This document shows positions 1 to 64,000 of a DNA stretch of 64,000 bases, in pieces. Every line of letters begins with the position of its first letter. Position 1 is the stretch's first letter. The notes under the pieces are model-generated. The model worked only from the letters and a program-made list of their open reading frames with translations. It did no database searches and had not been told where the DNA came from. Location of the stretch: contig NZ_CP017415.1 in assembly GCF_001753245.1 (NCBI RefSeq), positions 1,764,501-1,828,500 on the forward strand, given 5' to 3'. The DNA comes from Acidihalobacter yilgarnensis (GTDB lineage Bacteria; Pseudomonadota; Gammaproteobacteria; DSM-5130; Acidihalobacteraceae). Made by a program: the position numbers and the translations under genes.

Positions 1-1170
1 AGAGACAAGCACCTCGTCATCTATGGCAGCTCGAAACAGGGTAAAACCTCGTTGAGGAAGCACTGTCTGCGTGACGACGATTACATAACCGTGCACTGCT
101 CCAATAAGTGGGATATTGCAGCTCTACACGCTGCAGTGCTCAAGAAGGCGGGTTATGAGGTCACACAGGGGACGAGCAAAACGGTCACCGGCCGACAGAA
201 GATATTTGCCAAGTTAACCGCCTCATTTCTAGCAGGTAAGGCAGAAGGCGGGGCGGAGGCCGAGCGTACCAAGCAAGACCGTGTGGACACGGCGCCGTTG
301 GAACTCGACCCGGAGGATGTCAACGACATTATCCAGGCTTTATGCAGCATTGGCTTTACGAAATTCATCGTGCTCGAAGATTTTCACTATCTATCAACTG
401 AGACACAGAAGGATTTCTCAGTCGCCTTGAAGGCATTCCACGAGAATTCCAAGCTATGCTTTATTGTAATCGGCGTCTGGCTGGAAGAAAACCGCCTGAC
501 TGTATACAACGGTGATTTGACTGGCCGCGTCACGCCCATTAATGCAGACAAGTGGACTCCAGAAGAACTAGATGCAGTCGTTAAATCCGGTGAGGCACTG
601 CTGCATGTTTCATTTGCTCCAGATTTCAGGGATCACGTGATCGCTAACTCGTTTGACAGTGTCTACATTCTTCAGGAGGCGTGCTATAGGTGTTGCGTGG
701 CCGAAGACGTCAATCAGACGCAAAATCAACACAAAGAAATCGGTAGCACACAGCGCAGTGACGAGATTATCCGGACCGTTGTAAACCAGCAGACTGGCCG
801 CTTCAATTCATTCCTGACACAGTTTTCTGACGGTTTTCAGGACACACAGTTGCAAATGTATCGGTGGCTTCTGTATCCCGTGCTGCTGGCGTCTCGCGAG
901 GAACTAGAAGTGGGCCTCCGCCTAAACGCGATCAGGAGGTCCATGCAGACCAAACATCCGCAAGGCAGCTCGCTAAACCCGGGTAATATCACGCAGGCGC
1001 TGCAATCTGCAGCGGCATTACAAGTAAAGAAGGACATTAAGCCCATCATTTTGGACTACGATCAGACAAACCTGCGACTTAATGTTGTCGACAAGGCCTT
1101 CTTGATCTGGCTTGAGACGCAAGAACGCAAGGACCTCCTTGAGTTGGTTGATCTTCCGACAGACTGTTGA
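1..1170 (+). CDS. P-loop ATPase, N-terminus beyond the window edge
   Basis: The reading frame is open from base 1, so the gene starts upstream of the window. The first codons give LVIYGSSKQGKTSL, a Walker A motif; a start at the TTG at 52 would cut through it. A Walker B-like stretch, FIVLEDFHYL, is encoded near 364-396, about 110 residues later, as expected for an AAA+/STAND-type NTPase. The rest is helical and polar with no membrane segment. No family can be named from sequence alone. Such stand-alone ATPases are common in genomic islands and defence loci, and a tRNA-Ser-like att fragment lies 565 bp downstream, so an accessory or defence role is possible but inferred. Its stop codon lies inside the left arm of an inverted repeat (1167-1193), so the C-terminus may have been changed by an insertion. 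Confidence 0.75.
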   Translation, partial: RDKHLVIYGSSKQGKTSLRKHCLRDDDYITVHCSNKWDIAALHAAVLKKAGYEVTQGTSKTVTGRQKIFAKLTASFLAGKAEGGAEAERTKQDRVDTAPLELDPEDVNDIIQALCSIGFTKFIVLEDFHYLSTETQKDFSVALKAFHENSKLCFIVIGVWLEENRLTVYNGDLTGRVTPINADKWTPEELDAVVKSGEALLHVSFAPDFRDHVIANSFDSVYILQEACYRCCVAEDVNQTQNQHKEIGSTQRSDEIIRTVVNQQTGRFNSFLTQFSDGFQDTQLQMYRWLLYPVLLASREELEVGLRLNAIRRSMQTKHPQGSSLNPGNITQALQSAAALQVKKDIKPIILDYDQTNLRLNVVDKAFLIWLETQERKDLLELVDLPTDC

Positions 1171-1334
1171 TCCGGCCTGATTTATCCGCGATTCATGCTG
1201 CCTATTTTGCGCTGCATATTGGAAGAGCTTTTTCACTCGTTCGGACGATTTTCCCACCGACTGCAGGTGCTCAGTTGCAACAGCTTTCAACTTGGCCGTG
1301 GTGCGCAAATCACGGATAAATAAGGCCGGATCAA
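1167..1334. repeat. 27-bp imperfect inverted repeat bounding 168 bp
   Basis: The arms at 1167-1193 and 1308-1334 are reverse complements at 25 of 27 positions and are separated by 114 bp. The left arm contains the stop codon of the preceding ATPase. The geometry resembles a small non-autonomous element or the relic of an IS end. I see no transposase and no clear target-site duplication. A very long-looped transcript hairpin is the alternative. Confidence 0.6.
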
Positions 1335-1734
1335 TAGTTGCTCTAGCAAGCGGCTGCACAACGAACGCGCTGCCGCGCACCGGTGAGCCGGGGCATTGAA
1401 CGACCGCTGTTGGGCTGCAGAGCCGACGGCTTGTTAGCAGTACGCTACTGGCTGGCCTGGGTCGAACTGAGACGAAATTGGGAGACTGTTAATTGCAGCC
1501 GCTCAGCCATTCTCAGGCAGCGGCCGTTATATTTTGTTACATGGCGGATCTTCTGATGGAAGCAGCCAGTGACCGCAAGGAAGATGTTTTGAAGCTATTC
1601 GTAAAGCGCGATTGACAGATCAATGTTCTTTGTGGATATTAGCCAATTAAACTGATACGCCAGAGTGGTACACTAGTCGAGTTAAGCGTTCTTGTAACTT
1701 ATTGATTATATGGGTATTGTATCTGGATATCCGG
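1335..1734. other. No gene seen; presumed distal end of a genomic island
   Basis: I see no reading frame with protein-like composition in this 400 bp. The last part (about 1600-1730) is noticeably AT-rich compared with the flanking chromosome, as is common beside integrase attachment sites. No integrase is present on this side. Confidence 0.5.
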
Positions 1735-1753
1735 ATTCCCTCCCTCTCCGCCA
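1735..1753 (+). other. tRNA-Ser 3'-end fragment, candidate att site
   Basis: The run CCCTCCCTCTCCGCCA (1738-1753) matches the 3' strand of the T-stem, the acceptor stem and the GCCA end of proteobacterial tRNA-Ser genes whose 5' end is GGAGAGG. No 5' part of a tRNA is present, so this is a fragment. A duplicated tRNA 3' end is the usual mark left when an integrase-borne island inserts into a tRNA gene. It would mark the junction between the accessory DNA to the left and the glgB side of the chromosome. Confidence 0.55.
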
Positions 1754-1887
1754 TTTCACCTTCGCATTACCAGGCTCCAAGGCGTCTGGAAACCGTGTGT
1801 ACTGGATCAGGCGGTTGGCGATCATAGCAGTTCAGGGCGCCTAGTCCAGCCCGGCAGGCAGCCGGCAATCGTCGCGTGCGGCAAATA

Positions 1888-4065
1888 TCAATAAACGAGC
1901 TCCAGAACCAGTAGCCCGAGTGGTGGTAGTTGTAAACTGATCGACTGATCGCGTCCCATCCATGGTGTCTGTTCGGTATGGACAACAGGTGGGTTGCCAA
2001 GGTTGGTGCCACCGTAATACGCCGAGTCAGAATTTAGTCGTTCGCGGTAGGTGCCCTGTTGTGGCGTGCCAATGCGATATTGCTGACGTGGAATCGGCGT
2101 AAAATTACACACGATGAGTAGATGTCCCCCCGCATCATCGTGGCGTATAAAGCTGATCACCGATTGGGCGGCGTCATGGCAGTCGATCCACTCGAATCCT
2201 TGCCATTCGAAGTCTTGCCGATATAACGCGGGGTACTCGCGGTATAGATGGTTGAGATCTCTGATAAGCGTATGAATCCCTTGATGGGGTGCATATTGCG
2301 TGACGTACCAGTCCAGTTGGGAGTCGAAATCCCACTCTGAACCTTGCCCGAATTCACAACCCATGAATAATAATTTTTTGCCTGGGTAGGTGAACATGAA
2401 GGCATATAGCAGGCGAAGATTAGCGAAGCGTTGCCATTCGTCTCCCGGCATTCGATAGAGTAGTGAGCGTTTGCCGTGGACCACTTCATCATGAGAGAAG
2501 GGGAGGATGAAGTTTTCCGTGAATGCGTACAATAAACCGAATGTCAGTTGATCATGGTGATAATGGCGATGCACTGGATCTTTACTGAAATACTCCAGGA
2601 TGTCGTGCATCCATCCCATGTTCCATTTCATGGCAAAACCAAGGCCGCCGAGATCTGGCGGCCGGGTGACTTGCGGCCATGCGGTCGATTCCTCGGCGGT
2701 GATCAACACGCCAGGGTGATTGCCTTGCACCGTGGTATTGAGTTCGCGCAAAAATCCGAGCGCATCTAAATTTTCATTGCCGCCGAATTTATTAGGTAGC
2801 CAGTCTCCTGGGTCTCGGGAATAATCGAGATACAACATGGAAGCCACGGCGTCGACACGTAAACCATCAATATGGAATTCCTCAACCCAAAACATCGCAC
2901 TTGAGATCAGGAAATTGCGCACCTCATTGCGACCATAATTGAATATGTAGGTGCCCCAGTCACGATGCTCGCCCAATCTTGGATCGGCATGCTCATATAA
3001 GGGCGTGCCATCGAAGCGTGCTAAGGCATGCTCATCGCGAGGGAAATGCCCTGGAACCCAGTCAAGCAGGACGCCTATGCCGGCCTGATGCAGGCAATCA
3101 ACCAGATATCGGAAATCATCGGGATTGCCAAATCGGCTGGTGGGAGCGAAATATCCAGTGGTCTGATATCCCCATGAGGCATCCAGTGGATGCTCGGTGA
3201 TGGGTAGCAGTTCCACATGCGTGAAACCTAATTCCAACACATAGGCCGTTAACTGCTCAGCTAGCGTGCGATAATCCAGGAAAAGACCCTGTTCATCCCG
3301 CCGCCATGATCCCAGGTGAACCTCGAAAATCGACATCGGTGCGTGTAGCCATTCGCGGGATTTTCGCGTGGCGAGCCATGTCTCGTCGCCCCAAGCATAC
3401 TCACTGTCTGCGACGACGATACATGCGGTTTCGGGCCTCACCTCAAACTGGCGGGCATAAGGATCTATCTTGGTGACTACTCGTCCGCTCTGAAGATTTC
3501 TTAGCTCAAACTTGTAGAGACATCCTGGAGCTAGGTCGGGGATGAACAGTTCCCAGAGCCCGCTGCTGCCACGCACTCGCATGGGATGACAGCGGCCGTC
3601 CCAATGATTGAAGTCGCCGATCACACTGACACGTTCTGCGTTTGGCGCCCACACAGCGAAACGTATGCCGGTGACACCATCCGTCATCCAGGGATGTGCA
3701 CCCAGAATGCGATAGGCATGCCAGTGTTTGCCGGTGTTGATCAGCTGCAGGTCGAATTCGCTTAGCTGTACAGGGAAGGCGTAAGGATCGTGCCGCGTAA
3801 AGGCTTCCCCGGAGGCTTCTTTCCAGTGCAATAGCGGATGAGCGGGCAGGTCGGCGGGCTTGCCGTACCACTCGAAAAGACCCGGCGCCTGATTTACCGG
3901 TGAGAGAGGGAGTCTGTTTTCTCCGATCCAGGCGGCAGTTGCATGCGGTAGGAAGACCCTGATTGAGAGGCCATCTGCCGTCTCATGGCGTCCGAGGCAG
4001 GTGAATGGATCATGATGGCTGGCCCGCAGGACGCGGGTGATATCTTCGGAAAGTACGTTTGTCAT
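1888..4065 (-). CDS. glgB: 1,4-alpha-glucan branching enzyme GlgB
   Basis: 725 residues, the usual GlgB length. The enzyme cuts alpha-1,4 chains and re-attaches them by alpha-1,6 bonds during glycogen synthesis in the cytoplasm. An N-terminal N1 domain and a CBM48 module (about 120-230, with FAVWAPNA and GDFNHWDG) precede the GH13 barrel. The three catalytic residues fall at D405 (GLRVDAVA), E458 (TAEES) and D526 (SHDEVVHGK), the same numbers as in E. coli GlgB. The C-terminal all-beta domain is complete. It is transcribed away from glgC, with a shared 168-bp control region (4066-4233). It is the first clearly chromosomal gene after the putative island junction. Confidence 0.96.
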
Positions 4066-4233
4066 ACCAGCTTAATCCTTGCCATGTCTCGATTGACGTG
4101 CGAGATTGTAATCAGGTGTCGACTTCCAGTACGCTTTTGATGCAAGTGAGTCTAGCACGATGCTTCCCGAGGTCGATTCGGGGCCGCGACCGATGTTTAT
4201 GCTCCCATCCCATGAGTGATAGGAACCGGCAAC

Positions 4234-5499
4234 ATGAAAGTGCAGTCGCAACGCTTCGTCAGCCGCCTGACCCGCGACACCCTGGCGCTGGTGCTAGCGG
4301 GTGGTCGGGGGGCTCGCCTGAAGGATCTGACGTGCTGGCGTGCCAAGCCCGCAGTTCCCTTTGGCGGAAAATTCCGCATTATTGATTTTCCCTTAGCCAA
4401 TTGCATTAATTCAGGTATTCGCCGTATCGCGGTTTTGACGCAATATAAGGCGCATTCCCTGATTCAGCATGTGCAGAAAAGATGGGGGTTTCTGCGCGGT
4501 GAATTCAACGAATTTGTCGAGATATGGCCAGCTCAACAACGCGTTGATACATCATGGTATGCCGGTACAGCCGATGCGGTTTATCAGAACCTGGACATCA
4601 TCCGCGAGCACGACCCAGAGTACATTCTGATACTCGCCGGCGACCATATCTACAAAATGGATTATGGCGAGATGATTGCCTACCATGTCGATACCAATGC
4701 AGACATGACTGTTGCCTGTCTTGAGGTCGGACTCGATACGGCTAAGGCATTCGGCGTGATGGCCTGCGATCAAGCTGGGCAGGTCTACGACTTCCAGGAA
4801 AAACCTGAGAATCCACCGCCGATGCCAGGCGCCTCAGACCGCGCGCTGGCATCCATGGGTGTCTATGTTTTTAATGCATCATTTTTGTATGAGCAACTCG
4901 TGCGTGATGCGGATATGTCCAAATCGAAGCATGATTTCGGTCAGGATATCATTCCGCACATTGTGGGCAGGTATCGAGTCATGGCCTTCCCATATAGAGA
5001 TACTCAGACAGACACTCAGGCCTATTGGCGAGATGTCGGCACCGTGGATGCCTACTGGGCTGCGAATCTTGAGCTGATCGGCATCACGCCGGAGCTCAAT
5101 TTATACGACCAGGACTGGCCTATCTGGACCTACCAGGAACAACTCCCTCCGGCGAAATTCGTATTCGATGACGATGACCGACGAGGCATGGCTGTAGATT
5201 CCATGGTGTCAGGCGGCTGCATCATATCCGGCGCATTGGTCCGGCATTCACTCCTGTTTTCGAATGTCGCGGTGGATTCCTATGCCTTGATCGAGGATTC
5301 CGTCATTCTGCCCGATGTGCACGTCGGCAAAAATTGCCGTATTAAGCGCGCCGTCGTAGACAAGGGATGCCACGTGCCAGACGGCATGGTGATCGGCGAA
5401 AACATCGAACAAGATGCCCGCCGCTTCCATGTTTCGCCTGGCGGCGTGGTCTTAGTTACCTCCGATATGCTGGGAGCACCTCGTCGCCGTGCCCGATAA
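4234..5499 (+). CDS. glgC: Glucose-1-phosphate adenylyltransferase GlgC
   Basis: 421 residues from the ATG at 4234, which follows an AGGA at 4221-4224; an in-frame GTG at 4216 is less likely. The enzyme makes ADP-glucose from ATP and glucose-1-phosphate, the committed step of bacterial glycogen synthesis. The nucleotidyltransferase motif [10 protein letters not shown] lies at residues 20-29, followed by [14 protein letters not shown], which contains the allosteric-site lysine region of the family. The GDHIYKMDY and [10 protein letters not shown] motifs and a C-terminal left-handed beta-helix with hexapeptide repeats are visible. It overlaps the next gene by 11 bp, so the two are probably translationally coupled. 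Confidence 0.95.
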
Positions 5500-7270
5500 A
5501 ATAAAACCTATTCAACTGGTGCTGTGCTGGCATATGCACCAACCAGAGTACCGTGATCGAAAAACTGGGCAATTTCAGCTGCCGTGGACCTATTTGCATG
5601 CGATCAAGGATTACGCTGATATGGTTGCGCATCTTGAGGTGGAATCGGATGCGCGTGCCGTTATTAATTTTGCACCGATTCTTCTCGAACAACTTGAGGA
5701 CTATGCGATTCAGATCGAAGCTTGGTTGGGATCGGGGCAGGCGTTACGCGATCCCCTCCTGGCCGGGTTGGGCGCTGAGTCGATGCCTGCTGCTCCTGAG
5801 CAGCGGATGTGGCTGGCGCAGTCCTGCCTCAAAGCCAATCGCACACGCATGATTGAGCCTTGGCCCATCTACAAGGGGCTTGTCGATATGGTGACCTGGA
5901 TGCAGCACCAGGAGCACACCATCGATTATGTATCCGATCAATTCCTCGCGGATCTGTTGGTTTGGTATCACCTAGCCTGGATGGGAGAGACCATCCGGCG
6001 CAGCGATGCGCGCATCAAACACCTGATCGCCAAGGGCACGCATTTCACTTTGTCTGATCGGAGAAACCTGATAGAGGTGATCGGGGAAAATCTTACGCGC
6101 CTGCTTGATCGTTACCAAATACTTGCCAAGCAGGGGCGTATTGAGTTGTCGATTACCCCCTATGGGCATCCGATCATGCCACTGATGATCGATCTGAACT
6201 GTGCGCGGGAGGCATGGCCAGAGGTCATTTTGCCAGACACCTTATCCCAGTACCCTGGAGGTGAGGCTCGTGTCAGATGGCATATCGAACATGGGAAAGC
6301 GGTGTTTGAACGGATATTCGGTATGTCTGTCGGGGGGTGTTGGCCATCCGAAGGGAGTATCAGCGGCCCAACTCTGGATTTGCTTGGCGATATGGGGTTC
6401 AAGTGGGCGGCCAGTGGTGAAACGGTCCTGGCAAACAGCCTGAAAATTTCGGGGAAAAAACTCAAAGACTCCAAGAGCTGGCTTTATCGCTCCTATCGAC
6501 ACGGAAATAGCGGTATCCAGTGCTTCTTCCGCGACGATAAGCTTTCAGACGCGATCGGGTTCACGTATTCGACATGGCATGGCGATGACGCTGCTGCCAA
6601 CTTCGTACATGAACTCGAAACGTTGGCAGACGATCCATCCGGAGCGGGAGAAATGCCGAGAATCGTGTCTGTTGTGTTGGATGGTGAAAATGCGTGGGAA
6701 TATTATCCTGCGAACGGATATTATTTTTTATCGAAATTGTATCAGCTGCTTGCAGAACACCCGAAAATCCAGATGACTACATTCACGGATGCATTGCAGC
6801 TCCGCGGCCAGATCGAGCTAGTACCTGGGGTTGTTGGACGGAAGCCCACGACAATGACTTCGGAAGCCGCAACTGGCAATCTTAAAACCATCATTTCAGG
6901 CAGCTGGGTATATGGGACATTTTCCACTTGGATCGGTGATCACGACAAAAATCAGGGTTGGCTCATGCTTGTCGAGGCAAAGCAAGCCTATGATCGTGCC
7001 GTCGCCGAAAATTCCCTAGCACCAGATGCGCTGGAACGCGCCACTGAACAACTGGCCATCTGTGAAGGCTCCGATTGGTGTTGGTGGTTCGGTGACTATA
7101 ATCCATCGGGTTCCGTGAGCGACTTCGAACGTCTGTACCGGCTGCATCTAAGCAACCTCTATCAGCTCCTGGGCGTGGCGTCACCTGAATATCTGGCACA
7201 CTCCTTTACTTATGGTGGCGGCGACCCGGCGACGGGTGGCACCATGCGAAAAGGTCAAGATTCACCATGA
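5489..7270 (+). CDS. Glycoside hydrolase family 57 alpha-glucan-acting enzyme
   Basis: 593 residues from a GTG start inside the end of glgC. The family regions are clear: HMHQPEYR (15-22), the WPSE segment holding the likely nucleophile E288, and [10 protein letters not shown] with the likely acid/base D398. GH57 enzymes include alpha-amylases, amylopullulanases, 4-alpha-glucanotransferases and branching enzymes. Placement between glgC and malQ says the substrate is glycogen or maltodextrin, but the exact activity cannot be read from sequence. No signal peptide is present, so it acts in the cytoplasm. The ATGA overlap with malQ continues the operon. Confidence 0.9.
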
Positions 7271-8751
7271 CAGGACAGCGCGACCAGGGGTGTGAGCGGG
7301 TCTCACCCGTATTGGGCGCGCGCAGTGCAGGGGTTCTCCTTCATCCGACGTCCTTGCCGGGCGAGGGTGATACAGGCGATTTTGGAGCGGAAGCTTATCA
7401 CTTCGTGGACCTCCTGAGTGCCGCTGGTATCGGCGTATGGCAGGTCTTACCACTCAATGAAGTCCATGACGATGGCTCGCCGTATCAATGCCAGTCCGCG
7501 CATGCCGGGGACAGTCGTCTTATTAATTTTCAACAAGTAAGCGCTGAATACGGCATTGCACCTTCCGTAGAAGACCGTATTGCATTGCTTGATAGTGCGA
7601 TCGCTCAACTCGCACGTTTACCGGCGGAACACGGTGAACGCTACAGAGCCTTTAGATCACGCCATGCGTACTGGCTTGAAGACTTCGCCTTGTATCGAGC
7701 GATCAGGCGAACGCATGACGAACAACCCTGGTGGGCCTGGCCGGTTCCTTTGCGGGATCGGGATCCCACTGCGCTGGAGGAGGTACGCGTATCGCTGCAC
7801 GATGCGATCGAACGATGCTGCTTCACGCAGTTCCTGTTCTTTGAACAGTGGCGACGCCTGCGTGCCTATGCGAATGATCGCGGCATACGATTGTTCGGGG
7901 ATATGCCGATATTCGTTGCCCACGACAGCGCGGATGTTTGGGTACATCGTCACCTATTCGATCTGGACAATGCGGGCCATGCATTATCCAGATCCGGCGT
8001 CCCACCAGATTATTTTTCGGCGACTGGCCAACTATGGGGTAATCCCTTGTACCGCTGGGACCGCATGGCGGAGACAGATTTTAGCTGGTGGAAAGAACGT
8101 CTGGAGGCACAACTTGAGTTGTATGATTTTCTGCGAGTAGATCATTTTCGTGGTTTCCAGGCTTGTTGGTCGATACCCATGGGTGAGGAAACCGCCATGA
8201 ATGGCCAGTGGGTAGAGGTGCCTGGGCGAGCGCTGTTCGAAAGCCTGCTTGAGCATTTCGGTCAATTGCCGATTGTTGCAGAAGACCTTGGCGTCATTAC
8301 CGAACCCGTTGTCGCATTAAGGGATGATTTCGAGCTTCCAGGTATGCGCATCCTGCAGTTTGCGTTTGACAGCGATGCCCTGAACCCTTATTTGCCCCAT
8401 AATCATGCCCGTAACTGCGTGGTGTATACGGGCACACATGACAATGACACCACACTGGGATGGTTTGAGAAGTGTCCAGAGGAAGTTCAGGCGCATGTCC
8501 TGGCATATCTTGGAGAACCCAGTGAAGGCATGCCAGCAGCACTTGTGCGTTGTGCCTTCGCCTCGGTGGCCCAGCTTACCGTCGTGCCGATGCAGGATCT
8601 GCTGATGCTGGACACGACGCATCGTATGAATACCCCAGGCACCTGTTCCCCTGACAATTGGCGTTGGCGTTTCACATGGTCGATGTGTCCCGATACGCTG
8701 GCATCAAAGGTACGGGCATGGTGTGACATGTACGGACGCTTGGCGCACTGA
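7267..8751 (+). CDS. malQ: 4-alpha-glucanotransferase (amylomaltase)
   Basis: 494 residues, GH77. It moves maltosyl or longer glucan units between maltodextrins and releases glucose. The N-terminal GVLLHPTSLPG and the catalytic segments are present: FLRVDHFRG with nucleophile D292, IVAEDLG with acid/base E339, and TGTHDNDT with D392. It is the short bacterial type without the long N-terminal extension of E. coli MalQ. Its ATG overlaps the GH57 stop codon by 4 bp (ATGA), making it the last gene of glgC-GH57-malQ. It probably recycles short chains produced by the GH57 enzyme. Confidence 0.95.
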   Translation: MTGQRDQGCERVSPVLGARSAGVLLHPTSLPGEGDTGDFGAEAYHFVDLLSAAGIGVWQVLPLNEVHDDGSPYQCQSAHAGDSRLINFQQVSAEYGIAPSVEDRIALLDSAIAQLARLPAEHGERYRAFRSRHAYWLEDFALYRAIRRTHDEQPWWAWPVPLRDRDPTALEEVRVSLHDAIERCCFTQFLFFEQWRRLRAYANDRGIRLFGDMPIFVAHDSADVWVHRHLFDLDNAGHALSRSGVPPDYFSATGQLWGNPLYRWDRMAETDFSWWKERLEAQLELYDFLRVDHFRGFQACWSIPMGEETAMNGQWVEVPGRALFESLLEHFGQLPIVAEDLGVITEPVVALRDDFELPGMRILQFAFDSDALNPYLPHNHARNCVVYTGTHDNDTTLGWFEKCPEEVQAHVLAYLGEPSEGMPAALVRCAFASVAQLTVVPMQDLLMLDTTHRMNTPGTCSPDNWRWRFTWSMCPDTLASKVRAWCDMYGRLAH

Positions 8752-8908
8752 TCTCCCGCCCCAAGGCCCATGACTGGCCGCTCATCGGCTATGCCTGATA
8801 GACTGCTTGCCTTCGCCGGCGTGTCGCAGCCGACGGCACACGGCACGTACGCCCCGTCATCAAGACTTGGCACGCACGGCGCGCCAGTCCTCGAATTCCG
8901 GATAATAC

Positions 8909-10261
8909 ATGCGCAACAATCAAGACCTACACGACCGTGATCTGGCGGTGCTTTGGCATCCTTGTACGCAAATGAAGGATCACGAAACCCTGCCGTTAGT
9001 ACCTATACGCCGGGGTGAGGGCGTCTGGCTGGAGGACTTCGAGGGACGACGTTACATTGATGCAGTGAGTTCATGGTGGGTCAATCTCTTCGGTCATGCC
9101 AATCCGCGCATCAACGCGGCGGTGAAGGCGCAGCTCGATACACTCGAACATGTCATTCTGGCCGGATTTTCACATGAACCGGCCGTGCGCCTTGCCGAGC
9201 GGTTGGTTGAAATAACGCCACCAGGGCTCAGTCGCTGCTTTTACGCCGACAACGGTTCGGCTGCCGTCGAAGTAGCACTCAAGATGAGTTTCCACTATTG
9301 GCGGAATCTTGGCCGGACAGATAAAACCCGTTTTATCTGTCTATCCAACAGCTACCATGGCGAGACATTGGGGGCGCTTTCGGTGGGGGATGTTTCACTT
9401 TATAAGGAAACCTATGCCCCCTTGTTGATGGAATCCATTGTCGTCTCCGGGGCGGATTGCTATGAGCGCGAAGCAGGGGAGAGCTGTGCCGACGTTGCAC
9501 ATCGTCAATTCGCGCACATGGAGGCCGCCCTCGCGCGTCATGCACATGAAACCTGTGCGGTGATCGTCGAGCCCCTGGTTCAGTGTGCCGGCAATATGCG
9601 CATGTACGACCCGGAATATCTGAGATTATTGCGCGAAGCCTGTGATCGGCATGGCGTTCATCTGATCGCAGATGAGATCGCAGTGGGTTTCGGGCGAACC
9701 GGGACGCTCTTCGCCTGTGAACAAGCCGATATCACCCCTGATTTTATGTGCTTGTCCAAGGGGCTCACGGGTGGCTATCTGCCGCTGGCCGCCGTGATGA
9801 CACACGATACAATTTATCAAGCGTTTTATGATGATTACGAACGCATGAATGCATTCCTACACTCGCACTCCTATACAGGCAACCCGCTTGCCTGCAGCGC
9901 GGCCTTGGCAACACTGGATATCTTTGAATCTGACGACATATTGGCGCGCAACCGCGTATTGGCGACTCATATGGGCGCTGCCGTGGCTCATTTGCAGGAT
10001 CACCCTCATGTTGCGGAGATCCGCCAGACGGGCATGGTGCTCGCCATCGAGATGGTGGCAGACAAGCCAACTCGCAAAGCCTATCCGTGGCAAGAACGGC
10101 GCGGATTGCGCGTGTACCGGCATGCGTTAACCCGCGGTGCGTTGTTACGGCCGCTCGGTAATGTGGTGTATTTCATGCCGCCCTATGTGATCACCCCGGA
10201 ACAGATCGATTTGCTCGCGACGATTGCAACCGAAGGGATCGCCTTAGCAACGCAGGATTAG
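8909..10261 (+). CDS. bioA: Adenosylmethionine-8-amino-7-oxononanoate aminotransferase
   Basis: 450 residues, fold-type I PLP enzyme of biotin synthesis. It uses S-adenosylmethionine as amino donor to make 7,8-diaminopelargonate. The start WHPCTQMKDHE and the VSSWWVNLFGH segment are characteristic of BioA rather than other class III aminotransferases. The PLP lysine is K284 (CLSKGLTGGYLPL), and LIADEIAVGFGRTG holds the cofactor aspartate. No other bio gene lies in the window, so biotin genes are dispersed here. The two biotin-dependent carboxylase subunits at 16491-19761 are among the likely users of the product. Confidence 0.94.
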   Translation: MRNNQDLHDRDLAVLWHPCTQMKDHETLPLVPIRRGEGVWLEDFEGRRYIDAVSSWWVNLFGHANPRINAAVKAQLDTLEHVILAGFSHEPAVRLAERLVEITPPGLSRCFYADNGSAAVEVALKMSFHYWRNLGRTDKTRFICLSNSYHGETLGALSVGDVSLYKETYAPLLMESIVVSGADCYEREAGESCADVAHRQFAHMEAALARHAHETCAVIVEPLVQCAGNMRMYDPEYLRLLREACDRHGVHLIADEIAVGFGRTGTLFACEQADITPDFMCLSKGLTGGYLPLAAVMTHDTIYQAFYDDYERMNAFLHSHSYTGNPLACSAALATLDIFESDDILARNRVLATHMGAAVAHLQDHPHVAEIRQTGMVLAIEMVADKPTRKAYPWQERRGLRVYRHALTRGALLRPLGNVVYFMPPYVITPEQIDLLATIATEGIALATQD

Positions 10262-10277
10262 CGCGAGGAAATGAGAT

Positions 10278-10760
10278 ATGCGGGATATCGGTGTGTTATT
10301 CGTTTGTATGGGCAATATTTGCCGGTCTCCGGCTGCACAGGGGGTGTTCGAACATCAGTTGGCTGATGCAGGGCTTACACCGCATGTGCACGTGGATTCC
10401 GCGGGTACGCATGCCTACCATGTAGGCGAACCGCCCGATGCGCGCATGCAGGCCGCAGCACGACGCCGGGGATATGATCTTGCGGGACAACGTGCACGAC
10501 GCATACGGGCAGATGATTTCGAGCGTTTCGATTACGTGCTGGTGATGGATCAGGCCAATCTGGAGATATTGCGAGCGCAAAATCTTAATCCACAATCCAT
10601 GTCATCGATAAGGCTGTTGATGAGCTTCGCGCCGGATCTGGGCGTGATTGAGGTGCCGGATCCGTATTATGGCGGGCAAGGAGGTTTCGAGCGGGTATTG
10701 GATCTAGTGGAGGATGCCGGTAATGGGCTTGTCGAGCACATACGGCGCCAACGCGGATAG
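10278..10760 (+). CDS. Low-molecular-weight protein-tyrosine phosphatase
   Basis: 160 residues. The active-site loop CMGNICRSP (C10 to P18) fits the C-x5-R-S signature, with C10 nucleophile and R16. The general-acid loop is VPDPYYGG with D128. It is 16 bp after bioA with an AGGAAATGAG ribosome site, so it is probably cotranscribed. In Pseudomonas the homologue lies between kdsB and rne, so linkage to rne is ancestral. The bacterial targets of this family are usually exopolysaccharide tyrosine kinases or are unknown; none is visible here. Confidence 0.93.
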   Translation: MRDIGVLFVCMGNICRSPAAQGVFEHQLADAGLTPHVHVDSAGTHAYHVGEPPDARMQAAARRRGYDLAGQRARRIRADDFERFDYVLVMDQANLEILRAQNLNPQSMSSIRLLMSFAPDLGVIEVPDPYYGGQGGFERVLDLVEDAGNGLVEHIRRQRG

Positions 10761-10801
10761 GGCTTCTTGATCTAACGTGCAATGAGCGTTGAGCGCGAAG
10801 C

Positions 10802-10831
10802 TTCGCCGCCCCCTTGGCGGAGGGCGGCGAA
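10802..10831. terminator. Hairpin between convergent LMW-PTP and rne
   Basis: TTCGCCGCCC and GGGCGGCGAA form a perfect 10-bp stem with a 10-nt loop, 40 bp past the phosphatase stop and 18 bp past the rne stop. There is no adjacent U-tract, so it may act as an RNA stabiliser or a weak bidirectional terminator. Confidence 0.45.
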
Positions 10832-10848
10832 CCACGGCCTGAATGCGC

Positions 10849-13693
10849 TCAGCCCTCTGCGGTCTTGCCTGGACCTGCAGGGCGTTCTTCGGTTGTTGAA
10901 CCTGGCGCCTTTTCTACGGGCGCATCGGACACCCGCGTGTGTGGTTCAGCTGCGGTCGCGGTCGCTGGCGGCGTAGGCGCTGCCACCGGCGTGGGAGGGG
11001 GCGGACTCTGTACGGCTGCTGAAGCAGAGGGATTCACCGTCGCTGGGGTGCCCTGATCGGACACTTGCACCGTCGTCTTAGGGGATGGAGCATCGACGGG
11101 ACCTGAGGTTACGGAAATGTCTCCAGTATCCCGACGTATCGTCGTTTCTCCCGACGGCTGACGGGCAGGCTTCTGGACGGCGGGTGTCGACGAAGACGCA
11201 TCATCATGGTTTGCAAGCGGCCTCATGTTTTCTACTTCGGCGCGTTGTTCCGTATCGCGGGGGCTCTGCGATGATTTCGCCACGGCCTGTGCGTCAGGCT
11301 GAGCGTCACCAACGGAATGAGCGCCGTTGTCTTGCCCGCCCTCACTGCTGGCGATGGCTTCGCCGTCGACCGCGCGCTTCTGGCCACCACGCCGTCTCCG
11401 GTTCCGACTGCGGCTACTCGGGGCAGTCTCATCCCGCGCCCCAGTATTATCATCGCGTTCGCGCACCGTTGCTTCGTTGTTGGCGTTTTCTACCGGGTGA
11501 TTGGTATTCGCCTCGCCTTCCGCGGGAGCTTCGGTGGTTTCCGAATTATTATTTTCGCCGGCTTCAGCGCGCTCACCGGGTTCGCGGTTGCGTCCACGTC
11601 GCCGGTTCGAACGTCGGCGGCTGGAGCGCGACCGTGGTGCCTGCGTCTCTTCTTGCGTGGCGGTTGATTCAGGTCCTGGTTGCTGGGTCTGGGTGTCAAC
11701 TTCGACGGCGAGGGGGGCTTATTACTCTCTACGAGCTTTTCAGCGCGCTCGCCACCACGGGTTTGGGCTGCCGACCGTCGTCCATCTTGACGGGCGTCGC
11801 CACGGCGACCTTCTTCCGACTTTGCAGTACGGTCGCGCGACGGCTTGTCGCGCTTGCGCGCGTTATCGTCTGTACGGGTGGAGGAGGATTGTTGCGAAGG
11901 AACGATACGCGCCTGCGGCCTGGGCCGAGGGGTGGATTCTGCAGGTTGTTGCGCACTGCCTGCCTGTTCCGGCATGGGGGCAAACAGGCTATGCCAGATA
12001 CGCGTAATCAAACCTGGTTTGACACCTATTTCGGGTACGCTCGCATCGACCGGTGTGGACGGGCTGGGTTCTACGGGCGGGGGGCGATCATGGAAACCGC
12101 CGGCGCTTGTTGGGTGACGCTGGGACCATTTGACTTGCTTGTCTGAACGGTGGGTTCTGGTGCCGTCTCTATCAGCTTGTAGCTGAGTTGTTCACTAGCA
12201 TCCTCTTCCTTTGGTTTGCCGTCGTCTCGCACTCGCTCGAGTTCGAAATGAGGTGTTTCCAAGGTGGGGGTGGGGACTACAACGATCTGTACACGGTGGC
12301 GCTGCTCGATATCCGTCAAAGTGCTGCGCTTTTCGTTAAGCAGGAAGGTGCCTACCTCCACTGGTACCTTGGTAACAATCTGGGTGGTCTTGTCCTTGAT
12401 CGCCTCTTCTTCTATCAGACGGATCACCGCAAGCGCGAGGGATTCGACATCCCTAATCGTGCCATGACCGCTGCAGCGCGGGCAGACGATATGGCTGGAT
12501 TCGCCCAAAGAAGGACGTAGGCGCTGGCGTGACATCTCCAGCAACCCGAAGCGGGAGATGCGACCGATTTGGACGCGTGCACGATCTAACTTGAGCGCAT
12601 CACGCAGGCGGTTTTCGACCTCGCGTTGATGCTTGCTTGGCGCCATGTCGATGAAATCGATGACCACAAGACCGCCGAGATCCCGCAGGCGGAGTTGACG
12701 TGCAACTTCGTCGGCAGCTTCGAGATTGGTATTCAGTGCAGTTTCTTCGATATCGCAGCCCTTGGTCGACCTTGCCGAGTTGACGTCAATAGAGACCAGT
12801 GCCTCGGTATGATCGACGACGATGGCACCACCGGAGGGAAGACGTACCTCGCGGTCGAAGGCGCTTTCGATCTGATTCTCGACCTGATAGCGGTTGAACA
12901 ATGGAACTCGGTCTTCGTAGAGCTTGATCTTGCGTGCGCTCTGCGGCATGACCTGGTGGACGAAATCCAGGGCCTGCTCATAGACCTTGGCATCGTCGAT
13001 GATGACTTCCGAGATGTCATTGCGAAAATGATCGCGCAGAGCGCGGATGATAACGTTGCTTTCCTGATAGATCAGGCAGGGAGGTTTGCGTTCGGTCGAG
13101 GCCGTGCGAATGGCTTCCCACAGCACCATCAGGTAATCAAGATCCCACTGCAGCTCCTCCGCCGTTCGGCCGACACCGGCGGTACGCGCGATCAGGCCCA
13201 TTCCCTCGGGCACTTCAAGCTGGCTCATGGCGTCACGCAATTCACTGCGGTCGTCGCCCTCGATACGCCTCGAAACGCCACCTGCCCGCGGGTTGTTGGG
13301 CATCAGCACGAGGTAGCGGCCAGCCAGGCTAATGAAGGTAGTCAACGCGGCACCCTTAGTGCCCCGCTCCTCTTTTTCAACCTGTACGAGCAGCGTTTGC
13401 CCCTCGCGGAGCGCCTCCTTGATCGTTGGTCGCGCAGAGGCGTCCCGTACCTCTTCGGCGTAATACTCGCGCCCGACTTCCTTAAAGGACAGAAAGCCGT
13501 GCCGGTCGCTGCCAAAATTGACGAAGGCGGCTTCTAGGCTGGGCTCAACCCGGGTGATGACGCCCGTGTAGACGTTGGATTTCTTCTGTTCGCGTGAAGG
13601 AACTTCGATGTCTAGGTCGTACAGCCGTTGGCCGTCGACCATGGCCACGCGTAGCTCTTCGGGCTGCGTGGCGTTGATCAGAATGCGTTTCAT
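10849..13693 (-). CDS. rne: Ribonuclease E, C-terminal half broken by two frameshifts
   Basis: The essential endoribonuclease of mRNA decay and rRNA/tRNA processing, and the degradosome scaffold. The first frame (13693 to 12071, 540 residues) carries the whole catalytic half: an S1 domain (about 37-120), the catalytic acids D303 and D346, and the CPRC zinc-link C404/C407, all at E. coli numbering. It then stops, but the natural sequence continues in the other two frames to 10849. There it has a proline-rich linker, [11 protein letters not shown], and an arginine-rich RNA-binding block ([15 protein letters not shown]). Each break is at a six-base C run on the coding strand (12079-12084 and 11712-11717), and one added C restores the frame in both. 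The restored protein is about 948 residues, normal for RNase E. As written, the sequence encodes only the catalytic half. Confidence 0.92.
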
Positions 13694-14169
13694 GGATTGA
13701 CGTGTCTCTATAGGAGAGCCCAGCCGCCGTTGTCTGGGGGCGACCGGGTAACCGATCGTGCGCGCTGAATAGGCTTCCGAAATACAGGATCAGCCAGTCG
13801 CGGATCAACCGTTGTGTCTGGGTCGGCCAGTAGCGGCGACGCGGGGCTCTAGGTTTTGTTATGCCGTTTGTGTGCCTTGCATGGTGCGGATGATCTAGCC
13901 TGCCGACGCACGACGATACGGGAAGCGATACCGGTTCGCCGTATATATGAGTCGTGCAAAGGCCATCCATGAACAAGGTCAAACGGTACCTTACGTGTTT
14001 GGGGTCACACCCGCTTTGGGTGCGCCCCTGAAGTGATCCGACTAGGTCCGATCACGGGGAAATCACTGCTGATAGGGGCATCCACAATGCGTATTACCTG
14101 TGCCCCTTGCAAATATAGCAAGGTTGAGCGTGCGCATCAAAGCTGGTTGTGTGCTGATATCATGTATTT
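13694..14169. other. 476-bp divergent rne/rluC intergenic region
   Basis: I see no coding sequence. It must hold the promoters for rne (minus) and rluC (plus). In E. coli the long rne 5' leader mediates autoregulation by RNase E, and the length here allows the same. I could not identify the conserved hairpin with confidence. No strong -35/-10 pair stands out. Confidence 0.4.
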
Positions 14170-15132
14170 ATGAAAACGACTTCGCAAACCGATTCACCTC
14201 GCGTACGCCAAATAGCCGTGGACGAGCAGCACGCAGGCCAGCGCCTGGACAACTTCCTGCTACGCGAACTCAAGGGGGTTTCCAAGAATCTGGTCTATCG
14301 TATCGTCAGAAAGGGTGAGGTCAGGATCAACGGTGGCCGGGCCAAGCCCGCGCAGCGATTGGAAGCGGGTGATACGGTGCGCGTACCTCCGATCAACGTG
14401 CTGCCGGCTGGCACCGACGCGGCCAGTATTCCCGCGGCTCTGTTGACTCGTATCGAATCCGCGGTTGTACATGAGGACGATGCATTAATCGCCTTAGACA
14501 AACCGGCGGGACTCGCCGTGCATGGCGGCAGCGGTCTGCGCTATGGCCTTATCGAGGTGTTGCGGGCGGCACGTCCTAATGCCCCCTTCTTGGAATTGGT
14601 CCATCGACTGGATCGCGAAACCAGCGGTTTGCTGCTGATCGCCAAATCACGCGACAGCCTGACACGTCTACACACATTGCTGCGTGGCGAAGGCATGGAT
14701 AAGCGTTACCTGGCCTTGCTCCACGGCGCCTGGCAGGGCGGCGAACGCCAAGTAGACCTGCCATTGACACGCGAGCAGGGACGGAGCATGGCACGCAATG
14801 TCACCGTCAACGACGATGGAAGTGAGGCGCGTAGTCACTTCAAGCCGATTCGCCGATTGTCCAATCACACCTTAATGGAGGTGCGTATCGGCACGGGCCG
14901 TACGCATCAGATTCGCGTGCATGCTGCCCATATTGGACACTCCGTTGCGGGCGATGGTCGCTACGGGGATTTCACTGCCGACAGAGCCGAGCGGGCCGTC
15001 GGCCTCAAACGCCAGTTTTTGCATGCGGCAGAGTTGCGATTTCAGATGCCTGTCACCGGCCAGCGGTACCATTTCAGGATACCCCTACCGCCTGACCTTC
15101 AGGCTTGCCTGGATCGACTGGAGACATCATGA
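14170..15132 (+). CDS. rluC: 23S rRNA pseudouridine synthase RluC-type
   Basis: 320 residues. An N-terminal S4 RNA-binding domain (about 22-75) precedes the RluA-family catalytic domain with HRLDRETSGLL, in which D148 is the catalytic aspartate. RluC modifies U955, U2504 and U2580 of 23S rRNA in E. coli. Position divergent from rne is conserved across gammaproteobacteria and supports RluC over RluD. It overlaps the next gene by 4 bp. Confidence 0.93.
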   Translation: MKTTSQTDSPRVRQIAVDEQHAGQRLDNFLLRELKGVSKNLVYRIVRKGEVRINGGRAKPAQRLEAGDTVRVPPINVLPAGTDAASIPAALLTRIESAVVHEDDALIALDKPAGLAVHGGSGLRYGLIEVLRAARPNAPFLELVHRLDRETSGLLLIAKSRDSLTRLHTLLRGEGMDKRYLALLHGAWQGGERQVDLPLTREQGRSMARNVTVNDDGSEARSHFKPIRRLSNHTLMEVRIGTGRTHQIRVHAAHIGHSVAGDGRYGDFTADRAERAVGLKRQFLHAAELRFQMPVTGQRYHFRIPLPPDLQACLDRLETS

Positions 15133-15815
15133 ACCGGAAATTTTCCTTGCTGGTGTTCGACTGGGACGGCACCTTGATGGACTCGGAGGCTCGGATCGTG
15201 GCCAGTATGCAGACCGCCATGCGCGCACTCGATCTGAACCCGTTGCCGGCTACCGACATCCGCCGAATTATCGGTCTGGGCATTCGTGAAGCGGTGCGCA
15301 GCTTGTACGCCGAGGCAGATGAGCATTTTATCTCTCGATTTGCCGATGCTTACCGAGAGGCTTTTCTGCAGGGAGAGGGCATCAGCCAGCGCCTATTTCC
15401 AGGCGTACACGATGTCCTGAGCGAACTCGAAGCCACGGGTTATCTGCTTGCCGTGGCCACGGGAAAGGGCAGGGCAGGCCTAGATCGCGGCTTGTGCGAA
15501 ACCGGCCTGACTCCACGCTTTCACGCAACGCGTTGCGCCGATGAAAGTTTTTCCAAGCCCCATCCGGCCATGATCGAGGCCTTGATGCGCGTTTGCGGCG
15601 TTATGCCGGAACATACCTTGATGATCGGAGACACGACCTTCGATCTGGAGATGGCGCGCAATGCTGGTGTGGCCTCGGTGGGCGTGAGTTACGGGGTTCA
15701 CTCCGTATCGGATTTGCGCGCACTTGACCCGTTGGTGATTCTGGATTGCATCAGCGCGCTACCCTCGTGGCTACAATCCAATCATCGCGGAACTGAAACC
15801 GCAAAAATCGCCTGA
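15129..15815 (+). CDS. HAD-superfamily phosphatase, phosphoglycolate phosphatase-like
   Basis: 228 residues from the ATG overlapping the rluC stop (ATGA). HAD motif I is DWDGTLMDSE, with the nucleophile aspartate; motif II is AVATGKGRAG, motif III has the lysine in SKPHP, and motif IV is IGDTTFDLEMA. An alpha-helical cap lies between motifs I and II, as in subfamily IA (Gph-like). The substrate is not determined by sequence. Homologues sit beside rluC in many gammaproteobacteria. The C-terminal 20 residues are polar and poorly conserved. Confidence 0.9.
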   Translation: MNRKFSLLVFDWDGTLMDSEARIVASMQTAMRALDLNPLPATDIRRIIGLGIREAVRSLYAEADEHFISRFADAYREAFLQGEGISQRLFPGVHDVLSELEATGYLLAVATGKGRAGLDRGLCETGLTPRFHATRCADESFSKPHPAMIEALMRVCGVMPEHTLMIGDTTFDLEMARNAGVASVGVSYGVHSVSDLRALDPLVILDCISALPSWLQSNHRGTETAKIA

Positions 15816-15906
15816 TCGGGTTAATTAGCGTGGGATTCAATGCAGCATCCGGCGATCTCGCTCGCTGCTGTTTGAGGGTTCCCATGGGTTTGGCTGGTGG
15901 ATGCTG

Positions 15907-16494
15907 TTAAGCGGCCGGGATGTGCATCCCGGCCGCGCGCAACATTTCGCACAAGCGTATCAGTGGCAATCCGATCAGAGCACTGGGGTCGTCACCACGC
16001 ATGCGTTTCAGTAGTGCGACACCTAAACCTTCGGATTTGACGCTGCCGGCACAGTCATAGGGTTGTTCGATTTCTAGATAACGTTCGATTTCCAGCGTAT
16101 CCAGTTCGCGGAACACAATGTCGTAGCTCACCACGTCGTTCCAGGCCACGCCAGTGGCCGCATCCAGCAGGCACAAACCCGTATGGACTTCAATCTGGCG
16201 ACCAGAGGCTGCTTGCAATTGTGCCCGGGCAGCCTCATGTGTGCCCGGTTTGCCGATGATGGAATCGCCCAATACCACACACTGGTCTGAGCCGATCAGC
16301 AATGCCTCTGGAAACCGTTCACGCAGCGCGGTGGCCTTGCTCTCGGAGAGCCTCCTGACCATGGCCTGCGGGGTTTCCGCCTTCCTTGGGGTTTCATCGA
16401 TGTCTGGCGAAATCGCCTCGAAGGGTAGTTGGAGACGACTCAACAGCTCGCGCCGATAGGGGGATGAAGAGGCCAGCACCAGCTGTCGATTCAT
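15907..16494 (-). CDS. maf: Maf-family nucleoside triphosphate pyrophosphatase (YceF type)
   Basis: 195 residues. The Maf start motif LASSSPYRRELL is followed by DIDETP, the GSDQCV catalytic segment and GKPGTHEAA. The combination and the genomic linkage to yceD-rpmF-plsX fit the YceF subgroup, which removes pyrophosphate from m7GTP and modified nucleotides (house-cleaning). It starts within the stop codon of pycB (4-bp overlap), so it is the last gene of a pycA-pycB-maf operon. That partnership is unusual and looks like simple transcriptional hitch-hiking. Confidence 0.92.
   Translation of the reverse strand: MNRQLVLASSSPYRRELLSRLQLPFEAISPDIDETPRKAETPQAMVRRLSESKATALRERFPEALLIGSDQCVVLGDSIIGKPGTHEAARAQLQAASGRQIEVHTGLCLLDAATGVAWNDVVSYDIVFRELDTLEIERYLEIEQPYDCAGSVKSEGLGVALLKRMRGDDPSALIGLPLIRLCEMLRAAGMHIPAA
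15911..15936. terminator. Perfect 12-bp palindrome overlapping the maf stop region
   Basis: GCGGCCGGGATG and CATCCCGGCCGC are perfect complements separated by 2 nt, within the last codons of maf. A tight GC-rich hairpin here could serve as the terminator for the convergent HAD gene and maf. No U-run follows in either direction. Confidence 0.45.
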
Positions 16495-18326
16495 GGTGCG
16501 ATTTCGATAAGGGTCTCGTCAGGATTGACACTCTCGCCCTTAGCCACGTAGACCGCCTGGACCGTGCCGCCGATCGCGGCCTGGATCTCGGTTTCCATCT
16601 TCATGGCCTCGATGATGAGCAGCGGATCGCCGGCCTTGACGTTTTGCCCGGCCTCTACCAGTACCTCGATCACCGTACCCGGCATGGTGGTCGAGATTTG
16701 GCCTGGGCGTGTGGCCCGCGGTCGTTTGCTGCCACCTGCAGTGCTACGGTGAGTTGATTCACCGTTCTCGCTGTCCAGGGCAACTTCGTCGAGGACCTCG
16801 AGCATGATTTCCTCGGGGATGCCGTCAACGGTGACGTAGAAGGGGCGTATTGCGTCACGCCGATGGCCACTGCCGGTGACCTTGATGTGATAGGTTTCAC
16901 CATGAAGGGTCGCATTGAATTCCAGCGGCGCGGTGCGTGGCGTGGCCTCGGCTTGGGCGGGGACGAGGGGTTGAAGCACTTCAGGTTGTAATGTCGACTC
17001 GGCGCGCTGCCTGAGAAATTCCGCGCCGATCTCGGGGAACATGGCTACCGTCAGCACATCCTCCTCGCTACGAGAGAACTCTCCGGCTTCCTGGCGCAGA
17101 CGATCCATTTCCGGGGGGAGTAGGTCGGCGGGGCGCTGGGTGATGGTTTCCTGGTTGCCGATCGCCTGGCGGCGCACCACCGGGTTGACCCGGCCCGGCG
17201 CACGACCGTAGCGGCCCTGGAAGTACATTTTCACCTCATTGGTGATGGTCTTGTAGCGCTCTCCGGTGATGACGTTCAGTACGGCCTGTGTACCGACGAT
17301 CTGAGAGCTGGGTGTAACCAAAGGCGGATAACCGAGATCTTCGCGCACACGTGGTATTTCGGCGAGCACGGCGCTGAAGCGATCGATGGCCCCCTGTTCG
17401 CGAAGCTGGTTGACTAAGTTGGAGATCATGCCGCCGGGTAGCTGGCTGCTGAGCACGCGGGTGTCAACACCCGTGAATTCACTTTCGTACTGATGGTATT
17501 TTTTACGTACTTCGCGAAAGTAGAAGCCAATTTCCTGAATCAAGCCTAGATCTAAACCGGTATCGTAGGGTGTGTTCGCCAGCGCCGCGACCATCGCCTC
17601 GGTGGGGGCGTGACTGGTCCCTCCGGCAAATGCCGAGATGGCCGTATCGATGTGTCGACAACCGTTTTCTATGGCCATCAAATGACACATCTCCGATTGT
17701 CCGGAAGTGGCGTGTGTATGCAAATGAATCGGGCAATCAACCGCGTTCGTGAGGGCAGCGAAGAGTTCGGCGGTGTTGTAGGGCGTCAACAGCCCGGCCA
17801 TATCCTTGACGACTAGGCTGTCACAGCCCATTTTGCGCAACTGCTTGGCTTGGCGCACGAACTGTTCGATGGTATGGACCGGGCTTTGCGTATATGAAAT
17901 GGCACCTTGGGCATGCTTGTTTGCGTGCTTGACCGCTTCAATCGCGGTTTTTAGGTTGCGTAGATCATTGAGTGCATCAAAGATACGGAATACGTCGATG
18001 CCGTTGCCAGCCGCGCTGGCCACGAAGGCGCGCACGACATCGTCGGAGTAATGGCGATAGCCCAGTAGGTTCTGCCCACGCAGCAGCATCTGTAGGCGTG
18101 TTTTCGGTAAGGCCTCGCGCAGTTTGCGCAGACGCTCCCAGGGATCTTCCTTGAGGAAGCGTAAGCAGGCGTCAAAGGTGGCGCCACCCCAGACCTCAAG
18201 TGACCAGTAGCCCGCTCGATCTAGCCGTTCGCAGGCAGGGAGCATATCTTCGGTGCGCAGGCGCGTGGCAATCAGGCTTTGATGCGCATCCCGGAGAATG
18301 GTGTCGGTGATGTGTACCTGCGTCAT
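16491..18326 (-). CDS. Pyruvate carboxylase subunit B / oxaloacetate decarboxylase alpha-type
   Basis: 611 residues. The N-terminal HMGL-like carboxyltransferase domain has TILRDAHQS, MLLRGQNLLGY and a metal-site HLHTHATSG. The conserved PycB/OadA domain follows, and a C-terminal biotinyl domain carries the biotin lysine K576 in EAMKMET. Partner choice decides the role. A biotin carboxylase gene lies 16 bp upstream, and no membrane beta or gamma subunit of the sodium pump is present. The pair therefore most likely forms a two-subunit pyruvate carboxylase making oxaloacetate from pyruvate, an anaplerotic step useful for an autotroph or a C3-fed cell. Confidence 0.9.
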   Translation of the reverse strand: MTQVHITDTILRDAHQSLIATRLRTEDMLPACERLDRAGYWSLEVWGGATFDACLRFLKEDPWERLRKLREALPKTRLQMLLRGQNLLGYRHYSDDVVRAFVASAAGNGIDVFRIFDALNDLRNLKTAIEAVKHANKHAQGAISYTQSPVHTIEQFVRQAKQLRKMGCDSLVVKDMAGLLTPYNTAELFAALTNAVDCPIHLHTHATSGQSEMCHLMAIENGCRHIDTAISAFAGGTSHAPTEAMVAALANTPYDTGLDLGLIQEIGFYFREVRKKYHQYESEFTGVDTRVLSSQLPGGMISNLVNQLREQGAIDRFSAVLAEIPRVREDLGYPPLVTPSSQIVGTQAVLNVITGERYKTITNEVKMYFQGRYGRAPGRVNPVVRRQAIGNQETITQRPADLLPPEMDRLRQEAGEFSRSEEDVLTVAMFPEIGAEFLRQRAESTLQPEVLQPLVPAQAEATPRTAPLEFNATLHGETYHIKVTGSGHRRDAIRPFYVTVDGIPEEIMLEVLDEVALDSENGESTHRSTAGGSKRPRATRPGQISTTMPGTVIEVLVEAGQNVKAGDPLLIIEAMKMETEIQAAIGGTVQAVYVAKGESVNPDETLIEIAP

Positions 18327-18342
18327 GGTTCGTCCTGCCTGG

Positions 18343-19761
18343 TCATAGGCCGCGATGCGCGGCGAGCGTGGCGGCGATGGCAGCGGCCATTTCGCGCGAT
18401 GAGCGCTTGAGTGAATAATCGGTTAATTCGGGATGCGCCTCGACGAATCCGGTATCGAAATGACCCTCGATGAATGCCGACGTACCGAGTATCTGCAGAT
18501 GGTAGGGGATCGTGGTCTTGACTCCGTATACGCCAATGTCGTGCAGGGCGCGTCGCCCGCGTCGCAGCAGACCATCCCAGTCCGGCGCCCAGACCACCAG
18601 CTTAGCGAGCATGGAATCATAATGCGGCGGAATGTAGTAACCGGTGTAGATCGCCCCATCGGTACGCACGCCTGGCCCTCCCGGTGCGAAATAACGGGTG
18701 ATGCGACCGAAACTTGGCAGGAAGTCGTTTTGCGGATCTTCGGCATTGATGCGGAATTCGATGGCGAAGCCGTTGCGCGCGATGTCTTGCTGCGCGTACG
18801 GCAACGGCAGGCCGGCGGCAACATTGATCTGTGCCTGCACCAGGTCGATACCTGTAATCATTTCAGTGACAGGGTGCTCGACCTGTAGACGCGTATTCAT
18901 TTCCATGAAATAAAAACTGCCGTCTTGGTCCAGCAAGAATTCCACGGTTCCCGCATTGGTATAACCGACGGCCTGAGCGGCACGTACGGCGAGTTCACCG
19001 ATAAGCTCTCGCTGCGCATCGCTCAGCTGTGGTGAAGGTGCGATTTCCAGTAATTTTTGATGGCGTCGCTGGATCGAACAATCGCGTTCGAACAGGTGTA
19101 CGACATTGCCATGCGCGTCAGCCAGGATCTGGACTTCGATATGGCGTGGGTTGACGACCGCCTTTTCCATGAAAATTTCGGCCGATCCGAAGGCCTTGGT
19201 CGCTTCTGAAAGGACGCGATCATAATTGCGCTGCAAGTCGTCCGGAGTGTCGCAACGCCGTATACCGCGCCCGCCACCCCCGGTCGTGGCCTTGAGCATG
19301 ACCGGATATCCGATTTCGTCCGCCAAGACGACCGCTTCATCGAGACCGCTTAGATTCCCTTCGCTGCCAGGCACTACGGGAACGCCGGCGGCGATCATCG
19401 CGGCACGGGCTGCCAGTTTATCTCCCATGCGTTCGATGACCGCCGCAGTGGGGCCGATGAATATGACCCCGCGAGCCTCGCACTGGCGTGCGAACCCGGC
19501 ATTTTCGGAAAGAAATCCATACCCAGGGTGAATCGCGTCGCAACCGGAGGCTCGAGCCAGATTCACCATGCGATGTATGCTGAGATAGCCTGCCTGGCTG
19601 TCGGGTCCTATGTAATAGGACTCGTCGGCCTTCTTCACATGCAGGGCGTGCCGGTCCGCGTCCGTGTATACCGCGACCGAGGTAATGCCGAGTTCGGCGC
19701 ACGCACGGATAATGCGCACAGCGATCTCGCCACGATTGGCAATGAGTATTTTTTTGATCAT
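18343..19761 (-). CDS. Pyruvate carboxylase subunit A (biotin carboxylase)
   Basis: 472 residues from the ATG at 19761, giving the universal start MIKKILIANRGEIAVRI; a longer frame to 19863 lacks homology. Biotin-carboxylase N domain (about 1-115), ATP-grasp with the glycine-rich KATTGGGGRGIR loop, then the C domain with FMEMNTRLQVEHPVTE. It carboxylates the biotin on the partner subunit at the expense of ATP and bicarbonate. It resembles AccC, but the 16-bp spacing to pycB and the absence of accB indicate pyruvate carboxylase. Confidence 0.9.
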   Translation of the reverse strand: MIKKILIANRGEIAVRIIRACAELGITSVAVYTDADRHALHVKKADESYYIGPDSQAGYLSIHRMVNLARASGCDAIHPGYGFLSENAGFARQCEARGVIFIGPTAAVIERMGDKLAARAAMIAAGVPVVPGSEGNLSGLDEAVVLADEIGYPVMLKATTGGGGRGIRRCDTPDDLQRNYDRVLSEATKAFGSAEIFMEKAVVNPRHIEVQILADAHGNVVHLFERDCSIQRRHQKLLEIAPSPQLSDAQRELIGELAVRAAQAVGYTNAGTVEFLLDQDGSFYFMEMNTRLQVEHPVTEMITGIDLVQAQINVAAGLPLPYAQQDIARNGFAIEFRINAEDPQNDFLPSFGRITRYFAPGGPGVRTDGAIYTGYYIPPHYDSMLAKLVVWAPDWDGLLRRGRRALHDIGVYGVKTTIPYHLQILGTSAFIEGHFDTGFVEAHPELTDYSLKRSSREMAAAIAATLAAHRGL

Positions 19762-19878
19762 GGCGATATTATGGTCGCTGCGTGGTCGCTCGGCGGCAAT
19801 CTGCGAAGGCACCGAGCCGAAGTATCCCAGCATGCCTTCTGTTGGGCAACCATGGAAAGGCATGCTGCGTCATGGGCT

Positions 19879-19908
19879 TTGACACACGCCCCATAAAGTC
19901 ATTAAAAT
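19879..19908 (+). promoter_or_regulatory. Sigma-70 promoter of yceD-rpmF
   Basis: TTGACA (19879-19884), an 18-bp spacer and TAAAAT (19903-19908). The yceD ATG at 19918 begins only 10 bp after the -10 box, so the transcript from this promoter would have almost no leader. Confidence 0.6.
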
Positions 19909-19917
19909 TGCCGGCTT

Positions 19918-20442
19918 ATGTCCGACAAGCTGCCTCAACGTATTGATCCCTTTAGGGCGGCAGAGCAGGGCCGGGAGTTGCGAGGGCGGGTACCCATCGG
20001 GCAAATGCCCAGGCTGCTCGCCGCGACTGTCTCCGCTGCCGATGACGGTATCGAGGTGGGGTTTCGCTTTGTGCGGGACGAGGCACAGCGACCGTTTGTC
20101 GAGCTGGATTGCCGTGCAATACTGACCCTGCGCTGCGAACGGTGCCTAGGGCGTGTGGATTTTACGCTTGAGTTGAGGCAGCGGCTTGCGCTGGTCGGTG
20201 CATCGCCTGGTTTGGATGAGATGGATGAAGACACCCTGTCCGTGGATGAGGATGGGCTGTTTTTGAGGGATCTGCTGGAAGACGAAATACTGCTTGGCCT
20301 ACCGTTGATCCCGCGCCATACCGCCCTGACGGAGTGTGATCAGGAAAATATTGCCTGGCTTGCCAGGTCAGAGTTTGACGAGACGCCAACCCCCAAGCGG
20401 GCGGCCAATCCGTTCGACGTTTTGCGAACATTGAAAGACTAA
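19918..20442 (+). CDS. yceD: YceD family protein (DUF177)
   Basis: 174 residues. The start MSDKLPQRIDPFRAA matches the beginning of proteobacterial YceD proteins. The CERC motif (CERCLGRV) and the acidic centre with DEMDEDTL..DEDG are typical of the family. YceD lies directly before rpmF almost everywhere and is linked to 23S rRNA or large-subunit biogenesis, mechanism unknown. No ribosome binding site is visible, and the promoter spacing suggests near-leaderless translation. It is followed 18 bp later by rpmF. Confidence 0.93.
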   Translation: MSDKLPQRIDPFRAAEQGRELRGRVPIGQMPRLLAATVSAADDGIEVGFRFVRDEAQRPFVELDCRAILTLRCERCLGRVDFTLELRQRLALVGASPGLDEMDEDTLSVDEDGLFLRDLLEDEILLGLPLIPRHTALTECDQENIAWLARSEFDETPTPKRAANPFDVLRTLKD

Positions 20443-20460
20443 AATACTGGAGATATCACA

Positions 20461-20649
20461 ATGGCTGTCCAACAAGGCCGAACCACCCCGTCCCGCCGTG
20501 GCATGCGTCGCTCGCACGATGCGCTCAAGTCCCCCACGCTTTCCGTCGATCCGACTACCGGCGAGACCCACCGCCGTCATCACATCACCCCGGATGGTTT
20601 CTACCGCGGTCGCCAGGTAATCAAGCCGGCAGCTGTCTCCGAGGAATAA
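20461..20649 (+). CDS. rpmF: 50S ribosomal protein L32
   Basis: 62 residues with the L32 start [20 protein letters not shown] and the segment [14 protein letters not shown]. It is the non-zinc form, without cysteine pairs. A good GGAG site precedes the ATG. The yceD-rpmF-plsX-fabH order is the classical gammaproteobacterial arrangement joining ribosome and lipid synthesis. Confidence 0.96.
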
Positions 20650-20719
20650 GCGTTAAAAATTGATCCGCTTTGCCGGTATGACATGAGGTGCCGCACGTGT
20701 TGCGGCGCCGGAGGCTTGC

Positions 20720-21748
20720 ATGACGCGTATCATCACGATCGCCCTGGACGCCATGGGTGGCGACATCGGGCCCTCCGTGACGGTTCCTGCCGCCGTCGAG
20801 TCGGTCCGCGAACATAATGATCTGAACCTGATACTGGTCGGCGACGAGCAAGTCATTCGCGCCGAACTTTCGCGTCTGGGTACAAGCGAAAGCGAGCGCA
20901 TGAGCGTCTTGCATACGACACAAACCGTCGGCATGGACGAACCCCCCGCTCAGGCGCTGCGCGGGAAGAAGGATTCATCCATGCGTGTTTCGATCAATCT
21001 GGTCAAGGACGGCCGCGCTCAGGCTTGTGTCAGCGGCGGGAATACTGGCGCGCTTATGGCGACCGCCAAATATGTACTCAAGACACTGCCTGGCATCGAC
21101 CGCCCGGCTATTTGCACCACCATTCCCGCGATCAAGGGGCACACCTACGTCCTGGATCTCGGCGCCAACGTCGATTGTTCGGCCGAGCAGTTGTATCAGT
21201 TTGCCGTGATGGGTTCGGTGTTGGTCAGTGCGGTCGACAATCAGGCGAAACCCCGTGTTGGCCTGCTTAACATTGGCCAGGAAGACATCAAAGGCAATGA
21301 CCAAGTTCGCGGCGCTGCGCAGCTACTTGAAGGCAGCGATCTCAATTACATAGGCTTCGTGGAAGGGACCGATATCTTCCTCGGCGAAGTCGATGTCGTG
21401 GTCTGCGATGGTTTTGCCGGCAACGTTGCACTCAAGACCATGGAAGGCACCTCCAAGACCATTGCGTACTTTCTGCGGGAGGAATTCAGCCGATCCTGGC
21501 TGACACGCCTCGCTGCACTCTGTGCATCGCCAGTCCTGAGCGCACTCAAACGCCGTATCGACCCACGCAAATACAACGGCGCGAGCTTCCTGGGCCTGGG
21601 CGGGATCGTGGTGAAGAGCCACGGTTCATCGGATGCCGTAGCTCTGCGCACAGCCATCGAAGTTGCGCGGCTCGAGGTTGAAAAGGCCGTGCCCGAACGC
21701 ATCGACAGTCAGCTCGAGGCGCTGCTGTCAAGGCGCACAAGCGTATGA
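20720..21748 (+). CDS. plsX: Phosphate acyltransferase PlsX
   Basis: 342 residues. It makes acyl-phosphate from acyl-ACP for the PlsY route of phosphatidic acid synthesis. The start [14 protein letters not shown] and the segments [10 protein letters not shown] and [17 protein letters not shown] are diagnostic. A GGAGG sequence lies 6-7 bp before the ATG. It overlaps fabH by 4 bp. Confidence 0.96.
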
Positions 21749-22719
21749 CGATCTACGCACGCATTACCGGCACCGGAGGCTATCTGCCGGAACAGGTGCT
21801 GACCAATCATGATCTTGAGCGCATGGTGGAAACCTCGGATGAATGGATTACCGAGCGCACCGGCATCAAGAAGCGACACATTGCGGCGGAAGGAGAGGCA
21901 ACCTGCGATCTGGCAGAAGCCGCCTCGCGGCATGCGCTGGAAATGGCCGGGCGCCGTCCAGAAGATATCGACCTGATCGTGGTTGCGACCACAACACCGG
22001 ATCGTATCTTTCCGAGTACCGCGTGCCTGTTGCAGGCCAGACTCGGTGTGCCAGGAGGCAGCCCTGCCTTCGACATTCAGGCCGTATGCACGGGTTTTGT
22101 CTACGCCCTTAGCGTTGCTGATAAATTTATTCGTTCCGGGAGCGCGCGATGCGCCTTGGTCGTGGGCGCCGAAACTTTTTCGCGCATACTCGACTGGACC
22201 GACCGTTCTACCTGCGTACTGTTCGGCGACGGGGCAGGGGCGGTGGTGCTTGAGGCCAGCGACGAGGCGGGTATCCTGTCTACGCACTTACACGCTGATG
22301 GGCGTTATGAGTCCTTACTCAACGTACCTTATGGTGTATCCGAGGGACATGAGCATCTGGAGGCGGGCGAAGCCAAGGTCAAGATGCGCGGCAACGAAGT
22401 TTTCAAGATCGCGGTCAACACCTTGGGGCGTATCGTCGACGAGACCTTGGCCGCCAATGGTCTGAGCAAATCCGACGTCGACTGGCTCGTTCCACACCAA
22501 GCCAACATCCGCATCATCAAGGCCACCGCGCGTAAGCTCAGCATGCCCATGGAGCGCGTAGTAGTCACAGTTGATCAGCATGGCAATACCTCCGCGGCCT
22601 CGGTGCCCTTGGCGCTTGACGTCGCCGTACGTGATGGCCGTATACAGCGTGGTGAAATGGTTTTGATGGAGGCATTTGGCGGTGGGTTTACCTGGGGTTC
22701 TGCGATCCTGAAATTCTGA
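21745..22719 (+). CDS. fabH: 3-oxoacyl-ACP synthase III FabH
   Basis: 324 residues, beta-ketoacyl-ACP synthase III, which starts fatty acid synthesis by condensing acetyl-CoA with malonyl-ACP. The thiolase-fold catalytic triad is complete: C115 (DIQAVCTGF), H251 (VPHQANIR) and N281 (HGNTSAAS). It overlaps plsX by ATGA. Unlike the usual order, fabD, fabG, acpP and fabF do not follow; a CYTH protein does. Confidence 0.96.
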
Positions 22720-22786
22720 AACCCGGACAAGACCGCACCCCTTGCAAAAGGAGCGACTCCGGCCTTCGCCCCAAGGAGAACGTGAT

Positions 22787-23278
22787 ATGGCCACCGAAAT
22801 CGAGCGTAAGTTTCTGGTGCTCTCTGATACGTGGCGTGCTCATGTCACCCGCGCCACACGCTACCGTCAGGGTTACCTCGGGCCCGCCGAGACGAGTTCG
22901 GTACGCGTTCGCGTATCGGACACCAACGCGTACTTGAATATCAAGGGCGCTACGGTTGGCGTAACGCGCCTAGAATACGAATACCCTATCCCGAGTGCCG
23001 ATGCGCATGAAATGCTTGATCGCCTCTGCCGTAAGCCCTTGATCGAGAAGACGCGTCATCTCGTTGATCATGCGGGCCATTGCTGGGAAATCGATGTGTT
23101 CGAAGGTGACAATGCGGGGCTGATTGTCGCTGAGATTGAACTCAAGGCGGAAGACGAACTCTTCGTACGTCCTGACTGGTTGGGCAAGGAGGTTTCGGAT
23201 GATACCCGATACTACAACGTCAGCCTTGTCACCCAGCCCTATAAGACGTGGGGAGATGCACCCACGAAATCCTCATGA
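22787..23278 (+). CDS. CYTH-domain phosphohydrolase/triphosphatase-like protein
   Basis: 163 residues from the ATG at 22787, preceded by AAGGAG; an upstream in-frame start lacks homology. The signature EIERKFLV (residues 4-11) is the CYTH metal-binding ExExK motif. Alternating charged strands follow (SSVRVRVSD, LNIKG, VAEIELKAE), forming the triphosphate tunnel. The C-terminal DDTRYYNVSLV matches short bacterial CYTH proteins (YgiF/NeuTTM type), several of which are inorganic triphosphatases. Substrate not fixed by sequence. It overlaps the next gene by 4 bp. Confidence 0.88.
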   Translation: MATEIERKFLVLSDTWRAHVTRATRYRQGYLGPAETSSVRVRVSDTNAYLNIKGATVGVTRLEYEYPIPSADAHEMLDRLCRKPLIEKTRHLVDHAGHCWEIDVFEGDNAGLIVAEIELKAEDELFVRPDWLGKEVSDDTRYYNVSLVTQPYKTWGDAPTKSS

Positions 23279-23913
23279 GCGTAAAGGCTTTCGATCCTGC
23301 TTGTCGGCGTTGCGATCGTCTCGCCGGCTTCCTTGACAAGGTCAAGGAACGTCACCCGGAGTATCACTGCGCGCCCGTCGCTCCTTTCGGGCCTCGCCGC
23401 GCACGTCTGCTCATCGTCGGTCTGGCGCCTGGCATGCACGGCGCCAATGCCAGCGGCAGGCCATTTACGGGGGACTATGCCGGCATACTCCTGTATCGCA
23501 CGCTGCATCGCTACGGATTCTCTAATCTCGAGGTGGTCAGCGGTCGCGGTGATGGATTGCTCTTGCATGACTGCCGAATTACTAACGCAGTCAAATGCTT
23601 GCCTCCCGAAAACAAGCCTACCGGACCCGAAGTTGCTGCTTGCAATCCATACTTGGCGGCTGAATTTCGAGCCATGCCATCAGGATCCATTGTGCTCGCA
23701 CTGGGCGGCATCGCCCATAAAGCGACGATCCGCGCTTACGGCCTCAAACAGACGGATTACCCTTTTGCGCATGCGGCCGAATATGATCTGCCCGATGAGC
23801 GGCGCCTCCTGGCCTCCTACCACTGCAGCCGCTACAACACTCAAACCAAGCGGTTGACCGAATCGATGTTTGACGCCGTAGTGCGACGCGCACGCGATTA
23901 TCTCGATGGATAG
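23275..23913 (+). CDS. Uracil-DNA glycosylase, family 5-like (UDGb)
   Basis: 212 residues. The start at 23275 overlaps the CYTH stop. The motif GLAPGMHGANASGRPFTGDYAG and the C-terminal SYHCSRYNTQTKRLT are typical of family 4/5 enzymes. The GLAPG form without an acidic catalytic residue points to family 5 (UDGb), which excises uracil and also hypoxanthine. Cysteines C10 and C13 (CRRC) and further cysteines could bind the 4Fe-4S cluster of these families. It is followed directly by uvrC, so two DNA-repair genes are cotranscribed. The motif reads SYHC where SYHP is usual. Confidence 0.88.
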   Translation: MSVKAFDPACRRCDRLAGFLDKVKERHPEYHCAPVAPFGPRRARLLIVGLAPGMHGANASGRPFTGDYAGILLYRTLHRYGFSNLEVVSGRGDGLLLHDCRITNAVKCLPPENKPTGPEVAACNPYLAAEFRAMPSGSIVLALGGIAHKATIRAYGLKQTDYPFAHAAEYDLPDERRLLASYHCSRYNTQTKRLTESMFDAVVRRARDYLDG

Positions 23914-25744
23914 GACCGAGCCCGCGCCCTTCGATTCTGCCGGATTTCTCAAAAACCTGACCCATCGGCCAGGCGTCTATCGGATGTTGGGCGTCGATCA
24001 GGAATTGCTCTATGTCGGCAAGGCCAAGGATCTCAAGAAACGCGTCACAAGCTATTTCCGCAATCGTCTATCGAGTCCACGCATACGTGCGATGGTGGCG
24101 CAGATTCAGAGTATGGAAGTCACGGTTACGCATACCGAGGCCGAGGCGCTATTACTGGAAAACAACCTCATCAAGGCGCATCACCCGCGTTACAACGTCT
24201 TGTTGCGTGATGATAAGAGTTACCCCTATATATTTGTTTCACAAGGAAATGGATATCCGAGAATCGGGTTTCATCGGGGCCCGAGGAAGTCCCTGGGACG
24301 TTATTTCGGGCCATATCCTTCGGCACAAGCCGTGCGCGAGACACTGAGTACCCTGCAGCGACTTTTCCGCGTGCGCCAATGCGAAGACAGCTTCTTTGCC
24401 AACCGTTCACGTCCGTGCCTGCAATACCAAATTAAGCGCTGTACCGCACCGTGCGTCGGCTTCATTGAGCCCATGGATTACCAAGGCGATATTGCTCGTG
24501 CGATACAGTTTCTGGAGGGTCGATCGAGTGATTTGATCAATGAGCTGGTTGGCGAGATGGAGCAGGCTTCAGCGGTTCTGGCATTCGAACGCGCCGCACG
24601 ATATCGCGACCAGATCGACACGCTCAGACAGATCAGCGAGCGTCAGTATGTTAGCTCAGATAATGGTGGAGATATTGATCTCGTTGCCTTGGCTCGTGCC
24701 GGCGATAATGCCTGTGTCCAGGTGTTTTGTATTCGCGGAGGGCGGAATCTGGGTAACAAGGCGCTATATCCGAAAATACCCGCCGATATTGAAGCCGCTG
24801 AAGCCATTCAGGCCTTTCTGGAACAGTATTATCTTGATCGCGATACCCCCGCCGAAATCATCGTGACGCCACCGCCCAGCGAGGCCGATATCCTGGCTGA
24901 AGTGCTCTCGGCACAAGTATCGCGCCGCGTCGTCATCACGAGCGCCGTGCGCGGTCAACGAGCGCGTTGGCTTTCGCTTGCAGCGCAAAACGCCGAGCAG
25001 GCATTGCACGCGCGTCAAGCGGGACGAGCCAATGTGACCCACAGACTGGAGGCGCTGCAAGCAGTCCTCGCTCTGGATCAGGCGCCTGCTCGCATAGAGT
25101 GCTTCGACATTAGCCACACGCGCGGCGAGGCTGCAGTTGCCTCATGTGTGGTATTTGGCACCGAGGGAGCGGTCAAGTCCGATTATCGGCGTTTCAATAT
25201 CGAAGGGATCACGCCTGGCGATGATTATGCCGCGATGCACCAAGCGCTCACGCGGCGATATTCACGACTCAAATCTAGTGACGGTGCGATGCCGGATGTC
25301 CTGCTCATCGATGGTGGACGAGGACAGGTGCACGAGGCCGAACGGGTGTTGGAGGAACTTCAGATCAACGATGTCGTGATCGTCGGGATAACCAAGGGCG
25401 AGGGGCGCAGACCCGAGTTCGACACGCTGACCTTGAGTCGACATGGCCCGCCCGTTAGACTGCCTTCGCATCATTTGGCGCTGCATCTTGTGCAGCAAAT
25501 CAGGGATGAGGCGCATCGGTTTGCAATTAGCGGCCATCGCCAGCGCCGCACAAAGGCGCGCACAACGTCTCCATTGCAGTCGATTCCGGGGCTTGGCCCC
25601 AAACGCCGCCAGCAGGTCTTGATGCACTTCGGCGGCCTGCGCGGCATTGCCCGCGCGGGCATTGAAGAACTGGCCAAGGCGCCAGGCATCAGTCGACGGT
25701 TGGCTGAACAGATATATGAACATTTTCATGGCGATGCCGGATGA
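23906..25744 (+). CDS. uvrC: Excinuclease ABC subunit C
   Basis: 612 residues, the incision nuclease of nucleotide excision repair. GIY-YIG domain at the start (PGVYRMLG...LLYVGKAKDLKKRV), cysteine-rich segment, UVR domain (about 205-240), RNase H-like endonuclease domain (ECFDISHTRGEA, LLIDGGRGQ) and C-terminal tandem helix-hairpin-helix (IPGLGPKRRQQVL). All domains are present. It overlaps the UDG gene by 8 bp and pgsA by 4 bp. Confidence 0.96.
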   Translation: MDRTEPAPFDSAGFLKNLTHRPGVYRMLGVDQELLYVGKAKDLKKRVTSYFRNRLSSPRIRAMVAQIQSMEVTVTHTEAEALLLENNLIKAHHPRYNVLLRDDKSYPYIFVSQGNGYPRIGFHRGPRKSLGRYFGPYPSAQAVRETLSTLQRLFRVRQCEDSFFANRSRPCLQYQIKRCTAPCVGFIEPMDYQGDIARAIQFLEGRSSDLINELVGEMEQASAVLAFERAARYRDQIDTLRQISERQYVSSDNGGDIDLVALARAGDNACVQVFCIRGGRNLGNKALYPKIPADIEAAEAIQAFLEQYYLDRDTPAEIIVTPPPSEADILAEVLSAQVSRRVVITSAVRGQRARWLSLAAQNAEQALHARQAGRANVTHRLEALQAVLALDQAPARIECFDISHTRGEAAVASCVVFGTEGAVKSDYRRFNIEGITPGDDYAAMHQALTRRYSRLKSSDGAMPDVLLIDGGRGQVHEAERVLEELQINDVVIVGITKGEGRRPEFDTLTLSRHGPPVRLPSHHLALHLVQQIRDEAHRFAISGHRQRRTKARTTSPLQSIPGLGPKRRQQVLMHFGGLRGIARAGIEELAKAPGISRRLAEQIYEHFHGDAG

Positions 25745-26286
25745 TCCTCAACATACCTATCATGCTGACGCTGTTGCGGATTGCCCTGATCCCAGTGTTT
25801 ATATTGGTGTTTTATATGCCTTGGCACTGGGCTCCCCCACTGAGCGCGCTGATCTTCACGCTGGCGGGGATCACGGACTGGGCAGACGGGTATCTTGCTC
25901 GCCGATGGGACCAGACATCGCGCTTCGGCGCATTTCTGGACCCGGTAGCGGACAAGCTGATGGTGACCTCTGCCTTGGTCATGCTCGTTGAGCAGTACAC
26001 CTCCCCCTGGCTGACAATCCCGGCCATCGTGATCATTGGTCGTGAGATTACCGTTTCCGCCTTGCGTGAATGGATGGCCGAAGTCGGGGAGCGCCGTAAG
26101 GTGGCCGTCGCCTTTGTTGGGAAGCTCAAAACCGCGACTCAGATGGCCGCACTGGTATTTCTGTTATATCAATGGCCTTTGTTCGGCATCGACATGCGCC
26201 AGCTTGGACTGATTCTGATCTACGTTGCTGCCTTCTTCACCCTTGTCTCGATGTTTAAGTACCTGTCGGTTGCCTTCCGTTCCTGA
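25741..26286 (+). CDS. pgsA: CDP-diacylglycerol-glycerol-3-phosphate 3-phosphatidyltransferase
   Basis: 181 residues, an integral membrane enzyme that makes phosphatidylglycerol-phosphate. The CDP-alcohol phosphotransferase motif is complete: DWADGYLARRWDQTSRFGAFLDPVADK. Four to five hydrophobic segments are evident. The uvrC-pgsA pair with overlapping stop/start is widespread in gammaproteobacteria. It ends an apparently continuous cistron chain from yceD. Confidence 0.95.
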   Translation: MILNIPIMLTLLRIALIPVFILVFYMPWHWAPPLSALIFTLAGITDWADGYLARRWDQTSRFGAFLDPVADKLMVTSALVMLVEQYTSPWLTIPAIVIIGREITVSALREWMAEVGERRKVAVAFVGKLKTATQMAALVFLLYQWPLFGIDMRQLGLILIYVAAFFTLVSMFKYLSVAFRS

Positions 26287-26426
26287 AATTATCAGCGCGT
26301 TGCTTCGTTGGTTTCAGTCAAGGGCGTTGACGGTTTCGTATGAATGACATATAAATGCGGCCCCGCCGTAGATTGGCTGCTTTAAAAGCGATCTCTGGCG
26401 GAGTTTGCCGGGAGTGAGAAACCTGG

Positions 26427-26455
26427 TTGACATAAAAATACCGGGCCGATAGGAT
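26427..26455 (+). promoter_or_regulatory. tRNA-Gly promoter
   Basis: TTGACA (26427-26432), a 17-bp spacer and TAGGAT (26450-26455). A GC-rich discriminator (TGTCGCCC) precedes the tRNA at 26467, as is typical for stringently controlled stable-RNA promoters. Confidence 0.7.
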
Positions 26456-26466
26456 TGTCGCCCTTC

Positions 26467-26542
<76 letters not shown>

Positions 26543-26551
26543 GATTCTCTC

Positions 26552-26577
26552 AAAACCCCGGCGCTGCCGGGGTTTTT
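26552..26577 (+). terminator. Rho-independent terminator after tRNA-Gly
   Basis: AACCCCGGC and GCCGGGGTT form a 9-bp GC-rich stem with a 3-nt loop, followed by five T. It separates tRNA-Gly from tRNA-Cys. Confidence 0.8.
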
Positions 26578-26618
26578 CGTGTCGGCGCCGATGATGCTAT
26601 CATCCGGCGCAACCCAAA

Positions 26619-26692
26619 GGCTGGGTGGCAGAGTGGTCATGCAGCGGCCTGCAAAGCCGTGTACGCCGGTTCGATTCCGACCCCAGCCTCCA
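26619..26692 (+). tRNA. tRNA-Cys (anticodon GCA)
   Basis: A 74-nt cloverleaf: acceptor GGCTGGG/CCCAGCC, anticodon loop CTGCAAA, T-loop TTCGATT, encoded CCA. A TATCAT at 26598-26603 could be its own -10 box, since a terminator lies upstream. Confidence 0.96.
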
Positions 26693-26716
26693 ATCCTTAG
26701 AAGTATGTATATGCCG

Positions 26717-26801
26717 GCCCGGATGGCGAAACTGGTAGACGCAGGGGACTTAAAATCCCCCGGCTTAGGCCTTGCCGGTTCGAGTCCGGCTCCGGGCACC
26801 A
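26717..26801 (+). tRNA. tRNA-Leu (anticodon TAA)
   Basis: An 85-nt class II tRNA: acceptor GCCCGGA/TCCGGGC, anticodon loop CTTAAAA, a long variable arm, encoded ACCA. It lies 24 bp after tRNA-Cys and is probably cotranscribed with it. Confidence 0.96.
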
Positions 26802-26846
26802 TCCCGTACCGGCTTGTACATCGATCCCTATCGCGAGGGCACTAGG

Positions 26847-27897
26847 ATGGGCCTAGGCCAAGTCATGCTGGATATTGAGGGCACGACGCTGACCTCCGAG
26901 GCGCGTACTTGTCTGCTGCACCCACGCACCGGTGGCGTGATCCTGTTCACGCGCAATTTCGAATCCGTCGACCAGCTCTGCGCGCTGACCGCCGAGATCC
27001 ATGCGTTGCGCGACCCGCATCTGTTGATCGCAGTCGATCACGAAGGCGGGCGAGTACAGCGGTTTCGCGATGGCTTCACGCGCTTACCCCCTGCCGCGTC
27101 CTTTGGGGGCATCTTTGACCTGAATCGAACACAAGGCTTACACCTGGCGGAACAGGCTGGCTGGCTGATGGCGGCCGAGCTGCGCGCGGCTGGCGTGGAT
27201 TTCAGTTTCGCCCCGGTGCTCGATCTGGCACATGGAGTGAGTGGCGTGATCGGAGATCGTGCCTTCCACCGTCAACCCGCCGCCGTTACAGCATTGGCAC
27301 AGGCCTATATTCGCGGCATGCGGCATGCTGGAATGCCGGCCGTGGGCAAGCACTTCCCGGGCACGGCGGCGTACGTGAGGACTCACATCTCACTCTGCCT
27401 GTGGACACGCGCGAGTTGCTGGAAATCGAGACACACGACCTACGCCCGTTTGCCCAATTGGCGGATGGGGCGTTGGCCGGCATCATGCCGGCGCACGTCC
27501 AGTACAGCCAGGTGGATGCGACGCCTGCCGGGTTTTCCAAGTTTTGGTTGCAGGAAATGTTGCGAGGGAAGCTCGGCTTTACGGGCGCTATTTTTAGCGA
27601 TGACCTGAGCATGGTCGGTGCCGAATTTGCGGGAAATTATGCCTCTCGGGCCCGAGTTGCGCTGGAGGCCGGTTGTGACATGTTGCTGGTCTGCAATCAT
27701 CCGAGGGTGCAATCGAAGTTCTCAACGCACTTGAGACGCGTGAGCCGGATCCGGTTGTCCAGGTGCGTTTGGCGCGCATGCATGGGCAGGGCGCGTCGAT
27801 GGGATTCGCGCAGCTGCACGCACGCGCAGAGTGGCATGCGGCTGTTACGGCATTGGCTGCATTGGCCGCCACCCCGTCGCCGGAACTCAATGTCTGA
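26847..27897 (+). pseudogene. nagZ: Beta-N-acetylhexosaminidase NagZ, two frame breaks
   Basis: GH3 enzyme of cytoplasmic peptidoglycan recycling. The frame from the ATG at 26847 encodes [12 protein letters not shown] and the beginning of KHFPG, then breaks near 27361-27366. The natural sequence [20 protein letters not shown] continues in a second frame containing the nucleophile region [11 protein letters not shown] second break near 27700-27704 shifts to a third frame that ends at 27897 with ALAATPSPELNV. Each break is repaired by adding one C. The repaired protein has about 350 residues, normal for NagZ. As written, no full-length protein is made. Either these are sequence errors or nagZ is recently inactivated. 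Confidence 0.88.
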
Positions 27898-27926
27898 TCC
27901 ACTGACGGGGACCCAGGAGGGGGAGC

Positions 27927-29048
27927 ATGGATTGGAGTGAAATTTTGCATGCCGTATCGTCTTTCATGCAGCGTCATGATACGGCCGATTGGATGGTGCA
28001 GGTCTTTCTGGTCATTTTTGTGGCTGTCGCCGTGAATGCAATCGCGGGTAGATTGTTGGAACGGCTCGGTCGGGAAACGACCAAGACGCGCAATGTTTGG
28101 GACGATGCACTGGTCAACGCAGCTCGGCGTCCATTGCGGCTGATTATCTGGGTCATCGGCATCGGTTTCGCCGGCGACATCATCCTGCACGACACTGGCG
28201 CCACGTTGTTTACCGCGGTCAATCCGCTGCGCACGGTCGGTGTGATCGGTTCTCTGGTCTGGTTCGTGGTGCGTTTCGTGCGTGAACTAGAAGAAAACCT
28301 GGTGGCGCAGCGTCAGGCACGTGGCGAACCGGTGGACTTGACCACGGCCAAGGCAATCGGGCGTCTGGTGCGTGCCTCGGTGCTCATCACCGGCGCCTTG
28401 ATCGCATTGCAAAGCCTTGGATTCAGTATTTCTGGCGTATTAGCCTTTGGCGGCATCGGCGGGATCGCCATCGGTTTTGCCGCACGCGATATTCTGGCCA
28501 ATTTCTTAGGTGGATTGATGTTGTACCTTGACCGTCCCTTTGCGGTAGGGGACTGGGTCAGTTCACCGGATCGTGACATCGAAGGTACTGTGGAGGATAT
28601 CGGCTGGCGTCTGACGCGCATCCGTCGCTTCGATAAACGTCCTGTATATGTACCAAATTCGTTGTTCGCCAACATGGCCGTGGTGAATCCCTCACGCATG
28701 AGCCATCGCCGTATCTACGAAACCATCGGTATCCGCTACGATGACCTTGCCGCAATGGGGCCGATCGTGGCGGCAGTGGATTCAATGCTTCGCGGGCGCG
28801 ACGATATCGACACGACGCAAACCCTGATGGTCTATTTCACCGCCTTCAATCAATCCTCCTGCGATTTCATGGTCTATTGCTTCACGCGGACCACCGTCTG
28901 GGCCGAGTATCTGGCTGCCAAGCAGGACGTGCTGCTCTGCGTTGCCGAAATCGTAAACGCGCATGGTGCAGAGATCGCCTTTCCGACAAGAACCTTGCAC
29001 ATCGCCGCGCCGACACCGACGGCTGCACTCGAGGAAATGCTTTCTTGA
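27927..29048 (+). CDS. MscS-family mechanosensitive ion channel
   Basis: 373 residues with a strong GGAGGGGGAGC ribosome site. About four hydrophobic segments (around 22-42, 70-90, 100-118, 145-165) precede the pore helix region GVLAFGGIGGIAIGFAARDILANFLGG. The beta domain (FAVGDWV, GTVEDIGWRLTRIR, VYVPNSLFANM) and an alpha/beta C-terminal domain follow. The four-helix layout and length resemble YnaI/YbdG-type small-conductance channels rather than E. coli MscS itself. It acts in the inner membrane against hypo-osmotic shock. The stop overlaps the patatin start. Confidence 0.92.
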   Translation: MDWSEILHAVSSFMQRHDTADWMVQVFLVIFVAVAVNAIAGRLLERLGRETTKTRNVWDDALVNAARRPLRLIIWVIGIGFAGDIILHDTGATLFTAVNPLRTVGVIGSLVWFVVRFVRELEENLVAQRQARGEPVDLTTAKAIGRLVRASVLITGALIALQSLGFSISGVLAFGGIGGIAIGFAARDILANFLGGLMLYLDRPFAVGDWVSSPDRDIEGTVEDIGWRLTRIRRFDKRPVYVPNSLFANMAVVNPSRMSHRRIYETIGIRYDDLAAMGPIVAAVDSMLRGRDDIDTTQTLMVYFTAFNQSSCDFMVYCFTRTTVWAEYLAAKQDVLLCVAEIVNAHGAEIAFPTRTLHIAAPTPTAALEEMLS

Positions 29049-29977
29049 AGCGCCTCCGCATCGGCCTGGCTCTTGGCAGTGGCTCGGCTCGCGGCTGGGC
29101 CCATATCGGCGTCATCCGTGCGCTCAAGGCGCGCGGTATCGAGCCCGACGTGGTCACCGGCACCTCGATTGGCGCCTTGGTCGGTGCTGCCTATGTCACC
29201 GAGACACTCGATCCTTTCAGCCAATGGGTTGAACGCCTGAGCTGGCGTGAAATGGTTAGCCTGCTGGACGTGCGCTTCAATGGCGGCCTCATTGATGGTG
29301 AAAGACTGCTTGATGCACTGGAATCGTTGATCCCGGAACGGGATATCATGTCCTGCGGCATTCCTTATGGTGCGGTCGCCACCGACCTGACCAGCGGCAA
29401 TGAGGTCTGGCTCCGCGATGGGTCCATTCTCGCTGCGATACGCGCGTCCATTGCCTTGCCGGGTCTGTTTTCGCCAACACAGCTTGACGGCCGCTGGTTG
29501 GTTGACGGCGGACTGGTCAATCCCGTGCCGGTGTCATTGTGTCGAGCCTTAGGAGCGGATCTGGTCATTGCGGTCGACCTCAACTCCGACCTCTTGCGCC
29601 GACACGACATCCCGGACCCGCAGGCACCCGACCCGGCACCGCGGGAGGCTGTCATCGAAGACGGGGCGCTACTCGGCGGCCCATGGATGCGCTGGTTGAC
29701 ACGACTCGTGCGTCGTCAAGGTGGCGACAAGCGTCGTGACGTGGAGTGGCCGTCTATCCTCGAGGTTGTGGCGCGCAGCTTGAATATCATGTCAGTACGG
29801 ATCACTCGCAGTCGCATGGCCGGCGACCCGCCAGATCTGTTGCTAATGCCCAGGCTTGCACATATCGGCCTGATGGAGTTCCATCGCGCGGAGGAAGCCA
29901 TCGGCGCAGGGCGCGACGAGGTTGAGCGCATCGGTGCGGAACTCGACGCGATACTGGGTCGTCGGCCTGGCAACTGA
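29045..29977 (+). CDS. Patatin-like phospholipase/esterase (RssA type)
   Basis: 310 residues from a TTG at 29045 that overlaps the channel stop codon; GAGG about 10 bp upstream supports it, and the first conserved residues follow at once (RIGLALGSGSARGWAHIGV). The longer open frame from 28877 lies inside the channel gene and lacks homology. The catalytic dyad is S41 (GTSIG) and D154 (VDGGL). The oxyanion loop GSGSARG replaces the usual GGGxRG, with serine at one glycine position. No signal peptide: cytoplasmic or peripheral membrane. Translational coupling to an MscS channel suggests a shared role at the membrane, which is inference. Confidence 0.88.
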   Translation: MKRLRIGLALGSGSARGWAHIGVIRALKARGIEPDVVTGTSIGALVGAAYVTETLDPFSQWVERLSWREMVSLLDVRFNGGLIDGERLLDALESLIPERDIMSCGIPYGAVATDLTSGNEVWLRDGSILAAIRASIALPGLFSPTQLDGRWLVDGGLVNPVPVSLCRALGADLVIAVDLNSDLLRRHDIPDPQAPDPAPREAVIEDGALLGGPWMRWLTRLVRRQGGDKRRDVEWPSILEVVARSLNIMSVRITRSRMAGDPPDLLLMPRLAHIGLMEFHRAEEAIGAGRDEVERIGAELDAILGRRPGN

Positions 29978-30028
29978 AACGACGCATCTTCGACCGGACA
30001 CCCGGGAAATATTAGAAAGTGCTAAAGG

Positions 30029-30057
30029 TGGCAAACCCCAAGGCGCATGCCTATAAT
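30029..30057 (+). promoter_or_regulatory. Promoter of the DsrE-hpt-MTIP operon
   Basis: A perfect TATAAT (30052-30057) with a weak -35 (TGGCAA, 30029-30034) at 17 bp. The leader is about 30 nt and holds a GGAG ribosome site before the ATG at 30093. Confidence 0.6.
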
Positions 30058-30092
30058 GCCGCCTCCTTTATGATGCACTATGGAGTGATCCC

Positions 30093-30461
30093 ATGGCTGA
30101 CAAGCTGTTGATCGTGATGGTGAACACCGACCCCGCCAACCCGTCTGAGCTGGGCGCGCCGTTTTTCCAGGCCACCGTGGCCGCAGCGATGGAATATGAA
30201 GTCGAGGTGATCCTGACTGCCCGCGCTGGTGAGCTGGCCATAAAGGGTGTTGCAGAAAAGCTGTACGTTCAAGAAGGCAGCGAAAAGTCGGTATACGACT
30301 TCATCAAGGATGCACATGAAGCCGGTGTATCGTTCAAGGTCTGCACTCCGACCCTGGATCTGTGGGGCAACGATCTGATCCCGGAAATCGAGGAAACCGT
30401 TGGCGGCGCCTACGTGATCAGCGAGGCGATGGACGACGACACCGTCACCTTCACTTATTAA
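30093..30461 (+). CDS. DsrE-family sulfur-relay-like protein
   Basis: 122 residues with the alpha/beta DsrE/F fold pattern: LLIVMVNTD at the start, PFFQATVAAAMEYEVEVILTARAG, and a cysteine at C84 (FKVCTPTLD) in the place of the sulfur-binding cysteine of DsrE/TusD-type proteins. Such small proteins carry persulfide in sulfur oxidisers or in tRNA thiolation; some stand-alone members have no known role. It is first in an operon with hpt (AAGGAG between the genes) rather than with dsr or tus genes. Confidence 0.85.
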   Translation: MADKLLIVMVNTDPANPSELGAPFFQATVAAAMEYEVEVILTARAGELAIKGVAEKLYVQEGSEKSVYDFIKDAHEAGVSFKVCTPTLDLWGNDLIPEIEETVGGAYVISEAMDDDTVTFTY

Positions 30462-30472
30462 AGGAGACAACG

Positions 30473-31093
30473 ATGGGCGGCACTGCCTCTGACGAACGGA
30501 CCGTGCCGTCCGTTGAGCCGGGTCCAAAAGATGCGGCCCGCATTTTACGCGAAGCTGATTGCTTGCACACCACGGCAGAAGTGGAACAGGCGATCAACGC
30601 GTTAGCGGCTTCAGTGAGTCAGGCCTATGGCTCACTGAACCCGTTGTTGTTGGTGGTGATGACCGGCGGCTTCGTGTTTGCTGGCCAACTGCTTACCCGA
30701 TTGAATTTCCCCCTTCAGGTCGATTACCTGCATGCCACCCGCTACCGCAGCGGCACACAGGGGCATGAGGTCGAGTGGCGTGTACACCCCAAAATCCCCC
30801 TCGAAGGGCGCCATGTTCTGGTGATCGATGACATTCTCGATGAAGGACATACCTTGCACGCTGTGCTTGGAAACTGCCGTGCCGCCGGTGCGAAGAGCGT
30901 CAAGACCGCCGTCTTGGTCGAGAAACACCATGATCGCAAGTTCCTGGATATCCAGGCAGATTTTGCGGGTCTGGCGGTAGCGGATCGCTATGTCTTCGGT
31001 TATGGCCTCGATTATCACGAATATCTGCGCAACGCGCCCGGTATCTATGCGGTTGTCGAAGACGAGGGCGGGACCGGGGCATCTTCGGCATGA
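30473..31093 (+). CDS. hpt: Hypoxanthine phosphoribosyltransferase family protein
   Basis: 206 residues from the ATG at 30473. The PRPP-binding loop VLVIDDILDEGHTL and the purine-site region ADRYVFGYGLDYHEYLRN are diagnostic of type I HGPRTases. About 20 extra residues lie before the core. It overlaps the MTI phosphorylase gene by ATGA. That enzyme releases hypoxanthine, so this protein probably converts the product to IMP; the link is inferred from operon structure. Confidence 0.9.
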   Translation: MGGTASDERTVPSVEPGPKDAARILREADCLHTTAEVEQAINALAASVSQAYGSLNPLLLVVMTGGFVFAGQLLTRLNFPLQVDYLHATRYRSGTQGHEVEWRVHPKIPLEGRHVLVIDDILDEGHTLHAVLGNCRAAGAKSVKTAVLVEKHHDRKFLDIQADFAGLAVADRYVFGYGLDYHEYLRNAPGIYAVVEDEGGTGASSA

Positions 31094-31830
31094 GTGAGAT
31101 CGCGATCATCGGTGGTACCGGACTGACGCGACTCGGCAGTCTTGAAATTGCTCGCCGCGAGGTGATCCACACACCGTACGGCGAACCTTCCGGCCCTGTG
31201 ACACACGGTCATTTGTTCGGACGGGATGTTGCCTTCATTCCGCGGCACGGACCCGGACATACCATCCCACCGCATCAGGTCAATTACCGAGCAAACCTTT
31301 GGGCATTGCAACATATCGGCGTAAGCCGGGTGATCGCAGTGGCCGCGGTAGGTGGTATCGGCGATGAGATGTTTCCCGCCCGGCTCGTCATCCCGGATCA
31401 GATCATCGACTATACCTGGTCGCGGGCGCATACCTTTTACGAGGGTAATCTCAAACAAGTCACGCACGTGGACTTTACCGAGCCCTACAGCCCTGATCTC
31501 CGCCAAGCCATGATCCAAGCCTGCATCGCGGTCGGAATCGATGCTGTCGGTCACGGCACCTATGGCGCTACCCAGGGCCCGCGGCTGGAATCGACCGCCG
31601 AAATCAACCGGCTGGCGCGTGACGGCTGCGACCTCGTCGGTATGACCGGCATGCCCGAGGCAGGGTTAGCCAGGGAACTCGGTCTCTCCTACGCCACCTG
31701 CGCGGTGGTGGCCAACTGGGCGGCCGGACGAGGCGAGGGTGAGATCACCATGGATGAAGTCGGTCGTAATCTTGATGCTGGCATGCGCGATGTTGCCCGC
31801 ATGCTTGAAGCTCTGATGCCGCGTCTTTAA
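31090..31830 (+). CDS. S-methyl-5'-thioinosine phosphorylase (MTAP/PNP family)
   Basis: 246 residues. The start IAIIGGTGL, the PRHGPGHTIPPHQVNYRAN phosphate/substrate loop and GTYGATQGPRLES are features of the MTAP/PNP type II family. GMTGMPEAGLARELG is the base-binding segment: MTA phosphorylases usually have a different serine/aspartate pattern here. Gene position near nagZ and csiV-mfd matches Pseudomonas PA3004, a biochemically shown MTI phosphorylase. It splits methylthioinosine to hypoxanthine and methylthioribose-1-phosphate. Confidence 0.88.
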   Translation: MSEIAIIGGTGLTRLGSLEIARREVIHTPYGEPSGPVTHGHLFGRDVAFIPRHGPGHTIPPHQVNYRANLWALQHIGVSRVIAVAAVGGIGDEMFPARLVIPDQIIDYTWSRAHTFYEGNLKQVTHVDFTEPYSPDLRQAMIQACIAVGIDAVGHGTYGATQGPRLESTAEINRLARDGCDLVGMTGMPEAGLARELGLSYATCAVVANWAAGRGEGEITMDEVGRNLDAGMRDVARMLEALMPRL

Positions 31831-31842
31831 GAGCTGACCTCC

Positions 31843-31869
31843 GGCAAAGGGTGCATTATTTGCCTTTTA
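31843..31869. terminator. Weak terminator between the salvage operon and aat
   Basis: GGCAAA and TTTGCC form a 6-bp stem with a 10-nt loop followed by TTTT on the plus strand. It lies between two convergent genes. Confidence 0.4.
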
Positions 31870-31892
31870 ATCTGCCAAAGCCTTCAACGATA

Positions 31893-32672
31893 TCACTCGG
31901 ATGAACCATTGATGCCCGCCACGCGCGCATCGGTGGTATTTCCCGGTCGCCACGTATCCACGCATAGCGATGAATCGAATACCCAGGGCGCACCCGGTCC
32001 CGGTTGCGTGCAGTGGATATCGAGCAGCGCGGCAAACGCTCGACGCCGGATCGGGCGCGCACCAAAGCTTTCCAGATGCGCGGTGTCCTGCTGGCAATCG
32101 ATGAAGGGAAACCCCCAGGTGTCGAGTTGACAGGCGAGCGAGGCCAACGCGATTTTGGAGGCATCGCGTACCCGGCTGAACATGGATTCCCCAAAGAAAA
32201 CTCGTCCGATCGAAACGCCATAAAGTCCCCCGATGAGCGTGCCGTCTGCTGTACGCACCTCAACCGAGTGCGCATGTCCGAGTTGATGCAATTGCATGTA
32301 CGCTTGTTGCATCTCGGCGGTGATCCAAGTGCCGCGCGAGGCGCCACGAGGCGCCGCACAGGCTTGTATGACGGCTGAGAAGTCCGTGTCCAACGTGACG
32401 CGATAATCACCATTACGCAGCGTCTTTCTAAGGCTTCTGTGTAACCTGAAATGCTTCAGAAACAGGACCGTGCGCGGCTCTGGCGACCACCACAGAATTG
32501 GCTGGCTGGCTTCGTACCAAGGGAAAATTCCATGGCGATAGGCATTGAGAAGGCGCTCTGGTTCCAGTCCGCCACCGACTGCGAGTAGTCCATCCGGCTC
32601 GGTCAATGCCTGATCGAGCGATGGGAAGGGTTGTCCAGGATCACCGGGGTCCAGCCAGGCAAGCTGGGTCAC
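31893..32672 (-). CDS. aat: Leucyl/phenylalanyl-tRNA-protein transferase
   Basis: 259 residues. It adds Leu or Phe to N-terminal Arg/Lys proteins for ClpS/ClpAP degradation (N-end rule). Conserved segments are FPWYEASQPILWWSPEPR, the TWITAEMQQAY motif and GESMFSRVRDASKIAL. The C-terminus runs about 20 residues beyond the usual end. It overlaps the upstream acyltransferase-like gene by 4 bp, so the two form one transcript. Confidence 0.95.
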   Translation of the reverse strand: MTQLAWLDPGDPGQPFPSLDQALTEPDGLLAVGGGLEPERLLNAYRHGIFPWYEASQPILWWSPEPRTVLFLKHFRLHRSLRKTLRNGDYRVTLDTDFSAVIQACAAPRGASRGTWITAEMQQAYMQLHQLGHAHSVEVRTADGTLIGGLYGVSIGRVFFGESMFSRVRDASKIALASLACQLDTWGFPFIDCQQDTAHLESFGARPIRRRAFAALLDIHCTQPGPGAPWVFDSSLCVDTWRPGNTTDARVAGINGSSE

Positions 32673-33823
32673 GCGGCCGGACCTTCGTCTTCACGAAAGG
32701 GTGATAGGCTCATCAACGATTCGCATTCGCGTTCCATGGCAAGCTGTTCCCGCCGGCAAAAAACCTCGATATGCGGCCGGAATCCGGAATCGGCAATCCA
32801 ATGGGCAGACCAGGTCCGTGTCGGCAAAAAACCTCTGGCGATTTTGTGTTCGCCTTGTGCGCCTGGTTCGAAGTGCTGAAGACCCTCGGCGATGCAGTAG
32901 TCGATTCCTTGGTAATAACAGGCCTCGAAGTGCAGGTCCTCGATTGTTTTGCGACAGCCCCAGTAACGCCCGTACAGTGTGTCTGCGCCTCGAAAATTAA
33001 CCGCGCCGGCGACCCATTCGCCTTCATGTTTAGCCATCACCAGCACGAAGCGAGACCCAAGTGAGCGCGCAATTTTTTGGAAAAAGTCGAGACTGAGCGT
33101 GGGCACACCCATGTGTCGTTCGAAGGTATTCAGATAGAAGTCATGGAAGATCGCGATCAACGCATCATCTAGCATATCTCCATGCATTACATGTAAGGAG
33201 ACACCCTGTTCGATAACGCGGCGGCGTTCACGCTTGATTTTTTTGCGTTTTCGCGAGCTGAAGGTGGCGAGAAAATCGTCGAAATCACGGTAACTACGAT
33301 TTTCCCAATGGTATTGACACCCTAGGCGACGCATCAATCCATGCTCACACAAGCGGTCTGTCTCCCCCGGTGGGGTAAATAGCCAGTGCACACCGGATAG
33401 CTCATTGCGACGTGCGAACTCCAACGTCTGCGTGATCATGAGGTCGATCAAGGCTGTTGGCTCGGCGATATCCGGGGAGACGAGCAGGCGGCGGCCCGTT
33501 GCTGGCGTATAGGGCACAGCAGCGACGAGCTTGGGGTAATAGGGCAATCCACTGCGTTCATAGGCCCCAGCCCAGGCCCAGTCGAAAACGAATTCGCCGT
33601 AGGAATTGGTCTTTGCATACAGTGGCGTCGCCGCTACCAGTCGCCCGTCGTCATGGACCAGCAAGTGATGGGGATGCCAGCCGTAAGGCTGCAGGCACTC
33701 GGTTGTTTCGAGGGCATGCAAAAAGGCGTGACTCAGGAATGGATCCCGATCACCCCCCAATGCGTCCCAAGTTTGAGGTTCGATATCCCCCAGGCTTTGA
33801 TGGATGCTGACTTCGAGTGCCAC
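32669..33823 (-). CDS. GNAT-fold protein, COG3146/DUF482 type
   Basis: 384 residues. The start with PFLSHAFLHALE, then GWHPHHLLVHDDGRLVAATPLYAK, GEFVFDWAWA and LGCQYHWENRSYRDFDDFLATFSSRKRKKIKRERR are typical of the DUF482 family, often annotated as peptidoglycan-related N-acyltransferase of the FemAB/GNAT fold. The acceptor is unknown. The highly basic block in the middle may contact nucleic acid or tRNA, as FemX-like enzymes do. Its coupling with aat, another aminoacyl-tRNA-using GNAT-fold enzyme, is suggestive. The function stays open. Confidence 0.85.
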   Translation of the reverse strand: MALEVSIHQSLGDIEPQTWDALGGDRDPFLSHAFLHALETTECLQPYGWHPHHLLVHDDGRLVAATPLYAKTNSYGEFVFDWAWAGAYERSGLPYYPKLVAAVPYTPATGRRLLVSPDIAEPTALIDLMITQTLEFARRNELSGVHWLFTPPGETDRLCEHGLMRRLGCQYHWENRSYRDFDDFLATFSSRKRKKIKRERRRVIEQGVSLHVMHGDMLDDALIAIFHDFYLNTFERHMGVPTLSLDFFQKIARSLGSRFVLVMAKHEGEWVAGAVNFRGADTLYGRYWGCRKTIEDLHFEACYYQGIDYCIAEGLQHFEPGAQGEHKIARGFLPTRTWSAHWIADSGFRPHIEVFCRREQLAMERECESLMSLSPFREDEGPAA

Positions 33824-33838
33824 GCGCCCGCCGTCTGC

Positions 33839-34879
<1,041 letters not shown>

Positions 34880-34982
34880 TCAATCGCGCGGATGGTAGCG
34901 TGAAACCGCAAGTGCGGGCAAAGCGTGTCTGGCTTGAGGCTCTGACCGCGGTCGCCGACACATGTGGCCCATGATTGAAATC

Positions 34983-35019
34983 AAATATCTGATCTATCAA
35001 ACTGATAGATCAGATATTT
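34983..35019. repeat. Perfect 17-bp palindrome upstream of ftsK
   Basis: AAATATCTGATCTATCA and its exact complement are separated by AAC and end one base before the ATG at 35021. The stretch is strongly AT-rich in a GC-rich neighbourhood. It could be an operator for a dimeric regulator or an RNA hairpin covering the ftsK ribosome site. Confidence 0.85.
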
Positions 35020-35020
35020 A

Positions 35021-37345
35021 ATGCGGGATGTGATGACCTTGGCCGAATCCACCACTCAAAAGCGCGGCTGGCTGCGCGCGCTTAATGTCAGCCGTACACG
35101 CGGCCTGCGCGAGGGTGCGTTGTTCGTGTTCGGTGCGGCAGGCCTGTATCTGCTACTCGCGCTGCTCAGTTATCACATGGGCGACCCGGGATGGTCGCAG
35201 ACTGGCACGGGCCGACCGGTCGCAAACCTGGCTGGGCGTGCAGGGGCTTGGTTCGCCGATTTTTTCCTGTATTTCGTCGGCTATATGGCTTACCTCGCGC
35301 CGTTAATGGTGATTTACAGCGGTTACCTGATTTTCCGGGGCCGGCCGAGCGACGGTGAATTTGATCCGATTGCCTTTGGACTTCGCTGGTTGGGATTCGC
35401 GGTTACCGTCGTCTCCGGTTGCGGCCTCTCTACTCAGCATTTCGCACCGGGTTATTTGCCACTGGATGCCGGCGGTGTGCTCGGCGACCTCGTGAACGCG
35501 CAACTTTCACCGGCCGTCGGCAAACTCGGCTCTACCTTGATGTTGCTCGGCGTCTTTCTCGCCGGCGTAACCCTTTCCACGGGTCTATCCTGGTTGCGTC
35601 TCATGGATCTGACCGGGCGCCTCGCCGTGACCATCGGTCGTATCACCACGCGATCGTTAGCTGCCTGGCGCGAACGCCGCGCGGTCAATCGCGCACGGCA
35701 AACACGCGAAGCCGTGGTCAAGGTCAAGACGATCAAACGGGCGCAATTGCCTAAGCCGAAGATCGAACCCAAACTGATCAAGCCGCAGATCAGTGAACGC
35801 GTCGAACGCGAACGCCAGATCCAACTCTTCGATGCAGCTACGGAAGGAGGATTGCCTTCACTCGCACTACTCGACCCGCCGCAGATATCGGATGCCGGTT
35901 TTTCGGAGGACGCGCTGGCCGCGATGTCCCGTCTGGTTGAACTCAAACTCGCGGACTTTGGTATCGAGGTGGCAGTGGTCGCGGTACACCCAGGCCCTGT
36001 GATTACGCGCTTCGAGCTACAGCCGGCAGCTGGCATCAAGGTCAGTCGAATTACCAATCTAGCCAAGGATCTGGCACGCGCATTGGCGGTGGTCAGCGTG
36101 CGTATAGTCGAGGTCATTCCAGGCAAATCCGTGATCGGCCTTGAAATACCCAACGAGCATCGCGAAGTTGTCGCACTCTCCGAAATGCTTCGGTCCAAGG
36201 CCTACGACGATTCAAAGTCACCACTGACGCTCGCTCTAGGCAAGGACATCGCCGGTATACCCGTGGTGGCCGACCTGGCTCGCATGCCGCATCTGCTGGT
36301 GGCGGGTACGACGGGTTCTGGCAAGTCCGTGGCGGTCAATGCTATGTTGCTGAGTCTGCTCTACAAGGCTCCGGCGCGCGACGTACGCATGATCCTGATC
36401 GACCCCAAGATGCTGGAGCTGAGTGTCTATGACGACATCCCGCACCTGTTGACTCCCGTCGTAACCGACATGAAGGATGCGGCCAACGCGTTGCGCTGGT
36501 GCGTGGCGGAAATGGAACGTCGCTACAAGCTGATGTCCATGCTCGGTGTGCGTAATCTGGCCGGTTTCAACCGCAAGGTGGAGGAGGCGGCCGAGCAGGG
36601 GCAGCCGATCGTCGATCCGATGTATAACGCAGCAGCGGCCTTCGACCCCGAGGCACCGCCGCCTACGCTGGAGACGCTGCCCTACATCGTAGTCGTCGTC
36701 GATGAATTTGCCGATATGATCATGGTCGTCGGCAAGAAGGTTGAAGAACTGATTGCACGACTGGCGCAAAAAGCGCGGGCCGCGGGCATACACTTGATTC
36801 TGGCGACGCAACGGCCTTCCGTGGATGTGATTACCGGCCTGATCAAGGCCAACATTCCGACACGCGTCGCCTTTCAGGTTTCTTCGCGTATCGATTCGCG
36901 CACGATTTTGGATCAGATGGGTGCCGAACAGCTGCTGGGCTACGGCGACATGCTCTACCTGCCACCTGGGCGCGCACTGCCGGATCGTATCCATGGGGCC
37001 TTCGTGGCCGATCAAGAGGTTCATCGGGTTGTTGAGGCACTCAAGCGCATCGGGCGTCCCAATTATGTTGAATCCATCGTGAATGAACCGCTCCCAGGCG
37101 AGGGTATTCCGGGGCTTGATCCTGCCGGCGAAGACGGCCGCGAAACCGATGTCCTCTACGACCAGGCGGTTGCCATCGTCACCGAGTCGCGCAAGGCCTC
37201 GATTTCATACATACAACGACGCCTGAAGATCGGTTACAACCGGGCAGCACGCATGATCGAGGACATGGAGGCTGCGGGCATCGTTAGCGCGGTGCAATCC
37301 AACGGCAATCGTGAAGTCATCGCGGGTCCGCCACCCGAGCTTTAA
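35021..37345 (+). CDS. ftsK: DNA translocase FtsK
   Basis: 774 residues, the membrane-anchored DNA pump of cell division and chromosome dimer resolution. Four N-terminal transmembrane segments (about 30-200), a short proline/lysine-rich linker, the RecA-like motor with Walker A GTTGSGKS (about 428-436) and Walker [11 protein letters not shown], and the C-terminal winged-helix gamma domain ([24 protein letters not shown]) that reads KOPS and activates XerD. No ribosome site lies before the ATG at 35021 because the palindrome occupies that space; the ATG at 35033 is an alternative start. Confidence 0.95.
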
Positions 37346-37432
37346 ACACCCATCAGATAGGCATGAGATGTAAGATAGTCCTCGCCGCGCGCGTCGCGAT
37401 CCCCGCTCAGTTCACCATCCCGGAGTCCACCC

Positions 37433-38062
37433 ATGTTGCCCCGAATATTGCGGCTATTGCTGTTGTCATACGGTCTGTTCGGCTGGATGCCGGCCCATGC
37501 CGACGCCATCGCCAAGCTGGAACATTTTTTTCAACAAACGCATAGTCTCAAGGGACAGTTCGAGCAACGTGTCTACGAGACTAAGGGGCCGTTGCTGCGC
37601 ACGACCTCGGGGACATTCGAGCTAGCGAGGCCGAATCAATTCAACTGGGCCTATCTCAAACCCCGTGAACAGTTGATCGTGTCGAATGGCAAAAAAATGT
37701 GGATTTACGACAAGGACCTTGCGCAGGTAACCGTTACGCCGGTTGCCAAGCAACTCGGACAGGCGCCCATCATGTTGCTTGGCGGAGGCACCCCCCTGAG
37801 CGAAAGCTTCAAGCTGAGCGACGACGGTTCTCGCGACAACCTTTCCTGGGTCGAACTGATCCCCAAACAACAACACAATGCACAATTCAACCGCATTCTG
37901 CTGGGTCTCAGCGGCGGGCTAGTGCGTCAGATGATTCTGTATGATCAGTTCGGTCATCGGACCGTGATCAACCTTAGCGCCCTCCAACTCGATCCGAACC
38001 TGCCAACTTCCGATTTCAACTTCACCGCGCCGCCTGGCGTCGATGTCGTTGATGGCATGTAA
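37433..38062 (+). CDS. lolA: Outer-membrane lipoprotein carrier protein LolA
   Basis: 209 residues. A signal peptide is cut near AHA-DA (residue 23). LolA takes lipoproteins from the LolCDE-type exporter across the periplasm to LolB. Family segments SLKGQFEQ, GTFELARPNQFNWAYLKPREQLIVSNGKKMWIYD and the C-terminal FTAPPGVDVVDG are clear. The ftsK-lolA-rarA order is conserved in gammaproteobacteria. The exporter itself is at 47501-49465. Confidence 0.95.
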   Translation: MLPRILRLLLLSYGLFGWMPAHADAIAKLEHFFQQTHSLKGQFEQRVYETKGPLLRTTSGTFELARPNQFNWAYLKPREQLIVSNGKKMWIYDKDLAQVTVTPVAKQLGQAPIMLLGGGTPLSESFKLSDDGSRDNLSWVELIPKQQHNAQFNRILLGLSGGLVRQMILYDQFGHRTVINLSALQLDPNLPTSDFNFTAPPGVDVVDGM

Positions 38063-38074
38063 TCCCACCAATCC

Positions 38075-39415
38075 ATGCCCGATCTGTTCGACAGTGCACC
38101 AGACGATCATCGGCCCCTAGCTGACCGCATGCGGCCGGATGGTCTGGAATCGTTTATTGGCCAACGGCACTTGCTGACGCCGGGCAAACCGTTATGGCGG
38201 GCGATAGCCGAGGGAAGATTGCATTCGATGGTCCTTTGGGGGCCGCCGGGGACCGGAAAAACCACCCTGGCAAGATTGCTCGCCAGGGAAGGTGGCGCCC
38301 AGTTTCTAAGCCTTTCCGCCGTCTTATCCGGGGTCAAGGATATCCGAGAAGCCGTGGCCCAGGCGCGTGCAGTACGTGAAGCTGCGCAGCGCGCGACTGT
38401 GTTATTCGTCGATGAGGTCCACCGCTTCAACAAGGCGCAACAGGATGCCTTTTTGCCTCACGTCGAGGATGGTACGGTGTTTTTCGTGGGGGCAACCACC
38501 GAAAATCCTTCCTTCGAGCTGAATAACGCACTGCTGTCGCGTGTGCGCACCTACGTGCTCAAGGCACTTGAGGCCGATGACATCCACGATGTACTCAGTC
38601 AAGCACTGTCCGATGAGCAGCGTGGACTCGGTGGGCATGGGCTGTCAGCCTCTGAGCAGGCATTGTCGTTGCTTGTGGCTGCGGCAGACGGCGATGCGCG
38701 GCGCGCGCTGAACCTGCTTGAATTGGCTGCTGATCTAGCCAGCGCAGAGGCGCAGGGCGGCCGAATTGATGAAACCATCGTGCGTGAGGCCGCCAGCCAG
38801 TCGCTACGTCGCTTCGACAAGGGAGGCGAGTATTTTTACGACCAGATCTCAGCTCTGCACAAATCGGTAAGAGGGTCGAATCCAGACGGTGCCTTGTACT
38901 GGTTCTGCCGAATGATCGATGGTGGCTGCGACCCTTTGTACATCGCGCGACGGCTGGTACGCATGGCCAGTGAAGATATTGGCAACGCAGATCCGCGTGC
39001 ATTGGAAATGACCCTCAGCGCCTGGGACACCTACGAACGCCTCGGCACACCGGAAGGCGAACTCGCCCTCGCTCATGCGGTGATTTACCTTGCCGCCGTG
39101 CCCAAGAGCAATGCCGTCTACATGGCTTACAAGGCGGCCATGGCCTCTGTGCGTGGACACGGCACGCTGGAGGTCCCATTACATCTGCGTAACGCGCCCA
39201 CCGGGTTAATGCGTTCGTTGGACTATGGCAAAGACTATCGTTATGCACATGACGAAGCGGGTGCCTATGCCGCTGGCGAACGTTATTTTCCCGATGGCAT
39301 GCCCGAGGAACGCTATTACGAGCCCAGCGACCGCGGTCTTGAGTCGCGTATCAAGGCACGGCTCGATGAGCTGCGCACACGTGACCATGCCGCACGTAGC
39401 AAGCAGGGGGGGTAA
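38075..39415 (+). CDS. rarA: Replication-associated recombination protein A
   Basis: 446 residues, AAA+ ATPase of the RarA/MgsA/WRNIP1 family that acts at stalled replication forks. Walker A GPPGTGKTTLA, Walker B VLFVDEVHRFNKAQQDAFLPHVE, sensor GATTENPSFELN, and the tetramerisation/C-terminal domain with MASEDIGNADPRAL. It starts 12 bp after lolA. The stop follows a G7 run that stays in frame. Confidence 0.96.
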   Translation: MPDLFDSAPDDHRPLADRMRPDGLESFIGQRHLLTPGKPLWRAIAEGRLHSMVLWGPPGTGKTTLARLLAREGGAQFLSLSAVLSGVKDIREAVAQARAVREAAQRATVLFVDEVHRFNKAQQDAFLPHVEDGTVFFVGATTENPSFELNNALLSRVRTYVLKALEADDIHDVLSQALSDEQRGLGGHGLSASEQALSLLVAAADGDARRALNLLELAADLASAEAQGGRIDETIVREAASQSLRRFDKGGEYFYDQISALHKSVRGSNPDGALYWFCRMIDGGCDPLYIARRLVRMASEDIGNADPRALEMTLSAWDTYERLGTPEGELALAHAVIYLAAVPKSNAVYMAYKAAMASVRGHGTLEVPLHLRNAPTGLMRSLDYGKDYRYAHDEAGAYAAGERYFPDGMPEERYYEPSDRGLESRIKARLDELRTRDHAARSKQGG

Positions 39416-39454
39416 CGGCGAGGAATCGCCCGTTGATACTCAAGTCACGTACAG

Positions 39455-41238
39455 CTACTGCAAGTGTTGCTTGTCGTTCACGGCATCCAGTCCGAGGTGT
39501 GCAGGGGTAAGCGCCGCTGCACCGCGCACACGAGAGGGCAGGGTGACGGTGCCGCCTGCCATAGGCTCCCGTTCACCAATCCGCGTCCACAGGGCGTCCA
39601 GCGCGGCATAGGCGTAGGCCAGCATCGGCAGATAACGTGCGGCCAGCGCCGGCCAACCGAGTAGGGCGTCGAAGTGCTGCACATGCGGGATCCGCCAGAG
39701 CACCGGCTGGCGCCCCTGGGTGCGTAGCCAGTCGACATACGGGAGGCTACTGAACGCGACAGGAACCAATCCATCGTCATCGCCATGCACCAGCCAGAGA
39801 GGTAGGTCTTCGTGTGGCAAGGAGACGGCTGCTGCCTCAATACCTGTGCGCAGTACGCGTGACGGGGCATCCTCGTCGGTAGATTCGGTAGACAAGGCAT
39901 ATAGGCAAAGCAGCGACTTGATGAGAGGCCGTCCAGCCGCCAAGCTCGCGGGGACCACACCCAAACTGGGGGGATGCCTGGCGCGTCAGCCCACCAGGTG
40001 CTGCGCAATAAGGCGCCGGCCGGACGCAACTGACCCTGGGTATCCGGAACCCGTGCCAGAAAGCCTTCCTCACACGGCAATTCACCCATCGGGCGACACA
40101 GATATGAGCCTGCATAGACCGCGCCCGCCGCACGCCATATCTCCGTATCGCCGGTCAGCAGCGCCGCCTGTAGCGCCGCCGTGGACCAGCCCATAGTGTG
40201 CAGGCGTGACAAAGCCTCCTCCGCGTATTCGGCCGACCTGTTCGTACTCAGTACACCGGCCTCGGCGAGGCCTTCTCCCCATGCGACATGATCCGGCATC
40301 GCGTCAGCGTGGCGTGCCTGAGCGATGCCGAGCAGCGACGGCGCAGCGAGGGCGCTGCCGATCAGTAACGCGACTTCACTGGTGTAGTCGTAAAAGGCAC
40401 GCCCCCGATTCGGCGTGAGGACGTTGGGCGAGATGGCTACCGCGCCATCCAGCTGGTTTGCCGTATCTCGCCCAGCTGCCTGCAAAATCGCCGCGCCGCC
40501 GTTGGACAGGCCTGTGGCGATAATACGGGTATTTTCGGGCGAAAACGGTGCAGCGTCGGGATAGGCGCGGTCGAGCATCGCCAATCCAAAATTCAGTGCC
40601 TGCAGCACATGATCACCCCAACTCGCCTCGGGGTTATCTCCAGAGTGCGCGTGCTTGATGCCTATGCCGCCTTCAGGGTCGGCGATGAGCGGTTCGAATT
40701 CCAGTACGTCTTCGCCTGCTGCGGCGCGGGTACCGTCCAGCCGGACACCGCTCCCGCTATGCGCGTCGAAATACCCGCTGCCGGCGCCCTTGTCGGTATA
40801 GACCACCGCACAACCACGTGGCAAACCCCAGGCACCAGCCAAGGCGATGCCACCGTAAATGCCGCGTGAGCCGGGTGAAGCGGTCACGATCAGGCAGCGT
40901 ATCCTTCGGTCGAAATCGTCTGGAGCCTGCAGTAGAACGCGATGCGAGGTCTGTGCGCCCGGGAGTCGTGCGAAGGCATGATATTCGCGGCCTGGGATGC
41001 GTGGGGCCTGTCCATATATTTCGCCAAAGCCCCCAGTGGGTTCGAGGTCCGCGATCGCGCGCCAACTGGCATGGATGGCACGCCGACGCAGTTCCGTGGG
41101 CGTAGGTGTTGTCGCGTCCGTGAAGGCCGGTTTGCGTGGGTCGCGCAGTCCGGCAAGACCCAGACCCGCCGTCAGTAGGTCGTCGTCGTGTCGATGCGGG
41201 GATTCCCGGATGACGTCCGGTATCGGGTAATCGCTCAT
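39455..41238 (-). pseudogene. D-(-)-3-hydroxybutyrate oligomer hydrolase, one frame break
   Basis: About 594 residues after repair. The first frame from 41238 contains FARLPGAQTSHRVLLQ, an alpha/beta-hydrolase nucleophile region TGLSNGGAAIL and AISPNVLTP, as in 3HB-oligomer hydrolases that finish degradation of polyhydroxybutyrate. At the G6 run 39968-39973 the sequence leaves its natural frame; adding one C on the coding strand joins it to the frame ending at 39455, which holds the histidine/aspartate region (LVHGDDDGLVPV, HVQHFDALLGW). As written, the out-of-frame product would lack the acid and the histidine. No PHB synthase lies nearby. Confidence 0.8.
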
Positions 41239-41325
41239 CCAGCCCTCTTTATCGACGTTAGGTTCAATTATCGCATCAATAAAACAATGGGTTACAAGTG
41301 TCTATTGAAGTCGAAGTAAAGGTAC

Positions 41326-42096
41326 TTAACGACTATTGCCCACGGGCCATATCTCGAAAAGAATGCCAAGCAGAGGTTGATCGACGTAGTTGAGCACGCG
41401 ACTCCGCGTACGGCGGTGTTCAATGATATGTACGGCCGTGAGGCTGCCGCCAGGCGTGGGTTGAGCGGATGGGTTGTCGATTACGGCGGTATCCTCGATC
41501 TGCCGCGTTTGTCCGCTGGACCCGATCAGTGGCTGGCTCGGTATGTTCAGGATCAAATTCGTATATACATGCAAGTAGCGGCTAAGCACGACCTTGATGG
41601 TGCCGGACAGGCGATATAGGTGTTGAGGTGACGGTATTTCCACCGATTGCCCGCCCTGAATAACATATCGCGGCGCGGTCAATGCGGGATACAAGGGTGC
41701 GTAATCACGGCCAGCAGTGATCGCAACGGGAATGGCTTGCTTGATGGACAACCCCGGCTGCTCCCAGGCCACGTGCGCAAGTACGGTATATCGTCCGCTG
41801 GCCTGCAACCGTTTTGCTGCGTCGTCCAACGCATAATCACTGGCCGGCAACGCGACGAAGCCTGAGGCCTGCTGGCCGTTAAACACGTCGACGGCCTGAT
41901 CCATGTCGGGTGCAGGCAGATTTTGCGGCCATTGCTCCTGGGTGAAGTTATCGGGATCGTTGATCGCGAAAAGAATCATTTCGACGCGGTAACGATTTTG
42001 CGCCGGGACGGTCGCGGCCCAGGCCGTAGCCGACGCTAAGGTGGCGCAAGTCACAAGGCCAAAGGCGAACAAACGATGCAGGGCGGATGTCTTCAT
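41326..42096 (-). CDS. csiV: CsiV family periplasmic protein
   Basis: 256 residues. A signal peptide is cut after about residue 27 (TAWA-AT). The start YRVEMILFAINDPDNFTQEQW is the hallmark of the CsiV family (peptidoglycan-binding, D-amino-acid response in Vibrio). It lies 12 bp after mfd on the same strand, the same order as PA3002-PA3003 in Pseudomonas. Its role outside Vibrio is not established. Confidence 0.85.
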   Translation of the reverse strand: MKTSALHRLFAFGLVTCATLASATAWAATVPAQNRYRVEMILFAINDPDNFTQEQWPQNLPAPDMDQAVDVFNGQQASGFVALPASDYALDDAAKRLQASGRYTVLAHVAWEQPGLSIKQAIPVAITAGRDYAPLYPALTAPRYVIQGGQSVEIPSPQHLYRLSGTIKVVLSRYLHVYTNLILNIPSQPLIGSSGQTRQIEDTAVIDNPSAQPTPGGSLTAVHIIEHRRTRSRVLNYVDQPLLGILFEIWPVGNSR

Positions 42097-42108
42097 GGAA
42101 GCTCCGGA

Positions 42109-45100
42109 TTAATGTCGCGTAACAGGTGCGCCAAGACGCTCGACGAGCGCATCGATCGCATCGATCCTTTCCGCCACGCCGGGCAGGGGTTGACTCGCGC
42201 GTAGCTTGAATTGGCCATCCAACCGATAGCGCTGCGGATCGGATTGCAGCAACGCGATCAGACGCGCGGGGTCGATCACGGTCTGTTCTGAGAATATGAT
42301 GCGCAAACCCTGGGGGCCAGCCTCCAGCTTGCGTACCCCAAGGGTCGCCAGACTGAGCTTGAGGCGGGTCATTTCAAACAGGTTCTTGGCCGCATCCGGC
42401 AGCAAGCCGAAGCGGTCGATCAATTCGACCTGCAGTTCGCGCAGTTCATCCTGACTGTGCGCGCTGGCGATACGTTTGTACAGAATCAAACGGGTATGCA
42501 CATCGCTGACGTAATCGTCAGGCAAAAGGGCCGGGGCGGCAAGATCGACCTCTGCGCCATGATCGAGCGGTCGTTCCAATTCTGGCAGCTTCCCGGCTTT
42601 GAGCGCAGCAACCGCACGTTCAAGCAGCTCGTTGTAGAGGCTGAATCCGATTTCCTGAATCTGACCGCTCTGATCTTCACCGAGCAGTTCACCGGCGCCG
42701 CGTATCTCAAGGTCGTGCGTAGCCAGACTGAAACCCACGCCGAGTTCGCCGAGCGATTCGACTGCTTCCAGGCGTTTAACCGCATCCGGGGTCATCGCCT
42801 TGGGCGGCGGCGTGATGAGATAGGCATAGGCACGGTGGTGCGAGCGTCCCACGCGACCGCGCAGCTGATGCAACTGGGCCAAACCCAAACGGTCAGCACG
42901 ATCGATGACGATGGTGTTGGCGTTGGGGACGTCAATGCCGCTCTCGATGATGGTGGTGCAGACTAGAACATCATAGCGCCTGTGATAGAAGTCGAGCATG
43001 ACCTGCTCGAGGTCACGTTCGCGCATCTGGCCGTGCGCCACGCCGATGCGCGCATTCGGTAATAAGCCGCGCAATCTAGTTACCGCGCGCTCGATGCTTT
43101 TGACCTCGTTATGCAAGAAATAGAGCTGTCCGCCACGGCTCAGCTCGCGCGCGCAGGCTTCGCTGATCAGAGAATCGCTCCATTCGTGCACGAAGGTCTT
43201 GATGGTATGCCGACGAGGCGGCGGTGTCGCGATAATCGAAAGATCTCGCAGACCGGCCAGAGACATATTGAGCGTGCGGGGTATCGGCGTGGCCGTGAGG
43301 GTCAGGAGATCCACCTCGGCACGTAGCTGCTTGAGACGTTCCTTGTGGCGTACGCCGAAGCGATGTTCCTCGTCGATGATCGCCAAGCCCAGGCGTTTGA
43401 AATGAATATCCGACCCCAATAGCTTGTGTGTACCGATGACGATGTCCACGGTACCCTCGCTGAGCGCATCGAGGACGGTGTCCTGCTCCTTTTTACTGCG
43501 AAAACGGGAGAGCGATTCGATCCGGAACGGCCATTCCGCAAAGCGATCGCGGAAGTTCGTCAGGTGTTGCTCGGCCAACAAGGTGGTCGGTACGAGAATG
43601 GCCACCTGATAACCGTTGTGAGCAACAGCGAAGGCCGCGCGCATCGCCACCTCAGTCTTACCGAAGCCGACATCACCACAAACCACGCGGTCCATCGGAT
43701 GCGGTGCCGCCAAATCGGTCAAAACGGCCTCGATAGCGGTTTGCTGATCGGGTGTTTCTTCGAAGGGGAAGGCCCCCGCAAAGGCTGCGTATTCCTCGCC
43801 ATCAAGGATGAACGACTGCCCTTGGCGCGCGGCGCGACGTGCGTTGATTTCGAGCAGTTCGGCTGCCGCATCTGAGGCCTTCTCTGCGGCGCGTCTACGC
43901 AGGCGCTGCCACTGGTCGCCGCCCAGTTTATGCAGCGGCGCCTCCTCGGGGCTGGCCCCGGTGTAGCGGCTGATCAGATGCAAAGAGACGACGGGTACGT
44001 ACAGACGATCTCCCCCGGCATATTCAAGCACCAGGAATTCGGCCTCGATGTCGCCGACATTCAATCGACTCAATCCTTGATAGCGCCCCACGCCGTGTTC
44101 CTCGTGGACCACTGGCGCGCCCGGATTGAGGTCCGTGAGATTGCGTATGACGGCATCGGCGTCGCGTGTTTGCCGGCGGGTTCGCCGATGCTGCTGCGCA
44201 CGCTGGCCGAACAGCGATTGTTCATCGATCAATACCAATCCGCGGCCGGGCAACACAACGCCAGCCTCAAGTGGTGCGACGCACAGGCCCAATGGTTCGG
44301 ATCCCTCGACGAAGTCATCCCAGCGATCAACAATTTTGGGCCTCAGGCCATGTCCGCGCAGCAGATCGGCGAGCGCCTCACGGCGTCCGGCGGATTCGGC
44401 GGTGAAGAGCACCCGCCCCGGGGTCTCGTGCAGGAAGCGCCGCAGGGCAGCCGCGGGCTCGGCAGCGCGTGCCTCCAGGCGTAGTGGCGGTAATGGGGCG
44501 GTATCGGCCTGCTCGGCGTTCCCGTCCGATTCGGGGCGAGAGGCCCGCAGTAGGGCAAGACAAGGATACTGAGACACCGCAGTACGCAAGCGCTCGATAT
44601 CCAGATATAGCTCGCCAGGCTCCAGCAAAGGGCGCTCGATGTCATGGCGCCGTTGCTCATGTCGTTCGACGATGAGTGCAAACTGCCGTTCGGCCGCCTG
44701 CCAGACATCGCCGGCCAGCATGACGAGCGTGCGCTCGGCGAGATAATCGAATAGCGTCGCTGTCTGCTCGAAAAAAAGAGGCAGGTAGTACTCGATCCCG
44801 CCAGGCGGATTGCCCTGACTCACCCCACGGTAAACCGCACTGCTTTGCGGGTCGCCCTCGAAGCGTTCGCGATAACGCCTGCGAAAGGTCTTGATGCCTT
44901 CGTCGTTGAGCGGGAACTCGTGCCCAGGCATGAGTTCGATGTGTTCGACGATCTCGCCGGAACGTTGGTTTTCGGGATCGAAGTCGCGAATACTTTCAAT
45001 TTCATCATCGAACAGGTCGAGACGATACGGGTGCGGGCTGCCCATCGGGAAGAGATCGAGAATCTCGCCGCGTACCGCAAACTCGCCGTGCGCCATCACC

Positions 45101-45612
45101 TGATTGACCGCGCGGTATCCTCCAGCCTCCAGGTCGAGTCGGAAGGTATCGACATCGAGCCGCTGACCGACCGCAAAGTTCAGACTATGCCCTCTGATGT
45201 AGTCCTGTGGCGCCAGCCGCTGCATCAAGGTTTGAATCGGTACTACCAGCACGCCCCGAGTTAGGCCAGGCAGGCGATTGAGGACCGCCAAGCGCTGCGA
45301 GACGATATCGTCATGCGGTGAGAAGACGTCGTAGGGTAGGGTTTCCCAGTCCTCTAGATGCAGTACGTCGATGGATTGCGGCAGGAAAAAACGCAGCGTT
45401 TGTTCGAGGTGCCAGGCGGCCTGAGTATCCGATGCGATGAGCATGGCCGGGCCATCATGCGCTGCTGCAGCTGCCGCGGCGGCCATCGCCAGGGAAGCCC
45501 CCTGGAGATTGTGCATGGTTGCGAGCTCGCCCTTGGCGGCGGGCGTTGGCGGTCTTAGCGGATCGGCAAAACCGGAAACAGTGAGGTGACGGGCGATAGG
45601 GGAATCAGGCAT
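42109..45612 (-). CDS. mfd: Transcription-repair coupling factor Mfd
   Basis: 1167 residues. It releases stalled RNA polymerase and recruits UvrA. UvrB-homology domain (about 1-330), CarD-like RNA polymerase interaction domain (EEHGVGRYQGL...FLVLEYAGGDRLYVPV, near 480-560), translocase domains with GDVGFGKTEVAMRAAF and DEEHRFGVRHKE, a TRG motif region and the C-terminal D7 domain. All motifs are intact. It forms an operon with csiV. Confidence 0.97.
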   Translation of the reverse strand: MPDSPIARHLTVSGFADPLRPPTPAAKGELATMHNLQGASLAMAAAAAAAAHDGPAMLIASDTQAAWHLEQTLRFFLPQSIDVLHLEDWETLPYDVFSPHDDIVSQRLAVLNRLPGLTRGVLVVPIQTLMQRLAPQDYIRGHSLNFAVGQRLDVDTFRLDLEAGGYRAVNQVMAHGEFAVRGEILDLFPMGSPHPYRLDLFDDEIESIRDFDPENQRSGEIVEHIELMPGHEFPLNDEGIKTFRRRYRERFEGDPQSSAVYRGVSQGNPPGGIEYYLPLFFEQTATLFDYLAERTLVMLAGDVWQAAERQFALIVERHEQRRHDIERPLLEPGELYLDIERLRTAVSQYPCLALLRASRPESDGNAEQADTAPLPPLRLEARAAEPAAALRRFLHETPGRVLFTAESAGRREALADLLRGHGLRPKIVDRWDDFVEGSEPLGLCVAPLEAGVVLPGRGLVLIDEQSLFGQRAQQHRRTRRQTRDADAVIRNLTDLNPGAPVVHEEHGVGRYQGLSRLNVGDIEAEFLVLEYAGGDRLYVPVVSLHLISRYTGASPEEAPLHKLGGDQWQRLRRRAAEKASDAAAELLEINARRAARQGQSFILDGEEYAAFAGAFPFEETPDQQTAIEAVLTDLAAPHPMDRVVCGDVGFGKTEVAMRAAFAVAHNGYQVAILVPTTLLAEQHLTNFRDRFAEWPFRIESLSRFRSKKEQDTVLDALSEGTVDIVIGTHKLLGSDIHFKRLGLAIIDEEHRFGVRHKERLKQLRAEVDLLTLTATPIPRTLNMSLAGLRDLSIIATPPPRRHTIKTFVHEWSDSLISEACARELSRGGQLYFLHNEVKSIERAVTRLRGLLPNARIGVAHGQMRERDLEQVMLDFYHRRYDVLVCTTIIESGIDVPNANTIVIDRADRLGLAQLHQLRGRVGRSHHRAYAYLITPPPKAMTPDAVKRLEAVESLGELGVGFSLATHDLEIRGAGELLGEDQSGQIQEIGFSLYNELLERAVAALKAGKLPELERPLDHGAEVDLAAPALLPDDYVSDVHTRLILYKRIASAHSQDELRELQVELIDRFGLLPDAAKNLFEMTRLKLSLATLGVRKLEAGPQGLRIIFSEQTVIDPARLIALLQSDPQRYRLDGQFKLRASQPLPGVAERIDAIDALVERLGAPVTRH

Positions 45613-45659
45613 GGGTTACGCGCGGTGGAGGATACAATAGCGCGGCATTCTCCCATAGC

Positions 45660-45691
45660 TCGCCGCGATCTGCAGCGGCAGATCGCGGCGA
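45660..45691. terminator. Perfect 14-bp hairpin between DUF2892 gene and mfd
   Basis: TCGCCGCGATCTGC and its exact complement with an AGCG loop, 14 bp beyond the stop of the minus-strand DUF2892 gene. No U-tract follows. It is a likely 3' end structure separating that gene from mfd. Confidence 0.5.
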
Positions 45692-45704
45692 CGGACTTCT
45701 GATG

Positions 45705-45902
45705 TCAGGTTTTCTTGTTCAGCGGGCAGGTACGTATGCCCAGTACCGTATAGAGGCCGCACCAGCCGACGAGGCCCGTGGCAAGCGGTATGACACCTAA
45801 CCAACCCCAAGGTGTATGCAGGCCGACGAATACTTGCGAGATAAGCAGGAGACCAATGAGTATGCGTAAACCGCGGTCGAGTTTGCCGACGTTCGGATTC
45901 AT
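45705..45902 (-). CDS. DUF2892 small inner-membrane protein
   Basis: 65 residues: NVGKLDRGLRILIGLLLIS, then a WGWLGVIPLATGLVGWCGLYTVLGIRTCP segment. This is the two-helix DUF2892 pattern with the conserved final cysteine, as in the membrane part of YgaP-type proteins. The fused rhodanese is absent. The function of stand-alone members is unknown; a link to sulfur-transfer systems is often seen but not shown here. Confidence 0.88.
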   Translation of the reverse strand: MNPNVGKLDRGLRILIGLLLISQVFVGLHTPWGWLGVIPLATGLVGWCGLYTVLGIRTCPLNKKT

Positions 45903-46007
45903 GGCGAACTTCCTCAGTGAGGGGAAGGGGAGGCCGCGCCGCGCAGCACATCTGCGGGCCTACAGAAGATAGCCCATGATACACCCGCTTGGCGGTGTCG
46001 AAGCGGA

Positions 46008-47054
46008 TTAACCGGCAGAGAGCGTTCCAGCCGGTAGCTGCATGGTGACGCAATGCAGGCTGCCGTATTGCTGGATCAACGGCACGCAATCAATACCCAC
46101 GATCTCGCGCCCCGGAAAGGCCTCTGCAAGCGTTGACAAGGCATGCGCGTCGGCAATCGGGTCGGCATAGGTCGGTACCAATACAGTACCGTTGATAATC
46201 AGAAAATTGGCATAGGTTGCCGGCAGTCTTTGGCCCGTCTCGTCGAAGTGCGCGCGCGGCAACGGCAGAGGCAACAGCCGGTAAGGTTTACCGTTGCGCT
46301 GCTTCAGTGCGCGCAGTTCCTTGGCCATGGCCGTGAGCCCGGCGTAATGCTCGTCGGCAGGATCGTCGCAGCTCGCATAGGCGATCGTGCCCGCATCGCA
46401 GAAGCGGGCCAGGGTATCGACATGGCCGTCGGTATCGTCGCCAGCCAGTTCGCCGTGGCTCAGCCAGAGGATTCTGGATACGCCCAGCCAAGCGCACAGC
46501 CGTGCTTCGATCTCGGCTTCATCAAGACCGGCGTTGCGGGTTGACGTGAGTAGGCAGTGACGTGTGGTCAGGAGTCCGCCCTCGCCATCGCTATCGATGG
46601 CGCCGCCTTCGAGAATAAAATCAATTGGCGTCACGTCCGTCGCAAAGCAGGCGGCCTCGGCCAAGTGCCGATTGATGGCGTTGTCGAGCGCATGAGGGTG
46701 CTTGCCGCCCCAACCGTTGAACGAGAAGTCGAGTAGCAATGGCTGCGCGCCATCGGTAACGCCGATGGGGCCATGATCGCGAGCCCAGGTATCGTTGCTC
46801 GGTGCAAGGACGTAGCGCGCATTCCCGACGCCGCATGCCCGAAGCTTGTCGTCGATGGTTTCGCGGTGAATGGCGTCGCGACAGACGATCAGTACCTCCT
46901 CATGGCGCGAGATCGCCTGTGCCAATTCGAGGTAGACGCGTTCGACCGCGGCCAGTTGCGGTGCCCAGGCAGTGGCCTCGTGTGGCCAAGTGAGCATAAC
47001 AGCGTCCTGCGGCGCCCATTCGGCAGGGAGCCGCCGCATCGAGTTTTCGGACAT
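46008..47054 (-). CDS. aguA: Agmatine deiminase (peptidyl-arginine deiminase family)
   Basis: 348 residues. It converts agmatine to N-carbamoylputrescine in polyamine synthesis. Guanidine-group modifying motifs: LEGGAIDSDGEGGLLTT, HVDTLARF and the catalytic C335 near the C-terminus (YGSLHCVTMQLPAG). In characterised AguA enzymes this loop is usually GGGNIHC, so the serine-leucine form is slightly unusual. The partner N-carbamoylputrescine amidase (aguB) is not adjacent. Confidence 0.9.
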   Translation of the reverse strand: MSENSMRRLPAEWAPQDAVMLTWPHEATAWAPQLAAVERVYLELAQAISRHEEVLIVCRDAIHRETIDDKLRACGVGNARYVLAPSNDTWARDHGPIGVTDGAQPLLLDFSFNGWGGKHPHALDNAINRHLAEAACFATDVTPIDFILEGGAIDSDGEGGLLTTRHCLLTSTRNAGLDEAEIEARLCAWLGVSRILWLSHGELAGDDTDGHVDTLARFCDAGTIAYASCDDPADEHYAGLTAMAKELRALKQRNGKPYRLLPLPLPRAHFDETGQRLPATYANFLIINGTVLVPTYADPIADAHALSTLAEAFPGREIVGIDCVPLIQQYGSLHCVTMQLPAGTLSAG

Positions 47055-47093
47055 GATTATTTCAGCTATGGAAGGTGGTGGTCGGTCGAAAAA

Positions 47094-47396
47094 TCAGGGG
47101 GCAAGATGGACACCCGGATGCACGACGGTATGAATGACGTAGCGATCTTCGAAGTAAACGGTGTATTTCGGGTAGACCCAGCGCGTGATCGGCGGGGTAT
47201 CGATTGGCACCAAGCGTTGTGTCGGCTGGCCAAAGCGCTTGAGCACCTGCTGCATGGTCATACCTCGGTGCGGTTGCATCGGCAGGCGCGCGGCCTCGGG
47301 ATGCCCGTTGGGCATGATCAGCACCTCTGCCATGACCGGCGAGGCGAGACCGCCGGCCAGGATCAGGCTCAGCGCTAGCAGCGTGCGTGACACCAT
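47094..47396 (-). CDS. Small secreted protein of unknown function
   Basis: 100 residues. A signal peptide ends near PVMA-EV (residue 23). The mature part has MTMQQVLKRFGQPTQRL and RWVYPKYTVYFEDRYVIHTVVH, a pattern resembling the small SmpA/BamE-like fold where a glycine-proline turn precedes a beta hairpin. It is conserved in gammaproteobacteria as hypothetical. It starts opposite the lolC gene and lies 39 bp beyond aguA in the minus direction. Confidence 0.75.
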   Translation of the reverse strand: MVSRTLLALSLILAGGLASPVMAEVLIMPNGHPEAARLPMQPHRGMTMQQVLKRFGQPTQRLVPIDTPPITRWVYPKYTVYFEDRYVIHTVVHPGVHLAP

Positions 47397-47500
47397 GACG
47401 TACTCCAGCGTGATCGGATGAGGCCGACTATAGCATCGGCCCCAGTCAGCGAGAAGATCACCCGTTCCACTGTCATGGGCGGGTGTGGTTTAATCCCGCC

Positions 47501-48748
47501 ATGTTTCATCCCCTCGAACTCTTCATCGGGCTGCGCTATACCCGCGCCAAGCGCCGAAACCATTTCATTTCCTTCATCACCTTGATTTCCATGCTCGGCA
47601 TCGCCCTAGGTGTAACCGCGCTGATCACGGTGTTGTCGGTGATGAACGGTTTCGAACGCGAGTTGCAGCAGCGCATACTCGGTATGGCCTCAGACGTGAC
47701 CGTCACTGAATTCGGGGGCGGATTGCACAACTGGCAACCCCTGGAGAAACGCCTTGCCGGGGCCGCCGGCGTCACCGGCGTTGCGCCTTATGTTCAGGGC
47801 GAAGCGATGATCACGGCCGGCCGTGCGGTCAGCGGAGTGCTCATGCAGGGCGTATTGCCCGCGCAACAGGGTGCGGTATCAGACGTCGGCAGACACATGG
47901 TTTCGGGACAGCTGACGGCGCTCAAGCCGGGTGAGTTTGGCATCGTCCTCGGACGCGATCTCGCCACCTATCTTGGTGTGGGCCCTGGCGACCATGTGAC
48001 CGTGATCACACCGGATACCACGGTAACCCCGGCGGGAATTCTGCCGCGTTTTCGGCGATTTACCGTCGTCGGCGTCTTTTCAGTGGGCATGTATCAATAC
48101 GATCGCAGCATGGCATTTGTCGACATGCAGGACGCTTCACGGCTATTCCGCCTTGATGACGGCATCACCGGCATCCGCCTCAAGCTCAAAAACGTGATGT
48201 CGGCGCCGCAGGTTGCGGCTTCGCTGAGCCGAGAACTCGGTTCCAAGTACTGGGTCAGCGACTGGACACAGGAAAACGCCAACTTTTTCCATGCCGTCAA
48301 GACCGAGAAAACGGTAATGTTCGTGATTCTGTTCCTGATCGTGGCGGTAGGCGTGTTCAACATCGTCTCCACCCTAGTGATGGTGGTCACGGACAAGCAA
48401 TCCGATATTGCCATTCTGCGCACGCTGGGTTTGCCACCCGGCCGGGTGATGCGCATTTTCATGATTCAAGGCACGATTATCGGCTTCATCGGCGTACTGA
48501 TCGGCATTCTCGGCGGAGTCCTGCTGTCGCTGAACGTGGAAACCATCGTCCCTGCGATCGAAAAACTCTTCCACGTCCAGTTCCTGTCTCCGCAGGTGTA
48601 TTACATCAGCCAATTGCCCTCGCATCTGGAATGGCGCGACGTACTACATATTGGCGTCATCGCCTTCGTGCTCTCGATTCTAGCCACCATTTACCCCGCT
48701 TGGCGCGCGGCGCGCACTCAGCCCGCCGAAGCCTTGCGCTATGACTGA
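47501..48748 (+). CDS. Lipoprotein-releasing permease LolC/LolE family (LolF-like)
   Basis: 415 residues from the ATG at 47501; an in-frame GTG at 47483 is less likely. The N-terminal MFHPLELFIGLRYTRAKRRNHFISFITLISMLGIALGV helix, a large periplasmic domain (about 50-265) and three C-terminal membrane helices (EKTVMFVILFLIVAVGVFNIV, IGVLIGILGGVLLSL, FVLSILATIYPAWRAA) fit LolC/E. Only one such gene precedes lolD and no second permease follows, so the exporter may be a LolF homodimer with LolD. Confidence 0.92.
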   Translation: MFHPLELFIGLRYTRAKRRNHFISFITLISMLGIALGVTALITVLSVMNGFERELQQRILGMASDVTVTEFGGGLHNWQPLEKRLAGAAGVTGVAPYVQGEAMITAGRAVSGVLMQGVLPAQQGAVSDVGRHMVSGQLTALKPGEFGIVLGRDLATYLGVGPGDHVTVITPDTTVTPAGILPRFRRFTVVGVFSVGMYQYDRSMAFVDMQDASRLFRLDDGITGIRLKLKNVMSAPQVAASLSRELGSKYWVSDWTQENANFFHAVKTEKTVMFVILFLIVAVGVFNIVSTLVMVVTDKQSDIAILRTLGLPPGRVMRIFMIQGTIIGFIGVLIGILGGVLLSLNVETIVPAIEKLFHVQFLSPQVYYISQLPSHLEWRDVLHIGVIAFVLSILATIYPAWRAARTQPAEALRYD

Positions 48749-48751
48749 CGG

Positions 48752-49465
48752 ATGCCGTTCAAGGTGTTGAATTCTCTCCAATCGGGCGAGCCGGTTCTGC
48801 AATGCCGACAATTAAAAAAAACGTTCCGCGAAAATGGCCTGCTGGTCGAGGTGCTGCGTGGCATCGATCTGACGGTCATGCCTGGCGAGAAGGTTGCCAT
48901 TGTCGGCAGTTCGGGTAGCGGCAAGAGTACGCTGCTGCATCTGCTGGGCGGTCTGGAGACGCCGAGCGAGGGCGAGGTCAATGTTTGCGGACAAGACATG
49001 GGGCGTCTGCCTGATACGCAGCGTGGCCGACTGCGCAATGAGGCACTGGGTTTCGTCTATCAATTTCACCACCTGTTGCCGGAATTCACCGCGCTTGAAA
49101 ACGTGGCGATGCCGCTGATGATCCGCGGTGCACATCCGGCACAGGCTTCTCAACGTGCCCGCATGCTGCTGGAACGCGTCGGCCTGCTGGGTCGTCTCAA
49201 ACACAAACCATCCGAACTCTCCGGCGGCGAGCGCCAGCGCGTGGCCATCGCACGCGCAGTGATCACGGAGCCGCGTGCGGTACTGGCCGACGAGCCAACG
49301 GGAAATCTCGATCGCAAAAACGCAGATCAGATCTACCAGCTCCTGCTCCGCCTCAATCAGGAACTGGAAACCGCCTTGATCATCGTCACCCACGACGCCT
49401 TGCTGACCCGTCGCATGGATCGGGTATTGCGCCTGGATGACGGCATGCTGATCGGCAGTAATTGA
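48752..49465 (+). CDS. lolD: Lipoprotein-releasing ABC ATPase LolD
   Basis: 237 residues. Walker [10 protein letters not shown], signature [14 protein letters not shown], Walker [13 protein letters not shown]-loop and the [13 protein letters not shown]-loop typical of LolD/MacB-type ATPases. It lies 3 bp after the permease gene. With LolA at 37433 it supplies most of the lipoprotein sorting path. Confidence 0.95.
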
Positions 49466-49510
49466 AGGCAACGGAAGGTCGGCCGGTGCTCGACCCGCAA
49501 AACTAGGGAT

Positions 49511-50047
49511 TCAGTGCGAGGCATCGTCCTGGTGGTGGCGTCGCAGTCGCTGTTGCCAGCGGCGTATCACATATAGCCTCCAGAACAGACGAATACCGAA
49601 ATACCCGGCTAGGGCAAGACTGCTGCCGACCACGAAGCTCCCGAGCAGCAATGGTTGCCAGATGTGGCTAAACTCATTCTGGAACCAAGCGGCCGACAGA
49701 TGAAAATTAGTTGGGTGATGTGCCGGCACGCCGAGTAACCAGTTGCCGACGAGATAAGCGAAATAAAACATCGGGGGGATGGTGAGCGGATTGGTCAACC
49801 AGACCAGCGCCACAGAAATCGCGAGATTCACGCGAAAGGCCACGGCCAGCAGGGCGGCACCCACCATCTGGGCGGGGAAGGGGACGAAGGCCATGAACAG
49901 GCCGACCGCAAATGCGCCAGCCACCGAGCGGCGGTTCATATGCCACAGGCTTGGGTCGTGCAGCCATCGACCAAGAAACCGCAAGGCCTTGTGCTCCTGG
50001 ACGGCATGGCGGTTGGGGAATAAGCGTTGGATGATTCGTTTGGCCAT
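49511..50047 (-). CDS. DUF2062 membrane protein
   Basis: 178 residues with three to four hydrophobic segments. RSVAGAFAVGLFMAFVPFPAQM and VWLTNPLTIPPMFYFAYLVG are the DUF2062 signature. The family is next to lolD and comEC in Pseudomonas and relatives, as here, but its role is unknown. Confidence 0.9.
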   Translation of the reverse strand: MAKRIIQRLFPNRHAVQEHKALRFLGRWLHDPSLWHMNRRSVAGAFAVGLFMAFVPFPAQMVGAALLAVAFRVNLAISVALVWLTNPLTIPPMFYFAYLVGNWLLGVPAHHPTNFHLSAAWFQNEFSHIWQPLLLGSFVVGSSLALAGYFGIRLFWRLYVIRRWQQRLRRHHQDDASH

Positions 50048-50167
50048 GGTGCGCGATCTGGCTGAACCTGCCCGGCATGAAATTCAAACGATTATGCCTC
50101 GTTTCCTGGGGCCTCGCCTGCACATTTATATGACAATGATTGGTGTCCGTGAGGCCAGGAGCAGCGC

Positions 50168-52525
50168 GTGATGGCGACCGGCTCACTGGCCTTTCTCCTG
50201 GGCATTCTTTGCCTTGGCCTGCTGCCGAGCCTGCCTTCGGTCACGATCTTCACGCTCATCACAGTACCTTTACTGCTCGTGGCCTGGGTCTTGCGCCGGC
50301 ATTGTCCGTGCGCGCTACTGTTCTGGTTCGTGTTTGGTTTTGGTTGGGCTCTGCTACGGGCCGACTGGGCGCTCGCCCAAACCTGGCCTGCGCAGGACAT
50401 GCACCGCGATGCCGTGTTAACCGGCGTCGTTATCGGCGTACCTGAGCGTCGAGACGTATCGACACGCTTCGAACTAGCGGTCGAATCGATCAGCCTGAAT
50501 GGCCACCCCGTTGCGCATGCGCCGCATCATGTCCGCCTCAGCTGGTATGGCCACCGCCCCGATCTACGGCCCGGTGAGCGCTGGCGTCTGACCGTGCGCC
50601 TGAAGCCAGCACATGGCTATCTTAATCCAGGCGGCTTTGACTACGAAGGCTGGCTTTTCTCCCGAGGCATCCGGGCCACCGGATATGTCCGTCACGGCCG
50701 AATGGCGCTTCGCCTTGGTGAGAGACTCGGGCCTTTCGAGCGGATCGATCGATGGCGACAGTCCCTCGACCGCGATTTGCGTGCGGCGCTTCCCAACGAC
50801 CCCAATGCAGGCGTGATCTCCGCGTTGGTCCTGGGATTGCGAGGCGGGATACCCGAAGATCGCTGGCGCGTGCTGTTGGAGACGGGGACGAATCATCTGA
50901 TCGCGATTTCGGGACTGCATATTGGCTTGATCGCCGGCTTGATTTTCGCCGTGATGCGCCGGCTTTGGTCTGCGATACCGCCGTTTGCACTGCGGTTGAG
51001 TGCGCCGCAGGCGGCTGCGGCGCTGGCCCTGGCTGCAGCCGGCGGATATGCCTTGATGGCAGGGCTTTCGATTCCCACGCAGCGCGCGTTGATCATGCTC
51101 GCCGTTGCCTTGGGTGGCGTCATGCTCAAGCGCCGATTGCGCCCCGCTCATACGCTCGCCTTGGCACTGATGGTCGTGCTGCTGCTCGATCCGTTCGCCG
51201 TCTACAACGCCGGATTTTGGCTTTCGTTCACTGCGGTCGCCTTCATTTTATATGCATTGATCGGTCGGGAGCGCCCAGCGCGCGCTGCGGCCTGGATAAA
51301 CTGGTTGCGAGTGCAGTGGGCGCTCGGCCTGGGTTTGCTGCCACTCAGCATCGCCTTGTTCCAACGCACGGCCCTGATTGCGCCCCTTGCAAACCTGATT
51401 GCCGTGCCCTGGGTCGGTCTGCTGGTCGTGCCCTTGGCCTTGAGCGGCACGCTTGTCCTGAGTCTGTGGCCAGCAGGCGGTGCCTTCATCCTGCATCTGA
51501 CCGCCAAGTTACTTGCCATCCTGTGGCCGATACTCGACTGGCTGTCGACATTGCCCGGCGCGCATGCGCGACTGGGTCTTGCCTCCCCCTGGATATTGCC
51601 TGTCGCACTGGCCGGCGCGTTGGTCGTGCTTGCACCCCGAGCTTGGCCGGCACGGTGGGTAGGGTTGCTGCTCGTAGCGCCACTGTTCGTCCCCAGTGGC
51701 GATCCACCAAAACAGGGTGACTGGCGACTGACCGTACTGGATGTGGGGCAGGGCCTTGCCGTTACCGTGCAGACCGCACGACACGTGCTTGTGTTTGATG
51801 CGGGGCCTCGCTACGGTCCGAATTTCGATGCCGGCGAGGCAGTGCTCGTACCCTATCTGCGCACGCTCGGCATCTCGCATGTCGATCGTCTGGTCATTTC
51901 TCATCCAGATATGGATCATCGCGGAGGAGTGACGTCTTTGCTGGCGGCCTTGCCGGTATCCGAACGTATCGACGCCAAAGGTGCGCATGCTTGCCGTGCC
52001 GGTCAGACTTGGCACTGGGATGGCATCGATTTCAGGTTCTTGCATCCAGGACAAGGCCCGTCTAGAGGAGGGCGCAATGATCGCAGTTGCGTACTCCGAA
52101 TAGACGGAGCCGGCGGCAGCGCGATCCTGATCGCCGATATTGAAAAAGGAGGCGAGCGGCGCCTGGTCAAACGCTGGCCAGAAGGCTTGCGCGCGGATCT
52201 CATGCTGGTACCACATCATGGCAGTCTGTCTTCGTCCAGCCCGCGGCTCATTGATGCGATCAAGCCGCGTATTGCCCTCATCAGTAGCGGATTCGGCAAT
52301 CGCTATGGCTTCCCGCGCGAGGCCGTGGTGGAGCGCTACCGCGCACGTGGCATCGCCCTATATGACACGGCGCGATCCGGTGCCATACGGGTGGATTTCA
52401 AGCGTGAGGACAGCGCTATCCAGGTCGATCGCTTTCGCCGAAACCATGCACGTTTCTGGCAATATCAGCCCGCCAATCGAATATCCGATTTCTCCGCTCG
52501 TCTCTCGAGCGAGATAGGAGATTGA
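50168..52525 (+). CDS. comEC: DNA internalisation protein ComEC/Rec2
   Basis: 785 residues (GTG at 50168; the next codon, ATG at 50171, is also possible; AGGAG lies just upstream). N-terminal membrane part with DUF4131-type OB domain, the competence channel domain (LISALVLGLRGGIPEDRWRVLLETGTNHLIAISGLHIGLIAG region, about 215-480), then a metallo-beta-lactamase domain with LDVGQGLAV and SHPDMDHRGG. It moves single-stranded DNA across the inner membrane during natural transformation. Complete, so the organism may be competent if pili are present. Confidence 0.95.
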   Translation: MMATGSLAFLLGILCLGLLPSLPSVTIFTLITVPLLLVAWVLRRHCPCALLFWFVFGFGWALLRADWALAQTWPAQDMHRDAVLTGVVIGVPERRDVSTRFELAVESISLNGHPVAHAPHHVRLSWYGHRPDLRPGERWRLTVRLKPAHGYLNPGGFDYEGWLFSRGIRATGYVRHGRMALRLGERLGPFERIDRWRQSLDRDLRAALPNDPNAGVISALVLGLRGGIPEDRWRVLLETGTNHLIAISGLHIGLIAGLIFAVMRRLWSAIPPFALRLSAPQAAAALALAAAGGYALMAGLSIPTQRALIMLAVALGGVMLKRRLRPAHTLALALMVVLLLDPFAVYNAGFWLSFTAVAFILYALIGRERPARAAAWINWLRVQWALGLGLLPLSIALFQRTALIAPLANLIAVPWVGLLVVPLALSGTLVLSLWPAGGAFILHLTAKLLAILWPILDWLSTLPGAHARLGLASPWILPVALAGALVVLAPRAWPARWVGLLLVAPLFVPSGDPPKQGDWRLTVLDVGQGLAVTVQTARHVLVFDAGPRYGPNFDAGEAVLVPYLRTLGISHVDRLVISHPDMDHRGGVTSLLAALPVSERIDAKGAHACRAGQTWHWDGIDFRFLHPGQGPSRGGRNDRSCVLRIDGAGGSAILIADIEKGGERRLVKRWPEGLRADLMLVPHHGSLSSSSPRLIDAIKPRIALISSGFGNRYGFPREAVVERYRARGIALYDTARSGAIRVDFKREDSAIQVDRFRRNHARFWQYQPANRISDFSARLSSEIGD

Positions 52526-52559
52526 ACCAATCGACAAGAGTATGATCAATAATACTAAC

Positions 52560-52578
52560 GATAACGATTAGCATCTAC
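52560..52578 (+). promoter_or_regulatory. Fur-box-like sequence before the Nramp gene
   Basis: GATAACGATTAGCATCTAC matches the 19-bp Fur consensus GATAATGATAATCATTATC at 13 of 19 positions and ends 13 bp before the ATG. The location would block initiation. Regulation by Fur is inferred. Confidence 0.45.
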
Positions 52579-52591
52579 AGAATGAGGGCGC

Positions 52592-53869
52592 ATGAACAGA
52601 TCCGCTGAGGCATCACCCATCGTCGTACCCGATCAACGGCACGCGATAGGACGATGGCGGCTTGCCATGATGGTTTTCGGCCCTGGCTTGGTCGTGATGT
52701 TGGCGGATACGGATGTCGGCAGCATCATCACCGCCGCGCAAAGCGGTGCCCAATGGGGTTATCACCTGCTACCGTTGCAACTCGTGCTGATTCCAATCCT
52801 GTACGTGGTGCAGGAATTGACTGTGCGCCTAGGGCTGATCACCGGAAAGGGGCATGGCGAACTGATCCGGGAAACCTTTGGGCGAGGGTGGGCGTGGCTA
52901 TCGGTCTCCACGTTGGTGATCGCCTGCGTGGGTGCGCTCCTCACCGAGTTTTCGGGTGTTGCGAGTGTCGGTCGGCTCTACGGCGTGCCCATAGGCGTCA
53001 GTCTCGGACTGGCTGCCGGATTTCTCATCCTGGTGGTCTGGACAGGTAGTTACCGACGGGTCGAGCGGGTCGCCATGCTCATGGGCGCCTTTGAGCTCGC
53101 ATTTTTCTGGGTGGCCGCCCGTGCACACCCGAATGTCAGTGAGGCCCTGGCCGGGTTCTCCCATATTCCGATGGGCAATCCCGGCTATCTCTATCTAGTC
53201 GCTGCCAACATCGGCGCAGTCATCATGCCTTGGATGGTGTTTTATCAGCAGTCCGCGATTGCCGACAAAGGTCTGCAACCACAGGCCTTGCGCTATGCGC
53301 GGTTCGATACAGCAATCGGCGCGGTGGTGACGCAACTCGTCATGGCCGCTGTGCTGATCGCCGCAGCGGCCACGCTGGGTACACACTCCGGCGGGCCACC
53401 GTTGGATACGGTTGAGGAAATCGCGGACGCGATGACACCTTATCTGGGTGCTGGGGGAGGGCGTCTGATTTTTTCGATCGGCATACTCGGTGCGGGCATG
53501 GTTGCCGCAATCGTCGTTTCGCTTGCCGCTGCCTGGGGTTTGGGTGAGGTGGCAGGTTATCGACGCTCGCTGCAGGACAGCCCGCAACGGGCACCCTGGT
53601 TCTACGCTGTCTATTCGTTCGTTGTCATTGCGGGCGCGGTGGTCGTTGGCGTCGCAAAGGATCTGGTGGCACTGAGCATCGCGGTCGAGGTGATGAATGC
53701 CTTGCTGCTGCCGTTGGTCCTCGGTTTTCTGTTCCTGCTCGGCCGACGCTCCTTGCCACCGGCACACCGCCTGCGTGGTATCTATGCTTGGCTGGTGGCT
53801 GGGACGATCATCGCAACCTCTTGCCTGGGATTGTATGGCGGGCTTTCCTGGATATTCGGTGGTAGTTGA
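52592..53869 (+). CDS. Nramp-family divalent metal transporter, divergent
   Basis: 425 residues with about eleven hydrophobic segments. The first helix reads FGPGLVVMLADTDVGSIITAAQSGAQWGY. In classical MntH the aligned metal-binding motif is DPGN; here it is DTDVGS. Helix 6, usually with MPH, reads VIMPWMVFYQQSA. The scaffold is Nramp, but both metal-site motifs are changed, as in the Nramp-related subgroups whose ions are not manganese or are unknown. A Fur-like box suggests an iron link. Substrate uncertain. Confidence 0.85.
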   Translation: MNRSAEASPIVVPDQRHAIGRWRLAMMVFGPGLVVMLADTDVGSIITAAQSGAQWGYHLLPLQLVLIPILYVVQELTVRLGLITGKGHGELIRETFGRGWAWLSVSTLVIACVGALLTEFSGVASVGRLYGVPIGVSLGLAAGFLILVVWTGSYRRVERVAMLMGAFELAFFWVAARAHPNVSEALAGFSHIPMGNPGYLYLVAANIGAVIMPWMVFYQQSAIADKGLQPQALRYARFDTAIGAVVTQLVMAAVLIAAAATLGTHSGGPPLDTVEEIADAMTPYLGAGGGRLIFSIGILGAGMVAAIVVSLAAAWGLGEVAGYRRSLQDSPQRAPWFYAVYSFVVIAGAVVVGVAKDLVALSIAVEVMNALLLPLVLGFLFLLGRRSLPPAHRLRGIYAWLVAGTIIATSCLGLYGGLSWIFGGS

Positions 53870-53895
53870 TCGGCGCGTACGCACTGCCGACGTGC

Positions 53896-53925
53896 TTAAC
53901 CTCGTTTGCCCGTTACGTGTATGAT
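53896..53925 (+). promoter_or_regulatory. Candidate promoter of the exbB-kdsB operon
   Basis: TTAACC (53896-53901), an 18-bp spacer and TATGAT (53920-53925), 45 bp before the exbB GTG start. Confidence 0.45.
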
Positions 53926-53969
53926 TCGGCTTCATTTCCGAACAGAATCACACAGCGGGGCATCGACAC

Positions 53970-54614
53970 GTGTTCGAGATCGTCAAGGCCGGCGGTTGGG
54001 TCATGGCGCCGATCATCGGCGCATCTATTCTCGCGCTCGCCATCATTCTGGAGCGTTTCTGGTCGCTGCGTAGGTCGCAGATCATGCCCATGGGCCTGCT
54101 CGACGCCGTGGTCGACGAACTGCGGCGCAATGAACTACCTGCCGAGCGGATTCAGGCCATCGCAGCCGGTTCGCCGCTGGGCCGCATCCTCGCCGTCGGG
54201 CTCGCCAATCGCCGTCAGTCACACGAACTCATCAAAGAACGCATCGAGGAAACCGGCCGCCAGGTCGTGCATGAACTCGAGCGCTTCCTGAATACACTGG
54301 GCACCATCGCCACGATTTCCCCGCTGATGGGTCTGCTCGGTACCGTGTTCGGCATGATCCAGGTCTTCGGCGTGATCACCTCAGTGGGTGTCGGCAACCC
54401 ACATATCCTCGCTGGTGGTATCGCAAAGGCCCTAATCACCACCGCCGCGGGTCTGCTGGTCGCAATTCCCGCGCATGTCTTCTATCGCTATTTCCGGGGC
54501 TATGTGGATGCGCTGACCGTGGAGATGGAGGATCAGTCGATTCAGTTAGTGGACAGCCTGCGCAGTGTCGCAACCACTACCGCGACGGTGCGCAAGACGA
54601 GAACCGGCACATGA
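53970..54614 (+). CDS. exbB: MotA/TolQ/ExbB proton channel protein
   Basis: 214 residues from a GTG. The three-helix layout of ExbB/TolQ: a first segment WVMAPIIGASILALAIILERF, then LNTLGTIATISPLMGLLGTVFGMIQVF and GIAKALITTAAGLLVAIPAHVFYRYF. It pairs with the downstream ExbD to power an outer-membrane process with the proton gradient. No TonB gene is present. In Pseudomonas the homologous pair precedes lpxK, so a role in the envelope or LPS cluster may be conserved. Confidence 0.92.
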   Translation: MFEIVKAGGWVMAPIIGASILALAIILERFWSLRRSQIMPMGLLDAVVDELRRNELPAERIQAIAAGSPLGRILAVGLANRRQSHELIKERIEETGRQVVHELERFLNTLGTIATISPLMGLLGTVFGMIQVFGVITSVGVGNPHILAGGIAKALITTAAGLLVAIPAHVFYRYFRGYVDALTVEMEDQSIQLVDSLRSVATTTATVRKTRTGT

Positions 54615-55054
54615 ATTTCAGCCGCCATGCGCGCGCCAGCCACCACAGCGAAGGCACCGGCATCGACATGACGCCGATGGTCGATACGGTGTTGACGCTG
54701 CTGATCTTCTTCATGGTCACCACCACCTTCAGCCGTCAGTCAGAACTCAAGATTCAGCTGCCCAAGGCGGAAAGCGCCGTCACCGCGACCAAGCAAAGTC
54801 CGCTGGTGCTATCCATCGATGCACGCGGACATTACTACCTCAACGGTCGCGAGTTGGTAAATTCCCGCTTCGACACGCTGTTCCGGGCTCTGCAACAGGC
54901 CAAGGGTACGGATGGCGACAAAACACCGCTGGTCATCCGCGCCGACGTCAAGACCCCCTATCAGGCCGTCGTCACTGCCATGGACGCAGCCGGCCAGCTC
55001 GGCCTGTCGCATCTGTCGATCGCCACCGACAAAACCGCGCCACCCAATCACTGA
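54611..55054 (+). CDS. exbD: ExbD/TolR family biopolymer transport protein
   Basis: 147 residues. One transmembrane helix near the start, with the essential aspartate in GIDMTPMVDTVLTLLIFFMVTTTF, then a periplasmic domain ending in ATDKTAPPNH. It overlaps exbB by ATGA and ends 1 bp before msbA starts. Confidence 0.93.
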   Translation: MNFSRHARASHHSEGTGIDMTPMVDTVLTLLIFFMVTTTFSRQSELKIQLPKAESAVTATKQSPLVLSIDARGHYYLNGRELVNSRFDTLFRALQQAKGTDGDKTPLVIRADVKTPYQAVVTAMDAAGQLGLSHLSIATDKTAPPNH

Positions 55055-55055
55055 A

Positions 55056-56852
55056 ATGGCCATCGAATCCAAGCCCGTCTCCGGTGCCGAGGTCTACCGG
55101 CGCCTGTTGCGCGAGTCGTTGCAACACTGGCCCTATCTGGTCGTTGCGGTGATCGGCATGACGCTCACCGCCGCCACACAGCCGGCGATGGCCGCATTGA
55201 TGAAGCCGTTGCTCAACGGCGGTTTCGTCGACCGCAATGTGCAGACCATCACCTGGATTCCGCTGGCCCTGGTCGGCCTATATTTCGTGCGCGGCATCGC
55301 CAGCTACCTGTCCGCATACTTCATGGCCTACGTCGGCACGCGCGTGGTGATGGACCTGCGCGGCCGCATGTTCGACCGCCTGCTGCACATGCCCGTGACC
55401 TTCTTCGACAATGCGTCCTCCGGTGAGCTGCTGGCCAAGCTGACCTATAACGTGGAGCAGGTGGCTGGTGCTTCAACCAGCAGCTTCACCATTCTGGTAC
55501 GCGACAGCATTACCGCCATCGGCCTGATGATCTGGGTGGTCTACCTGAGCTGGAAGCTCAGCCTGGTGTTCCTCGTGCTGATCCCGGTGATCGCATTGAT
55601 CGTCAAATCCGTGTCCAAGATCTTCCGGCGCCTGAGTCACGGCATCCAGGACGTGGTGGGTGAGGTGACGCATGTCTCCGAGGAGATGATCGAGGGACAT
55701 CGCGTGGTCAAGCTATTCGGTGGCGTCGATTACGAGACCCGTCGATTCGACGAGGTCAATCAGCGCAGCCGCTGGCTGCAGCTACGCTCCACCGCAGCGC
55801 AGGCCGCCAGTCTGCCGGTGATGGAATTCATCGCCTCGATCGGCATTGCCTTCATCATCTACCTTGCGACTTCTGGCACTCTGCTCGAATCCATGAACGT
55901 GGGCAGCTTCGTCTCCTTCGTGACGGCCGTCTTGATGCTGATGGAACCGCTGCGTCGCCTCGCCCAGATCAATCCCACGCTGCAAAAGGGGATTGCCGCG
56001 GGCGAAACCATCTTCGAGCTGATCGATACGCCGCCGGAGCGCGACACGGGTACCCAGCAACTGACACGTGCCGCCGGGCGTATCGAATATCGTGGCGCCA
56101 GCTTCAGCTATGCCGAAGGCAAGGGCGACGTGCTTAAAGGGATCGACCTGCACATCGCACCAGGTGAGACCGTGGCGCTGGTCGGGCGCTCGGGCAGCGG
56201 CAAGAGCACACTGGTGAATCTGCTACCACGCTTCTACGAACTCGAACGCGGCGGAATTTTGCTCGACGGAATTCCCATTGGCGATCTGACCCTGGATAGC
56301 CTGCGTGAACAGATCACCTATGTCGGTCAACAGGTTATCTTGTTCAACGACAGCATCGCGGCGAATATCGCCTATGGCGCGCAGGGTGGCGCTACGCGTG
56401 AACGCATCATCGAAGCTGCGCGCGCCGCCCACGCCTGGGAATTCATAGAACAACTACCCGAAGGCCTCGACACCCTGGTCGGGGAGAACGGCGTGCTGCT
56501 TTCCGGTGGTCAGCGCCAACGACTGGCCATCGCCCGTGCATTGCTCAAGGACGCACCCATCCTGATTCTGGACGAGGCCACCTCCGCGCTCGATACCGAA
56601 TCCGAACGCCACATCCAGGCCGCCCTCGAGGTACTCGTGCGCGGCCGTACCACCCTGGTCATCGCGCATCGGTTATCGACCATCGAAAGTGCGGATCGTA
56701 TCGTGGTCATGCAAAAAGGCGAGATCATCGAAATCGGCAATCACGCGGAACTGATCGCACGCGACGGCGTTTACGCCCGCTTGCACCGATTGCAGTTCCG
56801 CGACGAGGCCCACGATGACGATGCAAGGGCGGGGCTGAATGCCGCCGGTTGA
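55056..56852 (+). CDS. msbA: Lipid A export ATP-binding/permease protein MsbA
   Basis: 598 residues from the ATG at 55056; the longer open frame lies inside exbD. Six-helix ABC exporter domain (about 1-330) and nucleotide-binding domain with Walker A GRSGSGKST, signature LLSGGQRQRLAIARA and Walker B ILILDEATSALD. It flips core lipid A across the inner membrane. Position before lpxK is conserved. It overlaps the next gene by 14 bp. Confidence 0.95.
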   Translation: MAIESKPVSGAEVYRRLLRESLQHWPYLVVAVIGMTLTAATQPAMAALMKPLLNGGFVDRNVQTITWIPLALVGLYFVRGIASYLSAYFMAYVGTRVVMDLRGRMFDRLLHMPVTFFDNASSGELLAKLTYNVEQVAGASTSSFTILVRDSITAIGLMIWVVYLSWKLSLVFLVLIPVIALIVKSVSKIFRRLSHGIQDVVGEVTHVSEEMIEGHRVVKLFGGVDYETRRFDEVNQRSRWLQLRSTAAQAASLPVMEFIASIGIAFIIYLATSGTLLESMNVGSFVSFVTAVLMLMEPLRRLAQINPTLQKGIAAGETIFELIDTPPERDTGTQQLTRAAGRIEYRGASFSYAEGKGDVLKGIDLHIAPGETVALVGRSGSGKSTLVNLLPRFYELERGGILLDGIPIGDLTLDSLREQITYVGQQVILFNDSIAANIAYGAQGGATRERIIEAARAAHAWEFIEQLPEGLDTLVGENGVLLSGGQRQRLAIARALLKDAPILILDEATSALDTESERHIQAALEVLVRGRTTLVIAHRLSTIESADRIVVMQKGEIIEIGNHAELIARDGVYARLHRLQFRDEAHDDDARAGLNAAG

Positions 56853-57999
56853 CGACCGGGCATACGGTGGGCACTGGTGGCCGGTCCTGCGCGCCAACTG
56901 GCACGACCGGCGTAACGGTCTGCGCGCCGCGGCCCTGGCCAGAGGCGGCCACCTACGAGCACCGCATGGTGAAGGCAAGGTGGTGTGGATCAAGGCCGGA
57001 GGCAGCCCTGACTCCGTCAGATTGGCCTGCGAACTACTCGGAGCCTTACGCGAACGTCGGCTTGATATTCGCCTGGCATTGACCTTCGAACAGGATTACG
57101 AGGACATCATTGAACCGCGTGTCCGAGGGCTGCGCAAGATCGGGCTGGGTTATGGTCCGAGCGACCGCCCGGCAGCGGTCCGGCGTGTACTGAAACGTCT
57201 CAATCCCATCGGGCTGGTACTGGTCGATACCGCGCCGCATCCCAATTTGTTGCGCGCATCCGCCGCCATGAAGACACACGTCATTGCCTTCAATACACCG
57301 CCGACCCCAGTCATGGTGGAGGCTGCCTACCCGCTGGACGAGCAGCAGGCGACGGCTTGGCGATCGAGTGGCAAGACCGAATGCCTGGCCGATGCGGCCG
57401 ATCCCTTGGCGTTATTTGCCGAAGCCCAAATCGATACGACCCTGCGTAGCCTCGCCGCAGTTGGCCGAGACGAACTCCATCTCTGGTGGTGGCATGACGA
57501 CTGCGGGGACACGCAGGCAGAAACCATCGCGCAATGGCGTCAATCGCCCCTGGCTCATCAGGGCGTGTTATTCGTCTCAGGCCGTCCAGCGTCCGCGGCT
57601 CGTGCGCATGCAGACCTGTCGATTGGCGACTGGGATCGCGGAGCCCTCCCGCCAGGGCACGTCATTTGGGTGGACGATCCACGCTGGTTCGGCGCCATCG
57701 CCAGTGCGGCGACGGGCGGGTATCTCGAAACGCATGTGCGTGCAACGCTTTGGCAGGCGCTGGCCGGTGGTTGCCCGCTTACGCCGGGGGCCGCGACGCG
57801 GGCGTTGCGCCCGTCGTTGCCGATCTCCCCGCAGACGCCATCCGCACAATCGGCCATATGGGCGGATTGGCAGGCACTGATGGCTGAGCCGCTGGCAGCA
57901 CGCCGCCGTGGTGACGCCGGACGTCGATATTTCTGGGAGGAACGCAGGCGCGTTCAAGGTGTGATTGACGCCTTTCTGCAACGAATATTCGATTGGTAA
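56839..57999 (+). CDS. Degenerate WaaA/GT30-like glycosyltransferase homologue
   Basis: 386 residues. Two Rossmann-like halves. The N half has KVVWIKAGGSPDS, then GYGPSDRPAAVRRVLKRLNPIGLVLVDTAPHPNLL, which lines up with the WaaA pattern PyD.p.av.rfl..~P...iivEtElWPNL. The C half has ATGGYLETHVRATLWQALAGGCPLTPG, in the place of WaaA's GGS...GGHN.lEp. The catalytic HxxSxGE glutamate is replaced (KAGGSPD), and the GHN/E motif is lost. Position between msbA and lpxK fits a lipid A-Kdo step. It may be an inactive or repurposed Kdo-transferase relative. Family call is by pattern only. Confidence 0.55.
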   Translation: MPPVDDRAYGGHWWPVLRANWHDRRNGLRAAALARGGHLRAPHGEGKVVWIKAGGSPDSVRLACELLGALRERRLDIRLALTFEQDYEDIIEPRVRGLRKIGLGYGPSDRPAAVRRVLKRLNPIGLVLVDTAPHPNLLRASAAMKTHVIAFNTPPTPVMVEAAYPLDEQQATAWRSSGKTECLADAADPLALFAEAQIDTTLRSLAAVGRDELHLWWWHDDCGDTQAETIAQWRQSPLAHQGVLFVSGRPASAARAHADLSIGDWDRGALPPGHVIWVDDPRWFGAIASAATGGYLETHVRATLWQALAGGCPLTPGAATRALRPSLPISPQTPSAQSAIWADWQALMAEPLAARRRGDAGRRYFWEERRRVQGVIDAFLQRIFDW

Positions 58000-58002
58000 A
58001 TC

Positions 58003-59016
58003 ATGTTGTTGCAAAAGATAGTTCAAGCTCTTTGGCGCTATGACAATGCGTTCTCCCGTTTGTTGTCACCCCTCTCTTGGCTCTATGCGCGTGAGGCAAG
58101 GCGGCGACGCCAGCGATTTTTGGAGGCACCGCCGCCGCGCTGGCCCGTGCCGGTGATCGTGGTTGGCAACATCACGGTAGGCGGCACCGGCAAAACGCCC
58201 ATGGTGATCTGGCTGGTCGAATGGTTGCGCATGCAGGGTTGGCGGCCCGGCGTGGTCAGCCGCGGTTATGGCGGTCATGCCAGCGGCGGATGTCCACATA
58301 CCGTGCTGACGAACGATGATCCCGCACAGGTGGGCGATGAACCACTCTTGATTGCCCATCGCAGCGGCGTGCCCGTGGTCGTTTGCCGCGACCGCGCGGC
58401 TGCCGTGCACCTGCTGCTCGACACCAGCGATTGCAACATCATCATCAGCGACGATGGACTGCAGCATTATCGCCTGTCGCGCGATATCGAAATCGCCATG
58501 ATCGACGGCAAACGGCGACTGGGAAATGCCCGCTGCCTACCCGCTGGCCCTCTGCGTGAGCCCGTCGACCGTTTGAGCGAAGTGGATTTTGTGGTCGTCA
58601 CCGAGGGTAAGCCAGAACCGGGAGAGTATGGCCTGACGCTCGCGCTAAGCGCCACGGCGAGACGCGTCGGTCCCACACGTGACGACGACATGCGGGACTT
58701 ACGTGAATTCGAAGGGGAGGTGGTGCACGCCGTGGCTGGCATCGGCAATCCGGAACGCTTCTTCATGGCCCTTGAGCGGGCTGGCCTGCGTGTGATTCGC
58801 CATCCCCTGCCGGACCATCACCCAATTGCACCCGCGGATATCGACTTCGGCGATACACGTGCCGTGCTCATGACCGAGAAGGATGCCGTAAAATGCCGAT
58901 CATTCGCCTCGCCGCAGGTTTGGACCGTATCGGCTGACGCCGCCCCGGAGCAGGCCTGGATCGATGCCTTCAGCGAACGCCTCAGGAGAGTATGTGATGG
59001 ACAAGAAACTGCTTGA
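58003..59016 (+). CDS. lpxK: Tetraacyldisaccharide 4'-kinase
   Basis: 337 residues. It adds the 4'-phosphate of lipid A at the inner membrane. N-terminal hydrophobic anchor region, P-loop [15 protein letters not shown], the segment SRGYGG, then [22 protein letters not shown] and LPAGPLREP. The C-terminus overlaps the Trm112-like gene by 20 bp. Confidence 0.95.
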
Positions 59017-59194
59017 TATCCTCGTCTGCCCAGTCACCAAAGGGCCATTGATTTACGACAAAAAACGCGAAGAGCTGATCTCAAAATCCGCTCGTCTGGC
59101 TTATCCCATCCGCGAAGGCATCCCCGTCATGCTGGAAGATGAGGCCCGCCCCTTGAGCCAGGAAGAGGTGGAAGCGCTCCAAAGCCAGCGATGA
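58997..59194 (+). CDS. Trm112/YcaR family small protein
   Basis: 65 residues from the ATG at 58997. The pattern [18 protein letters not shown] is the family start, and [17 protein letters not shown] follows. Only one cysteine (C11) remains in the usual zinc site, as in many YcaR proteins. It always lies between lpxK and kdsB in gammaproteobacteria. Function unknown, possibly a chaperone-like partner. Confidence 0.92.
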
Positions 59195-59239
59195 GAACGG
59201 AATCCACATGATCTTACCTGCGCTCTGAGGCCAATTCCC

Positions 59240-60016
59240 ATGAGTTTTCGCGTCGTGATCCCCGCGCGTTATGCTTCCACTCGGTTGCCTGGCAAACCGC
59301 TGTTGCCATTGGCCGGGCGGCCGTTGATCGCACACGTGCATGATTGCGCGGTGGCCTCTGGAGCAGCCGAGATTCTGGTTGCAACTGACGACCCCCGTAT
59401 TGCAGAGGCCTGTGAGGGTTTCGGCGCATCCGTGGTCATGACTTCGTCGACGCATCGTTCCGGCAGCGAGCGACTCGCGGAGGTTGCCACCACACGAGGC
59501 TGGAGCGACGACGATATTGTGGTCAATCTCCAAGGCGATGAACCATTGACGCCGCCGGCGATTATTCGCCAGGTGGCTGAGGATTTGACCCATTTCCCAG
59601 AGGCCAGCGTTTCCACGCTGTGTGCGCCGATCCATTCGGCCGCGCAACTCAACGATCCACACACGGTCAAGGTCGTGCGTGACGCAGCGGGTTACGCTTT
59701 GTATTTCAGTCGCGCACCGATTCCCTGGGAGCGCGATGTGATCGGTGCCGAAGCGAAGGAGACGCCGATCGGTTGGCGCCATGTAGGCATGTACGCCTAT
59801 CGCGCGGGTTACCTGCGACGCTATGTGACGCTACCCGCCTGTGAGCTTGAATCCATCGAGAAGCTCGAACAGCTCCGCGTGCTATGGCATGGCGCGCGCA
59901 TTCACGTGGCCGAGGCCGTTGAAGTACCGGGGCATGGCGTCGACACACCGGAGGATTTGAAGCTCGTAGCGGCCCTCATGGCACAAAAGACCGGATCAAT
60001 GACGCACCCTGAGTGA
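59240..60016 (+). CDS. kdsB: 3-deoxy-manno-octulosonate cytidylyltransferase
   Basis: 258 residues. It makes CMP-Kdo for LPS inner core. Nucleotidyltransferase motif VIPARYASTRLPGKPL, NLQGDEPLTPP and YFSRAPIPWERD are diagnostic. It is the last gene of the exbB-kdsB cluster, preceded by a GAGG-rich region. In many relatives the LMW phosphatase, murB and rne follow; here the phosphatase and rne are 45 kb away, so the block has been split. Confidence 0.96.
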   Translation: MSFRVVIPARYASTRLPGKPLLPLAGRPLIAHVHDCAVASGAAEILVATDDPRIAEACEGFGASVVMTSSTHRSGSERLAEVATTRGWSDDDIVVNLQGDEPLTPPAIIRQVAEDLTHFPEASVSTLCAPIHSAAQLNDPHTVKVVRDAAGYALYFSRAPIPWERDVIGAEAKETPIGWRHVGMYAYRAGYLRRYVTLPACELESIEKLEQLRVLWHGARIHVAEAVEVPGHGVDTPEDLKLVAALMAQKTGSMTHPE

Positions 60017-60147
60017 TAATTCACCTCAAAAACAAACAATAAATATTTGAATAGTTAGTATTTTATATAAATTAATTTGTCTGATGATCGCAGCGGTCGG
60101 GTCAGGCCCGGCCGCTGCAGTTACGCCGACGGGGCGCTAGCCGATGT
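60017..60147. terminator. AT-rich gap with a GC hairpin between convergent genes
   Basis: About 60020-60082 is strikingly AT-rich. At 60090-60118 GCAGCGGTCGGG pairs with CCCGGCCGCTGC (one wobble) around a 5-nt loop, just beyond the stop of the minus-strand gene at 60148. On the minus strand the hairpin is followed after about 10 nt by AT-rich DNA. It is a probable terminator for that gene and perhaps for kdsB. Confidence 0.5.
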
Positions 60148-60552
60148 TTACTTTGCCGCCTCTTTGAGCAGGCCGTGCATCGCCAATGCGACATCGTGTG
60201 CCGCCGAAGGATTGTCGATGGTCACACCGATGCTTGCCAGCTGATCGACTTGCTCCAACAGTTTGCGCTTGGCGGTCGACGCCTCATCGTGGATCGCACC
60301 ATCACCCAGGCCCTTGCAGGGGTTCATCGCCTTGGGATCGAATCCCTTGCCGTGTTCACCCACCATGCAGTTAAGGATGTGGTGCATGTGCATATGCATG
60401 TGCGCCAGCGAATCGGCCTTGATGAGAAAATCCGCGTGCAGCAACGCCTTGTCAATTTGCTGTTGGGCATTGCCGGCAGCCATGCCGTTGGCGCTGAATC
60501 CGAGTGTGAACGCACACACGGTGAGAGTAGCCAATAGACTGTTTTTTTTCAT
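60148..60552 (-). CDS. Secreted His/Met-rich small protein
   Basis: 134 residues. A signal peptide is cut near GMAA-GN (residue 26). The centre has HMHMHMHH at residues 51-58, followed by a cysteine at 62 and another at 79 (NPCKGLGDG). Alternating histidine and methionine is a classical copper- or silver-binding pattern in periplasmic proteins, so a metal role is likely but inferred. The rest is helical. No known family recognised. It is a single gene, convergent to kdsB and divergent from the PBP gene. Confidence 0.8.
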   Translation of the reverse strand: MKKNSLLATLTVCAFTLGFSANGMAAGNAQQQIDKALLHADFLIKADSLAHMHMHMHHILNCMVGEHGKGFDPKAMNPCKGLGDGAIHDEASTAKRKLLEQVDQLASIGVTIDNPSAAHDVALAMHGLLKEAAK

Positions 60553-60762
60553 GGTTTACGCCTCCATTCCAGTGGGCCGCGAGGGTCTCTGCCTTCGGGC
60601 ACACTAATCATAGCCTCACGTTTCTGTCGCGTGTCGAATTGTATAAAACGCCAACGCGTCAATCGATACGCGCAGACTCCGACTGAACCTGACACCAAAT
60701 ATCGTGTCCAACCAACTCGCGTGCCAGTGCACGTGCAAGTCGAGGCAAAAGGGCAGGGAGGC

Positions 60763-63366
60763 ATGAGACGCGAACACAACCGCGGTACGCGCGGGCAGGG
60801 CCGTTTCTGGCGTATCACGGGGCAAGTGGTAGTGTTGCTGGTGGTATTCGGCACGCTGGGGGTTGGCTCGTGGCTAATCTATCTCTGGCACTCATTGCCA
60901 TCGGTGGCAGAGCTCAAGCACTGGAATCCAGCGACGCCATTACGTATTTACGCGGCGAACGGCCAGCTCTTGTCCGTTGACGGCCCGCGCCTGCGCGACA
61001 CCTTGCAGTCACAGCAGATTCCCGACCAGCTACGCAATGCCTTCGTCTCGGCCGAAAACGGACACTTCTGGAGCAATAACCCAATTTATTACCCGGTCAG
61101 CTTTCCGGGCATCCTGCGCGCCGCCTGGATCGATCTGATCCATTTTGCGCCAGTGCAGGGCGCAAGCACCATCCCAGAACAGGTCGCCCGTAACTTCTAT
61201 CTCTCACCCGAGAAAACGATCACCCGCAAGGTTCGCGAAATTCTGCTGGCCTACAAACTCACCCAGCACTTCAGCCATCGCGACATCCTAGATCTATATC
61301 TGAATAAGATTTATCTTGGTAACGGTGCCTACGGCATTGGTGCCGCCGCACAGATCTACTACGGCAAGCAGGTTGATGCACTTTCCCTCCCGCAAATGGC
61401 AATGCTGGCAGGACTTCCAGCCGCCCCCGCGTACTTCAACCCCCTGGCCAACCCAAAAGATGCCCGCGCACGCCGCAATTACGTCCTTGGGCGCATGCTC
61501 GTGCATGGATACATCTCGCAACAAGAAGCCAGAGAGGCGGAAGCCGCGCCGCTGACGGCCCAGTACCACACCGAGGGGCGCAATATCGCGCGTTATGCCA
61601 CTCAATGGATTGAGCAATGGTTGGTTTCGCAATACGGCGCGGACATGACTTATCGCACCGGGCTGCGCGTATATACGACCATCGTGCCCAGATTACAGAG
61701 CGCTGCAAACGAGGCCGTGGCTACCGGCCTCGAGAACTATTCAATGGGGCTCGACAGCCTGGATCCCAAACAATATCAGGGCCCAGTCGCGCACCTCGAC
61801 GAAACGCAGATCACACAGGCACTCAACGGTGTGCGCCCCACCGTCTTGCCGCCGCAAGACCCGGCTAATCTTCACTGGGGACTGGTTTTGTCCACAACGC
61901 GGAGCCACGCGAAAATCTCCCTGGAAGGGCAGGAGAGTATTGACCTCGGACAGCGTGGCGTGGCTTGGATTGCGGGCGCTCCAAACGCGAAAAAATCACC
62001 CCAAGTCGATGTGGCCAAGCTGCTCAAGCGCGGCGATCTCGTGTGGTTGCGGCATTATGTGAATCCCGGTTGGCCTGCGAACGGGGAAGACTGGCGCACC
62101 GCCGTCTGGAAAACACCCGCACCCGGCGAAGCCGGTTGGCAGCTCACGCAAATACCCAAGGTACAAGGCGCGTTGGTTGGCATGGACAACTCGACTGGTG
62201 CCATCGTTTCCATCGCAGGTGGATTCAGTTACTCGTTGAGTCACTTCGACCGGGCACTTTATGCATACCGCCAGCCGGGCTCTTCCTTCAAACCCTTCGT
62301 CTATGCCGCTGCGCTGGATGGCCCGGAACTTCTCGCACATGGCAAATCAAACTATCTGACGCCGATCTCCCTGATTGCCGACACACCGCTCAAAATCAAA
62401 TTGCCCAATGGGACCTATTACAAGCCGACCAACTACGAGAAAACCTTCTCGGACACACCCATCCCACTGTGGAAGGATCTGGCAGATTCCATCAACGTGC
62501 CCAGTGTGCGTATTCTGATGCACGTCGGCATCCCGTATGCGATCCAATACGCCAAACAATTCGGCTTCAAGAATACACAACTCCCCCCCGTACCCTCGCT
62601 CGTCCTCGGTGCCGCAGACGTCACGCCGATGCAGATGGCGCGAGCCTATGCCGTGTTTTCCAATGGCGGCTTTCTCATCAATCCCTACCTGATCACCAAA
62701 GTCATCAAGGCCGACGGCGAAGCGCTGCCACTCAAAAATTGCACGCTCTGCGTCACACAACCACCCAATAAACCCGTAATAACGCCCGGCGTGGCCTACC
62801 TGATGACACGCATGCTGCAACGCGTCATCAGAAACGGAACCGGAATTGCCGCCAAACCGCTCGGACATTATCTGGCCGGCAAGACCGGCACGACCAATGA
62901 CGAAAAGAATGCCTGGTTCGTAGGCTACGGGCGCCACTACATCGCCTCCGCGTGGGTCGGTTACGACAACAATGGCCCCATGGGTCACTGGGCCGCCGGC
63001 GCCCGCGAGGCACTCCCTATCTGGATTCATTTCATGAAGTCCGCATTGGCGGAAGAGGGCGATTACCCATTCTTCAAACCACAGGACATCACCCAGGCCA
63101 GCATTAACCCGAAAACAGGCACCCTCGAATCCGAAGGTGGCCAGGTATTCGACTTCCTATCCGGTTTTCTGCCTCCGGCCAGTGTCCCGGAATTCCCACT
63201 CTTCGGCCCGAACGCCAGCATGAACATGCCGCCCAGCACCACCAGTACCGGCTCGGGCAACGCCAACAACAGCTTCCTGCAACAGTTCGGCAACGCCCCG
63301 CTGCAAAACCCACCTAAAAGCGGCAACGGCAATAGCACGCAAAACAACAACGGGCCGCTTTTTTAA
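60763..63366 (+). CDS. Class A penicillin-binding protein (PBP1a-like)
   Basis: 867 residues from the ATG at 60763, followed at once by a basic stretch and the membrane helix VVVLLVVFGTLGVGSWLIYLW; the frame continues upstream to 60631, but those 44 residues look non-coding. GT51 transglycosylase domain (about 60-230), an OB-like insert, and transpeptidase domain with SSFK (QPGSSFKPF), SIN (ADSINVPSV) and KTG (LAGKTGTTND). The transpeptidase motifs are normal. The GT51 motifs are changed: E98-N-G-H-F in place of EDxxF with the later histidine missing, and GASTIPEQ in place of GASTITQQ. The last 50 residues are rich in Asn, Gly, Ser and Pro. Confidence 0.9.
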   Translation: MRREHNRGTRGQGRFWRITGQVVVLLVVFGTLGVGSWLIYLWHSLPSVAELKHWNPATPLRIYAANGQLLSVDGPRLRDTLQSQQIPDQLRNAFVSAENGHFWSNNPIYYPVSFPGILRAAWIDLIHFAPVQGASTIPEQVARNFYLSPEKTITRKVREILLAYKLTQHFSHRDILDLYLNKIYLGNGAYGIGAAAQIYYGKQVDALSLPQMAMLAGLPAAPAYFNPLANPKDARARRNYVLGRMLVHGYISQQEAREAEAAPLTAQYHTEGRNIARYATQWIEQWLVSQYGADMTYRTGLRVYTTIVPRLQSAANEAVATGLENYSMGLDSLDPKQYQGPVAHLDETQITQALNGVRPTVLPPQDPANLHWGLVLSTTRSHAKISLEGQESIDLGQRGVAWIAGAPNAKKSPQVDVAKLLKRGDLVWLRHYVNPGWPANGEDWRTAVWKTPAPGEAGWQLTQIPKVQGALVGMDNSTGAIVSIAGGFSYSLSHFDRALYAYRQPGSSFKPFVYAAALDGPELLAHGKSNYLTPISLIADTPLKIKLPNGTYYKPTNYEKTFSDTPIPLWKDLADSINVPSVRILMHVGIPYAIQYAKQFGFKNTQLPPVPSLVLGAADVTPMQMARAYAVFSNGGFLINPYLITKVIKADGEALPLKNCTLCVTQPPNKPVITPGVAYLMTRMLQRVIRNGTGIAAKPLGHYLAGKTGTTNDEKNAWFVGYGRHYIASAWVGYDNNGPMGHWAAGAREALPIWIHFMKSALAEEGDYPFFKPQDITQASINPKTGTLESEGGQVFDFLSGFLPPASVPEFPLFGPNASMNMPPSTTSTGSGNANNSFLQQFGNAPLQNPPKSGNGNSTQNNNGPLF

Positions 63367-63447
63367 GGCCTCGTCCAAAGGGCGATTCAAAGGCGCTTTT
63401 GGCCGGATTGCCCATCGAACAACACCAAAAGTGTCATCCATGGCACA

Positions 63448-63476
63448 AAAGTCCCGTGTTACATATACGGGACTTT
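63448..63476. terminator. Hairpin after the PBP gene
   Basis: AAAGTCCCGT and ACGGGACTTT form a perfect 10-bp stem around a 9-nt loop. It is read as a bidirectional A-stem-T terminator between the PBP gene and the regulator at 63514. Confidence 0.6.
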
Positions 63477-63513
63477 GGAGGTCGCAGGCATCCACTGGCA
63501 CGTGGAGGTCTGT

Positions 63514-64000
63514 ATGTCACTTCGCATAATGAATAAGGCGCCCAATGCCGACCAAATCCACCATCAAAGGCGCCTCACAGCCGGTTTAAGCGAAGAACAG
63601 GCCGCCCAGATAGCCGGAGTCAGTTTGCGCACGTGGCGGCGCTGGGAGCGCGGAGAAAGCCCCATGCCGACGTCTGCATGGCAATGGTTCCGCACCGTCA
63701 CCGACGGCCTACCACTGGTCAAGGACTGGGAAGGCTGGGGGTTCAAGGACGGCAAGCTGTGGTCTCCGGAGAACGAGGGGTTCACACCCGGCCAGATCCG
63801 CTCTCTGACGTATCTGCAAGCCCTGAGCAAGGCCAAGACCGGACAACACCACTTCCAGCCCTCGGACGTCTTGGGCGGCATCGACGAACGCCTGGCCAAC
63901 CACCTCAAGCTGCTGGGCAAGCTCGACCTGATCGGACTGCTGCTCTCGCTGACCTACAGCGAACACCTCAAGCACCACCCACAGAGCAGCGAGCAGATCG
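63514..64000 (+). CDS. Phage-type HTH regulator with DUF3653-like region, cut by the window end
   Basis: At least 162 residues, open to the right edge. A GGAGGT sequence lies 5-6 bp before the ATG. Residues about 20-50 form an XRE-like helix-turn-helix (RRLTAGLSEEQAAQIAGVSLRTWRRWERGE). The stretch LPLVKDWEGWGFKDGKLWSPENEGFTPGQI then resembles DUF3653 proteins of filamentous phages and islands. The remainder has coiled-coil-like helices (ERLANHLKLLGKLDLIGLLL). A regulator or replication-control gene at the edge of a mobile element is the likely meaning. Confidence 0.7.
   Translation, partial: MSLRIMNKAPNADQIHHQRRLTAGLSEEQAAQIAGVSLRTWRRWERGESPMPTSAWQWFRTVTDGLPLVKDWEGWGFKDGKLWSPENEGFTPGQIRSLTYLQALSKAKTGQHHFQPSDVLGGIDERLANHLKLLGKLDLIGLLLSLTYSEHLKHHPQSSEQI
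63519..63535 (+). other. XerC-arm-like half site (low confidence)
   Basis: ACTTCGCATAA-TGAATA resembles the XerC half and central region of dif/pdif sites. The right arm (expected TTATGTTAAAT) is absent. Xer-dependent phages carry such half-degenerate att sites, but chance is not excluded. Confidence 0.25.

What the first reader, a model, noticed from the sequence alone, without database searches (positions are those of the whole stretch)
1..1753. Genomic-island edge: truncated ATPase, inverted repeat and tRNA-Ser fragment
The sequence shows a P-loop ATPase of no recognised family, a gene-poor AT-rich stretch and a 16-nt match to the 3' end of tRNA-Ser genes with no 5' half, next to ordinary glgB. 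A duplicated tRNA 3' end is the standard scar of tyrosine-integrase islands. Inference: DNA left of 1753 is accessory, and the ATPase may belong to a defence or mobile system continuing off the window.
Basis: partly seen in the sequence, partly recalled or inferred. Interest (0 to 1): 0.6.

Follow-up and report, generated by a model that had tools for sequence, protein, structure and literature searches.

The report
tRNA-Ser genomic island with candidate defence ATPase
The left end of this window is the right-hand end of a 48.7-kb piece of foreign DNA that a tyrosine integrase inserted into a serine-tRNA gene, and its last gene encodes an ATPase of an untested candidate anti-phage family; the island type is ordinary, the ATPase is the part worth testing.

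Summary
An intact tRNA-Ser(CGA) gene lies 48.7 kb upstream, followed directly by a 533-aa tyrosine integrase. The tRNA's last 17 nt plus the next base recur exactly at window 1737-1754. A same-genus relative has the empty site (tRNA-Ser, then glgB); another carries a different 8-kb element there; the first carries an 11.6-kb element with a nearly identical integrase in its tRNA-Ser(GGA) gene.

The "gene-poor stretch" resolves into two parts: a 168-bp IS630-type MITE (the inverted repeat), which seems to have replaced the ATPase's stop codon, and the element's conserved right terminus (1490-1753).

The ATPase is cut only by the window edge (436 aa in the genome). It is not unrecognised: it matches PADLOC candidate PDC-S59 (E 5e-67). 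The family is widespread in bacteria, archaea and proviruses, has no fixed partner gene, often stands alone beside housekeeping genes, and in one genome sits inside an Hma defence operon. Its predicted fold is an Orc1/Cdc6-STAND-like AAA+ core without a sensor or effector domain. An anti-phage role is plausible but untested. Overall: a new member of a known kind.

The parts
1..1170 (+). 3' part of the cargo ATPase gene (residues 48-436 of 436; the gene starts 141 nt before the window, C1:1764360). PDC-S59 family; Walker A GSSKQGKT, Walker B-like IVLEDFHYL
1163..1338 (.). IS630-type MITE: inverted terminal repeats 1163-1193 / 1308-1338. Inferred element 1167-1334 (TTGATCC...GGATCAA), target duplication TA (1335-1336; left copy decayed to TG, 1165-1166), inserted in a CTAG that probably formed the ATPase's original stop
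1490..1753 (.). Conserved right terminus of the integrative element, 93% identical over 264 bp to the right end of the element in the same-genus genome G001
1654..1675 (+). Pair of 9-bp direct repeats (GATACGCCA-4-GGTACACTA, 13-nt period), also present just inside attL; putative integrase arm-type or excisionase sites (inference)
1737..1754 (+). attR core: duplicated tRNA-Ser 3' end TCCCTCCCTCTCCGCCA+T; right boundary of the 48.7-kb island whose attL is the tRNA-Ser(CGA) gene at C1:1717437-1717529
1888..4065 (-). glgB, the chromosomal right neighbour of the island (adjacent to tRNA-Ser in the empty site of G001)

Best explanation
Window 1-1753 is the right end of a 48.7-kb genomic island (C1:1717530-1766253). 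A tyrosine integrase encoded just inside its left end recombined an 18-nt core in the 3' end of tRNA-Ser(CGA) with the same core on the element. This kept the tRNA gene whole on the left and left a displaced 3' fragment on the right, next to glgB (arrangement shown by comparison; the reaction itself is inferred). The last cargo gene before attR encodes a 436-aa ORC/STAND-clade AAA+ ATPase of PADLOC candidate family PDC-S59. An IS630-derived MITE later inserted at its stop codon, changing D-stop to D-C-stop and leaving the protein essentially intact (inferred). Most likely function of the ATPase: a single-gene NTPase switch acting against phages or other mobile DNA, which would bind ATP and DNA or an invader component and oligomerise (inferred from fold and context, untested; my confidence in this functional part alone is about 0.5). 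The confidence given is for the island and its boundaries.
For: Intact tRNA-Ser(CGA) upstream and duplicated 18-nt core. A 533-aa integrase, Pfam Phage_integrase above cut-off with HxxR and late HY motifs, starts 94 nt after the tRNA. Empty site in G001: the tRNA-Ser 3' end is about 170 bp from the glgB end. G002 has a different element at the same tRNA with its own displaced fragment; G001 has a 98.7%-identical integrase region and a 93%-identical right end at tRNA-Ser(GGA). G003 (another genus) has a related integrase beside the same tRNA. ATPase: PDC-S59 E 5e-67; absent in the four nearest relatives; 201 related stretches across bacteria and archaea and 56 IMG/VR loci. One homologue lies between HmaA (10-nt overlap) and HmaB (43-nt gap). 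Other neighbours include TIR (PDC-S35), OLD/AriA-like and type I restriction-like proteins. AlphaFold pLDDT 90.9; best structural matches 2qen Z 19.2 and 2fna Z 17.6, then Orc1/Cdc6, CED-4, NLRs.
Against: No excision or phage assay exists. Many ATPase homologues sit beside housekeeping genes (thyX, nrdB, icd, uvrB, ffh) and not in clear defence islands, and the PADLOC neighbour tally has no matched control. The fold resemblance is remote (9-13% identity). The GC difference between island and backbone is small (55.3% vs 58.6%).
Confidence: 0.95

Rival explanations
1. The tRNA-Ser fragment is a chance or decayed remnant and the region is ordinary chromosome that relatives lost.
For: Only an 18-nt match, and only a small GC shift.
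Against: Integrase next to the intact tRNA, exact core, empty site in G001, and independent elements with the same attR arrangement in G001 and G002.
Confidence: 0.02
2. The ATPase serves the element itself (replication, partitioning or transposition regulator like TnsC, MuB, TniB or Cdc6) and not defence.
For: The fold is close to Orc1/Cdc6, TnsC and MuB; weak Pfam TniB and AAA_22 similarity.
Against: The genomes with sister elements, G001 and G002, lack it; homologues occur singly beside housekeeping genes without a recurrent partner and inside an Hma operon.
Confidence: 0.2
3. The GIY-YIG-like 176-aa ORF just upstream (C1:1763750-1764280) and the ATPase form a two-gene nuclease-ATPase system.
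For: Same strand, 79-nt gap, GLY...YIG...E...N motif residues shared with a Rhizobium relative.
Against: The homologue loci analysed show no recurrent upstream partner; no Pfam match; the single-sequence model is uninformative (pLDDT 32).
Confidence: 0.1

Closest known systems
tRNA-targeting tyrosine-integrase genomic islands (the kind catalogued by Islander, PMC4383910)
   Same: Intact tRNA at one end, integrase beside it, displaced tRNA 3' fragment at the other end, empty site in a relative.
   Different: No difference in principle. Nearly the same integrase is found at two tRNA-Ser isoacceptor genes that share the 17-nt end.
PADLOC PDC-S59 (unvalidated phage defence candidate, single gene)
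   Same: HMM match over most of the profile (E 5e-67, positions 36-399 of 428).
   Different: Nothing distinguishing found; this copy has an inferred MITE at its stop codon.
STAND/ORC-clade AAA+ ATPases (Pab2304 2qen, SSO1545 2fna, Orc1/Cdc6, CED-4, NLR-type switches)
   Same: P-loop AAA+ core plus C-terminal helical/winged-helix-like region in the predicted model (Z 13-19).
   Different: Only 436 aa: no room for separate sensor repeats or an effector domain; 9-13% identity.
IS630-family MITEs
   Same: Near-identical terminal repeats, TA flanks, another copy, IS630-type transposases in the same genome.
   Different: Short (168 bp); the left TA reads TG.

Membership tests
tRNA-targeting integrase island | Tyrosine integrase gene adjacent to an intact target tRNA | tested here: met
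   C1:1717623-1719224 next to tRNA-Ser(CGA) 1717437-1717529
tRNA-targeting integrase island | Displaced copy of the tRNA 3' end at the far boundary | tested here: met
   18-nt exact core at window 1737-1754
tRNA-targeting integrase island | Empty site in a relative | tested here: met
   G001: tRNA-Ser followed by glgB about 170 bp away
tRNA-targeting integrase island | Excises and integrates | not testable with these tools
   Needs attachment-site junction PCR or reads
ICE/IME (self-transmissible or mobilisable element) | Relaxase and/or conjugation genes | tested here: inconclusive
   None seen among the roughly two dozen island ORFs scanned with Pfam; not all ORFs were scanned. The related G002 element has KfrA_N and Replic_Relax proteins
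PDC-S59 | Match to the PADLOC model over most of its length | tested here: met
   E 5e-67, profile positions 36-399 of 428, for the part inside the window
PDC-S59 | Anti-phage activity | not testable with these tools
   Bench assay needed; no paper in the library searched names PDC-S59
STAND NTPase | P-loop AAA+ core followed by a winged-helix-like region | tested here: met
   Walker A residues conserved in 62 homologues; VIA-align Z 19.2 to 2qen over 325 residues
STAND NTPase | Separate sensor repeats and effector domain | tested here: not met
   436 aa, almost all covered by the ATPase-type matches; so it is not filed as a full STAND sensor
IS630 MITE | Terminal inverted repeats shared with an IS630 transposon, no transposase, several copies | tested here: met
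   Copies at C1:1447463-1447634 (92%) and, as the end of a transposase-bearing element, 2144282-2144425 (75%; 347-aa ORF). The family is judged from likeness to the DDE_3/HTH_33 protein at 1760938-1761861
IS630 MITE | TA target-site duplication | tested here: inconclusive
   The second copy has TA on both sides; here TA on the right, TG on the left

The most novel reading that the evidence does not exclude
PDC-S59 is a minimal, single-gene anti-phage ATPase (an ORC/STAND-like core without recognisable sensor or effector domain) that works alone across bacteria and archaea and spreads as cargo of integrative elements and proviruses.
Probability: 0.4. Interest if true: 0.6.

Novelty: new member of a known kind. 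Interest (0 to 1): 0.35.

Why it matters
The island is a clean, fully bounded example of tRNA-Ser integration, with an empty site and two sister elements in the same genus, so the integrase's target choice (two tRNA-Ser isoacceptors sharing one 17-nt end) can be compared directly. The cargo ATPase is a widespread protein that no curated general family describes beyond a weak AAA match. The data gathered here (fold, conserved residues, an Hma-embedded homologue, spread into archaea and proviruses) make its function directly testable with one gene.

Tried and rejected
Rfam on 1-4300: nothing, so the inverted repeat is not a known RNA. ATPase in phage records (tblastn): none. A conserved partner gene of the ATPase: rejected, as clustering of the nearest neighbours gave no family with more than two members. 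GIY-YIG-like neighbour: no Pfam, NCBIfam or PHROG match and an uninformative single-sequence model. Naming the organism Acidiferrobacter: dropped because reported GC is about 63.6% (PMC8889020). No relative of the MITE in plasmids or in the four related genomes.

Full report
Position and boundaries. The window is G000:C1:1764501-1828500 of a single-contig, 3,566,941-bp genome. The displaced tRNA fragment at window 1737-1754 (C1:1766237-1766254) shares 18 exact nt with the end of an intact tRNA-Ser(CGA) gene (and the base after it) at C1:1717437-1717529 on the same strand. The 14-mer CTCCCTCTCCGCCA occurs exactly three times in the genome: two tRNA-Ser genes and this place. Shuffled versions of the first 1800 nt never matched the tRNA end by more than 12 nt (2000 trials). 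The two copies bound 48.7 kb.

Integrase and empty site. A 533-aa ORF starts 94 nt after the tRNA. It carries DUF6538, SAM-like and Phage_integrase domains, the last above Pfam's cut-off, and HxxR plus a late HY motif. In the same-genus genome G001 the tRNA-Ser(CGA) gene is followed about 170 bp later by the end of glgB, with nothing inserted. In same-genus G002 the interval is 8.3 kb. It holds a related integrase gene split by an IS21-like pair, a KfrA_N protein, a Replic_Relax protein and its own displaced GGAATCCCTCCCTCTCCGCCA next to glgB. G001 carries an 11.6-kb element in its tRNA-Ser(GGA) gene. Its integrase region is 98.7% identical to ours, a further 2.2 kb is 98.8% identical, and its right end is 93% identical to window 1490-1753; the rest of the cargo differs. 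In the other genus of the family, G003 has a related integrase (59%, one stop) beside the same tRNA. All three elements compared have a pair of 9-bp repeats with a 13-nt period inside each end (GGTACACCA-4-GGTACACTA and variants), found nowhere else in the stretches searched; I infer arm-type binding sites.

What the gene-poor stretch is. The inverted repeat (1163-1193 / 1308-1338) is the pair of ends of a short element with a 92% copy at C1:1447463-1447634. A 75% similar stretch at C1:2144282-2144425 forms the end of an element encoding a 347-aa transposase-like ORF of the same type as the island's DDE_3/HTH_33 (IS630-type) transposase. Read as an IS630-type insertion at TA in CTAG, the pre-insertion sequence would be GAC TAG, so the ATPase originally ended ...LPTD-stop and now ends ...LPTDC-stop. 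This step is inferred: the left TA now reads TG. Window 1490-1753 is the element's own right terminus.

Cargo. Pfam matches inside the island include GGDEF and EAL proteins, two ECF-type sigma factors, an MbnB/TglH/ChrH protein, a histidine-specific methyltransferase with an FGE-sulfatase/DinB protein, two pyridine nucleotide-disulphide reductases, a DUF3641 radical SAM protein, an MFS transporter and several transposases. No relaxase was seen, but not every ORF was scanned.

The ATPase. The full gene encodes 436 aa. The part in the window matches PADLOC PDC-S59 at E 5e-67; Pfam gives only a sub-threshold AAA_22 match and NCBIfam nothing. It is absent from two same-genus and two same-family genomes. 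One alignment-based scan found 201 related stretches in genomes across many phyla including haloarchaea, and another found 56 loci in viral contigs. Conserved residues include the Walker A GK, DFHY and NGDL..R. Neighbour clustering shows no fixed partner. Many homologues stand next to housekeeping genes, while some stand beside defence proteins. The clearest is a Clostridia MAG where the gene lies between HmaA and HmaB with a 10-nt overlap and a 43-nt gap. Others are next to PDC-S35 TIR proteins, an OLD/AriA-like protein and a type I restriction-like protein. Literature describes PDCs as mostly single-gene candidates found by 'guilt-by-embedding', largely unvalidated (PMC12988326); no paper in the library names PDC-S59.

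Fold and mechanism. The AlphaFold model has mean pLDDT 90.9. The best matches are the archaeal ATPases 2qen (Z 19.2, 325 residues, 5.1 A) and 2fna (Z 17.6), then Orc1/Cdc6, CED-4/Dark, NLR resistosomes and TnsC (Z 13-15). The protein is essentially the ATPase plus winged-helix-like core. The most likely mechanism is a nucleotide switch that binds DNA or an invader component and oligomerises; how it would act without an effector domain is unknown.

Organism.

Verdict. The island claim is established by comparison; the island type is ordinary. The defence role of the ATPase is a reasonable but untested inference.

Noticed in passing
G000 C1:1763750-1764280 (L008:17751-18281): 176-aa ORF with a GIY-YIG-like motif (GLYMV...YIG...), unmatched in Pfam, NCBIfam and PHROGs; 41% identical relative on Rhizobium leguminosarum plasmid pRlX5.
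   Followed up: partly
G001 C1:91299-102885: 11.6-kb sister element in tRNA-Ser(GGA) with nearly identical integrase but different cargo (two radical SAM proteins, an IS630-like transposase); a further displaced copy of the tRNA end lies at about 103052, suggesting stacked insertions.
   Followed up: partly
L090 (G002 C1:1837000-1850500): Related 8-kb element whose integrase gene is split by an IS21-like istA/istB pair, so probably immobilised.
   Followed up: no
C1:1717595-1717616 and window 1654-1675: Pairs of 9-bp direct repeats with a 13-nt period inside both ends of three elements; possible recombinase arm sites.
   Followed up: partly
L091:6626-9318 (G032 C5; same record as L157): A 66%-identical ATPase gene interrupted by an IS110-like transposase gene.
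   Followed up: no
G000 C1:1733655-1734218: MbnB/TglH/ChrH-type RiPP-modification protein in the island, matching only part of the family profile in its best stretch.
   Followed up: no
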